A stretch of DNA of 42,215 nt from an uncultured Dorea sp. (GTDB lineage: Bacteria > Bacillota > Clostridia > Lachnospirales > Lachnospiraceae). The stretch covers positions 1 through 42,215 of the forward strand of contig CANDQP010000015.1 of assembly GCA_947388185.1 (NCBI GenBank), read 5' to 3'. The position numbers and the translations under genes were made by a program. Below the pieces are notes generated by a model, which searched no databases, had not been told where the DNA came from, and saw only the letters and a program-made list of their open reading frames with translations. Shown in pieces: positions 1 to 42,215 of this stretch (position 1 is its first letter; each line of letters opens with the position of its first letter).

Positions 1-80
1 TTTCTATTCATAATATAACATATCTAATAGCAGGATTCAAGTAAATTATTTGTTGCTTTCATTTGCCTATTTTGTACCAT

Positions 81-524
81 TTAATGAGAAGTATCAACAA
101 CCACGACATCCGAATCACCCTTGCGGGCCTGTTCCAGTACGGCTTCTGATAATTTCAGGAAGGAACCGTAAGAGGATGAGGCGCCGGATATTGCGTCAAT
201 ATCATCATCTCTGCGTCCCTCCAGAAGTTGACTGGCGTAATAGCGGGTATATTCGTTGGGATAGGTTCCGTTAGAATGGAGCATTGTCTGCATGTAAGCA
301 CTATCCCAGCTTTTGATAAATCCGCTGGCGTTTTCAGCGTTGTATTCTACGGAGACGATACTTCCGCCCTTCACCATGATCGTAATATATTCTTTCCAGC
401 CATGACTGAAATCTTTGGCCTGAGCCGTATAATATCCGTCTTGAAGCTCCGTCTCCTCGCGGCATGCCGTCAGAGGGAGTACAAGCAATAGAAAAATCAG
501 TGTAAATGTCAGTAATCGTTTCAT
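81..524 (-). CDS. FMN-binding domain lipoprotein
   Basis: A 147-aa exported lipoprotein. A hydrophobic signal peptide ends in a lipobox (L18-T-A-C21), so the mature protein should be anchored to the outer face of the membrane by Cys21. The rest fits a small FMN_bind domain. Near the C terminus is the motif D110-A-I-S-G-A-S116, which matches the flavinylation motif in which ApbE attaches FMN to the last Ser/Thr of the NqrC/RnfG-type domain. It starts 2 nt after the stop of the upstream chemoreceptor gene on the same strand, so the two are surely co-transcribed. Seen: signal peptide, lipobox, SGAS motif. Inferred: covalent FMN and a role in electron transfer or redox sensing outside the cell. 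Confidence 0.8.
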   Translation of the reverse strand: MKRLLTFTLIFLLLVLPLTACREETELQDGYYTAQAKDFSHGWKEYITIMVKGGSIVSVEYNAENASGFIKSWDSAYMQTMLHSNGTYPNEYTRYYASQLLEGRRDDDIDAISGASSSYGSFLKLSEAVLEQARKGDSDVVVVDTSH

Positions 525-526
525 TT

Positions 527-2539
527 TTAATTATCCCCCTTCAAAATAAATTTCTCCACTTGTGCCTGAAGATTCTCGGCTTCTTTTGCCAGTGATCCGC
601 TGGCTTGTTCCATGCCGCCGGCATTCTGAAGGTTACGGTCGGCGATTTCTGAAATAGCTTCAATTCGTTCGTCCATGAGGGACAGGGCATTCTGCTGGCT
701 GTTCACTGCCGTTACAAGCGTATCGGAGATCGCACTGATCTGGTCGGATACGGAAGAGATCGCACTGAAAGAGCCGGCAGTATCTGCAGTCAGTTCCACA
801 CCGGTTTGAATAATAACTTTGGTGCTGGTTACCATCTCGGTAGCGTTTTGTGCAGCCTCGGCGCTTTTAGCCGCCAACTGTTTCACTTCATTTGCGACAA
901 CTGCGAATCCTTTTCCGGCTTCTCCGGCGCGGGCAGCCTCTATGGAAGCATTGATTGCCAGGATGTTGGTCTGGAAGGCAATGTCTTCGATTGCTTTGGC
1001 AATCTTAGTGATCTCTTGTGCATTGGAACTGATATCATCCATCGCGTTAGTGAGAGAGGACATCCGTGAATTAGCTTCCTGAATGCACTGTGCGATCTCT
1101 TCGGTCTTAGCCCTGGTCTGGGAGCTGCTTTCCGTAACGCCGGATAACCGTTCCTTCACGTGGGATACTTCGTGGATCAGCGCTTCGGTGGACTGGTTCT
1201 GTTCCAGAGAAGCCTGATGAAGCTGGCCGGACTGTCCGTTCAATTCTTCGGACATAGCAGCCAAGCGGGTTGCAGCGGACCGGAAGCCTTTGATAGTTTC
1301 ATTCATAGACTGTGTGATCGTGTGGAGACTTGTTCGGATCAAGGCAAAGTCTCCTTTATAATCTACCTGGGCGCTGACCTTCAGATTGCCGTCGGCAATT
1401 TGGGTTAATACCTGCTGAATATCTGATATGTAACGGTTGACGCTTTCTACGGTAGCATCCAAAGTCTGAGTCATAAGCTCCAATTCATCCCTGGAATTGA
1501 CATGCGTCACCTCGGTATGGAGATCGCCGTCAGAGAGGGCAACCATCCGGTTCGTAACGCTTTTGACCGGACGGGAGATTGAGCGTGACAGACGCAGCAC
1601 TACCAAAATGGATATGATCAGTACGGCCAGAGTAGATAATATCGCCACCATCATTGCCGCATTGATCAGATGGTCATAGTCGGACTTGGGAATCTGAATG
1701 ACCAGGAACCACTGAGTACCGCGGATAGGTGAGAAGGCTACCAGCATATTCTCATTGCCGATAGAATATTCTTCAGAGCCGGTCTCGCCGCTCATTATGT
1801 GGCTCAGAGATTCTTCGTTGCCGTCGTTGAGCTGCGCCAGTGTGCTCTCGGCCAGAACCAGTGACTGGTCAGGATGTCCGGTAACGAGCCCCTCCCGATT
1901 CACCATATAGGCGGTTCCGTGTTTGCCCAGGTTAATGCTGCTGATCACGTCGTTGAGCGCGTCATATTTGTAAACTCCTACTACATAGAAGACCGTCTCC
2001 TGGTTCTCTTTTACCGGCATTCCCATGGTGATGCCGAGCTTTCCGTCAAAAATAGTGGAAGAACTGGTGGTCAGATTGTCTGTTTCCTTCAGAAGGGTGA
2101 AGAAGTTATCATCCAGATTCTCCGGTGCACCGTCGATCCCCTGTATCAGCCGGCCTTGCAGATCATACAGGGCAATGGTATGCAGTTCGTAGATCTCGGC
2201 GGCTTCGGTAAGCACTTCTTTGCGGTTTTTGCGGATTACAGCGGTATCAAGCTGAACATCATCGGTTCCTGTTGAACTCATGCGTGAGTCTCCTGCAATG
2301 GTCATCATTCTGTCCGCAAGCATATGAATATTGGCTTCCACGGTTTTAGAAGACTGCCTTGCCATAGGCTGCAGGCTGTCCAGAAGAATATTGTTGGCTA
2401 ACGACTGCATAGAGAGCGCCATGATCACGCAGCATATGATAACTAATATCAGAATATTAAGAGTAGTGTTTTTTAAAATTCTCCCGTTCAGGCTGCGTCT
2501 GGACTTTTGGCTGTGGGAGTTATTTTTTTTAGTAGTCAC
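527..2539 (-). CDS. Methyl-accepting chemotaxis protein (Cache sensor)
   Basis: A 670-aa chemoreceptor. Order of parts: a short cytoplasmic N terminus, one membrane segment (about 25-47), an extracellular dCache-like sensor (about 50-290), a second membrane segment (about 292-318), HAMP (about 318-375), then the long coiled-coil signalling domain with the hairpin-tip sequence [19 protein letters not shown]. It binds an external ligand and controls CheA through CheW. The start is GTG at 2539, preceded by AAAGGAGA on the minus strand. The gene is followed after 2 nt by the FMN lipoprotein gene and lies 33 nt downstream of the DUF2971 gene. Partnership with a flavin lipoprotein suggests a redox or electron-acceptor cue, but no ligand can be read from the sequence. 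Confidence 0.93.
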
Positions 2540-2572
2540 GTTTGCTGTCTCCTTTTCTTAAAAATTCTTGTA

Positions 2573-3430
2573 CTAATATCTCAGCTTGATATTAGATAAG
2601 GCAACATCTGCCTGATATCCTTTTGTGTGCAGCATATATTCCATTCCCTTTTTCGCAAGGTCAATGTGGTTCTGCGGTGCAACCATGATCTCCTCAATAG
2701 GAAGAAGCCCTTCGCTTAAGGGGATCTCGATATAGGGAAGCATGAATCCATCCTTGGCACGGAAATATACCGTCGTATCTTTCTGCTTTTTGAATACGAA
2801 TCGATATTCCTCTTCCTCAGCAAATCCTTCATGTTTAAAGAACATGGCATAAACTTCCGCGGTTTTTTGGAATTTGCGGCACGCCTTCTGATAATTGCTG
2901 TTCTGACGGTCCCTGCTGCCGGCCTCTAAGACATCTTCGAGAGGCGTCCGAAGCAGATTAGGCAAATAACTGCAGATATTTCTCTGGATTAACTGCCTTT
3001 GCCGCTTGGGATTGTAAACTACAAGGCCGTGGTAGGCAATCTCGGCCGCTTCCTCGATCCTTGCGATGATCTCATCGCTTCGGAAGCCTATATTATAACC
3101 GGTCTTGCTGCCGAATTCCGACCACATGGTGATGCTGTCCCGGCATTTTGAGAAAGAAAGCACGAAATATTCCCGTGGTTTTTCATGCTTAGAGTAGATA
3201 GAATCTGCGAGAAACATCTCCTTTAATGTCGGGCTTTTGATCGTTTCCCGGCACACCTCTTCTATGATTCCCTGGATGTGAGAAAATTCATTGGGATCGT
3301 TTAAAAAATCACTCTTTGTAGCCCAGAAGCAGTTGTGGTTAATGATACCGTTGATACCGTTGCTCTTGGTATAGTGATATAGGATGCTGCTGTTTTCGGC
3401 ACGTTTTAGTTTTACCTGTCTGCCAGACAT
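2573..3430 (-). CDS. DUF2971 family protein
   Basis: A 285-aa soluble protein of the DUF2971 family, recognised by the N-terminal YHYT...INGII...FWATKSDFLNDPNEF pattern and the central ITMWSEFGSK segment, where family members have MWxxYx. Its molecular function is unknown; relatives often sit in accessory or defence-related neighbourhoods. The ATG at 3448 has no ribosome binding site, whereas the ATG at 3430 has GAGAGGT about 9 nt upstream, so 3430 is preferred. The stop lies 33 nt before the chemoreceptor start on the same strand, so it may lead that transcript. Confidence 0.75.
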   Translation of the reverse strand: MSGRQVKLKRAENSSILYHYTKSNGINGIINHNCFWATKSDFLNDPNEFSHIQGIIEEVCRETIKSPTLKEMFLADSIYSKHEKPREYFVLSFSKCRDSITMWSEFGSKTGYNIGFRSDEIIARIEEAAEIAYHGLVVYNPKRQRQLIQRNICSYLPNLLRTPLEDVLEAGSRDRQNSNYQKACRKFQKTAEVYAMFFKHEGFAEEEEYRFVFKKQKDTTVYFRAKDGFMLPYIEIPLSEGLLPIEEIMVAPQNHIDLAKKGMEYMLHTKGYQADVALSNIKLRY

Positions 3431-3569
3431 AGATTCATTACCTCTCATGGTGTGTTGTTCAAATTAGCGAAAATACTCCTTTACTTATTTATCGGCTGTT
3501 TCACTATAAAAATTACCTAATTTTTACAATTATTGAATTTTAGGATTTTTATTTGTATATTGTATTAGC

Positions 3570-3598
3570 TTGATAGGGGAGGGGTTTGATGCTATAAT
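3570..3598 (+). promoter_or_regulatory. Orphan sigma-A-type promoter
   Basis: TTGATA (3570-3575), a 17-nt spacer and TATAAT (3593-3598) face right into a 170-bp stretch with no plus-strand gene; the next gene (truA) is on the opposite strand. The predicted transcript (from about 3605) contains a hairpin with TCCCTT/AAGGGA arms near 3636-3661, then the long hairpin at 3706-3749. It could make a small RNA or an antisense transcript into truA. Confidence 0.45.
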
Positions 3599-3705
3599 AT
3601 GCGGAAAGAAAAGATATTTGAAAGTGCAGGCTTGTGCGCTCCCTTGGTATCAGAAGGGAAAGGCTGAACGCAGTAATTATTAAGTAGGAAGGATTATTTA
3701 AGAAG

Positions 3706-3749
3706 ACACAGGGCAGCCGCAGACAGGATACCGTGCGGCATCCCTGTGT
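3706..3749 (-). terminator. Long hairpin downstream of truA
   Basis: Arms 3706-3721 and 3734-3749 pair as 8 bp plus 6 bp around a 2x2 internal loop, with a 12-nt apical loop. It lies 27 nt past the truA stop on the minus strand and is followed there by the weak T-rich run CTTCTTAAAT. It probably ends truA transcription and may also stop the rightward orphan transcript, although no T-tract follows on the plus strand. Confidence 0.5.
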
Positions 3750-3775
3750 GATCAGTAAATGAGGAAGACAAACGA

Positions 3776-4552
3776 TCAGTAGGTGATCTCCTGAAGATAG
3801 AGCCCTTTGGGGTCGCAGGGAGCGCTTGCATCCATGCTACCCTCCAGGATATCGTCGATGTCTTCTTTGGGGCGGGTGTAGAATCCAATATCCAGCAGCG
3901 TACCTACCATGAGCCGTGCCATATTGTGAAGAAAGTCGTCGGCATGGATCATTATCTGCATCTCCTGGGCGGCGCTGTAGATCTCAACCTCATAAACCTT
4001 CCTTATGGTAGATTTGCTTTTCTTTGAGGAAGAGAAGTTCTTGAAATCATGAGTCCCTGTCAGGAGAATGCCGGCCTGCTGCATCAGCTGCCTGTCCGGC
4101 GTCTTGAAACAGTGGTAGGTGTACTTGCGGTCGAACACGCTGGGTACGTCGTCGATGGTCATACGGTACACATAGGTCTTGGAGGTGGCGTTCAGTTGGG
4201 CATGGAAACGGTCAGGAACCTCATCTACCCGGACGATTGCAATGTCCATGGGAAGATATCGGTTGAGGTAATGCTTCATATCCAGGAGCTTCATATCGGA
4301 TTCCGTCTTGAAATTGGCGACCTGTGCGTAGGCATGTACGCCCACCTCGGTACGGCATCCGCAGTTCAGTTCGATATCGGATTCTCCGGTCATCTTTCGG
4401 ATGACTTCTAAGATCTTGTTGGAGATCGTATTGTTGGATTCGTCTTTTCCCAGGCGTGTCCAGCCCTGGTAACGGCTGCCGTCGTATTCTATTGTTAATT
4501 TGATGTTTCTTAAAGCAGAAGGCGTTTTGGCGGATTTGTCTCTTTTGCGCAT
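3776..4552 (-). CDS. truA: TruA-family tRNA pseudouridine synthase (Asp to Glu)
   Basis: A 258-aa protein of the TruA fold, the enzyme that makes pseudouridine at tRNA positions 38-40. Family marks are LTIEYDGSRYQGW near the N terminus, DRFHAQLNATSKTYVYR in the middle and DFLHNMARLMVGTLLDIG near the end. The catalytic motif, normally GRTDxGVHA, reads C-G-C-R-T-E69-V-G-V-H-A: the nucleophilic Asp is Glu (codon GAG on the minus strand). The gene stands alone rather than in the ecfT-truA-rplM-rpsI cluster where the canonical Clostridia truA usually lies, so it is likely a paralog. The ATG at 4552 has AGGA 8 nt upstream and is preferred over 4567. Activity is doubtful. Confidence 0.85.
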   Translation of the reverse strand: MRKRDKSAKTPSALRNIKLTIEYDGSRYQGWTRLGKDESNNTISNKILEVIRKMTGESDIELNCGCRTEVGVHAYAQVANFKTESDMKLLDMKHYLNRYLPMDIAIVRVDEVPDRFHAQLNATSKTYVYRMTIDDVPSVFDRKYTYHCFKTPDRQLMQQAGILLTGTHDFKNFSSSKKSKSTIRKVYEVEIYSAAQEMQIMIHADDFLHNMARLMVGTLLDIGFYTRPKEDIDDILEGSMDASAPCDPKGLYLQEITY

Positions 4553-4677
4553 ATTCAAAATCCTCATCTTTCTATATGGAAATATTTATAACATCATTGT
4601 ATTAAGTATATCAAATTCCATATTATAAGAAAAGGGTAAACGAAGAAAAAGACCTATAACGAAAGGAAATAATATAA

Positions 4678-5154
4678 ATGAGTGTAGAAAGCAGAAAAGT
4701 ATCAGAATCCATTGTGGAAACAGTCCATATGGTCCGTCCGAATCATTTGAACGGGGCGGGACGTCTGTTCGGAGGCATCCTGATGCAGTGGATCGATGAA
4801 GTTGCGGCGCTTGTGGCGAAGCGTCATGCCCATATGAATATAACGACGGTTTCGGTGGATAATCTCCGCTTCCTAAAGGGTGCCTATCAGAGGGATGTCA
4901 TTGTGCTCAAAGGGAAGATCACGTATGTGGGGCGTACCTCCATGGAAGTGAAGGTGGATACCTATGTAGAGGATGCGGACGGCGAAAGGATATTGATCAA
5001 CAATGCGTTTTTTACAATGGTGGCGCTGGATTCCAACGATAAGCCTGCCGAGGTGCCGCGTCTTCTGCTGGAGACGGAGGAGGACCGGCAGGATTTTGAG
5101 AAGGCGAAGCTTCGAAGAGAGATGCGGCTGCTTAGAAAGGAAGAGGGATTCTAA
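4678..5154 (+). CDS. Acyl-CoA thioesterase, hotdog fold
   Basis: A 158-aa single hotdog-domain thioesterase of the YciA/BFIT type, which hydrolyses acyl-CoA esters. It shows MVRPNHLNGAGRLFGGILMQ followed by WIDEVAALVAKRHA, the N...GGxLMxWxDExA pattern carrying the catalytic Asn and Asp, and then the TVSVDNLRFLKG strand. The length is normal for the family. The ribosome binding site is AAAGGAA before ATG 4678. It is divergent from the neighbouring truA paralog and convergent with the next minus-strand pair, so it is probably a single-gene transcript. Substrate chain length cannot be told. Confidence 0.88.
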   Translation: MSVESRKVSESIVETVHMVRPNHLNGAGRLFGGILMQWIDEVAALVAKRHAHMNITTVSVDNLRFLKGAYQRDVIVLKGKITYVGRTSMEVKVDTYVEDADGERILINNAFFTMVALDSNDKPAEVPRLLLETEEDRQDFEKAKLRREMRLLRKEEGF

Positions 5155-5202
5155 GCATGCCGCCAAAGCTTATAGCTGTATTTTGTAATGATCAGAGGGA
5201 GG

Positions 5203-5484
5203 TCATTTCTTCATATAAGAAGATACCATCCGCACCATATTCTCGATCTGGTCCTGTTCTTCCTTGGATTTTCCGTCCTTTAGGACGGAGAGTACCAGAG
5301 AGAATTCATCTGGTGTAAACTGAATTCCTTTTTTATTCGCGTTTGTGATCAATGCCATCATGATCGGTGCGAGAGACTTCCCGCTCTTCCCCTGTGTCTG
5401 TGCTGCCGCTGTGCGGATCAGCTCCATTTTCATTGGATCCATGTTCTGCATTGACGGGTGGTTCATCCATTCGTTCATCGTCAT
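5203..5484 (-). CDS. Hypothetical protein, C-terminal partner ORF
   Basis: A 93-aa soluble helical protein with no family I can name. It starts with a Met-rich segment (MNEWMNHPSMQNMDPMKMEL) and has a conserved-looking core around SGKSLAPIMMALITNANKKG. It has its own ribosome binding site (AAAGGAGACA then ATG at 5484). Its first 152 nt overlap, in another frame, the end of the upstream ORF. The Met-rich style of its N terminus continues that of the upstream protein, so the two may be one gene split by an indel or two translationally coupled genes. Confidence 0.6.
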   Translation of the reverse strand: MTMNEWMNHPSMQNMDPMKMELIRTAAAQTQGKSGKSLAPIMMALITNANKKGIQFTPDEFSLVLSVLKDGKSKEEQDQIENMVRMVSSYMKK

Positions 5485-5950
5485 TGTCTCCTTTCCTGCT
5501 GCCCGTGTCGGGTTGATTCATTTCATTCTCAAACATCATGCTGTACATCTCAAACATCTCCTGCTGTTCAGGATTCATCATGCTTTTCATCATGTCCATC
5601 GGATCAAAGGAATTCGAATCCATGGAGGATCCTGACATATTCTGCATGTTCTGCATATTCTGTACCATTTCCATCATATTCATCATGCCGGACATTTGTT
5701 CCATCATTTCTTTTTCAGACGGGTTCATATAAGGTTTCAACCCCTCCAGTATATTGGAGGGAGAGGGATCAGAAGAAAAGCCCTGAAAGACTTCCATGGT
5801 GTGGCGAAGCTCCAGGAATTTGATATAAACCCCGAAAAAGCGCTGGATAGAGGGCGGAGTGTATGGAAGCAGGAGTTTTAATGTATATAGGAAGGGCGGT
5901 GTGACCAGATTATCGAAAGGTGTCATTGGTTTCGGTGGGTTTTGTTCCAT
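5333..5950 (-). CDS. Met-rich hypothetical protein
   Basis: A 205-aa protein of unknown function. Residues about 1-60 form a globular start (PPFLYTLKLLLPYTPPSIQRFF), residues about 75-140 are exceptionally Met-rich (runs such as MMEQMSGMMNMMEMV and MQNMQNM), and the last 50 residues are very acidic and His-rich. That tail is out-of-frame translation of the following ORF, so it may not be a selected sequence. ATG 5950 has AAGGAG 5 nt upstream and is preferred over the GTG at 5956. Met-rich stretches can bind copper or membranes, but nothing nearby supports either role. Confidence 0.6.
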   Translation of the reverse strand: MEQNPPKPMTPFDNLVTPPFLYTLKLLLPYTPPSIQRFFGVYIKFLELRHTMEVFQGFSSDPSPSNILEGLKPYMNPSEKEMMEQMSGMMNMMEMVQNMQNMQNMSGSSMDSNSFDPMDMMKSMMNPEQQEMFEMYSMMFENEMNQPDTGSRKGDNDDERMDEPPVNAEHGSNENGADPHSGSTDTGEEREVSRTDHDGIDHKRE

Positions 5951-6106
5951 AATCACTCCTTGAAATAACGTTGTAAATATATATGACGGGGGAGAGGAAT
6001 TTATACATACTTGTCTGATAATGTATTACAGTTTGAAGATATGGAAAAACTAAATTGGAAATATTTCATATATTAGTATGGTAAGGTACCAGAAAGGGGA
6101 AGGAAT

Positions 6107-6259
6107 ATGGACAGGAAACTGATCATTGACGGCAATGCCGTGTACGAGATTGATGAGAATTGTATGCTGAGAAAACATCTGGAAGAAGAAGCAGTTCGGG
6201 AACAGCCTGAGAAGGACAGCAAGAAGCTGAATGAATACAAAATGAAGAGGGCGGAGTGA
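6107..6259 (+). CDS. Small hypothetical protein, 50 aa
   Basis: A 50-codon ORF starting MDRKLIIDGNAVYEIDENC and ending in a charged KLNEYKMKRAE tail. It has a strong ribosome binding site (GGGGAAGG 5-10 nt upstream of ATG 6107) and ends at the base of a GC-rich hairpin. Composition is that of a real small protein: a short beta-like N terminus and an amphipathic charged helix. I do not know its family or function. It is divergent from the Met-rich ORF and convergent with the Cys-rich protein gene. Confidence 0.6.
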   Translation: MDRKLIIDGNAVYEIDENCMLRKHLEEEAVREQPEKDSKKLNEYKMKRAE

Positions 6260-6271
6260 TATACTCCGCCC
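6249..6271. terminator. Bidirectional hairpin terminator
   Basis: A perfect 9-bp stem (GGGCGGAGT / ACTCCGCCC) with a 5-nt loop sits between two convergent genes, overlapping the end of the 50-aa ORF. On the minus strand it is followed by the T-rich run TCTTCATTTTGT, so it serves the Cys-rich gene best. On the plus strand no clear T-tract follows. Confidence 0.6.
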
Positions 6272-6281
6272 GGTTATAGAA

Positions 6282-6533
6282 TTAGCATCCGCAGTCAAAG
6301 CCGCCGCATCCATTGCCGCATCCGCCGCAGCAGAAGAGCAGAAGGATGATCCACAGACAACTGTCATTGCCGCATCCGCCGCCAAAGCCGTTGCCGCATC
6401 CGCCGCAGCAGAAGAGCAGAAGGATGATCCACAGGCAGCTATTGTTGCCAAAGCCGCATCCGCATTCTCCACCAGTTCTTCCTACGCCTGACTCACAGCC
6501 GCATCCACAGTTCGTAGCACTTAAATCGCTCAT
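6282..6533 (-). CDS. Cys/Gly-rich repeat protein, possible spore coat protein
   Basis: An 83-aa protein with about 20% cysteine and abundant glycine. Two tandem 26-aa units each carry the hydrophobic core CLWIILLLFCCGGCGNG. Genomes of this group often label such proteins 'chorion class high-cysteine' by composition only. The alternation of a short hydrophobic stretch with Gly/Cys is reminiscent of small YjcZ-type sporulation proteins, which is inference. GGAGG lies 7 nt upstream of ATG 6533; the upstream in-frame ATG at 6548 overlaps that site and is rejected. A sigma-K-like promoter is upstream. Disulfide-linked surface or coat structure is plausible but unproven. Confidence 0.6.
   Translation of the reverse strand: MSDLSATNCGCGCESGVGRTGGECGCGFGNNSCLWIILLLFCCGGCGNGFGGGCGNDSCLWIILLLFCCGGCGNGCGGFDCGC
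6313..6434 (-). repeat. Tandem 78-bp-period repeat inside Cys-rich gene
   Basis: A 44-nt sequence at 6313-6356 recurs identically at 6391-6434. The 78-nt period equals 26 codons and encodes the repeated hydrophobic Cys/Gly unit. Exact identity suggests recent duplication or gene conversion, and copy number may vary between strains. Confidence 0.85.
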
Positions 6534-6567
6534 ATTGAAATCCTCCATTTATGATGTTTACAGTAAC

Positions 6568-6593
6568 ATAATATGCTAAGGGTTCCAATGTGT
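6568..6593 (-). promoter_or_regulatory. Possible sigma-K-type promoter of Cys-rich gene
   Basis: On the minus strand AC (6592-6593), a 16-nt spacer and CATATTAT (6568-6575) fit the sporulation sigma-K consensus AC-N16-CATANNNT. The site is about 35 nt upstream of the ATG at 6533. The consensus is short, so chance matches are common; the Cys-rich product makes it more credible. Confidence 0.3.
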
Positions 6594-6604
6594 GAGAAGA
6601 AAAA

Positions 6605-7240
6605 TCAATTTTTTATCAGTCGTTTTATAGAATGCTGGTAGAGGTAGGAATTCTTCTGCAGCTTTAGCTTGTCCAACGTGGTTATATTCTCCTTGGCGTA
6701 CTCGTCATAGAGGGTAAGCAGGTAGGATGTGGTGTAATTCCTGTGCTGGAACCAGGTGAAGAGGAGCCAGTTCATGATGTCCGGATACCAGTAGCGCTCA
6801 GGGATAGCAGAGGACTGGAGCAGGGCAACGTGCTGCGACGCTTCTTCTGAAAGTTCGGTAAGCTCGTCAGAGTAATTCTTATCCTTGAACAGGGCATCGC
6901 TTTGCTGAACGATGTCGTACAGGGCGTTAGAAGCCTTCCAGTAAGCGACGAAGGCAGGATCGGTCTCATCAGGAGTTTCTTCCATATTATGGAGATCGAA
7001 GGTCTGCATGGTCGGCCGCCTCTTGGTAAAGCTCCAGTCATACTCGGAACGCTTGTCCGGGTCGGACAGGACATTGTAGGCCTCTAAGATCTCCTGCATC
7101 TGTTCGGTAGTATCGATTCCGTTGCGGATGTTGACATCCGGGTGGTACTTTTTCGCCAGTTCATTCTTGGCAGCAGTAATGTCTTCTAAGGTAGCCTTTT
7201 CTGAGACACCCAATATATCATAATAATTCTTATCGTTCAT
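6605..7240 (-). CDS. J-domain (DnaJ-like) protein
   Basis: A 211-aa protein with an N-terminal J domain (about 4-72: YYDILGVSEKAT, then KKYHPDV with the H33-P34-D35 triad, then AYNVLSDPDKRSEYD). The HPD triad stimulates the ATPase of an Hsp70 partner. The remaining 140 residues are helical and lack the Gly/Phe and zinc-finger parts of DnaJ, so it is a type III J protein with its own client-binding region. ATG 7240 is preferred over 7252 because the GGAGG ribosome site lies inside the first four codons of the longer form. It is a single gene, not next to dnaK. Confidence 0.85.
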   Translation of the reverse strand: MNDKNYYDILGVSEKATLEDITAAKNELAKKYHPDVNIRNGIDTTEQMQEILEAYNVLSDPDKRSEYDWSFTKRRPTMQTFDLHNMEETPDETDPAFVAYWKASNALYDIVQQSDALFKDKNYSDELTELSEEASQHVALLQSSAIPERYWYPDIMNWLLFTWFQHRNYTTSYLLTLYDEYAKENITTLDKLKLQKNSYLYQHSIKRLIKN

Positions 7241-7397
7241 TCTATCCTCCATTGATGATAAAATATGGAAATGAGCATAATTATCTTACGACACTTTTGC
7301 GGATAAATCAATTAGAAATTTTGAATATTCAAAAGGTGATATAGATGTGAATCTGTGTTATACTGGTTGTATTAGTTGGGTGATTGAGGTGATGGGC

Positions 7398-8219
7398 ATG
7401 GAAATGGCAGATTTTAACGGATATGAACAGAATCAGAGAATGTATGGAGGAACCGCTGGAAGGAAAATGGGTATTTCTGTTGACGGGAAGGATTATATTC
7501 TGAAATTTCCGGGGAATCTGAAAGAACAGGGAATGAAGAATATCAGGCTTAGTTATTCTAATAGTCCGGTGTGTGAATATATTGGTTCACAAATTTACCG
7601 GATGTTGGGGTTTGATGTGCATGAAACGATTCCTGGTACAAGAAATGGAAAAACGGTTGTCGCATGAGGGGACTTTCTTAGGAGTGGAGAGATATTATAT
7701 GAATTTGATAAGATTAAGGTAACCTTCGAACCACATTTTTTAGACTCCAGTGGAAATGAGACGAATGGAGTAGGCGTAGATCTGTACGAAATTCTTATGA
7801 CAATGCAGGAACATCCATTTTTAAAAGATGTTCAGGGAATCAGGGAGCATTTTTGGAATATGTTTGTAGTGGATGCATTTCTTGGAAATCCAGACAGAAA
7901 TAACAGCAATTGGGGGATTATTCTGGGCGTGGATGGTAATAAACGAATAGCTCCAATATATGCTAACGGGAATTGTCTCAATTGTAAATGGGATGAAGAT
8001 AAATCCGTATCATCTTATGGAAAATATGGAATATAGGGAATGTAGTGACGCTGTGGAAAGGTTGATTCTATTATAGGGGATTTATTACCGGAAATTAGAA
8101 GGTTGATAGAGGATATTCCAGTGATATCAGAAGTACAGAAGAGGTTCTATTATAAGATAATGGAATGCAGATATGATAAGGAGTTTCTTCCAATTTATCA
8201 GAAAATTATTGCCGAATAA
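7398..8219 (+). pseudogene. HipA/CtkA-like kinase, broken
   Basis: A decayed protein kinase of the HipA-fold (CtkA-like) group. In one continuous frame it reads YGGTAGRKMGISVDGKDYIL (ATP-binding start), then TGA at 7665-7667, then PHFLDSSGNETNGVGVDLYE, VVDAFLGNPDRNNSNWG (catalytic D-R-N-x-x-N) and IAPIYANGNCLN. The last motif normally reads YDNGN; here the metal-binding Asp is Ala (GCT). Stops cluster at 8034-8049 with a probable internal deletion, after which the C-terminal tail resumes (DLLPEIRRLIEDIP) to TAA 8217. Nonsense, missense and deletion together mark a pseudogene. The likely original start is ATG 7398, with GAGGTGAT just upstream. Confidence 0.8.
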
Positions 8220-8247
8220 AATATATATGAAACTGGAGGACAATAGA

Positions 8248-8463
8248 ATGTACAATGATGAGAAAATAATTCTGCCTATGGACCTTCCGGAAGGGCTGCA
8301 GCGTGATTTCAAGGAATTACAGGAATATTATGACGCAGGTGACTGGCTGCAGTTTGACTTATTGTTTGAAGCAGTGGAGGCGAGTGTGAAGGCATATTAT
8401 CTTGCCGGAAAAATCAGCAGAGAGGAATTGAATCTTATTTTTAAGAAATATGGAATCGCATAG
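8248..8463 (+). CDS. Small acidic protein next to kinase remnant
   Basis: A 71-aa acidic helical protein (MYNDEKIILPMDLPEGL...) with no family name I can assign. GGAGGA lies 7 nt upstream of ATG 8248, which is preferred over the earlier in-frame ATG at 8173 that lies inside the kinase remnant. It follows the broken HipA/CtkA-like kinase by 28 nt, the position of a partner or antitoxin-like protein. It is intact although the kinase is not, as expected if the small gene is an antidote or neutral. Function unknown. Confidence 0.6.
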   Translation: MYNDEKIILPMDLPEGLQRDFKELQEYYDAGDWLQFDLLFEAVEASVKAYYLAGKISREELNLIFKKYGIA

Positions 8464-8500
8464 CGGTAAAGAAGATATCACAGAAGAGGAGACATAAGGA

Positions 8501-9191
8501 ATGACGAAGCAAGAGCTGGCTACGAGAATATGGCAACTGCGAATGAACTCAGGAAAAATATCAAGGCAAGCGAGTACAAGGACTATATTCTTGGCTTTAT
8601 GTTTTACAAATACTTATCAGACAAGGAGCTTGATTATTTCAAAGATTGGGGTGGGGAATCAGAGGAAGATCTGGTAGATTTGGATATCGAGGTCATTGAT
8701 AAGGCCAGGGATGCCAATGGATACTTTATCGCCTATGATGACCTGTTCTCTGTCTGGAGAAATATTGTACTGCAGAAGGATAACAGTACGAAGAAATATG
8801 TGGAGGTACAAAAGGGGATCAAAGGAAAGGTATTTCCGATCTGTATGATCCAGGAAGTGTATTTCCGGTCAGAGCTAGATGAACTTGAGAGGTTAAATAG
8901 TGAGAGAATTACATTGGAAGGTGAAATAGAAGATCTGTGGAATGAGCTGGAAGAAGATACGAAGTCCAATCTGTCGAAGGAGGACAACAGTGATGATCAT
9001 TCCAAAATGGATCCGAAGAAGCTAAACGGCGAAGTGAAGCAGATTCTTTCTGAATTGTCATCCACGGAAACAGATATTTTGGAAGAGTATCTTACACTGA
9101 AGAATAAGCAGAAGAAGATTGATTTTATCAGCAGCCATTCGGAAATAGAATGGGATCAGATGAAATGTAATAAGGATATGACCTATGGGGC
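8501..9191 (+). pseudogene. hsdM: hsdM remnant (type I RM methylase subunit)
   Basis: A wrecked modification subunit of a type I restriction-modification system. ATG 8501 (GAGGAG upstream) begins MTKQELATRIW; then a one-base loss near 8530 shifts the frame to ATANELRKNIKASEYKDYIL and FMFYKYLSDKE, a typical HsdM N terminus. After about 75 residues the text jumps to a C-terminal-like segment (GKVFPICMIQEVYF and a charged coiled coil), so the catalytic core with the SAM-binding and NPPY motifs is missing. The open frame runs on to 9267, but from about 9192 the DNA belongs to hsdS in another frame. Confidence 0.8.
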
Positions 9192-9389
9192 GGCGGTAAG
9201 GACATATATAGATTTTCTATTAAGGATTCTGTGTTTTTTGAAATGCCCATTCCTATACCAGATATAGATGAGCAGAAAAAAATAAGTAAATATTTATCGA
9301 AGTTGGATTCTCTTATTACTCTCCAACAATATAAGATGGAAAATCTGCAAAATTTTAAAAAGTCATTATTGGAAAAGATGTTTACTTAG
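9192..9389 (+). pseudogene. hsdS: hsdS C-terminal remnant
   Basis: In the frame starting at 9192 the DNA encodes 65 residues typical of the C-terminal end of a type I specificity subunit: [20 protein letters not shown] followed by [20 protein letters not shown] and a TAG stop. Both target-recognition domains are gone. The fragment abuts the hsdM remnant, so a single deletion probably removed the end of hsdM and most of hsdS. Confidence 0.82.
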
Positions 9390-9405
9390 AAAGGTTTGGA
9401 ATATA

Positions 9406-9891
9406 ATGAAACTATATCATGGAAGTAATGTAGAAGTAAAAGAGCCAAATATACTTGTTGGCAGAAGAACGCTTGATTTTGGTCAGGGATTTTATACAAC
9501 ATCTGACTATAACCAAGCAGAAAAATGGGCTTTTAATATTTCAAAGCGCCGGAATGTCGGGAAACCAGTTGTTTCTGTGTATGAATTTGATGAAATAGTT
9601 CTCTCAGAATTAGTTGTTCTCGAATTCAGTACACCAAACAGTGATTGGCTGCATTTTGTGTCTGAAAATAGGACAGATACTTATCGTGGTATGGAGTATG
9701 ATTTTATAAAAGGTCCAATTGCCAATGATAATACGATGCCTGTATTGAATATGTATATATCCGGGTTCGTTGATGAGGATTTTGCAATAAAGCGTTTGTT
9801 GCCGCAGAAACTCAAAGATCAATGTGTATTCAAAACAGAAAAAGCGATTCCGTTTCTTAAGTTCAGGGAGGTAATATTATGCAAAAAATGA
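9406..9891 (+). CDS. DUF3990 protein, ADP-ribosyltransferase-like toxin candidate
   Basis: A 161-aa protein matching DUF3990: it opens [11 protein letters not shown], then [20 protein letters not shown], and later [13 protein letters not shown]. The YHG(S/T) His, the GFYxT Tyr and a downstream acidic residue resemble the H-Y-E layout of ADP-ribosyltransferase-fold proteins, so a toxin that modifies a cellular target is a reasonable inference, not shown here. The last 13 nt overlap the next gene, and the next two genes look like its partners. It is full length and in frame, unlike the restriction genes on both sides. Confidence 0.75.
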
Positions 9892-10124
9892 TGAGTGAGG
9901 TATTGCATTATTATGACAGGGAAGTTGTAAAAATGATGATAGATAAATATGGTCTGATGCCTATGGAAGCAATCAACAGTTTTATAAAATCTCAAACCCA
10001 CATTATGTTAGAAGATATACAGTATGGTATGGATGAGTTCGGTTATCCTGCTATATTTGATATGTGGGAATGTGAGAAAATAACGGGAGATCCTAGAAAT
10101 TCCATATATATAAGAGGAGAATAA
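9879..10124 (+). CDS. DUF3791 protein, antitoxin-like partner
   Basis: An 81-aa protein resembling DUF3791 (helical; [20 protein letters not shown] then [15 protein letters not shown]). Proteins of this type commonly accompany DUF3990 genes. ATG 9879 overlaps the DUF3990 gene by 13 nt and has GGGAGG 7 nt upstream, implying translational coupling. An antitoxin or immunity role is inferred from this arrangement alone. Confidence 0.65.
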
Positions 10125-10125
10125 T

Positions 10126-10335
10126 ATGACAGCAGAACATGAATTTTATCTATATTTATTGGAATGTTATGCCGCGTATAAGAATAAACCGACAGGTGAG
10201 GTACTTGAAGAGTGGGATTTATTGAATATATCGGATTTTATTTTTAATATGTACGAAATGTACCATTCTGAATCTATAGAAAATGCTTTTAAAGATATTG
10301 ACAGTCTGACTATGACTGGCAAACCTGCCTGGTAA
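10126..10335 (+). CDS. Second small DUF3791-like protein
   Basis: A 69-aa acidic helical protein (EFYLYLLECYAAYKNKPTGE; NISDFIFNMYEMYHSESIEN). It begins 1 nt after the previous stop, with AGAGGAGA upstream of ATG 10126. The length, composition and position fit a second DUF3791-like component of the trio; the assignment is weaker than for the first. Its stop is 3 nt before sequence recognisable as hsdR remnant, so the module sits exactly between RM fragments. Confidence 0.6.
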   Translation: MTAEHEFYLYLLECYAAYKNKPTGEVLEEWDLLNISDFIFNMYEMYHSESIENAFKDIDSLTMTGKPAW

Positions 10336-10336
10336 A

Positions 10337-11391
10337 TCGAAAACAACATAACAAAGGAGAAATGGATATTCTCTCCGGGGGAAGTGGCAGGCGGAACGTC
10401 CAAATACCAGATCGCTGAACAGGTTGTGTTCAACCAGCAGGAAGATACGCGGGACAGAAGAGGCGACATTACACTTTTGATCAATGGTATGCCGGTGATC
10501 CATATCGAGTTGAAAGCGAGTGGCGTAGATGTTTTTGAGGCTGCACATCAGATAAAGAAATATATACAGGAGAGGAAATTCCAGGGATTTATGAGTCTGG
10601 TGCAGGTGTTCTGGGCGATTACGCCGGAAGATGCGTTGTATTTCGCGAATCCTGGAACGGCAGAGCGGATGAACTCCGCATTCTTCTTCCACTGGGAGGG
10701 CAGGGACAATCATATTATCCGGGACTGGAGAGAGATCATAGACGGCGAATCCAGGATCCTGTCCATTCCTGAGGCGCACCGAATGATCGGATGTTATGCT
10801 GTCGCCGACAAGGAGAAGGATACCAGATACAAAAGGCGCCAAATTTAAAGAAGATTTGATGGCGTGATTGTCTCATTCGAAGCCATATACGAAAATCGGA
10901 AATAATCATGACAAGTGTCTGGATATTGTGATCGTTGTAAATCAGTTGTTGACAGGATATGATTCGCAGTATGCCAATGTGCAGGTAGATGATATCGATG
11001 AAAATATAAAGACACTCAATCGGACTTATAAGAATATCTGTGATATTTTTGCGATTGACCATATCGATCATTTTGAGCAATTGCCAAGATCAGAGGAGAG
11101 GAGAACAGACAGAAGTTCAGAAGAGAATTCTATCGCTTGAAAAGTACACTCAGAACGGCGATCGAGGTATTTACTGCTAATTTCGGAATTGATGCGGATA
11201 TTTTCTATGACTTATATGTTCATACCATGGGCGGAAAGGTTGATGCAATAAAACTGGAAGTGATAGAGAAGTCGGCAGATATCAATAAAGTAAAAGAATA
11301 TTTTGATGCTAAGAACATGCTGAGTGCCGGAGGAAAGCTGCATGCAGAGCTAAAGCGGTTCATTGAAGAGCAGAAAGCGGAATCGGATTGA
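10337..11391 (+). pseudogene. hsdR: hsdR remnants (type I restriction subunit)
   Basis: At least three pieces of a type I restriction subunit. 10337-10848 encodes the N-terminal nuclease domain with RGDITLLINGMPVIHIELKA (D...ExK catalytic layout) and ILSIPEAHRMIGCYAVADKE. It then breaks, and 10868-11140 carries a helicase-domain shred (LDIVIVVNQLLTGYDS). A last frame, to 11391, gives a possible C terminus (KVKEYFDAKNM, KLHAELKRFIEE), which is less certain. The ATP-binding motor motifs and most of the protein are missing and the frames do not connect, so no working endonuclease can be made. Confidence 0.8.
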
Positions 11392-11419
11392 TTATAGATT
11401 ATGGAAGGAAGCGGTCAGG

Positions 11420-12181
11420 TTGAAAGAAGCAGAATTAAGAGCAATTTGGATGGAAGAAGAGAAGACAGCACATATTACAGGGTGGGATTTTTCACATATT
11501 CACGGGAGGTATGAAGAAGAGAATGACTTGCCATGGGATTATAAGGGGATAATAAGACAATATTTAAGAGACGGTTCAAAGATATTGGATTATGATACCG
11601 GCGGCGGAGAGTTTTTATTATCTCTGAACCATCCGTATGATCAGACGGCAGCGACAGAAGGATTTAAACCGAATGTACAATTGTGTAAGGAGAAATTACT
11701 GCCCCTGGGCATTGATTTTAAAGAGTGTGAGGCTCCTTCTGAGATTCCTTTTGAGGATGAAGCTTTTGATATGATCATTAACAGACATGGAAGCTTTGAT
11801 GCCGGAGAGCTGTATCGTCTGCTAAAGAAGGACGGAATCTTTATTACGGAGCAGGTTGGGAGTGATAATGACAGAGATTTGGTTGAAATGGTCCTTCCCG
11901 GAACGGACAAGCCTTTTCCGCATCTGAATCTTAGAGAACAGAGAAGAGTTTTCGAGGACGCCGGATTTCATGTTATAGAGAGTGAGGAAGTATATCGGCC
12001 GATCAAATTCTATGATGTCGGCGCATTTGTGTGGTTTGCACGGATTATTGAATGGGAATTTCCTGAGTTTTCTGTTGAGAAATGCTTTGACAGGCTGCTT
12101 AGGATGCAGAGGATCATTGAGGAGAAAGGGGAAGTAGAAGGAACAATTCATCGGTATTTAATTGTGGCGAAGAAAGTATAA
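11420..12181 (+). CDS. Class I SAM-dependent methyltransferase
   Basis: A 253-aa methyltransferase of the Rossmann type. The SAM-binding motif I region reads ILDYDTGGGEFLLSL, followed by a post-I acidic position and FEDEAFDMIINRH (motif IV region). The N terminus (WMEEEKTAHITGWDFSHI) and NDLPWDYK are shared by a small-molecule methyltransferase group in Firmicutes; the substrate is unknown. The frame is open from 11363, inside the hsdR remnant, but the TTG at 11420 with AAGGAAGCGG upstream gives the expected N-terminal length and is preferred. The gene looks intact although its 5' flank was remodelled by decay of the restriction locus. Confidence 0.8.
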   Translation: MKEAELRAIWMEEEKTAHITGWDFSHIHGRYEEENDLPWDYKGIIRQYLRDGSKILDYDTGGGEFLLSLNHPYDQTAATEGFKPNVQLCKEKLLPLGIDFKECEAPSEIPFEDEAFDMIINRHGSFDAGELYRLLKKDGIFITEQVGSDNDRDLVEMVLPGTDKPFPHLNLREQRRVFEDAGFHVIESEEVYRPIKFYDVGAFVWFARIIEWEFPEFSVEKCFDRLLRMQRIIEEKGEVEGTIHRYLIVAKKV

Positions 12182-12213
12182 TCCGAATATTCTGGTAAAA
12201 AAGGGTTTTTTCA

Positions 12214-13107
12214 ATGAATAAAGTAAAACAGCAGATCCATTATTGTTGTGATGATACGATGAGGGGGAACGTCAAGGGGCAGAATATAACGGTGGCAGTG
12301 TTGGATACAGGGATGGCTGCACATCCGGATCTCAAAGGGAGGATTCTGGCTTTTTACGATTGTGTCAATCACCGTCATGGATTATATGATGACAGCGGTC
12401 ATGGAACACATGTGGGAGGGATTATTGCCGGCAATGGCGTGCTGTCTCAGGGAAGACTTGCCGGAATGGCGCCGGAAGCGAAGCTGGCGGCAGTGAAGGT
12501 GTTGGATGCCAAAGGTGAAGGAGATGTGGCGCAGATTCTTGAAGGGATCCGTTGGATCAGAAAGAATTATAACCGATTTAGAATCAGAGTAGCCAATATA
12601 TCGGTAGGGGCGAAGCTTGATCTGGATGAAGAGAAGGAGCGAAGCCTGATACAGGCGGTGGAAATGCTGTGGGACGAGGGGATCACGGTTATCGTGTCGG
12701 CGGGGAATTATGGGCCGGAGGAGGGAAGCGTGACCGTCCCGGGGAACAGCCGCAAGGTGGTCACCGTTGGTGCGTTGGAGGAGCACGGGATGAAGAATGT
12801 CTGTTCCGGTGCCGGACCTACCAGTCAGTGTATTGTAAAGCCAGAGCTTGTGGCGCCGGGGTATCAGGTCCTGTCTTGTAATAGTCTGTATCGCAAGAAC
12901 AGGATTCCTTATATCAGAAAGAGCGGAACATCTATGGCGACGCCTGTGGTATCGGGAGCTGCTGCATTATTCCTGTCAAAATATCAGGACGCGGCGAATG
13001 TGGAGCTTAAGCTTGCGTTTCGGGAAACATGTGAACAGCAGCAAAGCGGTAGGAATCAGGGATGGGGACTGCTTAGAGTAGACAGGATGTTAGATATGTG
13101 GAGGTGA
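12214..13107 (+). CDS. Intracellular subtilisin-like serine protease (S8)
   Basis: A 297-aa S8 peptidase. The catalytic triad is visible: D31 in VAVLDTG, H63 in SGHGTHVGG and S240 in SGTSMATP, with the oxyanion Asn165 in SAGNYG. There is no signal peptide and no long propeptide, so it should act in the cytoplasm like IspA-type proteases, degrading proteins in stationary phase or sporulation. Four or more cysteines are spread through the chain. The ATG at 12214 follows a purine-rich AAAAAAGGG. It is a single gene between the methyltransferase and the ylxM promoter. Confidence 0.9.
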   Translation: MNKVKQQIHYCCDDTMRGNVKGQNITVAVLDTGMAAHPDLKGRILAFYDCVNHRHGLYDDSGHGTHVGGIIAGNGVLSQGRLAGMAPEAKLAAVKVLDAKGEGDVAQILEGIRWIRKNYNRFRIRVANISVGAKLDLDEEKERSLIQAVEMLWDEGITVIVSAGNYGPEEGSVTVPGNSRKVVTVGALEEHGMKNVCSGAGPTSQCIVKPELVAPGYQVLSCNSLYRKNRIPYIRKSGTSMATPVVSGAAALFLSKYQDAANVELKLAFRETCEQQQSGRNQGWGLLRVDRMLDMWR

Positions 13108-13167
13108 CGAAATATTATTTTTTCATTTTCCCAGCAAATCGAACATTAGTTTGTAAAGAAAAAATAC

Positions 13168-13196
13168 TTGACACCTTTCCCTTTTTGTTGTATGAT
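13168..13196 (+). promoter_or_regulatory. Promoter of ylxM-ffh operon
   Basis: A perfect TTGACA (13168-13173), a 17-nt spacer and TATGAT (13191-13196) lie just before the ylxM start. This is a strong vegetative promoter. Because the -10 box ends at 13196, the ylxM start must be downstream, which supports GTG 13213. Confidence 0.8.
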
Positions 13197-13212
13197 AGCG
13201 AAGGTGATTGAA

Positions 13213-13557
13213 GTGGATAAGATTCTGGAGCAGACATTGCTGTTTGATTTTTATGGTGAATTACTTACGAAGCATCAGAAGGAGATCTATGAGCGGTTCG
13301 TGTCGGAGGATCTCTCCCTCGGGGAGATTGCGGAGGAGGCAGGTATCAGCCGTCAGGGAGTCCATGATCTGATCAGGCGCTGCAACCAGGCGCTTAGAGG
13401 ATATGAGGAGAAGCTTCACCTGGTAGAGAAGTTCCTGGCAGTCCGGGAGAAGGTGGAGAGGATAGACGGGATTCTTAAGGAGTATCAGACAGAAGATTCG
13501 GACGAATGGATACAGAGTATCCGCAGGATTGCCGGTGAGATTATAGAAGAGCTGTAA
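13213..13557 (+). CDS. ylxM: YlxM/p13 SRP-associated HTH protein
   Basis: A 114-aa protein of the YlxM/p13 family, encoded directly before ffh in most Firmicutes and thought to regulate or assist the signal recognition particle. It starts MDKILEQTLLFDFYGELLT and has a sigma-region-4-like helix-turn-helix (SLGEIAEEAGISRQGVHDLI, about 38-57). GTG 13213 follows AAGGTGAT and lies after the promoter; earlier in-frame starts fall within the promoter. ffh follows after 15 nt in the same operon. Confidence 0.9.
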   Translation: MDKILEQTLLFDFYGELLTKHQKEIYERFVSEDLSLGEIAEEAGISRQGVHDLIRRCNQALRGYEEKLHLVEKFLAVREKVERIDGILKEYQTEDSDEWIQSIRRIAGEIIEEL

Positions 13558-13572
13558 CAGAGGAGTTTTTGT

Positions 13573-14928
13573 ATGGCATTTGACAGTTTGACAGAGAAAC
13601 TTCAAAATATATTCAAGAATCTGCGAAGCAAGGGACGCCTTACCGAGGAGGATGTCAAGGAAGCCCTCAAGGAGATCAAGCGGGCGCTTCTTGCGGCGGA
13701 TGTTAATTTCAAGGTTGTCAAGGATTTTATCAAGAGCGTTCAGGAACGTGCCGTCGGGCAGGATGTCATGAACGGGTTGAATCCGGGGCAGATGGTCATC
13801 AAGATTGTGAATGAAGAACTGGTGAAGCTGATGGGCTCCGAGACGACGGAGATCAGGCTGCAGCCGGGAAGCGCGGTCACGGTGATCATGATGGCAGGTC
13901 TTCAGGGAGCCGGTAAGACGACCACCACCGCGAAGCTTGCGGGCAAGTACAAGCTTAAGGGTAAGAAACCGCTGCTTGTGGCCTGTGACATATATAGGCC
14001 GGCGGCCATTAAGCAGCTGCAGGTGAACGGCGAGAAGCAGGGCGTAGAAGTATTTGCCATGGGAGAGAATCACAAGCCCGCCAATATCGCGAAGGCTGCT
14101 CTTGAACATGCCCAGAAGAATGGGAATAATATTGTGATCCTGGATACGGCCGGGCGTCTTCATATTGATGAGGATATGATGGCAGAGCTTCAGGAGATCA
14201 AGGAGACGGTAACCGTGCACCAGACTATTCTGGTCATTGACGCCATGACTGGTCAGGATGCGGTGAACGTTGCGAAGGAATTTAACGAGAAGGCGGGGAT
14301 AGACGGTGTGATCGTCACGAAGCTTGACGGTGATACCCGAGGCGGTGCGGCACTTTCTGTTAAGGCCGTTACCGGCAAGCCGATCTTATATGTAGGTATG
14401 GGGGAGAAGTTATCTGATCTGGAGCAGTTCTATCCGGACAGAATGGCGTCCCGTATCCTTGGGATGGGTGATGTGCTGACTCTGATCGAGAAGGCGGAGG
14501 CTGAGATCGACGAAGAGAAAGCAAGGCAGATGACCCAGAAGCTTAAGAAGAACCAGTTTGATTTCGAGGATTTCTTAGAGAGTATCAGCCAGATGAAGAA
14601 CATGGGCGGTCTTGGCAGTATCATGAACATGCTTCCCGGCCTTGGCGGTATGGGCGGTATGGGTAAGATGAAGGGGCTTGACGATGAGCAGACTTCCCAG
14701 GCAGAGAAGGGTATGGCGCGGATGGAGGCTATGATCTACTCCATGACTCCGGAAGAGAGAAGGAATCCGGATATATTGAACCCGTCAAGGAAGCATCGGA
14801 TCGCGAAGGGCGCCGGTGTGGATATCAGCGAGGTCAACCGGATGGTGAAGCAGTTCGGTGAGATGAAGAAGATGATGAAGATGATGGGTAAAGGCGGCAG
14901 GAAAGGAAAGTTCCGTTTGCCGTTCTGA
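13573..14928 (+). CDS. ffh: Signal recognition particle protein Ffh
   Basis: A 451-aa SRP54 GTPase that binds signal peptides of nascent chains with 4.5S RNA and delivers ribosomes to FtsY. The N domain is about 1-85. The G domain shows G1 GLQGAGKTTTTAKLAGK, the G3 region LDTAGRLHIDED and G4 TKLDGDTRGG. The Met-rich M domain begins near 325 (NMLPGLGGMGGMGKMKGL) and ends with a Gly/Lys-rich tail. The length is standard. It lies between ylxM and rpsP, the conserved Firmicutes order. Confidence 0.98.
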   Translation: MAFDSLTEKLQNIFKNLRSKGRLTEEDVKEALKEIKRALLAADVNFKVVKDFIKSVQERAVGQDVMNGLNPGQMVIKIVNEELVKLMGSETTEIRLQPGSAVTVIMMAGLQGAGKTTTTAKLAGKYKLKGKKPLLVACDIYRPAAIKQLQVNGEKQGVEVFAMGENHKPANIAKAALEHAQKNGNNIVILDTAGRLHIDEDMMAELQEIKETVTVHQTILVIDAMTGQDAVNVAKEFNEKAGIDGVIVTKLDGDTRGGAALSVKAVTGKPILYVGMGEKLSDLEQFYPDRMASRILGMGDVLTLIEKAEAEIDEEKARQMTQKLKKNQFDFEDFLESISQMKNMGGLGSIMNMLPGLGGMGGMGKMKGLDDEQTSQAEKGMARMEAMIYSMTPEERRNPDILNPSRKHRIAKGAGVDISEVNRMVKQFGEMKKMMKMMGKGGRKGKFRLPF

Positions 14929-15001
14929 TAATGGTATACCGCGTCTTCGGCGCGTTATATAGATATAATTATAGAAGAATATTTTATGGAGGTGAAATAC
15001 A

Positions 15002-15247
15002 ATGGCAGTAAAGATCAGATTAAGAAGGATGGGACAGAAAAAGGCTCCTTTCTATAGAATTATTGTAGCTGATTCAAGATCCCCAAGAGATGGTAAATTT
15101 ATCGACGAGATCGGAACCTATGATCCGAACTGTGATCCAAGCGCGATCAAGGTTGATGAAGAGGCGGCTAAGAAGTGGCTGAATAATGGTGCGCAGCCGA
15201 CAGAGGTTGTAAGCAAGATCTTTAAGATAGCAGGCATTGAGAAATAG
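15002..15247 (+). CDS. rpsP: 30S ribosomal protein bS16
   Basis: An 81-aa ribosomal protein bS16, needed for 30S assembly. It starts [20 protein letters not shown] and contains [20 protein letters not shown], the family signature. GGAGGTG lies 7-8 nt upstream of ATG 15002. The 73-nt gap from ffh holds a small GC-rich hairpin (CGCG arms around 14940-14955) that may tune read-through. Confidence 0.98.
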
Positions 15248-15284
15248 ATTCTGAATGTAAATCTTATTTTAGAGGTACGCGATT

Positions 15285-15515
15285 ATGAAAGAACTGGTGG
15301 AAGTTATTACGAAGGCCCTGGTGGACGATCCTGACAGCGTTGTTGTGACTGAGAGAGAGGAGAAGAAGACGATGGTCCTGGAAGTTCATGTTGCCGATTC
15401 TGATATGGGAAAGGTAATTGGGAAACAGGGACGCATCGCCAAAGCGATCCGTTCGGTTGTGAAGGCGGCGGCTGCCAAAGAAGATAAGAAGGTTATCGTT
15501 GATATCATGGATTAG
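15285..15515 (+). CDS. khpA: KH-domain RNA-binding protein KhpA
   Basis: A 76-aa single KH-domain protein. The RNA-binding GxxG loop is visible in KVIGKQGRIAKAIRSVVKAA. KhpA family proteins work with KhpB/Jag in global RNA binding and control of cell growth in Gram-positives. It lies between rpsP and rimM as usual. AGAGGTA precedes ATG 15285. Confidence 0.93.
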   Translation: MKELVEVITKALVDDPDSVVVTEREEKKTMVLEVHVADSDMGKVIGKQGRIAKAIRSVVKAAAAKEDKKVIVDIMD

Positions 15516-15519
15516 CAAG

Positions 15520-15580
15520 AAGAGGGATTTTCCTCTTGGATGAAGGACAGACGTATAAGATAAACGCCTGTCCTTGTTTT
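15520..15580 (+). terminator. Hairpin pair between khpA and rimM
   Basis: A small hairpin (AAGAGG 15520-15525 with CCTCTT 15532-15537) is followed by a larger one: 15543-15553 pairs with 15565-15575, ten pairs and one mismatch, then GTTTTCAT. This looks like an intrinsic terminator or attenuator inside the operon, which would let rpsP-khpA be transcribed above rimM-trmD. Confidence 0.45.
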
Positions 15581-15598
15581 CATAATAGGAGAAGAAGG

Positions 15599-16105
15599 AT
15601 GGATGATTTATTACAGGTTGGGGTGATCACCCAGACCCACGGGATCAGAGGAGAGGTAAAGGTATTCCCTACGACGGATGATCCCGGAAGATTCGTGGAA
15701 TTGAAGCAGGTGCTGCTTGATACAGGGAGAGAGACACTGCCTTTGGAGATTGAGAATGTCAAGTTTTTCAAACAGTTTGTGATCTTAAAATTCAAGGGCT
15801 ATGATAATATAAATGATATTGAGAGATACAAGAGATGTCCGCTTCTGGTCGAACGTGAAGACGCGGTTCCTCTTGAGGAGGATGAATATTTTATCGCAGA
15901 TATGATCGGGATGAAGGTTGTGACAGATCAGGGGGAGGAATTCGGCACTCTTAAGGATGTGATGGAGACAGGTGCGAATGATGTATATGTGATCGACCAT
16001 CCGGTGAAGGGAGAAGTTCTGATCCCGGCGATCAGGGAGTGTATTCTGGATGTGGATATTGAGGGCGGACAGATGAAGATCCATGTGATGGATGGACTGA
16101 TCTGA
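15599..16105 (+). CDS. rimM: 16S rRNA processing protein RimM
   Basis: A 168-aa RimM, which binds uS19 and helps mature the 3' domain of 16S rRNA. The N-terminal RimM domain starts LLQVGVITQTHGIRGEVKVF; the C-terminal PRC-barrel includes DEYFIADMIGMKV and GEVLIPAIRECI. ATG 15599 has AGGAG a few nt upstream and matches the family start; the longer in-frame extension reads through the upstream hairpin and is rejected. trmD follows, the classic pair. Confidence 0.95.
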   Translation: MDDLLQVGVITQTHGIRGEVKVFPTTDDPGRFVELKQVLLDTGRETLPLEIENVKFFKQFVILKFKGYDNINDIERYKRCPLLVEREDAVPLEEDEYFIADMIGMKVVTDQGEEFGTLKDVMETGANDVYVIDHPVKGEVLIPAIRECILDVDIEGGQMKIHVMDGLI

Positions 16106-16140
16106 GAAAAGCGGCGGTACGCGATGAAGGAGCTTGAGTT

Positions 16141-16938
16141 ATGCATTTTTATATTATGACATTGTTTCCGGAGATGGTGATGCAGGGACTTTGTACCAGC
16201 ATTATCGGAAGGGCTGTGGACAAGGGGATCTTATCTATTGACGCTGTCAATATCAGGGACTATGCTTTTAACAAGCATAACAGTGTGGATGATTATCCTT
16301 ACGGCGGCGGCGCTGGGATGCTGATGCAGGCGGAGCCTGTGTATCAGGCGTATCAGGCGGTGAAGGAGAAGATATCGGCGGCAGGTCTCCAGCCGTCTCC
16401 GGGCGGTGAAGAGACCGTGGATGTTCGAGGAAGAGCAGCGGAAGGGAAGAAGCCCCGTGTTGTCTACCTGTCTCCGCAGGGGAAGACATTCAACCAGAAG
16501 ATGGCGGAAGAATTTGCCGCCGAAGAAGAATTGGTGTTCTTATGCGGGCATTACGAGGGGATTGACGAGCGTGTGCTTGAGGAGATCGTGACGGATTATG
16601 TGTCGATCGGGGACTATATCCTGACAGGCGGGGAACTTCCGGCTATGATCATGGTGGATGCCATCTCGCGTCTGATACCTGGGGTCCTTCACAACGATGT
16701 ATCGGCAGAGTTCGAGAGCTTCCAGGATAATCTGCTTGAGTATCCCCAGTATTCCAGGCCGGAGGTCTGGCACGGGAAGCGTGTGCCGGAAGTTCTGTTA
16801 TCCGGGCATCATGCGAATATTGAGAAATGGCGGCGAGAACAGTCTGTGTTAAGGACGGCACAGCTGCGTCCGGATCTGCTTGAAGAAGCAGAGCTTACCT
16901 GGGCAGAAAAGGATATGGTGATAAAATTTCAGGAGTAA
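16141..16938 (+). CDS. trmD: tRNA (guanine37-N1)-methyltransferase TrmD
   Basis: A 265-aa SPOUT methyltransferase that makes m1G37 in tRNAs and so prevents +1 frameshifting. It shows MTLFPEMV at the start, DDYPYGGGAGMLMQAEPV, the knot region FLCGHYEGIDERV and SIGDYILTGGELPA. It carries about 20 extra residues (about 79-102, after EKISAAG) between the substrate loop and KKPRVVYLSPQG, so it is longer than the usual 240-245 aa. ATG 16141 follows the rimM stop by 35 nt, with AAGGAG about 9 nt upstream. Confidence 0.97.
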   Translation: MHFYIMTLFPEMVMQGLCTSIIGRAVDKGILSIDAVNIRDYAFNKHNSVDDYPYGGGAGMLMQAEPVYQAYQAVKEKISAAGLQPSPGGEETVDVRGRAAEGKKPRVVYLSPQGKTFNQKMAEEFAAEEELVFLCGHYEGIDERVLEEIVTDYVSIGDYILTGGELPAMIMVDAISRLIPGVLHNDVSAEFESFQDNLLEYPQYSRPEVWHGKRVPEVLLSGHHANIEKWRREQSVLRTAQLRPDLLEEAELTWAEKDMVIKFQE

Positions 16939-16956
16939 TTATTTGGGAAAAATCCC

Positions 16957-16985
16957 TTGTCAAGCGCTGTCAAATATGATAAAAT
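16957..16985 (+). promoter_or_regulatory. Promoter of rplS
   Basis: TTGTCA (16957-16962), 17 nt and TAAAAT (16980-16985) lie 78 nt before the rplS start. The transcribed leader (about 16993-17062) contains a short AGAG/CTCT hairpin near 17007-17021. It may be a ribosomal-protein L19 leader, but I cannot confirm the fold. Confidence 0.55.
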
Positions 16986-17062
16986 ATAACACGTTGTGAA
17001 GAAAAGAGATGGTCCTCTGGTACAAGGTATTAAGAACATCCGAATAATAAGGAGGTCACACG

Positions 17063-17410
17063 ATGAACGATATTATCAAGAAGATTGAAGCAGAACAGTT
17101 GAAAGAGACTGTACCGGAATTCCATGTTGGAGATACCGTGAAGGTATACGGTAAGATCAAGGAAGGAAACCGCGAGAGAATCCAGGTATTCGAGGGTACT
17201 GTACTTAAGAGACAGGGAGGCGGCTCCAGAGAGACATTTACCGTAAGAAAGAACTCTAACGGAATCGGCGTTGAGAAGACATGGCCGTTACATTCCCCGA
17301 ACGTTGAGAAGGTGGAAGTGGTAAGAAGAGGTAAGGTAAGAAGAGCGAAACTGTTCTACTTAAGAGACCGCGTTGGTAAGAAAGCGAAGGTAAAAGAGTT
17401 AGTAAAATAA
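17063..17410 (+). CDS. rplS: 50S ribosomal protein bL19
   Basis: A 115-aa ribosomal protein bL19, located at the 30S-50S interface. It contains [20 protein letters not shown] and the typical C-terminal [21 protein letters not shown]. The ribosome site AAGGAGG precedes ATG 17063. It has its own promoter and is followed by a terminator-like hairpin. Confidence 0.98.
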
Positions 17411-17420
17411 GAAACAGGAT

Positions 17421-17465
17421 GAAGAGGACAAGTACATATTGTATATTGTCCTTCTTTATTTTATA
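17421..17465 (+). terminator. Terminator after rplS
   Basis: GAGGACAA (17424-17431) pairs with TTGTCCTTC (17446-17454), allowing one wobble or bulge, around a 14-nt loop, and is followed by TTTATTTTA. It ends 20 nt before the lepB start, so it probably lets only part of the transcription proceed into the signal peptidase gene. Confidence 0.6.
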
Positions 17466-17486
17466 GCGGATAGATCAAGAGGAATC

Positions 17487-18086
17487 ATGGGACGCAGACG
17501 GAAGAGACGGATATTTAAAAAGAATAAGAAGAAAAAGTTTGAATTTCATATAGATCTGGGTTTCCTTGCAGGGATTGCCATATGGATCTTCAAGATAGGC
17601 GTGGTCTGCCTGCTGGCGTTTGTGTGGGTGTGGTATTTCGGACAGCAGGTGAGTACGGTGGGGGATTCCATGAAGCCGGTTCTAAGCAACGGTGACGTCG
17701 TTCTGGTGAACAGGATCGTATACAATGCCATGGCGCCGAAGCGGGGAGATATCATTATATTTAAGCCCAAGGGCAATGAGAACATACATTATTATACGAA
17801 GCGGATCATTGGAATGCCCGGGGAGAGTGTGGAGATCATTGAGAACAGGATCTATATAGACGGTGAGAAGTTAGAGGAAGAATATGAGACGACGGACATC
17901 AGTGATGTGGGGATCGCGAATGAGAAGATAGAGCTTGCGGAGGATGAGTATTTTGTGCTGGGGGATAATCGTGCAAGCAGCGAGGACAGCCGCAATGCGG
18001 ATGTGGGCAATGTGAAGCGGGAATATATCTATGGGAAGGCATGGTTTGTCATCTCCCCTAGAAAAGATTTTGGATGGGTAAAATAA
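17487..18086 (+). CDS. lepB: Signal peptidase I (first of three)
   Basis: A 199-aa type I signal peptidase. A basic N terminus (RRRKRR..KKNKKKK) precedes one membrane segment (about 28-50). The catalytic Ser61 is in VGDSMKPVL and Lys105 in YYTKRIIGMPGE; box E reads VLGDNRASSEDSR. It cleaves signal peptides from Sec and Tat substrates outside the membrane. ATG 17487 (AAGAGGA just upstream) is preferred because the in-frame extension to 17439 begins inside the terminator hairpin. rbgA/ylqF follows after 41 nt. Confidence 0.94.
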   Translation: MGRRRKRRIFKKNKKKKFEFHIDLGFLAGIAIWIFKIGVVCLLAFVWVWYFGQQVSTVGDSMKPVLSNGDVVLVNRIVYNAMAPKRGDIIIFKPKGNENIHYYTKRIIGMPGESVEIIENRIYIDGEKLEEEYETTDISDVGIANEKIELAEDEYFVLGDNRASSEDSRNADVGNVKREYIYGKAWFVISPRKDFGWVK

Positions 18087-18127
18087 ACGGGATGCGGCGA
18101 CGCAGCGTAAGATAAGGAGTAAAAAGT

Positions 18128-18976
18128 ATGCATTTTCAATGGTATCCGGGTCATATGACGAAGGCAAAGCGTATGATGCAGGAGAATATGAAGCTGATCG
18201 ATCTGGTGATCGAGCTTGTGGACGCAAGGATTCCCTTAAGCAGCCGGAATCCGGACATCGACGAGCTGGGACGGAATAAGGCAAGATTGATCCTGCTGAA
18301 CAAGGCAGATCTTGCCGAGGAGAAATGGAACGATGCCTGGGCAGAGTATTTTAAGAGTAAGGGTTTTCTTGTGATGAAGGTAGATTCCAGGAAGAATAAC
18401 GGCATGAAGCCGATCCATGGCATCATTAAGGAGGCGTGTAAGGAGAAGATAGAAAGAGACAGGAAGAGAGGGATCTTGAACCGTCCAGTCCGTGCGATGG
18501 TGGTGGGAATCCCCAATGTGGGCAAGTCTACATTCATCAATTCTCTGGCGGGCAAGGCATGCGCCAAGACAGGCAATAAGCCCGGGGTCACCAAGGGGAA
18601 GCAGTGGATCCGGCTGAATAAGCAGGTGGAGCTTCTGGATACGCCGGGGATCCTGTGGCCTAAATTCGAGGATCAGAAAGTAGGGCTTATGATGGCATTT
18701 ATCGGTTCCATGAAAGATGAGATCCTGAATACAGAGGAGCTGGCAGCGGAGCTGATCGGGCTGATTGGGAAGCATTATCCGGGAGTGCTTGAAGAGAAGT
18801 ATCATCTGGAGACGGATCCGGACGTCTATGTGATGCTTGGACGGATCGCCGAGAGCAGGCATTGCAGGCTTCGGGGAAATGAACTCGACACGGAGAAGGC
18901 GGCCGTCTTGCTGCTGGATGATTTCCGCAACGGAAGACTGGGAAGGCTGACACTGGAATATCCGCAGGAAGTGTGA
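18128..18976 (+). CDS. ylqF: Ribosome biogenesis GTPase YlqF/RbgA
   Basis: A 282-aa circularly permuted GTPase required for late 50S assembly. The permuted motif order is visible: G4 LLNKADL (about 56-62) comes before G1 GIPNVGKSTFIN (about 127-138) and G3 LLDTPGI (about 174-180). The start MHFQWYPGHMTKAKR is characteristic. AAGGAG precedes ATG 18128. It lies between two signal peptidase genes, the usual Lachnospiraceae order. Confidence 0.96.
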   Translation: MHFQWYPGHMTKAKRMMQENMKLIDLVIELVDARIPLSSRNPDIDELGRNKARLILLNKADLAEEKWNDAWAEYFKSKGFLVMKVDSRKNNGMKPIHGIIKEACKEKIERDRKRGILNRPVRAMVVGIPNVGKSTFINSLAGKACAKTGNKPGVTKGKQWIRLNKQVELLDTPGILWPKFEDQKVGLMMAFIGSMKDEILNTEELAAELIGLIGKHYPGVLEEKYHLETDPDVYVMLGRIAESRHCRLRGNELDTEKAAVLLLDDFRNGRLGRLTLEYPQEV

Positions 18977-19007
18977 TAGAATTGGGAAGGAAAAGGAGAC
19001 AGTAGCG

Positions 19008-19577
19008 ATGACGGAGACAGACAGCAGAAACGAAGAAGAGAAGAGTATATTTGGCATTTTGGGCGGATGGATCATGTATATCGTTGTCATTATCGGACTG
19101 ACCTATCTGATCATCACATTTGTGGGACAGAGAACCAGGGTCAGCGGTTCTTCTATGGAGACGACGTTGAGTGACGGGGATAATCTAATTGTAGATAAGC
19201 TGTCCTATCATTTCGCGGAGCCGAAGCGGTTTGATATCATTGTATTTCCTTATCAATATGAAGAGAATACATATTATATCAAGCGGATCATAGGTATGCC
19301 GGGAGAGACGGTTCAGGTAATAGACGGGTATACTTATATCAATAATGAACTGCTTGAGAGCGATATCTATGGTGCGGCGGTGATGGAGTCGCCGGGAATC
19401 GCGGCGGAGCCGGTTGTGCTCGGTGAGGATGAGTATTTCGTGCTTGGAGACAACCGCAATCACAGCTCGGACAGCCGGGATCCGAATGTAGGAGTCTTGA
19501 AGAGAGAGGATCTGATCGGGAGGGCATGGGTCCGTATCTTCCCGTTTGACAGGCTGGGAGTCATAAGGCATGAATAA
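19008..19577 (+). CDS. lepB: Signal peptidase I (second of three)
   Basis: A 189-aa type I signal peptidase. One membrane segment (about 20-40) is followed by Ser49 in VSGSSMETTL, Lys92 in YYIKRIIGMPGE and VLGDNRNHSSDSR. It is distinct from the first copy: shorter basic N terminus and different linker. The last 8 nt overlap the rnhB start, so the two are translationally coupled. Confidence 0.95.
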   Translation: MTETDSRNEEEKSIFGILGGWIMYIVVIIGLTYLIITFVGQRTRVSGSSMETTLSDGDNLIVDKLSYHFAEPKRFDIIVFPYQYEENTYYIKRIIGMPGETVQVIDGYTYINNELLESDIYGAAVMESPGIAAEPVVLGEDEYFVLGDNRNHSSDSRDPNVGVLKREDLIGRAWVRIFPFDRLGVIRHE

Positions 19578-20232
19578 GAGAGAAGAAGAAAGACTTCGGA
19601 AGCAGCAGGAGAAGCTTGCGAAGGAGCGGGCAAGGCTTGAGGCGATGCGTACTTACGAGAAGGAGTACGGTATGTGTCGGTATATCTGCGGGATTGATGA
19701 GGTGGGCAGGGGGCCGCTTGCCGGGCCGGTTGTGGCCGGGGCGGTGATATTGCCTGCTGACTGTGAGATCCTGTATCTGAATGATTCGAAGAAATTGTCC
19801 GGGAAGAAACGGGAAGCCCTGTATGACGAGATCATGGAGAAGGCTCTCGCTGTGGGAATCGGTATGGTAGGTCCGAAGAGGATCGATGAGATCAATATCC
19901 TCCAGGCGACTTATGAGGCGATGCGCATGGCGGTTAGCAAGCTTGAGATCCGTCCGGATGTGTTGTTGAACGACGCGGTTACGATACCTGAGATCACGAT
20001 TCCTCAGGTGCCGATCGTCAAGGGAGATGAAAAAAGCGTCTCCATTGCGGCCGCAAGTATTGTTGCCAAGGTCACAAGGGACCGGCTGATGGTGGAATAT
20101 GATGAGGTGATCCCGGGATATGATTTCGCGGGCAATAAGGGATACGGGACTAAGGCGCACATCGCGGGCCTGAAGGAGTTGGGGGCGTCCCCGATCCACA
20201 GAAGATCGTTTATCACGAAATTTTGTGACTGA
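19570..20232 (+). CDS. rnhB: Ribonuclease HII
   Basis: A 220-aa RNase HII, which cuts the RNA of RNA-DNA hybrids and removes misincorporated ribonucleotides. The N terminus is a Lys/Glu-rich helix; the catalytic signature is CGIDEVGRGPLAGPVVAGAV, followed by LNDSKKLSGKKRE, and VSIAAASIVAKVTRDRLM near the active-site Asp/Glu cluster. It overlaps the upstream lepB by 8 nt. Confidence 0.97.
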   Translation: MNKREEERLRKQQEKLAKERARLEAMRTYEKEYGMCRYICGIDEVGRGPLAGPVVAGAVILPADCEILYLNDSKKLSGKKREALYDEIMEKALAVGIGMVGPKRIDEINILQATYEAMRMAVSKLEIRPDVLLNDAVTIPEITIPQVPIVKGDEKSVSIAAASIVAKVTRDRLMVEYDEVIPGYDFAGNKGYGTKAHIAGLKELGASPIHRRSFITKFCD

Positions 20233-20252
20233 TCGGAGGGAAAAGCGGGCGT

Positions 20253-20627
20253 ATGAGACATGGTGGATATAGATGCAGCAAACGTAAGACGGGTGCGGAA
20301 TATGAGCAGAAGGCAGGAGCGTACCTGGAAGAGCAGGGGTATGAGATCCTGGAGTACAATTACCGCTGCAGGACGGGAGAGATCGATATTGTTGCGAGAG
20401 ACGGAGAGTATCTGGTCTTCTGTGAGGTGAAATACCGGGCAGACGCAGGGTGCGGGCGTCCGGAGGAGGCGGTTGATACGCGGAAACAGCGGCGTATTTC
20501 GAAGTGCGCTCTGTATTATCTTATGCGCCATGGACTTGCGGATCAGGCGTGCCGTTTTGACGTGGTAAGCTTTGAAGGGGAGGCGGTAACGCTGTATCCT
20601 AATGCGTTTGACTATTTAGGAGGATAA
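20253..20627 (+). CDS. yraN: YraN-family (UPF0102) nuclease-fold protein
   Basis: A 124-aa UPF0102 protein with a restriction-endonuclease-like fold. The catalytic-type layout is visible: E in EYEQKAGAYLEEQGYEIL, D in CRTGEIDIVARDG and ExK in LVFCEVKYR. Its role is unsettled; it is commonly linked to rnhB in genomes and may act on nucleic acid. It begins 20 nt after rnhB. Confidence 0.93.
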   Translation: MRHGGYRCSKRKTGAEYEQKAGAYLEEQGYEILEYNYRCRTGEIDIVARDGEYLVFCEVKYRADAGCGRPEEAVDTRKQRRISKCALYYLMRHGLADQACRFDVVSFEGEAVTLYPNAFDYLGG

Positions 20628-20631
20628 ATCA

Positions 20632-21468
20632 ATGGCACTTGGGTTAAAATATAAGAATCAGGAACATATATTTGAAGAGAAGACCGTGGACGGCGTGCCT
20701 TATCTTGCTTATCCGCTGCTTGAGAAGACGGGGGTGGTCAGGCATGGATTCTCTACCAGGCTTGGAGGAGTCAGTACGGGGCACTGTGCGACGATGAATA
20801 TCAGTACCACGAGAGGGGATGATCCAGCGGCGGTGGAGGAGAATCGGCGCCGGATCGCGAAGGCGATCGGCGTCAGGGCAGAGGATATGACCTATACGAA
20901 CCAGACCCATACCACGAATGTGGCGGTGGTGGAGGCAAAAGACAGAGGGAAGCGTTTCATGGAGACAGACGGGATGGTGACCAATGTGCCGGAGATCTGT
21001 CTGGTGACCTTCTACGCGGACTGTGTTCCGTTATTCTTCGTGGATCCGGTACACCGGGCGATCGGGCTGTCCCATTCGGGATGGCGTGGTACGGTCGGTA
21101 AGATGGGCAAGGTTACCGTAGAACGGATGCGCGAGGAGTACGGTACAGATCCGGCGCAGGTGGTTGCCGCCGTCGGACCGTCGATCTGTCAGGATTGCTA
21201 TGAGGTGAGTGCAGATGTGATCGAGAAGTTCAGGGAGAATTTCGACAAGGCTCTGTGGCCGGAATTATTCTATGAGAAAGCAGACGGGAAATATCAGCTG
21301 AATCTCTGGAGAGCCAATCAGGCGGTGCTTACGGAGGCAGGGGTGCAAGAAGAGAACATAGCAGTGACGAATCTCTGTACGCATTGTAATCCGGATATCC
21401 TGTTTTCCCACAGGAGTACCGGAACGGCGAGGGGGAATCTCAGTGCATTTCTGGCATTGATTCCCTAA
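20632..21468 (+). CDS. pgeF: Purine nucleoside phosphorylase-like PgeF (laccase domain)
   Basis: A 278-aa YfiH/PgeF family protein. The zinc/active-site elements are present: NQTHTTNV, FYADCVPLFFVDP, SHSGWRGTVGKM, VGPSICQDCYEVS and NLCTHCNPDILFSHRS. Family members act as purine nucleoside phosphorylases, and one class edits peptidoglycan precursors, replacing the older 'laccase' label. It starts 4 nt after yraN, with TAGGAGGA upstream, as the last gene of the operon block. Confidence 0.94.
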   Translation: MALGLKYKNQEHIFEEKTVDGVPYLAYPLLEKTGVVRHGFSTRLGGVSTGHCATMNISTTRGDDPAAVEENRRRIAKAIGVRAEDMTYTNQTHTTNVAVVEAKDRGKRFMETDGMVTNVPEICLVTFYADCVPLFFVDPVHRAIGLSHSGWRGTVGKMGKVTVERMREEYGTDPAQVVAAVGPSICQDCYEVSADVIEKFRENFDKALWPELFYEKADGKYQLNLWRANQAVLTEAGVQEENIAVTNLCTHCNPDILFSHRSTGTARGNLSAFLALIP

Positions 21469-21513
21469 TGGAGGAAGGCGATGTGAAGCATATGTAAGTA
21501 AGGAGGAGATTGT

Positions 21514-22449
21514 ATGGTAATACCGATGCCTTCTGAAGCAGGCGGAGGAATCACTACAGCCGGTGATGTGGCGGCGACTGCAGCCGTAGAGGTCAAAGAG
21601 GTGACGCAGGATACGGTGGAGGAAGTGGGGCGCCTTGCACAGTTTATTCAGGACAGTATTCCTAAGCTTGCAGGATTTGGCGTACGTGTGCTGATCGCGC
21701 TGGCCGTATTCTTCGTCGGAAGGATTATCATAAAATGGATCCAAAAGCTGGTGCGGCGTTCGCTTGAAAGGTCCAATGCGGATAAAGGTGTAGAGCAGTT
21801 TGTTGATTCGTTTCTGAAGGTGGGTCTGTACACACTGCTGATCTTCAGCATTGCGGCGAAGTTCGGCGTGGATACGGCGTCGGTTGCGGCGCTGGTTGCG
21901 TCTGGAGGTGTTGCGATCGGTCTGGCGCTGCAGGGGAGCCTGTCGAATTTCGCGGGCGGCGTCCTGATCCTCTTGCTGAAGCCTTTTGAAGTGGGAGATT
22001 ATATCGTTGAGGATACGAATAAGAATGAAGGAACGGTAAAGGAGATACAGATCTTCTATACGAAGCTTAGCACCATTGACAATAAGACGATCGTGATCCC
22101 TAACGGGATGCTGACAAACAGCAGCTTGACCAATGCAACGGCCAAGGATGAAAGGCGGCTCGATCTTAAGGTGTCTATTTCCTATCAGGCGGATCTTCGG
22201 AAGGCGAAGGCGCTGATTGAAGAGATACTTAGGTCGGATGAATGTGTGATGAAGGACGAGGAGATCAATGTGTTTGTGGATGATCTGGCAGACAGCGCGG
22301 TTATTCTCGGCGCACGTGCGTGGGTGAAAAATGAAGAATTCTGGACGACGAAATGGAGAATGCTGGAGACTATCAAGCTTACGCTGGATGAACATGGCAT
22401 TGAGATTCCATATCCTCAGATGACGGTGCATGTGAAGGAGAGCCGGTGA
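21514..22449 (+). CDS. Small-conductance mechanosensitive channel (MscS)
   Basis: A 311-aa MscS-type channel that opens under membrane tension to release solutes during hypo-osmotic shock. A polar N-terminal stretch (about 1-50) precedes membrane helices at about 55-75 and 93-110. The pore-lining helix is ASGGVAIGLALQGSLSNFAG, then the beta domain FEVGDYIVEDTNKNEGTV and a C-terminal cage domain. AAGGAGGAGA precedes ATG 21514. Confidence 0.93.
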   Translation: MVIPMPSEAGGGITTAGDVAATAAVEVKEVTQDTVEEVGRLAQFIQDSIPKLAGFGVRVLIALAVFFVGRIIIKWIQKLVRRSLERSNADKGVEQFVDSFLKVGLYTLLIFSIAAKFGVDTASVAALVASGGVAIGLALQGSLSNFAGGVLILLLKPFEVGDYIVEDTNKNEGTVKEIQIFYTKLSTIDNKTIVIPNGMLTNSSLTNATAKDERRLDLKVSISYQADLRKAKALIEEILRSDECVMKDEEINVFVDDLADSAVILGARAWVKNEEFWTTKWRMLETIKLTLDEHGIEIPYPQMTVHVKESR

Positions 22450-22492
22450 ATTCATGAGTATGAAAAAAATGGATGATAATGCAAAAAAGTTC

Positions 22493-22520
22493 TTGCAAAT
22501 ATTTGAAAATTTGGTATAAT
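22493..22520 (+). promoter_or_regulatory. Promoter of tRNA-Thr
   Basis: TTGCAA (22493-22498), 16 nt and TATAAT (22515-22520) lie 32 nt before the mature tRNA 5' end. Confidence 0.7.
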
Positions 22521-22552
22521 ACTATTTGTGGCCGTCAGTTAGATAGCCAGAT

Positions 22553-22625
22553 GCTGGAATAGCTCAGTCGGTAGAGCACTTCACTCGTAATGAAGGGGTC
22601 GTCGGTTCAAGTCCGATTTCCAGCT
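22553..22625 (+). tRNA. tRNA-Thr (anticodon CGU)
   Basis: A 73-nt cloverleaf. Acceptor arms GCTGGAA/TTCCAGC, D arm AGCTC..GAGC, anticodon stem CTTCA/TGAAG around loop CTCGTAA giving anticodon CGU, and T arm GTCGG-TTCAAGT-CCGAT. It decodes ACG. The 3' CCA is not encoded. A terminator follows at once. Confidence 0.95.
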
Positions 22626-22646
22626 TTTATAAAAGTGTTATGTAAG

Positions 22647-22678
22647 CAGGTATGAGTGTTCATATCTGTTTTTATTTT
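22647..22678 (+). terminator. Terminator after tRNA-Thr
   Basis: A 9-bp stem (CAGGTATGA / TCATATCTG, one G-U pair) with a GTGT loop is followed by TTTTTATTTT. Confidence 0.85.
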
Positions 22679-22728
22679 CGCGAAACATTAGTGCGCTGAC
22701 CGTATTATATCTGGCAAAATTCCGCAGA

Positions 22729-22809
22729 ATATTCGCTCATCTGCACGCCTTCGAACCTAGATGTAGCCCGCTCACCGTCGGTTCGTAGACGCACAGCTGA
22801 CACGAATAT
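22729..22809. repeat. Structured intergenic inverted repeat
   Basis: Three nested arm pairs: ATATTCG (22729-22735) with CGAATAT (22803-22809); TCATCTG (22737-22743) with CAGCTGA (22794-22800), one mismatch; CGAACC (22752-22757) with GGTTCG (22780-22785). The 8-nt internal loops are symmetric and the apical loop is 22 nt. There is no ORF and no T-tract. It may be a chromosomal interspersed repeat or a structured RNA. The rest of the 22679-22845 gap shows nothing I can name. Confidence 0.5.
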
Positions 22810-22845
22810 CAAGCACTATTACTTCAAGATTAATGCAATGATGTA

Positions 22846-23448
22846 CTAGAAGCGGGGGACAGCCGAAGGGATAACGGAATCTATCAGACCATATGCCAGA
22901 GCTTCATCTGCACTCATATAATTATCTCTGTCCGTATCTCTTTCGATTTCTTCCACAGTCCGCCCTGTATTTTCCGCCAAAATGCGATTTAACCTCTGCT
23001 TGTTTTTTTGTATAAGGTCTGACACTATCCGCACATCACTGGCTTGTCCCTGAATACCGCTGCCATGGATAGAAGGCTGGTGGATCATGATCTCAGAATT
23101 GGGTAATGCTATACGTTTTCCATGAGCGCCGCCCGCTAATAAAAAAGCGCCGAAGCTTGCCGCCCGCCCTATGCATATCGTAGAAACGTCACATTTGATA
23201 TATTGCATAGTGTCATAAATCGCAAATCCAGAAGTTATGGAACCTCCGGGGCTGTTAATATATAGCTGGATATCTCTATCAGGGTCTTGTGCTTCTAAGA
23301 AGAGTAACTGCGCTATGATTAAGCTTGCGGAAGTATCACAGACCTCCTCGCCCAGAAAAATTATTCTGTCTGACAATAGACGTGAAAATATATCATAGCT
23401 TCTCTCTCCGTGACCGGTTTGTTTAATGACGTAAGGAATCGTACTCAT
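22846..23448 (-). CDS. clpP: ClpP-family serine protease
   Basis: A 200-aa ClpP peptidase, which forms tetradecameric chambers fed by Clp ATPases. Active-site residues are visible: Ser98 in GRAASFGAF (usual text GMAASMGA), His123 in EIMIHQPS and an Asp in [20 protein letters not shown] (171-175). No ATPase gene or tig-clpX is adjacent, so it is probably a second ClpP paralog rather than the housekeeping one. Its ATG overlaps the stop of the upstream araC-type gene (ATGA), so the two are translated together. Confidence 0.92.
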
Positions 23449-23858
23449 GCTGCAATCTCCTTAATTTCTGCAAATGAATAACACATAGAAATCCTGCTCT
23501 GTTTTGGCGTAAAGATTCCGATATCCCTGTAGATCTTGGGCGGATACAAATAAACTTGCTTAAAGGCATATGAAAATGATTGCGGCGAATCATATCCGGC
23601 TTCATATGCGATTTCAATTATCGGTTTATCTGTCTTAACCAGCTTTTCGGCAGCAGCCGTAAGCCTGCGGTTTTGTAAATATTTATAGATGGTGATCCCC
23701 GTATGTTCTGTAAATATGCGGTTAAGATAGAACTTGGAATAGCCGATGTTCTTCGATATATTATCTAAGTTGATTTCTTCTTCTAAATTTCTTTCAATGT
23801 AATCTATGACTTTTTTAACAGCTTCTTTCTGGTCTTTCATTAGATATCCTCCTTGCAT
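23445..23858 (-). CDS. AraC-family transcriptional regulator (HTH only)
   Basis: A 137-aa regulator that is little more than the two-helix-turn-helix AraC/XylS DNA-binding domain: [20 protein letters not shown] (first) and [20 protein letters not shown] (second). There is no effector domain, as in SoxS/Rob- or MarA-like proteins whose level alone sets activity. AGGAGGATATCTA precedes ATG 23858. It is coupled by ATGA overlap to clpP, so ClpP could degrade it or it could control its own protease gene. Confidence 0.9.
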
Positions 23859-23958
23859 CCGTGATCATTATAGCAAGTTCAGATGTATATGTCTTAATAA
23901 AAAGTGCTGTTTTTATATTAAACTATCTTTTTGCAGCTAAACGACGTTATAGTATATA

Positions 23959-23970
23959 GAAAGCGCTTTC
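23959..23970. promoter_or_regulatory. cre-like palindrome (possible CcpA site)
   Basis: A perfect 12-bp palindrome GAAAGCGCTTTC flanked by A/T matches the core of the CcpA cre consensus (TGAAAGCGCTTTCA, one mismatch). On the minus strand it overlaps a candidate -35 (TTGAAA), 15 nt before TATAAC, about 100 nt upstream of the araC gene. This would place araC-clpP under carbon catabolite control. Confidence 0.4.
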
Positions 23971-24026
23971 AAGATATAAATGAGTCGATACGCCGGGAAA
24001 GGAGAGGATCGTGATTATAGACTTGG

Positions 24027-24143
24027 ATGTTCCGAACTTTCAAGCAATATAAGTATTATGGAAAGGCAGTGAATTATCTGTATGTCATTGCAGCCAATGC
24101 CTGCAAAGATTATTGCAGGAAGAATACCGGCGCATGCAAATAG
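24027..24143 (+). pseudogene. ECF sigma factor fragment
   Basis: A 38-codon open stretch reads MFRTFKQYKYYGKAVNYLYV then IAANACKDYCRKN and stops at TAG. This resembles region 2 of ECF sigma factors (FxxxxxYxxRGKxxNYLYTIAxNxCxDYxRK). Nothing for regions 1 or 4 is seen around it, so it is a remnant. The remaining 23859-24233 gap holds the cre-like site and the promoter of the next gene. Confidence 0.55.
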
Positions 24144-24163
24144 GATGATCAAGAGAATTTGCA

Positions 24164-24192
24164 TTGAGCAGATGCGGGAAACATGATAAAAT
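24164..24192 (+). promoter_or_regulatory. Promoter of S66 peptidase gene
   Basis: TTGAGC (24164-24169), 17 nt and TAAAAT (24187-24192), 42 nt before the start codon. Confidence 0.55.
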
Positions 24193-24233
24193 AAGTACAT
24201 TATAAAGGTCAATGGAGCACAAGGAGGATTGCT

Positions 24234-25268
24234 ATGATCAAACCGAGAAAATTAAATAAGGGAGACAGAATCGCCATTGTCAGCTTATCCTGGGGAGGTC
24301 TGGGCGATCCGGCTACCATCCATAAGTACCGCATTGCGAAAGAACGGCTGGAACATGACTTTGGATTGGAAGTGACCTGTATGCCCCATGCGTTAAGAGG
24401 GAGTGAGTTTGTAGCGGAGAACCCAAGGCTTCGGGCGCAGGATTTGATGGATGCATTCAGAGATCCGTCTATATCCGCTGTGTTCAGTGCGATTGGAGGG
24501 GATGATTCTATCCGGATCCTGCCGTATGTGGATCTGGATGTGATCAGAGATAATCCTAAGATTTTTATGGGGTATTCGGACACGACCATCAGCCATCTTA
24601 TCATGCACAAAGCCGGTTTGTGCTCCTTCTATGGACCGTCGGTCATGTGTGAATTCGGGGAGTATGTCAAGATGTTCGATTACACCAGGAGAGCGGTGGA
24701 GGACATTTTATTCGGGACGTGGGAAGAATATGATCTGCTTCCCAGCCCGGAATGGACGGATGACTATATCACATGGCAGGAAAGCAATATCCATGTTTCC
24801 CATAAGATGAAAAAGGACACGCATGGATACGAAGTGTTGAATGGGAGCGGTACGGCGAGAGGCCGTCTGCTGGGCGGCTGTATCGATGTATTTATGATGG
24901 CGGTGGGGACCTCTGTGTGGCCTGCTTTGGACGAATGGAAGGATGCGATCCTGTTCTTTGAGACGAGCGAAGAGAAGCCTTCTCCAGAGTACATCGTATA
25001 TATGCTGAGAAATCTGGCCGCACAGGGAATCCTTAATGTGATCAACGGGATCATAGTAGGGAAGCCTAAGGATGAAGCCTATTATGAAGAGTATAAGGAG
25101 GCGATCCTTAGGGTGGTTCTTTTGGAAGAACATCTGGACGGTCTGCCTGTTATCTATAATGTCAATATCGGACACGCGAAGCCGATCGGAATCCTTCCTT
25201 ATGGGATCGAGACAGAGTTGGATTGTGATAATAAGCGTATCCGTTTTTTAGAATCACCTACGGTTTGA
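24234..25268 (+). CDS. S66 family peptidase (LD-carboxypeptidase/MccF-like)
   Basis: A 344-aa serine peptidase of family S66. It opens KPRKLNKGDRIAIVSLSW, has the nucleophile Ser115 in FMGYSDTTISH, the acid region ETSEEKPSPEYI and a C-terminal NIGHAKPIGILPYG that carries the His. Such enzymes are either LD-carboxypeptidases trimming muropeptides or MccF-type enzymes that cleave peptide-nucleotide antibiotics. The long insertion in the middle favours the MccF-like branch, but this is a guess. No signal peptide is present. AAGGAGG precedes ATG 24234. Confidence 0.88.
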   Translation: MIKPRKLNKGDRIAIVSLSWGGLGDPATIHKYRIAKERLEHDFGLEVTCMPHALRGSEFVAENPRLRAQDLMDAFRDPSISAVFSAIGGDDSIRILPYVDLDVIRDNPKIFMGYSDTTISHLIMHKAGLCSFYGPSVMCEFGEYVKMFDYTRRAVEDILFGTWEEYDLLPSPEWTDDYITWQESNIHVSHKMKKDTHGYEVLNGSGTARGRLLGGCIDVFMMAVGTSVWPALDEWKDAILFFETSEEKPSPEYIVYMLRNLAAQGILNVINGIIVGKPKDEAYYEEYKEAILRVVLLEEHLDGLPVIYNVNIGHAKPIGILPYGIETELDCDNKRIRFLESPTV

Positions 25269-25295
25269 GTTTTTTTATTTGAAAGGAGACGGAAG

Positions 25296-26225
25296 ATGGC
25301 GGAGATTATCGTAATGGGAGAGATGCTTGTTGAGATCATGCGCGGGCAGGAGAACGAGGAGCTATATGAACCGGGAGTATTTAGGGGGCCGTTTCCAAGC
25401 GGCGCACCGGCAATATTTATTGACACGGCGGCGAGGTTAGGGTGCAGTACAGCGATTATCGGAGGCGTTGGGAAGGATGACTTCGGGAAGAATATCCTGG
25501 ACCGGCTTAGGAAGGATGGAGTTGACTGCAGCCATGTGTTAGAGAGCAAGGAGAGGTCGACGGGAGTTGCGTTTGTCACATATTATTCGGACGGCTCCAG
25601 AAAATTCATATTCCATATGGGGAATACTCCGGCGGTGGAGGCGAAAGCGCCTCTTGAAGATGAGTTTGACAATGTAAAATATATGCATATTATGGGATGT
25701 TCGCTGATGGCCGACAGCTTGTTTGCGCAGGAGATCTTAAAAACTATGCGTATGATGAGGAGAAAGGGGACGAAGATCTCCTTTGATCCGAATATAAGGG
25801 AAGAGCTGCTTACCGATCAGAGCGTGAATGACGTGATCCGAGAGGTGATGGAGAACACCAGCGTATTCATGCCTGGCGTAAGTGAACTTCTTAAGATTAC
25901 CGGCGCCGTATCGGTTGATGAGGCGGTTGAGAAGTGTTTTGCGTATGAAGCTATGGAGGTTATTGCCTTGAAGAACGGATCGAAGGGCAGCAGGATCTAT
26001 ACAAGGGACGAAGCGGCAGAGATAGGTGTCTATCCGGTTGAGCAGGTAGATGCGACAGGAGCCGGGGATTGTTTTGACGGAGCGTTTATTGCCGGGCTGG
26101 TACAGGGGAAGAGTCTTAAGGAGGCGGCGCGGATGGGCGCGGCGGCAGGCGCGCTGAATGCGGCGGCATTCGGGCCGATGGAAGGCCGGATCAGCGCAGA
26201 CAGTGTGAGGGCGATGATTAAATAA
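25296..26225 (+). CDS. PfkB-family sugar kinase
   Basis: A 309-aa carbohydrate kinase of the ribokinase/PfkB family. The first signature region contains IIGGVGKDDFGKNILDRL; the second reads VEQVDATGAGDCFDGAF, with catalytic Asp258. It phosphorylates a sugar or sugar acid at the expense of ATP; the neighbourhood (S66 peptidase, deaminase) gives no substrate clue. AAAGGAGA lies upstream of ATG 25296. A strong terminator follows, so it ends the S66-kinase transcript. Confidence 0.9.
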   Translation: MAEIIVMGEMLVEIMRGQENEELYEPGVFRGPFPSGAPAIFIDTAARLGCSTAIIGGVGKDDFGKNILDRLRKDGVDCSHVLESKERSTGVAFVTYYSDGSRKFIFHMGNTPAVEAKAPLEDEFDNVKYMHIMGCSLMADSLFAQEILKTMRMMRRKGTKISFDPNIREELLTDQSVNDVIREVMENTSVFMPGVSELLKITGAVSVDEAVEKCFAYEAMEVIALKNGSKGSRIYTRDEAAEIGVYPVEQVDATGAGDCFDGAFIAGLVQGKSLKEAARMGAAAGALNAAAFGPMEGRISADSVRAMIK

Positions 26226-26235
26226 CGATGATCGG

Positions 26236-26276
26236 AATACCGGTCTTGCCTTTTATGCAGGACTGGTATTTTTGCT
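26236..26276 (+). terminator. Terminator after sugar kinase
   Basis: A 14-bp stem (26236-26249 with 26257-26270, two G-U pairs) with a 7-nt loop ends in a run of T to 26273. Confidence 0.85.
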
Positions 26277-26304
26277 TGATATTTTCCCGAAGTTAGAGGA
26301 TAAT
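26276..26304 (+). promoter_or_regulatory. Promoter of deaminase gene
   Basis: TTGATA (26276-26281), 17 nt and GATAAT (26299-26304), about 50 nt upstream of the deaminase start. Confidence 0.5.
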
Positions 26305-26355
26305 AGAGATAGAAAGATATTGATATTTCGCAGAGATTTGTGACAGGAGGTTCAA

Positions 26356-26844
26356 ATGGAACGCAGAGACAAAACCAATTATTATCTGGATCTTGCGGAG
26401 ATGGTTTCTCAGAGATGTACCTGCTTAAGGCGTCATTACGGTGCGGTGATCGTGAAGAATGACGAGGTCATATCCACAGGGTATGTAGGGGCGCCCCGCG
26501 GACGGAAGAATTGTACGGATATCGGAGAATGTATCCGCAAGAAGATGGGGGTGCCGAGAGGAGAGCGCTATGAACTGTGCCGGAGCGTACATGCCGAGGC
26601 GAATGCGATCATCAGCGCTTCCAGAGACAAGATGATCGGGAGTTCCATGTATCTGACAGGGATAGAGGTGGATACCGGGAATTATATTGAGAATGCCAAT
26701 AGCTGCTCTATGTGTAAGAGGCTGATCATCAATGCCGGTATTAAGAAGGTGTATGTCCGTGATACCAAAGAGGACTACCATGTGATCCTTGTAAGCGACT
26801 GGGTAGAGAATGATGAATCGATCGAAGGAGTATTCGGGTATTAA
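26356..26844 (+). CDS. Deoxycytidylate deaminase-like protein
   Basis: A 162-aa zinc deaminase of the dCMP/ComEB type, which would convert dCMP to dUMP for thymidylate synthesis. The zinc and proton-shuttle motif is CRSVHAEANAI (His79, Glu81) and the second zinc motif is CSMC (Cys117, Cys120). An extra Cys/His cluster (CTCLRRH, NCTDIGEC) fits the second zinc site of this class. AGGAGG precedes ATG 26356. Confidence 0.9.
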   Translation: MERRDKTNYYLDLAEMVSQRCTCLRRHYGAVIVKNDEVISTGYVGAPRGRKNCTDIGECIRKKMGVPRGERYELCRSVHAEANAIISASRDKMIGSSMYLTGIEVDTGNYIENANSCSMCKRLIINAGIKKVYVRDTKEDYHVILVSDWVENDESIEGVFGY

Positions 26845-26868
26845 TTTCAGTAAGTAAGGAGAACGGAT

Positions 26869-28500
26869 ATGTTAAGTGAGATGTTAGGAGTGGCGGGAGC
26901 CTTAATTCCCGCCGTGTTGGTGGTATTGGCCGTGTTGCTTGTCTTGGTGACCGGGTACGTGAAGGCGTCGCCGGACACCGCATACATAATATCGGGTCTT
27001 AGGAAGCAGCCTAAGGTCCTGATCGGTAAGGCAGGAATTAAGATTCCGTTTCTTGAGAAGAAGGATGAGCTGAACCTGCAGTTGATCCCGATCGACGTCA
27101 AGACGTCCAGTGCGGTGCCGACGGCAGACTATATCAATATCCGCGTGGATGCCGCGGTCAATGTCAAGATCAGCGACAACCCGGAGCGTCTGGCGCTTGC
27201 GGCGCAGAACTTCCTGAACCGGCAGACGGATTATATCGCCCAGGTATCAAGAGAGGTGCTGGAAGGTAATATGCGTGAGATCGTCGGCAAGATGAATCTG
27301 GAAGAGATGGTATCTGACCGTCAGAAGTTCGCCAATCTGGTGAAGGAGAATGCGGAACCGGACCTTGCGGCGATGGGGCTTGATATCGTCAGCTTCAATG
27401 TACAGAACTTCGAGGACGGGAACGGTGTGATCGAGAACCTTGGTGTGGATAACATCGTGAAGATACAGAAGAACGCTGCGATCTCCAGGGCGGAGAGTGA
27501 AAAGGAGATCGCGCGGGCACAGGCGATGGCGAGGAAAGAAGCGAATGATGCACAGGTAAGCTCCGATCTTGAGATCGCCAACGCAAAAGCGCGGGCGCAG
27601 AAGGAGAAGGCGGTAGTCCAGGCGGAGGCGAACAGGGAGTCTAAGGAGGCCGAGATCAGTGCGGCGACCCTGATCGCACAGAAGGAGAATGACCTGGAGA
27701 TCCGCAAGGCAGAGCTTCAGAAGGACGCGGATACCAAGAAGGCGATCGCGGATGCGGCATACCAGATTCAGCAGGAGACAGAGAGGAAGACGGTTGAGGT
27801 TGCGACGGCGGATGCGAACCTGGCGCGCCAGGAGAAAGCGATCGCACTGCAGGAGAAGGAAGTGGAGCTGACGGAGCGCACTTTGGAGGCTGAGATCAAG
27901 AAGCAGGCAGACGCAGACAAGTACGCGAAGCAGCAGGCGTCAGACGCCAGATTATACGAGATGCAGAGGAATTCCGAGGCGCAGCTCTTCGAGCGTCAGA
28001 AGAACGCGGAGGCCGAGAAGTTCGAGCGTGAGAAGGAAGCCGAAGCTATGCGCGCGACAGCGGAGGCCCAGAAGTATGCGATGGAGCAGGAAGCCGAGGG
28101 TATCCGAAGCAAGGGGCTTGCAGAGGCCGACGCGATCAAGGCGAAAGCCCTCGCTGAGGCGGAAGGTATCGAGAAGAAGGCGGAAGCGATGAAGATGATG
28201 GGCGAGGCTGCGATCCTTGAGATGTATTTCAAGGCGATGCCGGAGATCGCAAGGAATATCGCGGAACCGCTTGCCAAGGTGGATAAGATCACTATGTACG
28301 GAGACGGTAACACGTCGAAGTTGGTGAAGGATATTGTGGGTACATTTACACAGGTATCGGACGGACTCAAGGAATCTACCGGTGTCGACGTTCAGGCTGT
28401 CCTGGCGGGATTCTTAGGCGGGAAGCTTGCCGAGAAAGATATGAGTAAGACAGTAGTTGTTCAGTCGGCGGCCGAAGAGAAAGGTGGAGACGAAGCTTAG
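26869..28500 (+). CDS. Flotillin-like SPFH protein
   Basis: A 543-aa flotillin (YuaG/FloT-like). One N-terminal membrane segment (about 8-28), an SPFH/band-7 domain (about 30-200, with SSAVPTADYINIRVDAAVNV), then a very long Ala/Glu-rich coiled coil (about 205-460, many EAE and KAEA repeats) and a Gly-containing tail. Flotillins scaffold membrane microdomains and help assembly of secretion and signalling complexes. It overlaps no gene, but signal peptidase I copy three begins 1 nt after its stop, so co-transcription with a secretion enzyme is likely. Confidence 0.92.
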   Translation: MLSEMLGVAGALIPAVLVVLAVLLVLVTGYVKASPDTAYIISGLRKQPKVLIGKAGIKIPFLEKKDELNLQLIPIDVKTSSAVPTADYINIRVDAAVNVKISDNPERLALAAQNFLNRQTDYIAQVSREVLEGNMREIVGKMNLEEMVSDRQKFANLVKENAEPDLAAMGLDIVSFNVQNFEDGNGVIENLGVDNIVKIQKNAAISRAESEKEIARAQAMARKEANDAQVSSDLEIANAKARAQKEKAVVQAEANRESKEAEISAATLIAQKENDLEIRKAELQKDADTKKAIADAAYQIQQETERKTVEVATADANLARQEKAIALQEKEVELTERTLEAEIKKQADADKYAKQQASDARLYEMQRNSEAQLFERQKNAEAEKFEREKEAEAMRATAEAQKYAMEQEAEGIRSKGLAEADAIKAKALAEAEGIEKKAEAMKMMGEAAILEMYFKAMPEIARNIAEPLAKVDKITMYGDGNTSKLVKDIVGTFTQVSDGLKESTGVDVQAVLAGFLGGKLAEKDMSKTVVVQSAAEEKGGDEA

Positions 28501-28501
28501 T

Positions 28502-29086
28502 ATGAATCTATTTATGAAACAGTCAGAAGAGGAACAGCAGCATGAGCATGAGAATGTGCAGGAGACGGGTAAGGTTAAGAGGATATTAAGAGAGTGCTTT
28601 CAGATGATCGTGATTCCGGTCGCGCTTGCGTTATTCTGCGGCAAGGTGCTGATCGTCAATGCGAATATCCCGTCCGGTTCTATGGAGAACACCATTCATC
28701 CCGGCGACCGGGTGATCGGATCACGGCTGGCTTATCTGAGCCAGGATCCGCAGCGGACGGATATCATTATATTCCGGTTTCCCGATGATGAATCGCAGGT
28801 ATTTATCAAGCGGATCATCGGACTTCCGGGCGAGGAGATCCAGATCGTGGCCGGAGCGGTCTATATAGACGGAGCGCAGGTGCCCCTTAAGGAGGAGTAT
28901 CTCAAGGAGATCCCTCAGGGGAGTTTTGGCCCCTATGTGGTTCCTGAGGATTCTTATTTTGTGATGGGCGATAATCGGAATAATTCCCATGACTCCAGGT
29001 TCTGGAAGAATCATTTTGTGGCAAGGGATGAGATTCTGGCGAAGGCCTGGTTCCAGTATTTTCCGAAGATCGGGCTGGTAGATTAG
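28502..29086 (+). CDS. lepB: Signal peptidase I (third of three)
   Basis: A 194-aa type I signal peptidase. Acidic/His-rich cytoplasmic start (EEEQQHEHENVQE), one membrane segment (about 32-52), Ser60 in IPSGSMENTI, Lys103 in FIKRIIGLPGEE and VMGDNRNNSHDSR. ATG 28502 directly follows the flotillin stop; the earlier in-frame ATG at 28457 lies inside flotillin and is less likely. Context suggests a function coupled to flotillin microdomains. Confidence 0.92.
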   Translation: MNLFMKQSEEEQQHEHENVQETGKVKRILRECFQMIVIPVALALFCGKVLIVNANIPSGSMENTIHPGDRVIGSRLAYLSQDPQRTDIIIFRFPDDESQVFIKRIIGLPGEEIQIVAGAVYIDGAQVPLKEEYLKEIPQGSFGPYVVPEDSYFVMGDNRNNSHDSRFWKNHFVARDEILAKAWFQYFPKIGLVD

Positions 29087-29120
29087 TACAATTAGACAAG
29101 ATGCAGAGAGGAAGAAAGAA

Positions 29121-30476
29121 GTGAAATATATTCGGAGAATATGCTGCGGTTTTCTTATATTTCTTGCAGCGAATATACCATTGCTGAAGTATTTGCTGAT
29201 ATCGAAGGATATTATAATTCCGAAGTTTGGGGGCATTATTTTAATGCTCCTTTTGGTTTTGGGAGTAATTATGATCAATATTGTTCCGGCGCTTTCTAAC
29301 CGGAGGATTCCGGGGAAGAGACTTAAGATCTGCGCGGACGGGTGCGAGCTTCTGATTTATTTCCTGATATCGGTAAGCGCATCCGTGCTGTGTCTGTTAG
29401 CTGCGCTGCCGCTATTGTTTCAGGGAAATAAGATGACATGGTTTGGGAATCTGGCCTGTATGGTTCTCGTGGAAGCGCTTGTCTTCTGGAGCGGGATCAT
29501 CCGTGTCTATCTTACGTCCGCTCAGATCGGGGTTAAGTGGCGTGCTGTCGGGATTATATGCGGCTGGATTCCGGCCGTGCATCTGGCCGTCCTTGTGAAG
29601 ATCATCCGCATGGCGTCGGACGAGTGGGAATTCGAGAGCGGGAAGATCATGCAGGCTCAGGAGCGGAAGGACGAACAGCTATGCCGGACCAGATATCCGA
29701 TTCTGATGGTGCATGGAGTGTTCTTCCGGGATTTTAAATATTTTAACTACTGGGGGCGGATTCCGCAAGAATTGGAGAAGCACGGCGCCGTGATCTATTA
29801 CGGCAACCATCAGTCGGCGGCCTCTGTTGCGGACAGCGGGAAGGAACTTGCCGGCCGTATCAGGCAGATCGTCGATGAGACCGGCTGTGAGAAGGTCAAT
29901 ATTATCGCGCATTCGAAGGGCGGGCTTGATTCGCGATACGCGGTAAGCTGCCTTGGAATGGATCAATATGTCGCGTCTCTTACTACCGTCAATACGCCGC
30001 ACAGAGGATGTATCTTCGCGGATTATCTTCTGAATAAGATTCCCGCGGCGGCGAAGGATAAGGTGGCGGAGGGATATAACTCGGCGCTTAAGGTATTGGG
30101 CGACGAGACACCGGATTTTATGGCGGCGGTGACAGATCTTACGGCTTCTGCCTGTCAGGAATTTAACCAGAAGGTGCCGGATTGCCCCGGAATCTATTAC
30201 CAGAGTGTGGGATCGAAGCTTAATGCGGCGTCGGGAGGGCGTTTTCCGCTTAATTTTTCTCATCAGCTTGTGAAATATTTCGACGGGCCGAATGACGGCC
30301 TGGTGGCGGAGAGTTCATTTCCATGGGGAGAGGATTATACATTCCTTACAACCAGCGGAAGGCGGGGGATCTCTCACGGTGATATGATCGATCTGAACAG
30401 GGAGAATATTAAGGATTTTGATGTGAGAGAATATTATGTGGGACTGGTGAACGGTCTGAAGGAGAGAGGAGTTTGA
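29121..30476 (+). CDS. Membrane-anchored alpha/beta-hydrolase (lipase-like)
   Basis: A 451-aa protein with about four N-terminal membrane helices (about 8-25, 36-56, 76-100, 108-130; perhaps a fifth about 140-160) followed by an alpha/beta-hydrolase domain. The hydrolase begins YPILMVHGVFFRDF; the nucleophile elbow is IIAHSKGGLDSRYA (Ser265), the acid is likely in FDGPNDGLV and the His in GISHGDMIDL. It resembles triacylglycerol lipases; a lipid or ester substrate at the membrane is inferred. It follows lepB by 34 nt, possibly in the same transcript. The ATG-type start at 29121 is GTG, after a purine-rich GAGGAAGAAAGAA. Confidence 0.85.
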   Translation: MKYIRRICCGFLIFLAANIPLLKYLLISKDIIIPKFGGIILMLLLVLGVIMINIVPALSNRRIPGKRLKICADGCELLIYFLISVSASVLCLLAALPLLFQGNKMTWFGNLACMVLVEALVFWSGIIRVYLTSAQIGVKWRAVGIICGWIPAVHLAVLVKIIRMASDEWEFESGKIMQAQERKDEQLCRTRYPILMVHGVFFRDFKYFNYWGRIPQELEKHGAVIYYGNHQSAASVADSGKELAGRIRQIVDETGCEKVNIIAHSKGGLDSRYAVSCLGMDQYVASLTTVNTPHRGCIFADYLLNKIPAAAKDKVAEGYNSALKVLGDETPDFMAAVTDLTASACQEFNQKVPDCPGIYYQSVGSKLNAASGGRFPLNFSHQLVKYFDGPNDGLVAESSFPWGEDYTFLTTSGRRGISHGDMIDLNRENIKDFDVREYYVGLVNGLKERGV

Positions 30477-30546
30477 TCGTACATAACCTTTTGACTCTGA
30501 TATCATATTATTTAGTGTAAGGTATTTTTGTTAAGGAGGATTATGG

Positions 30547-31920
30547 ATGGAAGGCCAGTTAGTATGGAAAGACGAATACAACATTGGTATTGACATCATT
30601 GATAAGGAGCACGAGAGGTTATTTAAGATCATCAACAAATTATTCAGGTTCACCGACGAAAAAAGTAAGAGCCAATGGGCGTGCCAGGAAGGGATCAAAT
30701 TCTTCAAGGATCACGCGGCGAAGCATTTTACCGAGGAAGAAGGATATATGGAGGCCGTCGATTATGAAAGGCTTGCGGCACACAGGCACATTCATCAGGA
30801 ATTCCGTGAGAGGACGCTTCCGGCCCTTGAAGCGGAATTGGAGCAGACGGACTACAGCGCGGATGCGGTAGGTCATTTCCTTGGAGTCTGCGCCGGATGG
30901 CTGATCGGGCATACGCTGATGGAGGACCGGGCGATTGCGGGAAAGAGCAGGAGCAGGTGGATGGAGCTTCTTTCCGGGAAGGAGCAGGATGAGCTGAAGG
31001 AGGTTATTCTTCAGTTGATGTATGATCTGTTCCGTCTGGAGGCATCCGTGATCAGTGAGACGTACGGCGGAGAGAGATTCGGTAAGGGGATATACCACCG
31101 TCTGGTTTACAGTACGGATCAGGAGGAAGAGAAGCGGGAGATATTTTTAGTATTTGAAGAAAAGCTTTTGCTAAATACGGTTGGAAAAGCTATGGGAATC
31201 AAGACAAATAAGCTTAACACGATCTTAATGAATGCAGCCAGGTATACGGCGCGCCAGTTTGCGGGGTGCGTTAAGGAGCATCTGCCGGATATGGAGGGGT
31301 ATGAGTTAAAAGAAGAGAATCTTCTTACTTATGAAGAATTTCAGGATGTATTCGAGCATGAAAAGTTACAGGCGAGCCTTTTGTTCGATACGGGCGAGGG
31401 GTACTTCGCGTACTGTGCAATCGCAAGGCGTTCGATGAAGAAAGCAGGCGCTGCGCTGATCGATTCGGATAACGCGCTCGCCGAGGTTGAGAAGTACCTG
31501 ATGAAGAGAGAGAATCATCTGAAGAAGGAAAACCGTCTGAAGAAGAAGGTACTTGTGGTGGATGATTCTATTACGATAAGGCAGGGGGTCAGGAAGCTTC
31601 TGGCGGACGATTATGACGTGGCGCTTGCCCCGTCCGGCACGGCCGCGATCCGGTGTGTGATTCTGGATAGGCCGGACCTGGTTCTGCTGGATTATGAGAT
31701 GCCGGTCTGCGACGGACAGCAGGTATTGGAAATGCTCCGTTCGGAAGAGGCGCTGGCGGATATTCCGATCATATTTCTGACCGGCAAGACGGATCCTGAG
31801 ACTGTCAGGAGATTGGTGGCTTTGAAACCGGACGGATATCTGGTCAAATATTTGAAACCAGCACAGATCAAACAGAAGATAGACGATTATTTTGAAAGGG
31901 ACAGAAGCCCGATGAGGTGA
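30547..31920 (+). CDS. Bacteriohemerythrin with CheX-like and receiver domains
   Basis: A 457-aa three-part protein. Residues 1-135 are a complete bacteriohemerythrin: ligands His22, His60, Glu64, His79, His83, His122 and Asp127 are all present, so it should hold a di-iron O2-binding site. Residues about 150-300 are a CheX/CheC-like region (weak similarity; NTILMNAARYTARQFAG). Residues about 333-450 are a response-regulator receiver with D339/D340, phospho-acceptor D382 in LVLLDYEMP, T412 and K438. Start ATG 30547 follows AAGGAGG. It starts the cluster with a two-component system 4 nt downstream, so O2 or redox sensing may feed that pathway. Confidence 0.88.
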   Translation: MEGQLVWKDEYNIGIDIIDKEHERLFKIINKLFRFTDEKSKSQWACQEGIKFFKDHAAKHFTEEEGYMEAVDYERLAAHRHIHQEFRERTLPALEAELEQTDYSADAVGHFLGVCAGWLIGHTLMEDRAIAGKSRSRWMELLSGKEQDELKEVILQLMYDLFRLEASVISETYGGERFGKGIYHRLVYSTDQEEEKREIFLVFEEKLLLNTVGKAMGIKTNKLNTILMNAARYTARQFAGCVKEHLPDMEGYELKEENLLTYEEFQDVFEHEKLQASLLFDTGEGYFAYCAIARRSMKKAGAALIDSDNALAEVEKYLMKRENHLKKENRLKKKVLVVDDSITIRQGVRKLLADDYDVALAPSGTAAIRCVILDRPDLVLLDYEMPVCDGQQVLEMLRSEEALADIPIIFLTGKTDPETVRRLVALKPDGYLVKYLKPAQIKQKIDDYFERDRSPMR

Positions 31921-31924
31921 TAGT

Positions 31925-32587
31925 ATGGCGACAATACTGATAGCGGAAGATGAGAAAGAGATGAGGGAGATTCTTGCGGATTGCATGAGGCGAGGCGGCC
32001 ATGCCTGTATCACCGCAGAAGACGGGATAGAGGCGGTCATGGCGCTTAAGAATCATGCTGTGGATCTGGCGATCCTGGATATTATGATGCCGCATTTGGA
32101 CGGTTTCTCCGTATGCAGGATCGCAAGGGAGATGAATTCCGTACCGATTCTGTTCCTGACTGCGAAAAGTGATGAGAACGATAAACTGAAAGGTTATGAG
32201 TACGGTGCGGATGATTATATGACGAAGCCTTTCAGCCCTAAGATACTGCTTGCAAAGGTGAACGCGCTGCTTCGGCGCGCGGGGAACATCCCGCAGGATG
32301 CTTTGCAGGCAGGGGCTCTTATCTTATACCCTTCTTCGCGTCAGGTGACGGTAAACGGTATGGAAGCGGAGCTTACCCACAAGGAATTTGAGATGCTGCT
32401 GCTGTTTATGCAGAATAAAAATCAGGTATTTTCCCGCGAACAGCTCTTGGATCGTGTCTGGGGCTACGACTATGAGGGGAATACGCGCACGGTTGATACT
32501 CATATTAAGACGCTGCGGCAGAAGCTGGGGAGCGAGGGGCACCATATCGTGACGCTGATCCGTTCTGGTTATAAATTCGAGGAATAA
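31925..32587 (+). CDS. OmpR/PhoB-type response regulator
   Basis: A 220-aa response regulator: receiver domain with the acidic pocket (ILIAEDEKEM), phospho-acceptor Asp52 in LAILDIMMP, Lys in MTKPFSP, then a winged-helix OmpR/PhoB DNA-binding domain (LTHKEFEMLLLFMQN, RTVDTHIKTLRQKL). It should bind direct repeats such as the TTTCAC set at 33686. It starts 4 nt after the hemerythrin gene and ends 3 nt before the histidine kinase, its partner. Confidence 0.95.
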   Translation: MATILIAEDEKEMREILADCMRRGGHACITAEDGIEAVMALKNHAVDLAILDIMMPHLDGFSVCRIAREMNSVPILFLTAKSDENDKLKGYEYGADDYMTKPFSPKILLAKVNALLRRAGNIPQDALQAGALILYPSSRQVTVNGMEAELTHKEFEMLLLFMQNKNQVFSREQLLDRVWGYDYEGNTRTVDTHIKTLRQKLGSEGHHIVTLIRSGYKFEE

Positions 32588-32590
32588 GAT

Positions 32591-33667
32591 ATGAAGAGAA
32601 GAAAATTTTATGATTTTGGAACGATACGCAGTAAGACGATGGTACTGTCCAAATTGGCGGGCGGTGCCATCGTGCTGTTTTATCTTGTCACGGAGGAACT
32701 GCCTGTCGGCCGGGAACTCAGTTTTTGGATATGGTTCGTACTGCTGGTCGCCGTGGTCATGACTGTGGATTACCTGTTGGGAAAGCTGATATCAAAGCCG
32801 CTTGGCAGGATCAACGACACGGCGGGGCAGATGGCAAGGCTGGATTATACGGCGCATTGCGATGTCAATACGAGAGATGAGTTCGGCGAACTGTCGAGGA
32901 GCCTGAATACTATGTTTTCGAACCTTCAGAATGCGCTGCAAAAGCTTGAAGAGGCAAATGCCAGGCTTGAAAATGATGTGGAGCAGGAGAGAATTCTGCT
33001 TGAACAGCGGAAGGAACTGACAGACAGCCTTTCCCATGAGATGAAGACTCCGCTGGGGCTCATCCGGGCTTACGCGGAAGGGCTGAATGAGGAGACGGAC
33101 CCGGAGAAGAGACAACGGTATATAGATTCTATCTTAAATGCGACGGAACGCATGGATCACATCATTGTCTCGCTTCTGGATCTGTCGGCACTGGAATCCG
33201 GGGCTTCAAAGCTTTCTGAGGAACGGTTTGAATTCATAGAACTTGTGGAGACGGCAGCAGGGCGTCTGATTCTTGACGCTCCCGAGTCGGATTACAGATT
33301 TTACTATGAGCTTCCGGATGAGAAGGTATTTGTGACGGCGGACAGACAGAGAATGGAGCAGGTATTGACCAATCTGATCGAAAATGCGAAGAAATACGTC
33401 CTGAGAGGAGGAGAGATCAGGCTGGCGGTGAGTATTGACAGGGATGAACTGAGGTTTTCGGTTTATAATGACTGTGCTTCTATTAAGGACCAGGATATTT
33501 CAAAAATATGGAGGAAGTTCTACCGCTGTCCTGACAATAAATGTGAAGGGTCCGGGCTTGGGCTTGCGATCGTTGACTGGATCTTGTCTAAGTATCAGGC
33601 CGATTATGGCGTGCGCAATGTGGATCAGGGGGTTGAGTTTTTCTTCCGGTTTCCGATCCTGTTATAA
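32591..33667 (+). CDS. Membrane histidine kinase
   Basis: A 358-aa sensor kinase. Two membrane helices (about 17-33 and 44-65) are joined by only about ten outside residues, the layout of intramembrane-sensing kinases. Then HAMP (about 66-118), HisKA with His149 in SLSHEMKTPLG, and the ATPase domain with NLIENAKKYV (N box) and GSGLGLAIV (G2 box). It phosphorylates the response regulator just upstream. Paired with a downstream ABC exporter, it probably senses a membrane-active compound or envelope stress. Confidence 0.94.
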   Translation: MKRRKFYDFGTIRSKTMVLSKLAGGAIVLFYLVTEELPVGRELSFWIWFVLLVAVVMTVDYLLGKLISKPLGRINDTAGQMARLDYTAHCDVNTRDEFGELSRSLNTMFSNLQNALQKLEEANARLENDVEQERILLEQRKELTDSLSHEMKTPLGLIRAYAEGLNEETDPEKRQRYIDSILNATERMDHIIVSLLDLSALESGASKLSEERFEFIELVETAAGRLILDAPESDYRFYYELPDEKVFVTADRQRMEQVLTNLIENAKKYVLRGGEIRLAVSIDRDELRFSVYNDCASIKDQDISKIWRKFYRCPDNKCEGSGLGLAIVDWILSKYQADYGVRNVDQGVEFFFRFPILL

Positions 33668-33685
33668 GAATGGTATGATACCGGG

Positions 33686-33748
33686 TTTCACCAGATTTCA
33701 CATCAATTTCACAAGAACCGCACTTTGATTTCATTTCACTGATATAAA
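33686..33748 (+). promoter_or_regulatory. Response-regulator operator and activated promoter
   Basis: TTTCAC occurs at 33686, 33696 and 33707 (spacings 10 and 11 nt, one helical turn each) and again as TTTCATTTCAC at 33729-33739. A -10-like TATAAA follows at 33743-33748, with no good -35 box. Direct repeats one turn apart upstream of a weak promoter are the normal layout for an OmpR-type activator. Confidence 0.55.
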
Positions 33749-33790
33749 CTGATACCATCAAAAAAACAGTTGAATGAAAGGAGAGTTGTT

Positions 33791-33943
33791 ATGTTTTTAG
33801 GTTTGGAATGGTATTGGTGGCTGGTTATCGTGATCGTATTCGTTGTTATGCTTCCGCTGAAGATCAAATTCATGAAATGGTGGGGCAGACGCGGACAGGA
33901 GAAGAGGAATCATCAGCGCGGGAAATGGGGTGAGGAGGAATGA
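33791..33943 (+). CDS. Small membrane protein, 50 aa
   Basis: A 50-codon ORF: a Trp-rich start (MFLGLEWYWW), one hydrophobic helix (about 11-22, LVIVIVFVVMLP) and a basic/acidic tail (KFMKWWGRRGQEKRNHQRGK). AAAGGAGAG precedes ATG 33791. Its stop overlaps the ABC ATPase start (ATGA), so it leads the exporter operon and is translationally coupled to it. It may be a small regulatory or accessory subunit of the transporter; its family is unknown to me. Confidence 0.8.
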   Translation: MFLGLEWYWWLVIVIVFVVMLPLKIKFMKWWGRRGQEKRNHQRGKWGEEE

Positions 33944-34680
33944 TCAGGGTAAATAATCTGACCTTCTCATACGGCAAGGACAAAGAGGCGCTGCATGGCC
34001 TGGATTTTACGGTGGGGGAAGGGGAGATATTTGGATTCCTGGGGCCGAACGGCTCCGGGAAATCAACGACTCAGAAGATACTCACGGGAATTTTAAAAGG
34101 CTATGGCGGAAGGGTATCCCTGCTTGGGCAGGATATTGCCGCGGCGGATACCCAGGAGTTATTGAAGCAGATCGGGGTCTTGTTCGAGTTCCCGTATCTG
34201 TACACGAACTTAAGCGCCGTAGACAACCTGAGATATTTTGCCTCCTTCTATCCGCAGGAGCGGGTGCGGGACGTGATGGAATTATTGGATAAGCTGGAGT
34301 TCAAGAAGGATTATCTGAAGAAGCCGGTCGCCTCTTACTCCAAGGGAATGCGCCAGAGGGTCAGTATGGCGCGCGCCCTATTGAACAGCCCGAAGCTTCT
34401 GTTCCTGGACGAGCCGACCAGTGGTCTTGACCCGTCAGGCGCGGTCCTGTTCCGCAAGATCATCGAGGAAGAACGGGGAAACGGTACGACGGTGTTTCTG
34501 ACGACGCATAACATGGTGGATGCAGATCTGTTATGCGACAGGGTTGCATTTATCTTAAACGGCAATATCGCTGCCCTTGATACGCCGCAGAATTTAAAAG
34601 AGCAGAACCGAACGGCGTTAAAAGAGCCGACCCTGGAGGAGGTATTTATCCGGTATACAGGAAGGGGGCTTGAAGAGTGA
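33940..34680 (+). CDS. ABC transporter ATP-binding protein
   Basis: A 246-aa ABC ATPase. Walker A GPNGSGKSTTQK, Q-loop region near LLKQIGVLFEFP, signature YSKGMRQRVSMARAL, Walker B LLFLDEPTSGLDPSG and H-loop TTHNM are intact. The short form with C-terminal PTLEEVFIRYTG is typical of ABC-2 exporters for drugs or peptides. Four-nt overlaps with both neighbours show coupled translation. Confidence 0.95.
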   Translation: MIRVNNLTFSYGKDKEALHGLDFTVGEGEIFGFLGPNGSGKSTTQKILTGILKGYGGRVSLLGQDIAAADTQELLKQIGVLFEFPYLYTNLSAVDNLRYFASFYPQERVRDVMELLDKLEFKKDYLKKPVASYSKGMRQRVSMARALLNSPKLLFLDEPTSGLDPSGAVLFRKIIEEERGNGTTVFLTTHNMVDADLLCDRVAFILNGNIAALDTPQNLKEQNRTALKEPTLEEVFIRYTGRGLEE

Positions 34681-35696
34681 GAGGCAGTTTTGTTGCACTT
34701 CTTAAAAAGGACTTCCGGCTCTGCGTATCCGGCGGGTTTTTCCTGTTGGCGCTGGGGTCGCTGATCTTATATTCCTGTTACATTAATCTGGTCTACGCGA
34801 AGCTTGACCAGGAGATGTTCCCCGTCTACCGGTATGACCCCGGGAAGGCAGGGGGAGAGCGGATCGCAGGCGTTACGGATGTCGGCAGTCTTAACGAACT
34901 GGAGGAGGCCTGTGCGGATGGCTATTCTGTAGGGATTCATATCAACGGTGATTCGGTTTCCGGCGGGAAGACGGAGATTATGATGGTATCCTGCGGCATA
35001 GAAAGGCTGGACCATATCCGGGAGGCATACGCAAGATCCCTGCTTTTTCAGGAGGATAAGACGGATGCTGTGGAACAGGCGGAGATCATCGGAGTGAATA
35101 ACAGAGAGATGAAGAACCGAAGGGATATGACTGCAGAAGTCTTATTCTTTGAATTGGTTGCGGTAGGGTTCCTGGGGGTGGCTTCGATGCTTTTTAAAGA
35201 GAAGCAGATGGGGGTGATCCGTGTCCATGCAATCCTTCCGGTATTCCGGATCCAGTTTATCTTATCAAAATTAACACTGATCCTATCGTCGGATCTTCTG
35301 TTTGCCGCGGTTTTAACGGTAGTCAATCTGGGTATGCCGGAGGGGCTAAAAGCGCTGCCGGGCGTTCTTTTGCAGGCCGGGATATTATCTCTTGTGATGG
35401 CGTTGGTTGGTTTCCTGTGTGCGGAGATGCTGCCTGACTTTAAGCAGTTTTCTCTCATCTATCTGGTGATTGCGGTATTTATCACCACACCGGTCTTTCT
35501 TTCGGTGCAGGCGGGCGTAGAGATGGGATGGATGCGGTTTCATCCGATGTACCATCTCTTTACGGCGATGAAAAATGCGTATTTTCAGGTGCTTTCAACG
35601 GGAGGCCTTTATTATGGGGCCTGTGCCGCGGCGATAATTCTGCTGTTTTTGGCTGCCGGATGGGGGCTTAGCCGAGAGATGAAAAAGGAGGGGTGA
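34677..35696 (+). CDS. ABC-2 type permease subunit
   Basis: A 339-aa ABC-2-type permease. One N-terminal membrane helix (about 18-38), an outside domain of about 120 residues (YRYDPGKAGGERIAGVTD...), then a cluster of five membrane helices (about 160-335). Start GTG 34677 overlaps the ATPase stop (GTGA). It should form the pore with the next gene product. Confidence 0.85.
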   Translation: MRGSFVALLKKDFRLCVSGGFFLLALGSLILYSCYINLVYAKLDQEMFPVYRYDPGKAGGERIAGVTDVGSLNELEEACADGYSVGIHINGDSVSGGKTEIMMVSCGIERLDHIREAYARSLLFQEDKTDAVEQAEIIGVNNREMKNRRDMTAEVLFFELVAVGFLGVASMLFKEKQMGVIRVHAILPVFRIQFILSKLTLILSSDLLFAAVLTVVNLGMPEGLKALPGVLLQAGILSLVMALVGFLCAEMLPDFKQFSLIYLVIAVFITTPVFLSVQAGVEMGWMRFHPMYHLFTAMKNAYFQVLSTGGLYYGACAAAIILLFLAAGWGLSREMKKEG

Positions 35697-35702
35697 TGCA
35701 GG

Positions 35703-36713
35703 ATGAATTGGACCGGATTAAAATATCAGCTTAAGGCGCTGCGGCGTGATAAATTATGTATTCTTACTTTTTTGCTGCCGATCTTTGCCGGGATCGCCGT
35801 TAATCTGATGGGAGATATGGACTTCTCTTCGGCGGCGGAGCCTTCCTTCGGAATCGTCCGGGGCGGTCTGACAGAAGAGATGGAGGACTGGCTTCAGACC
35901 AATGGGGCTGTGCAGATATATGACAGCAGGGAAGAACTGGAAGAGGCGGTGAAGGAGCCTTCCACGCAGACGATCGGTGTGTTGTCTGACGGTGAAGGAA
36001 TGAGGACGGTACGATCCGGAGATGAGTTTCACATGTATGCAGTCATTGCAGACAGGCTGCCGACGCTGTATGAACAGAGGGACTGGACCTTACAGTATGA
36101 CTTGAAGGTACTTCCGGCGGGAGGCGGGAATGATGTCATGAAATCACTGCTGATCGTAATCATCATGGCTGCGGCTATGTTCATGGGATGCACCTTCAAT
36201 GCCATGAATATCTTAAGTGAGAAGGAGGACGGGATCGAGTATATCAATGAGATCCTTCCTATGACCAGAGGTCAGTATGTGAAGCAGAAGATCGCGATCG
36301 GGTTCGTCGGAGGGGTATTTTCCACTGTGATCACGGCGCTGATCTGTATGAGGGTTACGGCCGCACAGGTCTTGCCGCTCCTTCTTCTGGTTGTTCTGTC
36401 TGCGTTTACCGCGGCGTTGGCGGGCCTGTTCATTGCGCGGTTTGCCGGCGGTTTGATGGTGGGGATCGTGTATATTAAGATTATAATGATTCTGTTCCTG
36501 GCGCCGCCGATTCTGTTCTATATGCTGGTATCGCCGGACAGTATATGGTACGGGTTAAGTTATCTGTTCCCGTCCAGTGCGACCTTCTATGGACTGATGG
36601 GGCTGATGGAAGGCCAGACGGATATGATCAGGGAGGCGGCAGTGCTGGCGGGACACGGGGGAGTGTGGCTGGCGGTATATATATTGATGGGGAAAATCAA
36701 GTCAGGCAATTGA
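35703..36713 (+). CDS. ABC-2 type permease subunit
   Basis: A 336-aa permease with the same layout as the preceding one: N-terminal helix (about 20-36, LCILTFLLPIFAGIAV), an external domain (about 40-140) and five or six membrane helices (about 148-330). The pair together with the ATPase makes a heterodimeric ABC-2 exporter. GGGGTGATGCAGG precedes ATG 35703. It is the last gene of the operon. Confidence 0.85.
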   Translation: MNWTGLKYQLKALRRDKLCILTFLLPIFAGIAVNLMGDMDFSSAAEPSFGIVRGGLTEEMEDWLQTNGAVQIYDSREELEEAVKEPSTQTIGVLSDGEGMRTVRSGDEFHMYAVIADRLPTLYEQRDWTLQYDLKVLPAGGGNDVMKSLLIVIIMAAAMFMGCTFNAMNILSEKEDGIEYINEILPMTRGQYVKQKIAIGFVGGVFSTVITALICMRVTAAQVLPLLLLVVLSAFTAALAGLFIARFAGGLMVGIVYIKIIMILFLAPPILFYMLVSPDSIWYGLSYLFPSSATFYGLMGLMEGQTDMIREAAVLAGHGGVWLAVYILMGKIKSGN

Positions 36714-36722
36714 AAAGGGAGG

Positions 36723-36751
36723 TTGATAGCATATCGCTTTAGCGATATAAT
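36723..36751 (+). promoter_or_regulatory. Promoter with embedded operator palindrome
   Basis: TTGATA (36723-36728), 17 nt and TATAAT (36746-36751) form a near-consensus promoter. A perfect inverted repeat, ATATCGCT-TT-AGCGATAT (36731-36748), fills the spacer and overlaps the -10 box, the classic position for a dimeric repressor. It controls the Fe-S protein gene at 36792. No repressor gene is adjacent. Confidence 0.7.
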
Positions 36752-36791
36752 GTTAGAAGAGGATGTGTCTGATGAAGAAAGGTGAAGTATA

Positions 36792-37469
36792 ATGGGATTA
36801 ACAGAACAACTAAAGGATGTATTATATGACTGCGGAGCGGATCTGGTTGGAATTGGAGATATCAGCAAGGTTGAAAACAGTAATTTTAACGTGGGAATAG
36901 CGGTTGCAGTCGCTTTGCCTAAAAATGTGATCATTGATCTGCGGACTGCTCCGACAAAAGAGTATTATGATCTGTATTATTCTCTGAACAGGAAATTAAA
37001 CGATATTGTCACAGCCGGAGAAAATTACTTGCTCAATATGGGATATGAAGCTTATGCACAGACCACAGACCGTATTAAGATAAATCAGGACAGAGCCACA
37101 GCAATTCCTCATAAGACCGTTGCTACCAGGGCAGGACTTGGGTGGATCGGCAAGAATTGTTTGTTGGTAACTTCGCAGTATGGCCCGGCAGTACGGATTT
37201 CATCTCTGCTGACCAATGCTCCATTAGAATGCAATAAAGCGATAGATGATTCCCGCTGCGGGGAGTGCAGAGTTTGCGTGGAGCATTGTCCTGCGCGGGC
37301 GCTGAAAGGAACTCTGTGGAATACAGGTGTTCAGAGAGAAGATATTGTAAATGTAGAGAAATGCTACAAAAAGCAGAATGAAATTATGTATGAACATACC
37401 GGTATTGAGAAGGATCTGTGTGGGAAATGCTTTGCTATGTGTGTGTATGCTCAAAAATATTGTACATAA
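36792..37469 (+). CDS. QueG-like 4Fe-4S protein
   Basis: A 225-aa iron-sulfur protein related to the Fe-S half of epoxyqueuosine reductase QueG. The N terminus (LVGIGDISKV..IAVAVALPK) and TVATRAGLGWIGKNCLLVTS match that family; a CxxCxxCxxxCP cluster motif is in CGECRVCVEHCPARAL and a second C..CxxC..C set in KCYKK and CGKCFAMCVYAQKYC. It lacks the B12-binding signature I would expect in a true QueG, so the substrate is unclear; a redox role is likely. GGTGAAGT lies upstream of ATG 36792, behind the palindromic promoter. Confidence 0.8.
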   Translation: MGLTEQLKDVLYDCGADLVGIGDISKVENSNFNVGIAVAVALPKNVIIDLRTAPTKEYYDLYYSLNRKLNDIVTAGENYLLNMGYEAYAQTTDRIKINQDRATAIPHKTVATRAGLGWIGKNCLLVTSQYGPAVRISSLLTNAPLECNKAIDDSRCGECRVCVEHCPARALKGTLWNTGVQREDIVNVEKCYKKQNEIMYEHTGIEKDLCGKCFAMCVYAQKYCT

Positions 37470-37491
37470 ATATTAAAGGCAGGTGAATAAA

Positions 37492-37932
37492 ATGGAAAAA
37501 CTTACCCTTGAAAAACGTCAACTTTGCGATATACAAGGAAGACTATTTGAACTTGCTCTAAAAGCTAGGTTAGATTGTCCATTATTTATAGAATCTTTTA
37601 TGAACAGTAAAACCGCGGCCGCACTTGATGATGTCTATGATCGTTTACAATGGGCAGGCGAGGAATACATTCTTGAGGAATTGAATGATGAAATGAACGG
37701 ACTCAAAAAAGCCGGCACGGTTTATTCCTCGGAAGCAATGTATTGGATAGGGTATACTTACCGCTACTGGCATTACTACACGGGTGAGTATAGTCATGAA
37801 ATATATAAAACAGCAGATGCTAAAATGATGAGCGAATGCTGGCTTGGTTTCCATACTCTTGATGTTGAAATGGCCATTGATGACTTGAAAGAGATTTATG
37901 AACTAAAATCTCATGAAAGGAATGATTTGTGA
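37492..37932 (+). CDS. Hypothetical protein, antitoxin-like neighbourhood
   Basis: A 146-aa acidic, Tyr/Trp-rich helical protein (MEKLTLEKRQLCDIQGRLFE; YWIGYTYRYWHYYTGE; MAIDDLKEIYELK). I recognise it as a family common in gut Clostridia but know no function. AGGTGA lies 5 nt upstream of ATG 37492, preferred over GTG 37483. Codon use is more AT-rich than the core genes, and it stands at the edge of the second accessory stretch. Confidence 0.65.
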   Translation: MEKLTLEKRQLCDIQGRLFELALKARLDCPLFIESFMNSKTAAALDDVYDRLQWAGEEYILEELNDEMNGLKKAGTVYSSEAMYWIGYTYRYWHYYTGEYSHEIYKTADAKMMSECWLGFHTLDVEMAIDDLKEIYELKSHERNDL

Positions 37933-37987
37933 TCTGTGTGACCCGGCAAAAGACGAATATTAATTTTTAGATAAAGGATATGACGAT

Positions 37988-38536
37988 ATGGAGAAGAGAC
38001 AGGAAAAAGTGGTGAGTGAATTACATGAGAGGTTCGAGTTCCGGAATATTCATTCCGATGAGGGTGAGCAGGCTGCGGAGATTGAAAGGATCTGTTTTCC
38101 GCCTAACGAGGCATGCTCCAGGGATATGATGCTTAAGCGTGTTGCTAAGGCGCCGGATTTGTTCCTGGTAGCAGTCGATAGGAACACGGGGAGAATAGCC
38201 GGGTTCTTAAATGGACTTGCTACGAAGGAGGATTCGTTCAGGGATGAATTTTTTACAGATGCCGAGTTACATGATCCGTCAGGCGAGAATATTATGCTGT
38301 TAGGACTGGACGTGCTTCCAGAGTATCGGATGCAGGGATTGGCGCGGGAGATTATGGATTGCTACCTTAAGAGGGAATGTAAGAAAGGCAGGCGCATGGT
38401 TTTGCTGACGTGTCTTGATTCCAAGGTGGAGATGTATCAGAAGATGGGATTTGAGGATATGGGGATTGCGGATTCTACGTGGGGCGGCAGTCAGTGGCAT
38501 GAGATGAGGTGTGTGCTCAGGGGGCAGGGATTATAG
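37988..38536 (+). CDS. GNAT N-acetyltransferase
   Basis: A 182-aa GNAT-fold acetyltransferase. The acetyl-CoA binding motif A is LLGLDVLPEYRMQGLAREIM, followed by the B region MYQKMGFEDMG. The N terminus (AAEIERICFPPNEACSRDMM) matches the AANAT-like/RimI-like group with a PPxEACS motif. The substrate is an amine not identifiable here. AAAGGATATGACG lies upstream of ATG 37988. Confidence 0.88.
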   Translation: MEKRQEKVVSELHERFEFRNIHSDEGEQAAEIERICFPPNEACSRDMMLKRVAKAPDLFLVAVDRNTGRIAGFLNGLATKEDSFRDEFFTDAELHDPSGENIMLLGLDVLPEYRMQGLAREIMDCYLKRECKKGRRMVLLTCLDSKVEMYQKMGFEDMGIADSTWGGSQWHEMRCVLRGQGL

Positions 38537-38652
38537 TTTATATTGCCGATGAGCAGGGTTACAAATGTACTCAATGCGATGAAGAATATTTTGAAGGGTA
38601 CAGTCTTTCCCCAAAATAGAAGAATGTAGTGACTGGAGATATAGAGAAAAAG

Positions 38653-39153
38653 ATGCAGGTAGAATTATTTTCAGACGAATATAATGTCAGATTACTTACC
38701 GGTGCGGATATTAGTGATATATACTGTCTGCTTAGTAAGAATGTTTTATATTATGAATATTGTCCGCCTTTTGTCACAAGGCAGTCCATTCAGGAGGATA
38801 TGGAGATACTGCCGCCTGGAAAGGAAAAGAAGGACAAATATTATGTGGGATTTTATCAGGGAAACAAACTGATTGCAGTGATGGATTTGATTGATGGATA
38901 CCCTGAATCGGGGATTGTGTATATTGGTTTTTTTATGACAGATACATTGGTACAGGGCAGGGGTGTCGGAACCGCGATTATAGAATATTTGTGCGGGTAT
39001 CTTTCAGAACAGGGATATGAGTCGGTTCGGTTGGCCTGGGTAAAGGGGAATCCGCAGTCAGAACATTTCTGGCTTAAGAATGGATTTGTGCGGCTAAGAG
39101 AGACGACGAGCAACGTGGCAGATGAAGTGATATTGGCTGAGAGGATTTTGTAA
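38653..39153 (+). CDS. GNAT N-acetyltransferase
   Basis: A 166-aa GNAT acetyltransferase: IVYIGFFMTDTLVQGRGVGT (motif A with the GRGVGT loop) and SEHFWLKNGFVRLRE (motif B). The family start fits ATG 38653 (MQVELFSDEYNVRLLTGADI); the in-frame GTG 38629 is possible but has a weak ribosome site. It differs from the preceding GNAT, so this is not a recent duplication. Its stop codon shares the reading frame of the following DUF4325 remnant. Confidence 0.82.
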   Translation: MQVELFSDEYNVRLLTGADISDIYCLLSKNVLYYEYCPPFVTRQSIQEDMEILPPGKEKKDKYYVGFYQGNKLIAVMDLIDGYPESGIVYIGFFMTDTLVQGRGVGTAIIEYLCGYLSEQGYESVRLAWVKGNPQSEHFWLKNGFVRLRETTSNVADEVILAERIL

Positions 39154-39237
39154 GAAATTAAGGGATGCGATCCTGGAGAATTTGCTATTTGGTCGGATAA
39201 TTCCATATATTCTTATGGATGCCATGAAAAAGAGCGT

Positions 39238-39639
39238 TTGATCCAGCCGCATTTGTTTGCATATTATACGGAACTTTTAAATATCGGAACGATGGTGGTA
39301 ATGAAGCTTGAGAATCAGACAAACCGCAAATTAAAGGAGGTGTTTGATATGTATGCTCCGATAGAAGAAGGATTCATACACACGGTAATACCTGTCAAGG
39401 AAGTATGTTCGTATGGGGAACCGATTGCCAGGTCTCAGGCCCGGAGGATATTATATCGTCTGGAAGAGTTTCGGAAGGTAGAACTGGACTTTGGCGGGGG
39501 TGATTTTATGGGACAGGGATTCGCAGATGAGGTGTTCCGGGTATTTCAGAATAAGTATCCGGATATTGAGTTGATTCCGGTGAATGCGAATGAGTCGGTA
39601 CTTGGTATGGTTCATCATGTGACTGCGGGAATGAGGTGA
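39238..39639 (+). pseudogene. DUF4325 (STAS-like) protein, N-terminally truncated
   Basis: The C-terminal part of an ATPase/STAS-like protein. ELDFGGGDFMGQGFADEVFR is the DUF4325 signature. Upstream, GTMVVMKLENQTNRKLKEVF resembles the end of a GHKL ATPase domain that is otherwise missing. The same frame is open back to the stop of the GNAT gene at 39153 with no ATG, so the start (TTG 39238 or a later ATG such as 39349) is uncertain and the gene was probably beheaded by a deletion. GTG of the next gene is 7 nt downstream. Confidence 0.6.
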
Positions 39640-39645
39640 TGTGCG

Positions 39646-40035
39646 GTGGATGCGAATGAATATATGTGCCAGGATTTTGAGAAAGATAGAATCATTGAGG
39701 ATTATTCTTTCGAAGTATTTTGGAAGGATGATATTACTGCGAGTGTAAATGTACACGGGGATAAGGTCAGGGTTACGCGGTATGTAAGACATCCTCTCAA
39801 ACAGCTTTTTGCAGAAGATGTTATGACGAGATATCAGTTGAACCGTATTCTGGAGATGCGCTGCTGGGATAGAAGAAGAGAAGATATTGATGAGATCTTG
39901 GTGCATCTGGGGCTTAAGGAGTATAATCCCTATGAGATTGTTAGGAAGACACATGGAGTGTCGTGGAATGATTATATTTGGTTCCGATTTCCAGGTGAGA
40001 AGCTGACTAGTAGAGACGTGTTGGTGAGGGATTAG
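39646..40035 (+). CDS. Uncharacterised partner of HipA-like kinase
   Basis: A 129-aa mixed alpha/beta protein of unknown function (SFEVFWKDDITASVNVHGDK; ILEMRCWDRRREDIDEILVH; HGVSWNDYIWFRFPGEKLTS). GTG 39646 has GAGGTG 7 nt upstream. Its stop is 2 nt before the kinase start, so the two form an operon in toxin-antitoxin order: small protein first, kinase second. No helix-turn-helix can be seen, unlike HipB, so it would be a different kind of antidote, adaptor or substrate. Confidence 0.65.
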   Translation: MDANEYMCQDFEKDRIIEDYSFEVFWKDDITASVNVHGDKVRVTRYVRHPLKQLFAEDVMTRYQLNRILEMRCWDRRREDIDEILVHLGLKEYNPYEIVRKTHGVSWNDYIWFRFPGEKLTSRDVLVRD

Positions 40036-40037
40036 GA

Positions 40038-40802
40038 ATGTTTCGGGAGACAATTGAAAATGAGTATATTGTGATACAGGAGGGGACGAGTGAAGGAACT
40101 CAGATGAAATACCGAAAAGGAGATTATTGGTATAAGAAAGACTGCCGTGGTAAGGAAGGACTTGTGGAATATTTGGTTTCTGAGATGCTTAAATATTCGA
40201 CTTTGGATTTAGCAGAATATGTAGTATATGAGTATGGATACATTAATGAAGCAAGAGGGTGCCGCAGTAAGAATTTTTTAGAGGCAGGAGAAGAATTGAT
40301 AACTTTATACCGTCTGTATTATAATGAATTCGGAAAAGATTTATCTCAGGTATTGGCACTTATGGAGACAATGGAAGAACGGATAGAATACGTTATAAAA
40401 TTTGTCTGGCAGAGTTGTGGATTAGATATAACAGAATATTTAAAAAAAGTATTTACGTTGGATATGCTTATTCTTAACGAAGACCGGCATTTGAATAATC
40501 TGGCAGTTGTACTTCGGGGGAATCGGTTTGTATCGGCACCAATATTCGATAATGGAATGTCCTTGTTGACGGCGAATCAGAGTGTTAATTGGCATTTCCC
40601 TGTAGAAGAGAATGTAAAAAGGGTAGTTGCAAGACCATTTTGCGGATCACATGAGAAGATGTTTCACTATTTTGGACAGGGTTTTTGTGTGGATTTTGCT
40701 GCGGTACAGCAATGGATTGAAGAGGAAGAAGATACAAATGAAAAAAAGGTCTTGAAGTATCAACTGCAGAGATATTCTTTTTTGGCAACGGAATCATTAT
40801 AA
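40038..40802 (+). CDS. HipA-like Ser/Thr kinase
   Basis: A 254-aa HipA-fold protein kinase. It shows a glycine-rich ATP loop (EGTSEGTQMKYRKGDYWYKK with Lys33/34), the catalytic motif ILNEDRHLNNLAVV (Asp149, Asn154; five apart as in HipA) and the metal-binding IFDNGMSLL (Asp171). All key residues are present and the frame is open, so it should be active. It is shorter than HipA and lacks its N-terminal subdomain. It is preceded after 2 nt by the 129-aa protein and followed by a Nudix remnant. Target unknown. Confidence 0.78.
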   Translation: MFRETIENEYIVIQEGTSEGTQMKYRKGDYWYKKDCRGKEGLVEYLVSEMLKYSTLDLAEYVVYEYGYINEARGCRSKNFLEAGEELITLYRLYYNEFGKDLSQVLALMETMEERIEYVIKFVWQSCGLDITEYLKKVFTLDMLILNEDRHLNNLAVVLRGNRFVSAPIFDNGMSLLTANQSVNWHFPVEENVKRVVARPFCGSHEKMFHYFGQGFCVDFAAVQQWIEEEEDTNEKKVLKYQLQRYSFLATESL

Positions 40803-40947
40803 GATTCTTCTGGTCAGGGAGAGGAAAGGCACGTGGTCGTTGCCGGGCGGATGGGTAGACGTCAATGTATCGGTTGGGGAGAATACGGTCAAGGAAGTCA
40901 AAGAAGAGGCGTATCATGCAGAGCACTGGGTTATATTATTTGATTAA
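40792..40947 (+). pseudogene. Nudix hydrolase remnant
   Basis: In the frame starting at 40792 the DNA reads NHYKILLVRERKGTWSLPGG, WVDVNVSVGENTVKEVKEEA, then loses the family and stops at TAA 40945. This is the start of a Nudix box (GGWVDxxxSxxENxxKEVxEEA) without its last residues and without N- or C-terminal domains. It overlaps the kinase stop by 11 nt in another frame. Confidence 0.75.
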
Positions 40948-40959
40948 GGAGACAGAGTT

Positions 40960-41778
40960 ATGAGAATTGTGAATCTGATAGAGAATACACCGGGAGTTCC
41001 GGGATGCAGCTATGAGCATGGCCTGAGTTTCTACATAGAAACAAAGAAGCATAGGCTTCTGGTAGACAGCGGTGCAACGGATCAATTTCTGCACAATGCA
41101 GGGGTACTTGGTATTGATCTCAGCACAGTTGATACTATGATCTTAAGTCATGGTCATTACGACCATGCAGGCGGGATCCGGGCGTTTTCAGGGATGAATC
41201 CGGATGCAGGGATATATCTGAGGGCTTCTGCAGGCGGGGAGTATTATCATCTGAAGGCAGATGGGGAGAAATATATCGGCATTGACAAGGAGATTCTGAA
41301 GCTTGAGCAGTGTGTGTTTGTACAGGGAGATCTGGAGATTGATGATGAATTGTTCCTGTATACGGATGTGCTGGGAACGAGATATCCTGCGAAGGGGAAC
41401 CAGATGCTCAAGCGGAGGGAAGAAGGAGAATTTGTTCAGGATACTTTTGACCATGAACAGTGCCTTGTGATCTCACAGGACGGGAAGAGGATCTTGCTGT
41501 CGGGGTGTGCCCATACTGGAATATTGAATATACTGGATCGGTATCAGGAGATATTTCATTCGGAACCGGATATGGTGATCAGCGGGTTTCATCTGATGAA
41601 GGAGGGAGAGTATACTCAGGATGAGATCTTGAATATCCAGAATATTGCCCGCAAGCTGGCAGAGATGGACACGGTGTTCTATACCGGACATTGTACGGGA
41701 GAAGAAGCCTGCGTTATCATGGAGGAGATCATGGGTGAGAAGCTTAGGGTACTGCACAGCGGTATGACAATTCTGTAA
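40960..41778 (+). CDS. MBL-fold metallohydrolase
   Basis: A 272-aa metallo-beta-lactamase-fold hydrolase. The metal motif HGHYDHAGG (HxHxDH) is complete, with further ligands likely in SGCAHTGI, SGFHLM and YTGHCTG. The order and length fit the group annotated as beta-ribofuranosylaminobenzene 5'-phosphate synthase-like hydrolases; the true substrate is unknown. AAGGAGACAGAGTT precedes ATG 40960. It is a single gene between the Nudix remnant and the T-box promoter. Confidence 0.9.
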   Translation: MRIVNLIENTPGVPGCSYEHGLSFYIETKKHRLLVDSGATDQFLHNAGVLGIDLSTVDTMILSHGHYDHAGGIRAFSGMNPDAGIYLRASAGGEYYHLKADGEKYIGIDKEILKLEQCVFVQGDLEIDDELFLYTDVLGTRYPAKGNQMLKRREEGEFVQDTFDHEQCLVISQDGKRILLSGCAHTGILNILDRYQEIFHSEPDMVISGFHLMKEGEYTQDEILNIQNIARKLAEMDTVFYTGHCTGEEACVIMEEIMGEKLRVLHSGMTIL

Positions 41779-41800
41779 TGGAATTGTGCGGATTTTCTGA

Positions 41801-41829
41801 TTGACAAATCCTGCATTTTCGCATATGAT
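41801..41829 (+). promoter_or_regulatory. Promoter of T-box transcript
   Basis: TTGACA (41801-41806), 17 nt and TATGAT (41824-41829), close to consensus. Confidence 0.8.
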
Positions 41830-41835
41830 ATACCA

Positions 41836-42112
41836 TACATGGGAAAGACAAGGAACGGAAAGAGTAACAGGCGGGGAGACCGGCAGAGAGAAGCTGTCAT
41901 CGGCTGAAAGCAGCTTCGGGGAGAATGTCTGTGAAGTGCATCCGGGAGTTGATTCGGTGAAAAGTATTGGGATTCGTAGCCGGATACGGGTTTACACACG
42001 TTACGTGTATCAAGGTGGAGGACGGCCGTATTATGGATCAGTCTTCTATAAGAGTGGAACCGCGGAGTGATGCTTCGTCTCTTGATGTTTTAGAAAGAGA
42101 CGAGGTTTTTTT
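41836..42112 (+). promoter_or_regulatory. Cysteine-specific T-box riboswitch
   Basis: A T-box leader that senses uncharged tRNA. Seen: stem I elements including the AGAGAAG...GGCTGAAAGC region; a specifier context GTGAAG-TGC-A with UGC (Cys) at 41937-41939; the T-box AGAGTGGAACCGCGG at 42051-42065; and a terminator with arms 42073-42083 and 42095-42105 followed by seven T. The T-box UGGA pairs with a tRNA having U73, as tRNA-Cys does. When tRNA-Cys is uncharged, the antiterminator forms and the downstream gene is read. Confidence 0.9.
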
Positions 42113-42180
42113 ATACCATAAATTGTTTTCTGTATCTGAGAGAGAGCAGTATTATAATATCGAATAAGGAGTGGTCCTAT

Positions 42181-42215
42181 ATGGGAATATTATCTTATAT
42201 CAAGCAGGAGATCCG
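42181..42215 (+). CDS. cysE: Gene start cut by window edge, probably serine acetyltransferase
   Basis: Only the first 11 codons are present (MGILSYIKQEI), preceded by AAGGAG 8 nt upstream. The N terminus resembles short CysE proteins, and the Cys T-box upstream fits cysteine synthesis, where serine is acetylated to O-acetylserine. A cysteinyl-tRNA synthetase or another Cys gene cannot be excluded from so little sequence. Confidence 0.5.
   Translation, partial: MGILSYIKQEI

Follow-up and report, generated by a model that had tools for sequence, protein, structure and literature searches.

Modules in which a kinase of the Hip superfamily is encoded together with a HipS protein have already been published (PMC8262856; PMC6581861), and a text search of PMC6581861 found no mention of Firmicutes, of words beginning Clostrid- or Lachnospir-, or of the terms bicistronic and fused. 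In HipBST of E. coli, Trp65 of HipS is inserted beside the loop of the kinase, with Glu63 directed towards the active site (PMC10627512). A further organisation described in PMC8262856, hipRG, combines an HTH- or Stl-like antitoxin with a short kinase, and its HipG kinases are reported there to have no conserved Ser/Thr by the Gly-rich loop. We have analysed a gene pair within a 42,215-nucleotide stretch of DNA from an uncultured Dorea sp. (contig CANDQP010000015.1; hereafter the window), which is a real conserved module made up of a split Hip kinase and a HipS-like putative antitoxin, without HipB.

The first gene of the pair starts with GTG and encodes a partner protein of 129 amino acids (39646..40035, + strand), in which the HipS-type domain occupies approximately residues 19–129; the second encodes a kinase core of the HipA/HipT/CtkA type, 254 amino acids in length and without an N-terminal subdomain (40038..40802, + strand). 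They are the predicted antitoxin and toxin respectively and, as the original prediction had it, are adjoining ORFs on the same strand, separated by 2 nt in the ORF list of the window. Both frames are uninterrupted in the window and in genomes G003, G005, G007, G008 and G010, and dN/dS of the pair is low by comparison with L048, L051 and L052; both are real genes, intact and conserved. Given the decayed state of other genes in the window (a beheaded DUF4325 gene, a Nudix fragment and a broken kinase at 7.3–8.0 kb), the pair might itself be thought to consist of functionless remnants of a decaying accessory region, but the intact frames and the low dN/dS make this highly improbable.

The kinase matched the Pfam HipA_C model only weakly (22.6 bits, under the cut-off of 30.5), and its predicted fold is a matching HipA/HipT/CtkA-type core with a chain that begins shortly before the Gly-rich loop. 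An alignment of 50 rows bore out the claim that the ATP loop, Asp149, Asn154 and Asp171 are retained. The Gly-rich (ATP) loop GTSEGTQMK (residues 16–24; 40083..40109, + strand) has S18, G20 and K24 in 50/50 rows, Thr or Ser at position 17 in 50/50 and G16 in 48/50; D149 and N154, which bound the catalytic motif (40482..40499, + strand), are likewise present in every row, as is the metal-binding Asp171 of the FDNG motif (40548..40550, + strand). When 149 genomes of the phylum were searched with the Pfam Couple_hipA model (E <= 1e-5), matches were obtained in only two and in none of the contigs of the window's genome, indicating that this model is blind to this branch of kinases.

Immediately upstream of the pair, and outside the module, is the remnant of a GHKL-DUF4325 gene (39154..39639, + strand; DUF4325 57.8 bits), the frame of which (ORF 39238–39639) opens only past a stop at 39151–39153, so the gene is beheaded as predicted. 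An intact gene of 351 amino acids is present in locus L048 (identical to L004; positions 2547–3602), with matches to DUF4325 (9.2e-17), to HATPase_c (2.6e-5; 25.1 bits, below the Pfam cut-off of 26.4), weakly to a winged helix (0.01) and to phrog_3364 (3.6e-10). The original prediction had proposed a search for GHKL-DUF4325 genes upstream in intact relatives. By reading the sequences upstream of 27 headless loci, i.e. those in which the partner has no N-terminal module, an intact gene was seen only in L048 and remnants in L049 and L050 (kinases 98–99% identical to that of the window), all close kin of the window locus, with none seen at the other 24; a GHKL/DUF4325 protein was rejected as a third component on these counts.

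Downstream of the kinase, and again outside the module, the stretch 40801..40947 (+ strand; translation, and blastn against L048) resembles, by its motif, the C-terminal piece of a Nudix gene, in agreement with the remnant predicted there. Locus L048 has approximately 250 nt extra between the kinase and the Nudix-like stretch (blastn). At the kinase stop, the L048 matches on its two flanks share 10 nt (40796–40805), as a short-homology deletion into the Nudix-like gene would leave. When close relatives are compared, the surroundings of the pair in the window form a mosaic, and the DUF4325 gene and the Nudix scrap look like chance neighbours.

A second HipA/CtkA-like kinase with its own small partner had been predicted at 7.4–8.5 kb. 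It was considered as a parallel module and rejected, as the kinase frame (7302–8036, + strand) is broken by stops at 7665–7667 and 8034–8036 and reads YANG where FDNG is expected, with loss of the metal-binding Asp. The sequence that follows encodes an HsdM N-terminal domain (8530–9267; PF12161, 8.1e-10) and, at approximately 9231–10848, short frames that we take to resemble pieces of HsdS and of a type I restriction subunit, which suggests that 8530–10848 is a decayed type I restriction-modification locus. Three small ORFs at 9406–10335, near the broken kinase, are presumably like DUF3990 and DUF3791 proteins.

The 129-amino-acid partner had been described as uncharacterised, without an HTH and as part of a new module. 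At E 1 neither Pfam nor NCBIfam gave a match to it, from which the lack of an HTH follows. Structure prediction gives it the fold of HipS, i.e. the detached N-terminal subdomain of a HipA kinase, and in longer relatives the partner and kinase parts are joined naturally in a single chain; on the structural prediction, the partner is HipS-like and no new kind of protein. 'New' is consequently right in part only, since modules of HipS with a kinase were on record and PADLOC candidate models match both proteins (see below). A Foldseek search with the partner structure alone gave no significant match, so the evidence for the HipS-like identity comes from VIA, from the fusions and from the HIRAN relatives. 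A profile search of the PDB with the partner alignment returned HTH proteins (HigA, HipB, SinR and others) and no HipS, these matches being to the HTH part of the alignment; the partner profile did not match classical HipA, represented by a single HipA sequence.

Conservation among the aligned partners centres on an RC[WFYM] loop, encoded in the window by the codons for Arg72-Cys73-Trp74 (39859..39867, + strand). Arg72 and Cys73 are invariant in 64/64 partners and position 74 is W, F or Y in 62/64, while Asp75 is Asp or Glu in 57/64 and the position of Arg77 varies. On the assumption that Glu63 of HipS corresponds to the acidic position in the LPD/LPE motif of HipA-type sequences, its counterpart would be Asp75 and Trp65 would consequently fall on the variable Arg77. 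As Arg77 varies while Arg72, Cys73 and the aromatic residue at 74 are conserved, the inhibitory wedge may have moved by a few residues in this branch.

Linkage of the two genes was examined from both sides. A kinase-only scan of genome contigs yielded 515 relatives, the best 80 of which were taken as kinase-first loci. A partner ORF lies directly upstream on the same strand in 79 of these, a count that supports the TA-like module of the original prediction; the 80th (L115) starts at a contig edge, and L098 has a truncated kinase. Among the family loci L019–L047, several of which overlap the kinase-first set, the partner is directly upstream in 29/29. A partner-first search of 61 genomes found 15 places, and the kinase adjoins in 14, downstream in 12 and upstream in two (the HIRAN-type loci L009 and L010).

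A survey of 397 family genomes compared the positions of the 80 strongest hits to split partners with those of the 78 strongest kinase hits (partner hits down to 1.7e-13 and kinase hits down to 8.5e-19; up to six or eight candidates scored per genome, partners being among the matches listed; fused frame G269 excluded). Within these strongest hits, 71/80 partners and 70/78 kinases adjoin their counterpart, and the order is reversed, with the partner downstream of the kinase, in 3/71 adjacent hits. One site (G336:C178:8379-10529) has the genes in tandem as partner-kinase-partner-kinase. Three of the remaining eight kinases proved to be paired after all, two are at contig ends, two are broken with no partner visible to the profiles (G302 and G036) and one is intact and alone (G284). 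The nine unpaired partners comprise one at a contig end, four accompanied only by kinase remnants and four without a kinase. No kinase or kinase remnant was found beside the orphan partners L013 (from the partner-first search), L206, L208, L209 and L214 (best E 0.51). Counting intact genes, five partners have no intact kinase versus one kinase with no partner; this pattern, in small numbers, is the one expected of a toxin-antitoxin pair.

We consider it likely that the two genes form a type II toxin-antitoxin module belonging to the Hip kinase superfamily. This reading, foreshadowed in the original prediction of a TA-like candidate that is not classical hipBA, rests on gene order, predicted folds, natural fusions, near-constant linkage (79/80) and low dN/dS; docking, neutralisation and toxicity are inferred, as are what the kinase acts on and any part that the pair may play in DNA stabilisation or phage arrest. 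The Ser/Thr kinase core would be the toxin and the partner its antitoxin, which would dock on the kinase N-lobe and hold the Gly-rich loop inactive. If the partner were lost, degraded or titrated, the kinase would turn active and phosphorylate a target essential to the cell, most likely one that acts in translation, and growth would halt; by analogy with HipA and HipT, an aminoacyl-tRNA synthetase would be the likely target, TrpS being the one in hipBST. The N-terminal portion for DNA binding or sensing that is found in many other members is absent from the partner encoded in the window.

Relatives of the kinase occur in 12 plasmid records, five records from phage collections and one viral contig. 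Neighbourhoods were viewed in seven cases, namely five of the plasmid records, one from a phage collection, and the viral contig, and the partner adjoins the kinase in 7/7, upstream in L144, L145, L147 and L148 and downstream in the Bacillus-group plasmids L146, L149 and L150. The genes around the module in the phage record L148 resemble bacterial ones by labels assigned on reading, so this record is weak evidence for phage carriage; in L144 the module lies beside what we take to be lysis-type genes. Across the family, a kinase match (E <= 1e-8) was found in 104/397 genomes. Such a patchy spread, the presence of the pair on plasmids and a viral contig, and the more frequent loss of the kinase than of the partner in our sample all argue against a non-toxic two-chain signalling kinase, in which the partner would be an activating or substrate-binding subunit. 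That arrangement would accord with the N-terminal subdomain being a structural part of HipA itself, but HipS inhibits its kinase in two hipBST systems (PMC10627512; PMC10653801), and we regard it as improbable.

Partners of related kinases differ in their N-termini. Architecture was counted in 78 relatives (L098, with its truncated kinase, and L115, at a contig edge, were left out), with classes assigned by motif and length: the N-terminal module is missing in 26, an HTH in 29, and in 23 a YYY module of approximately 110 amino acids with a YYYxQW signature. L102 and L122 were put by hand in the class without a module because their extra N-terminus precedes an internal start at the domain. HTH_3 was matched by 21/64 partners (Pfam scan, E 0.1), and the YYY module of five partners and one fusion had no Pfam match. 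The latter module is present on the split partners L055–L073, L076, L087, L095 and L100, and also heads the fused kinases L128 and L129. The nearest upstream ORFs (up to three) of 27 headless loci were also inspected by reading, and no HipB-like gene was seen. Upstream of headless L077 is a gene that reads as an AraC-type regulator, and in L119, likewise headless, a serine-recombinase-like gene (L119:2-646), also labelled from reading, has 4 nt in common with the partner gene, reminiscent of hipMP modules with a resolvase-like antitoxin.

The N-terminal modules switch several times along a quick tree built from 77 kinase rows (the window and 76 relatives with kinases of >= 235 amino acids, L060 and L074 being dropped; midpoint root, several forks open). 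In this tree the window's headless group of eight rows (SH-aLRT 92) is nested in a group of 30 rows (SH-aLRT 94), the other 22 of which are YYY. Because the eight headless rows nest among YYY rows, the window's partner is most simply explained by loss of the YYY module, which is probable although not firm; going by the well-supported branches alone, the YYY rows may form one group that excludes the window's.

What may be new, judging from sequence, is that the HipS core stays constant while the N-terminal module varies between none, an HTH (in effect HipB fused to HipS) and YYY, and this Hip branch with its exchangeable inhibitor front end is possibly undescribed. HipB-like and HipS-like parts fused in a single putative antitoxin were not found among the ten organisations described in PMC8262856. 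The exchangeable module is the part worth following. Tentatively, Clostridia might hold a branch of Hip toxin-antitoxin systems in which a swappable antitoxin N-module sets release from a constant HipS-kinase core and the Arg-Cys-aromatic loop blocks the ATP loop, a proposal to which we give limited credence. Were it true, the modules would be an Xre-type HTH, YYY or none, with HIRAN at the C-terminus in relatives, and the kinase would be released by promoter DNA, a phage product or damaged DNA. Because a single kinase core occurs naturally with headless partners and with partners that carry an HTH or YYY, the share of the N-module in neutralisation can be tested directly; an unnamed gene of gut Lachnospiraceae gains a testable function, and fused and split Hip kinases are joined into one series.

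Among PADLOC models, PDC-M03A matched the kinase at 1.6e-13 and PDC-M03B matched the partner at 2.6e-5 over 44/232 model positions, both judged by E-value and not by PADLOC's own thresholds; the partner covers only the middle of the PDC-M03B models, about positions 58–117 of 232–250. At E 0.01, a PDC-M03A model is matched by 50/50 kinases of the alignment, and the commonest PDC-M03B model by 32/64 aligned partners. These matches would fit a pair that serves first in anti-phage abortive infection, the N-module of the partner being a sensor and the headless form in the window a cut-down one set off when the partner itself is lost or bound, as would the repeated change of N-terminal modules on the kinase tree and the proposal of phage defence by Gerdes et al. 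for HIRAN-bearing relatives (PMC8262856). This would be a special case of the toxin-antitoxin reading and is compatible with it, but PMC11811056 describes the PDC systems as candidates from Payne et al. 2021 that are unpublished, a literature search by the name 'PDC-M03' found no paper and no sensor module can be recognised in the window's pair; we consider it possible but doubtful. Searches of the literature also found no paper joining HipA, phage defense and Lachnospiraceae, and none joining CtkA, HipA and toxin-antitoxin.

By comparison with known systems, classical hipBA shares the kinase fold and the HipA N-terminal subdomain with the window's pair, in which, however, this subdomain is a separate 129-amino-acid chain and no HTH antitoxin lies beside the kinase. 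CtkA of Helicobacter pylori has only 16% identity and, to our knowledge, no HipS partner. The hipIN and hipL systems also contain both a HipS-like domain and a Hip kinase core, whereas HipN and HipL bear a C-terminal HIRAN domain. Unlike HipG, the kinases of this branch have Ser18 and Thr/Ser17 without exception in the 50 aligned rows; the window's partner differs from the hipRG antitoxin in having no HTH, although 29/78 relatives were classed with one, and hipRG is the nearest published organisation to the HTH-HipS form, with which it may overlap (PMC8262856).

The closest likenesses are to hipBST and hipJS. In common with hipBST (HipS-HipT; E. coli O127:H6 and Legionella pneumophila), the window has a gene of predicted HipS fold directly upstream of a short kinase core that lacks N-subdomain 1, keeps the conserved Hip motifs and has Ser/Thr beside the loop glycine. 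It differs in having no HipB gene, the upstream neighbour being the DUF4325 remnant; in a kinase that is shorter (254 amino acids) and remote (phmmer E 0.064 to HipT(Lp)); in Trp65 of HipS apparently not being kept at its inferred place; and in that many relatives carry an HTH fused to the HipS domain in place of HipB. The hipJS organisation (Gerdes et al. 2021; PMC8262856) is likewise of two genes, a short kinase and a HipS-only putative antitoxin without an HTH, but there HipS is described downstream of the kinase, as in L146, L149, L150, the HIRAN-type L009 and L010 and the few reversed family hits, whereas it is upstream in the window and in the 79 kinase-first loci. The pair therefore falls between hipBST, from which HipB is missing here, and hipJS, the gene order of which is reversed here.
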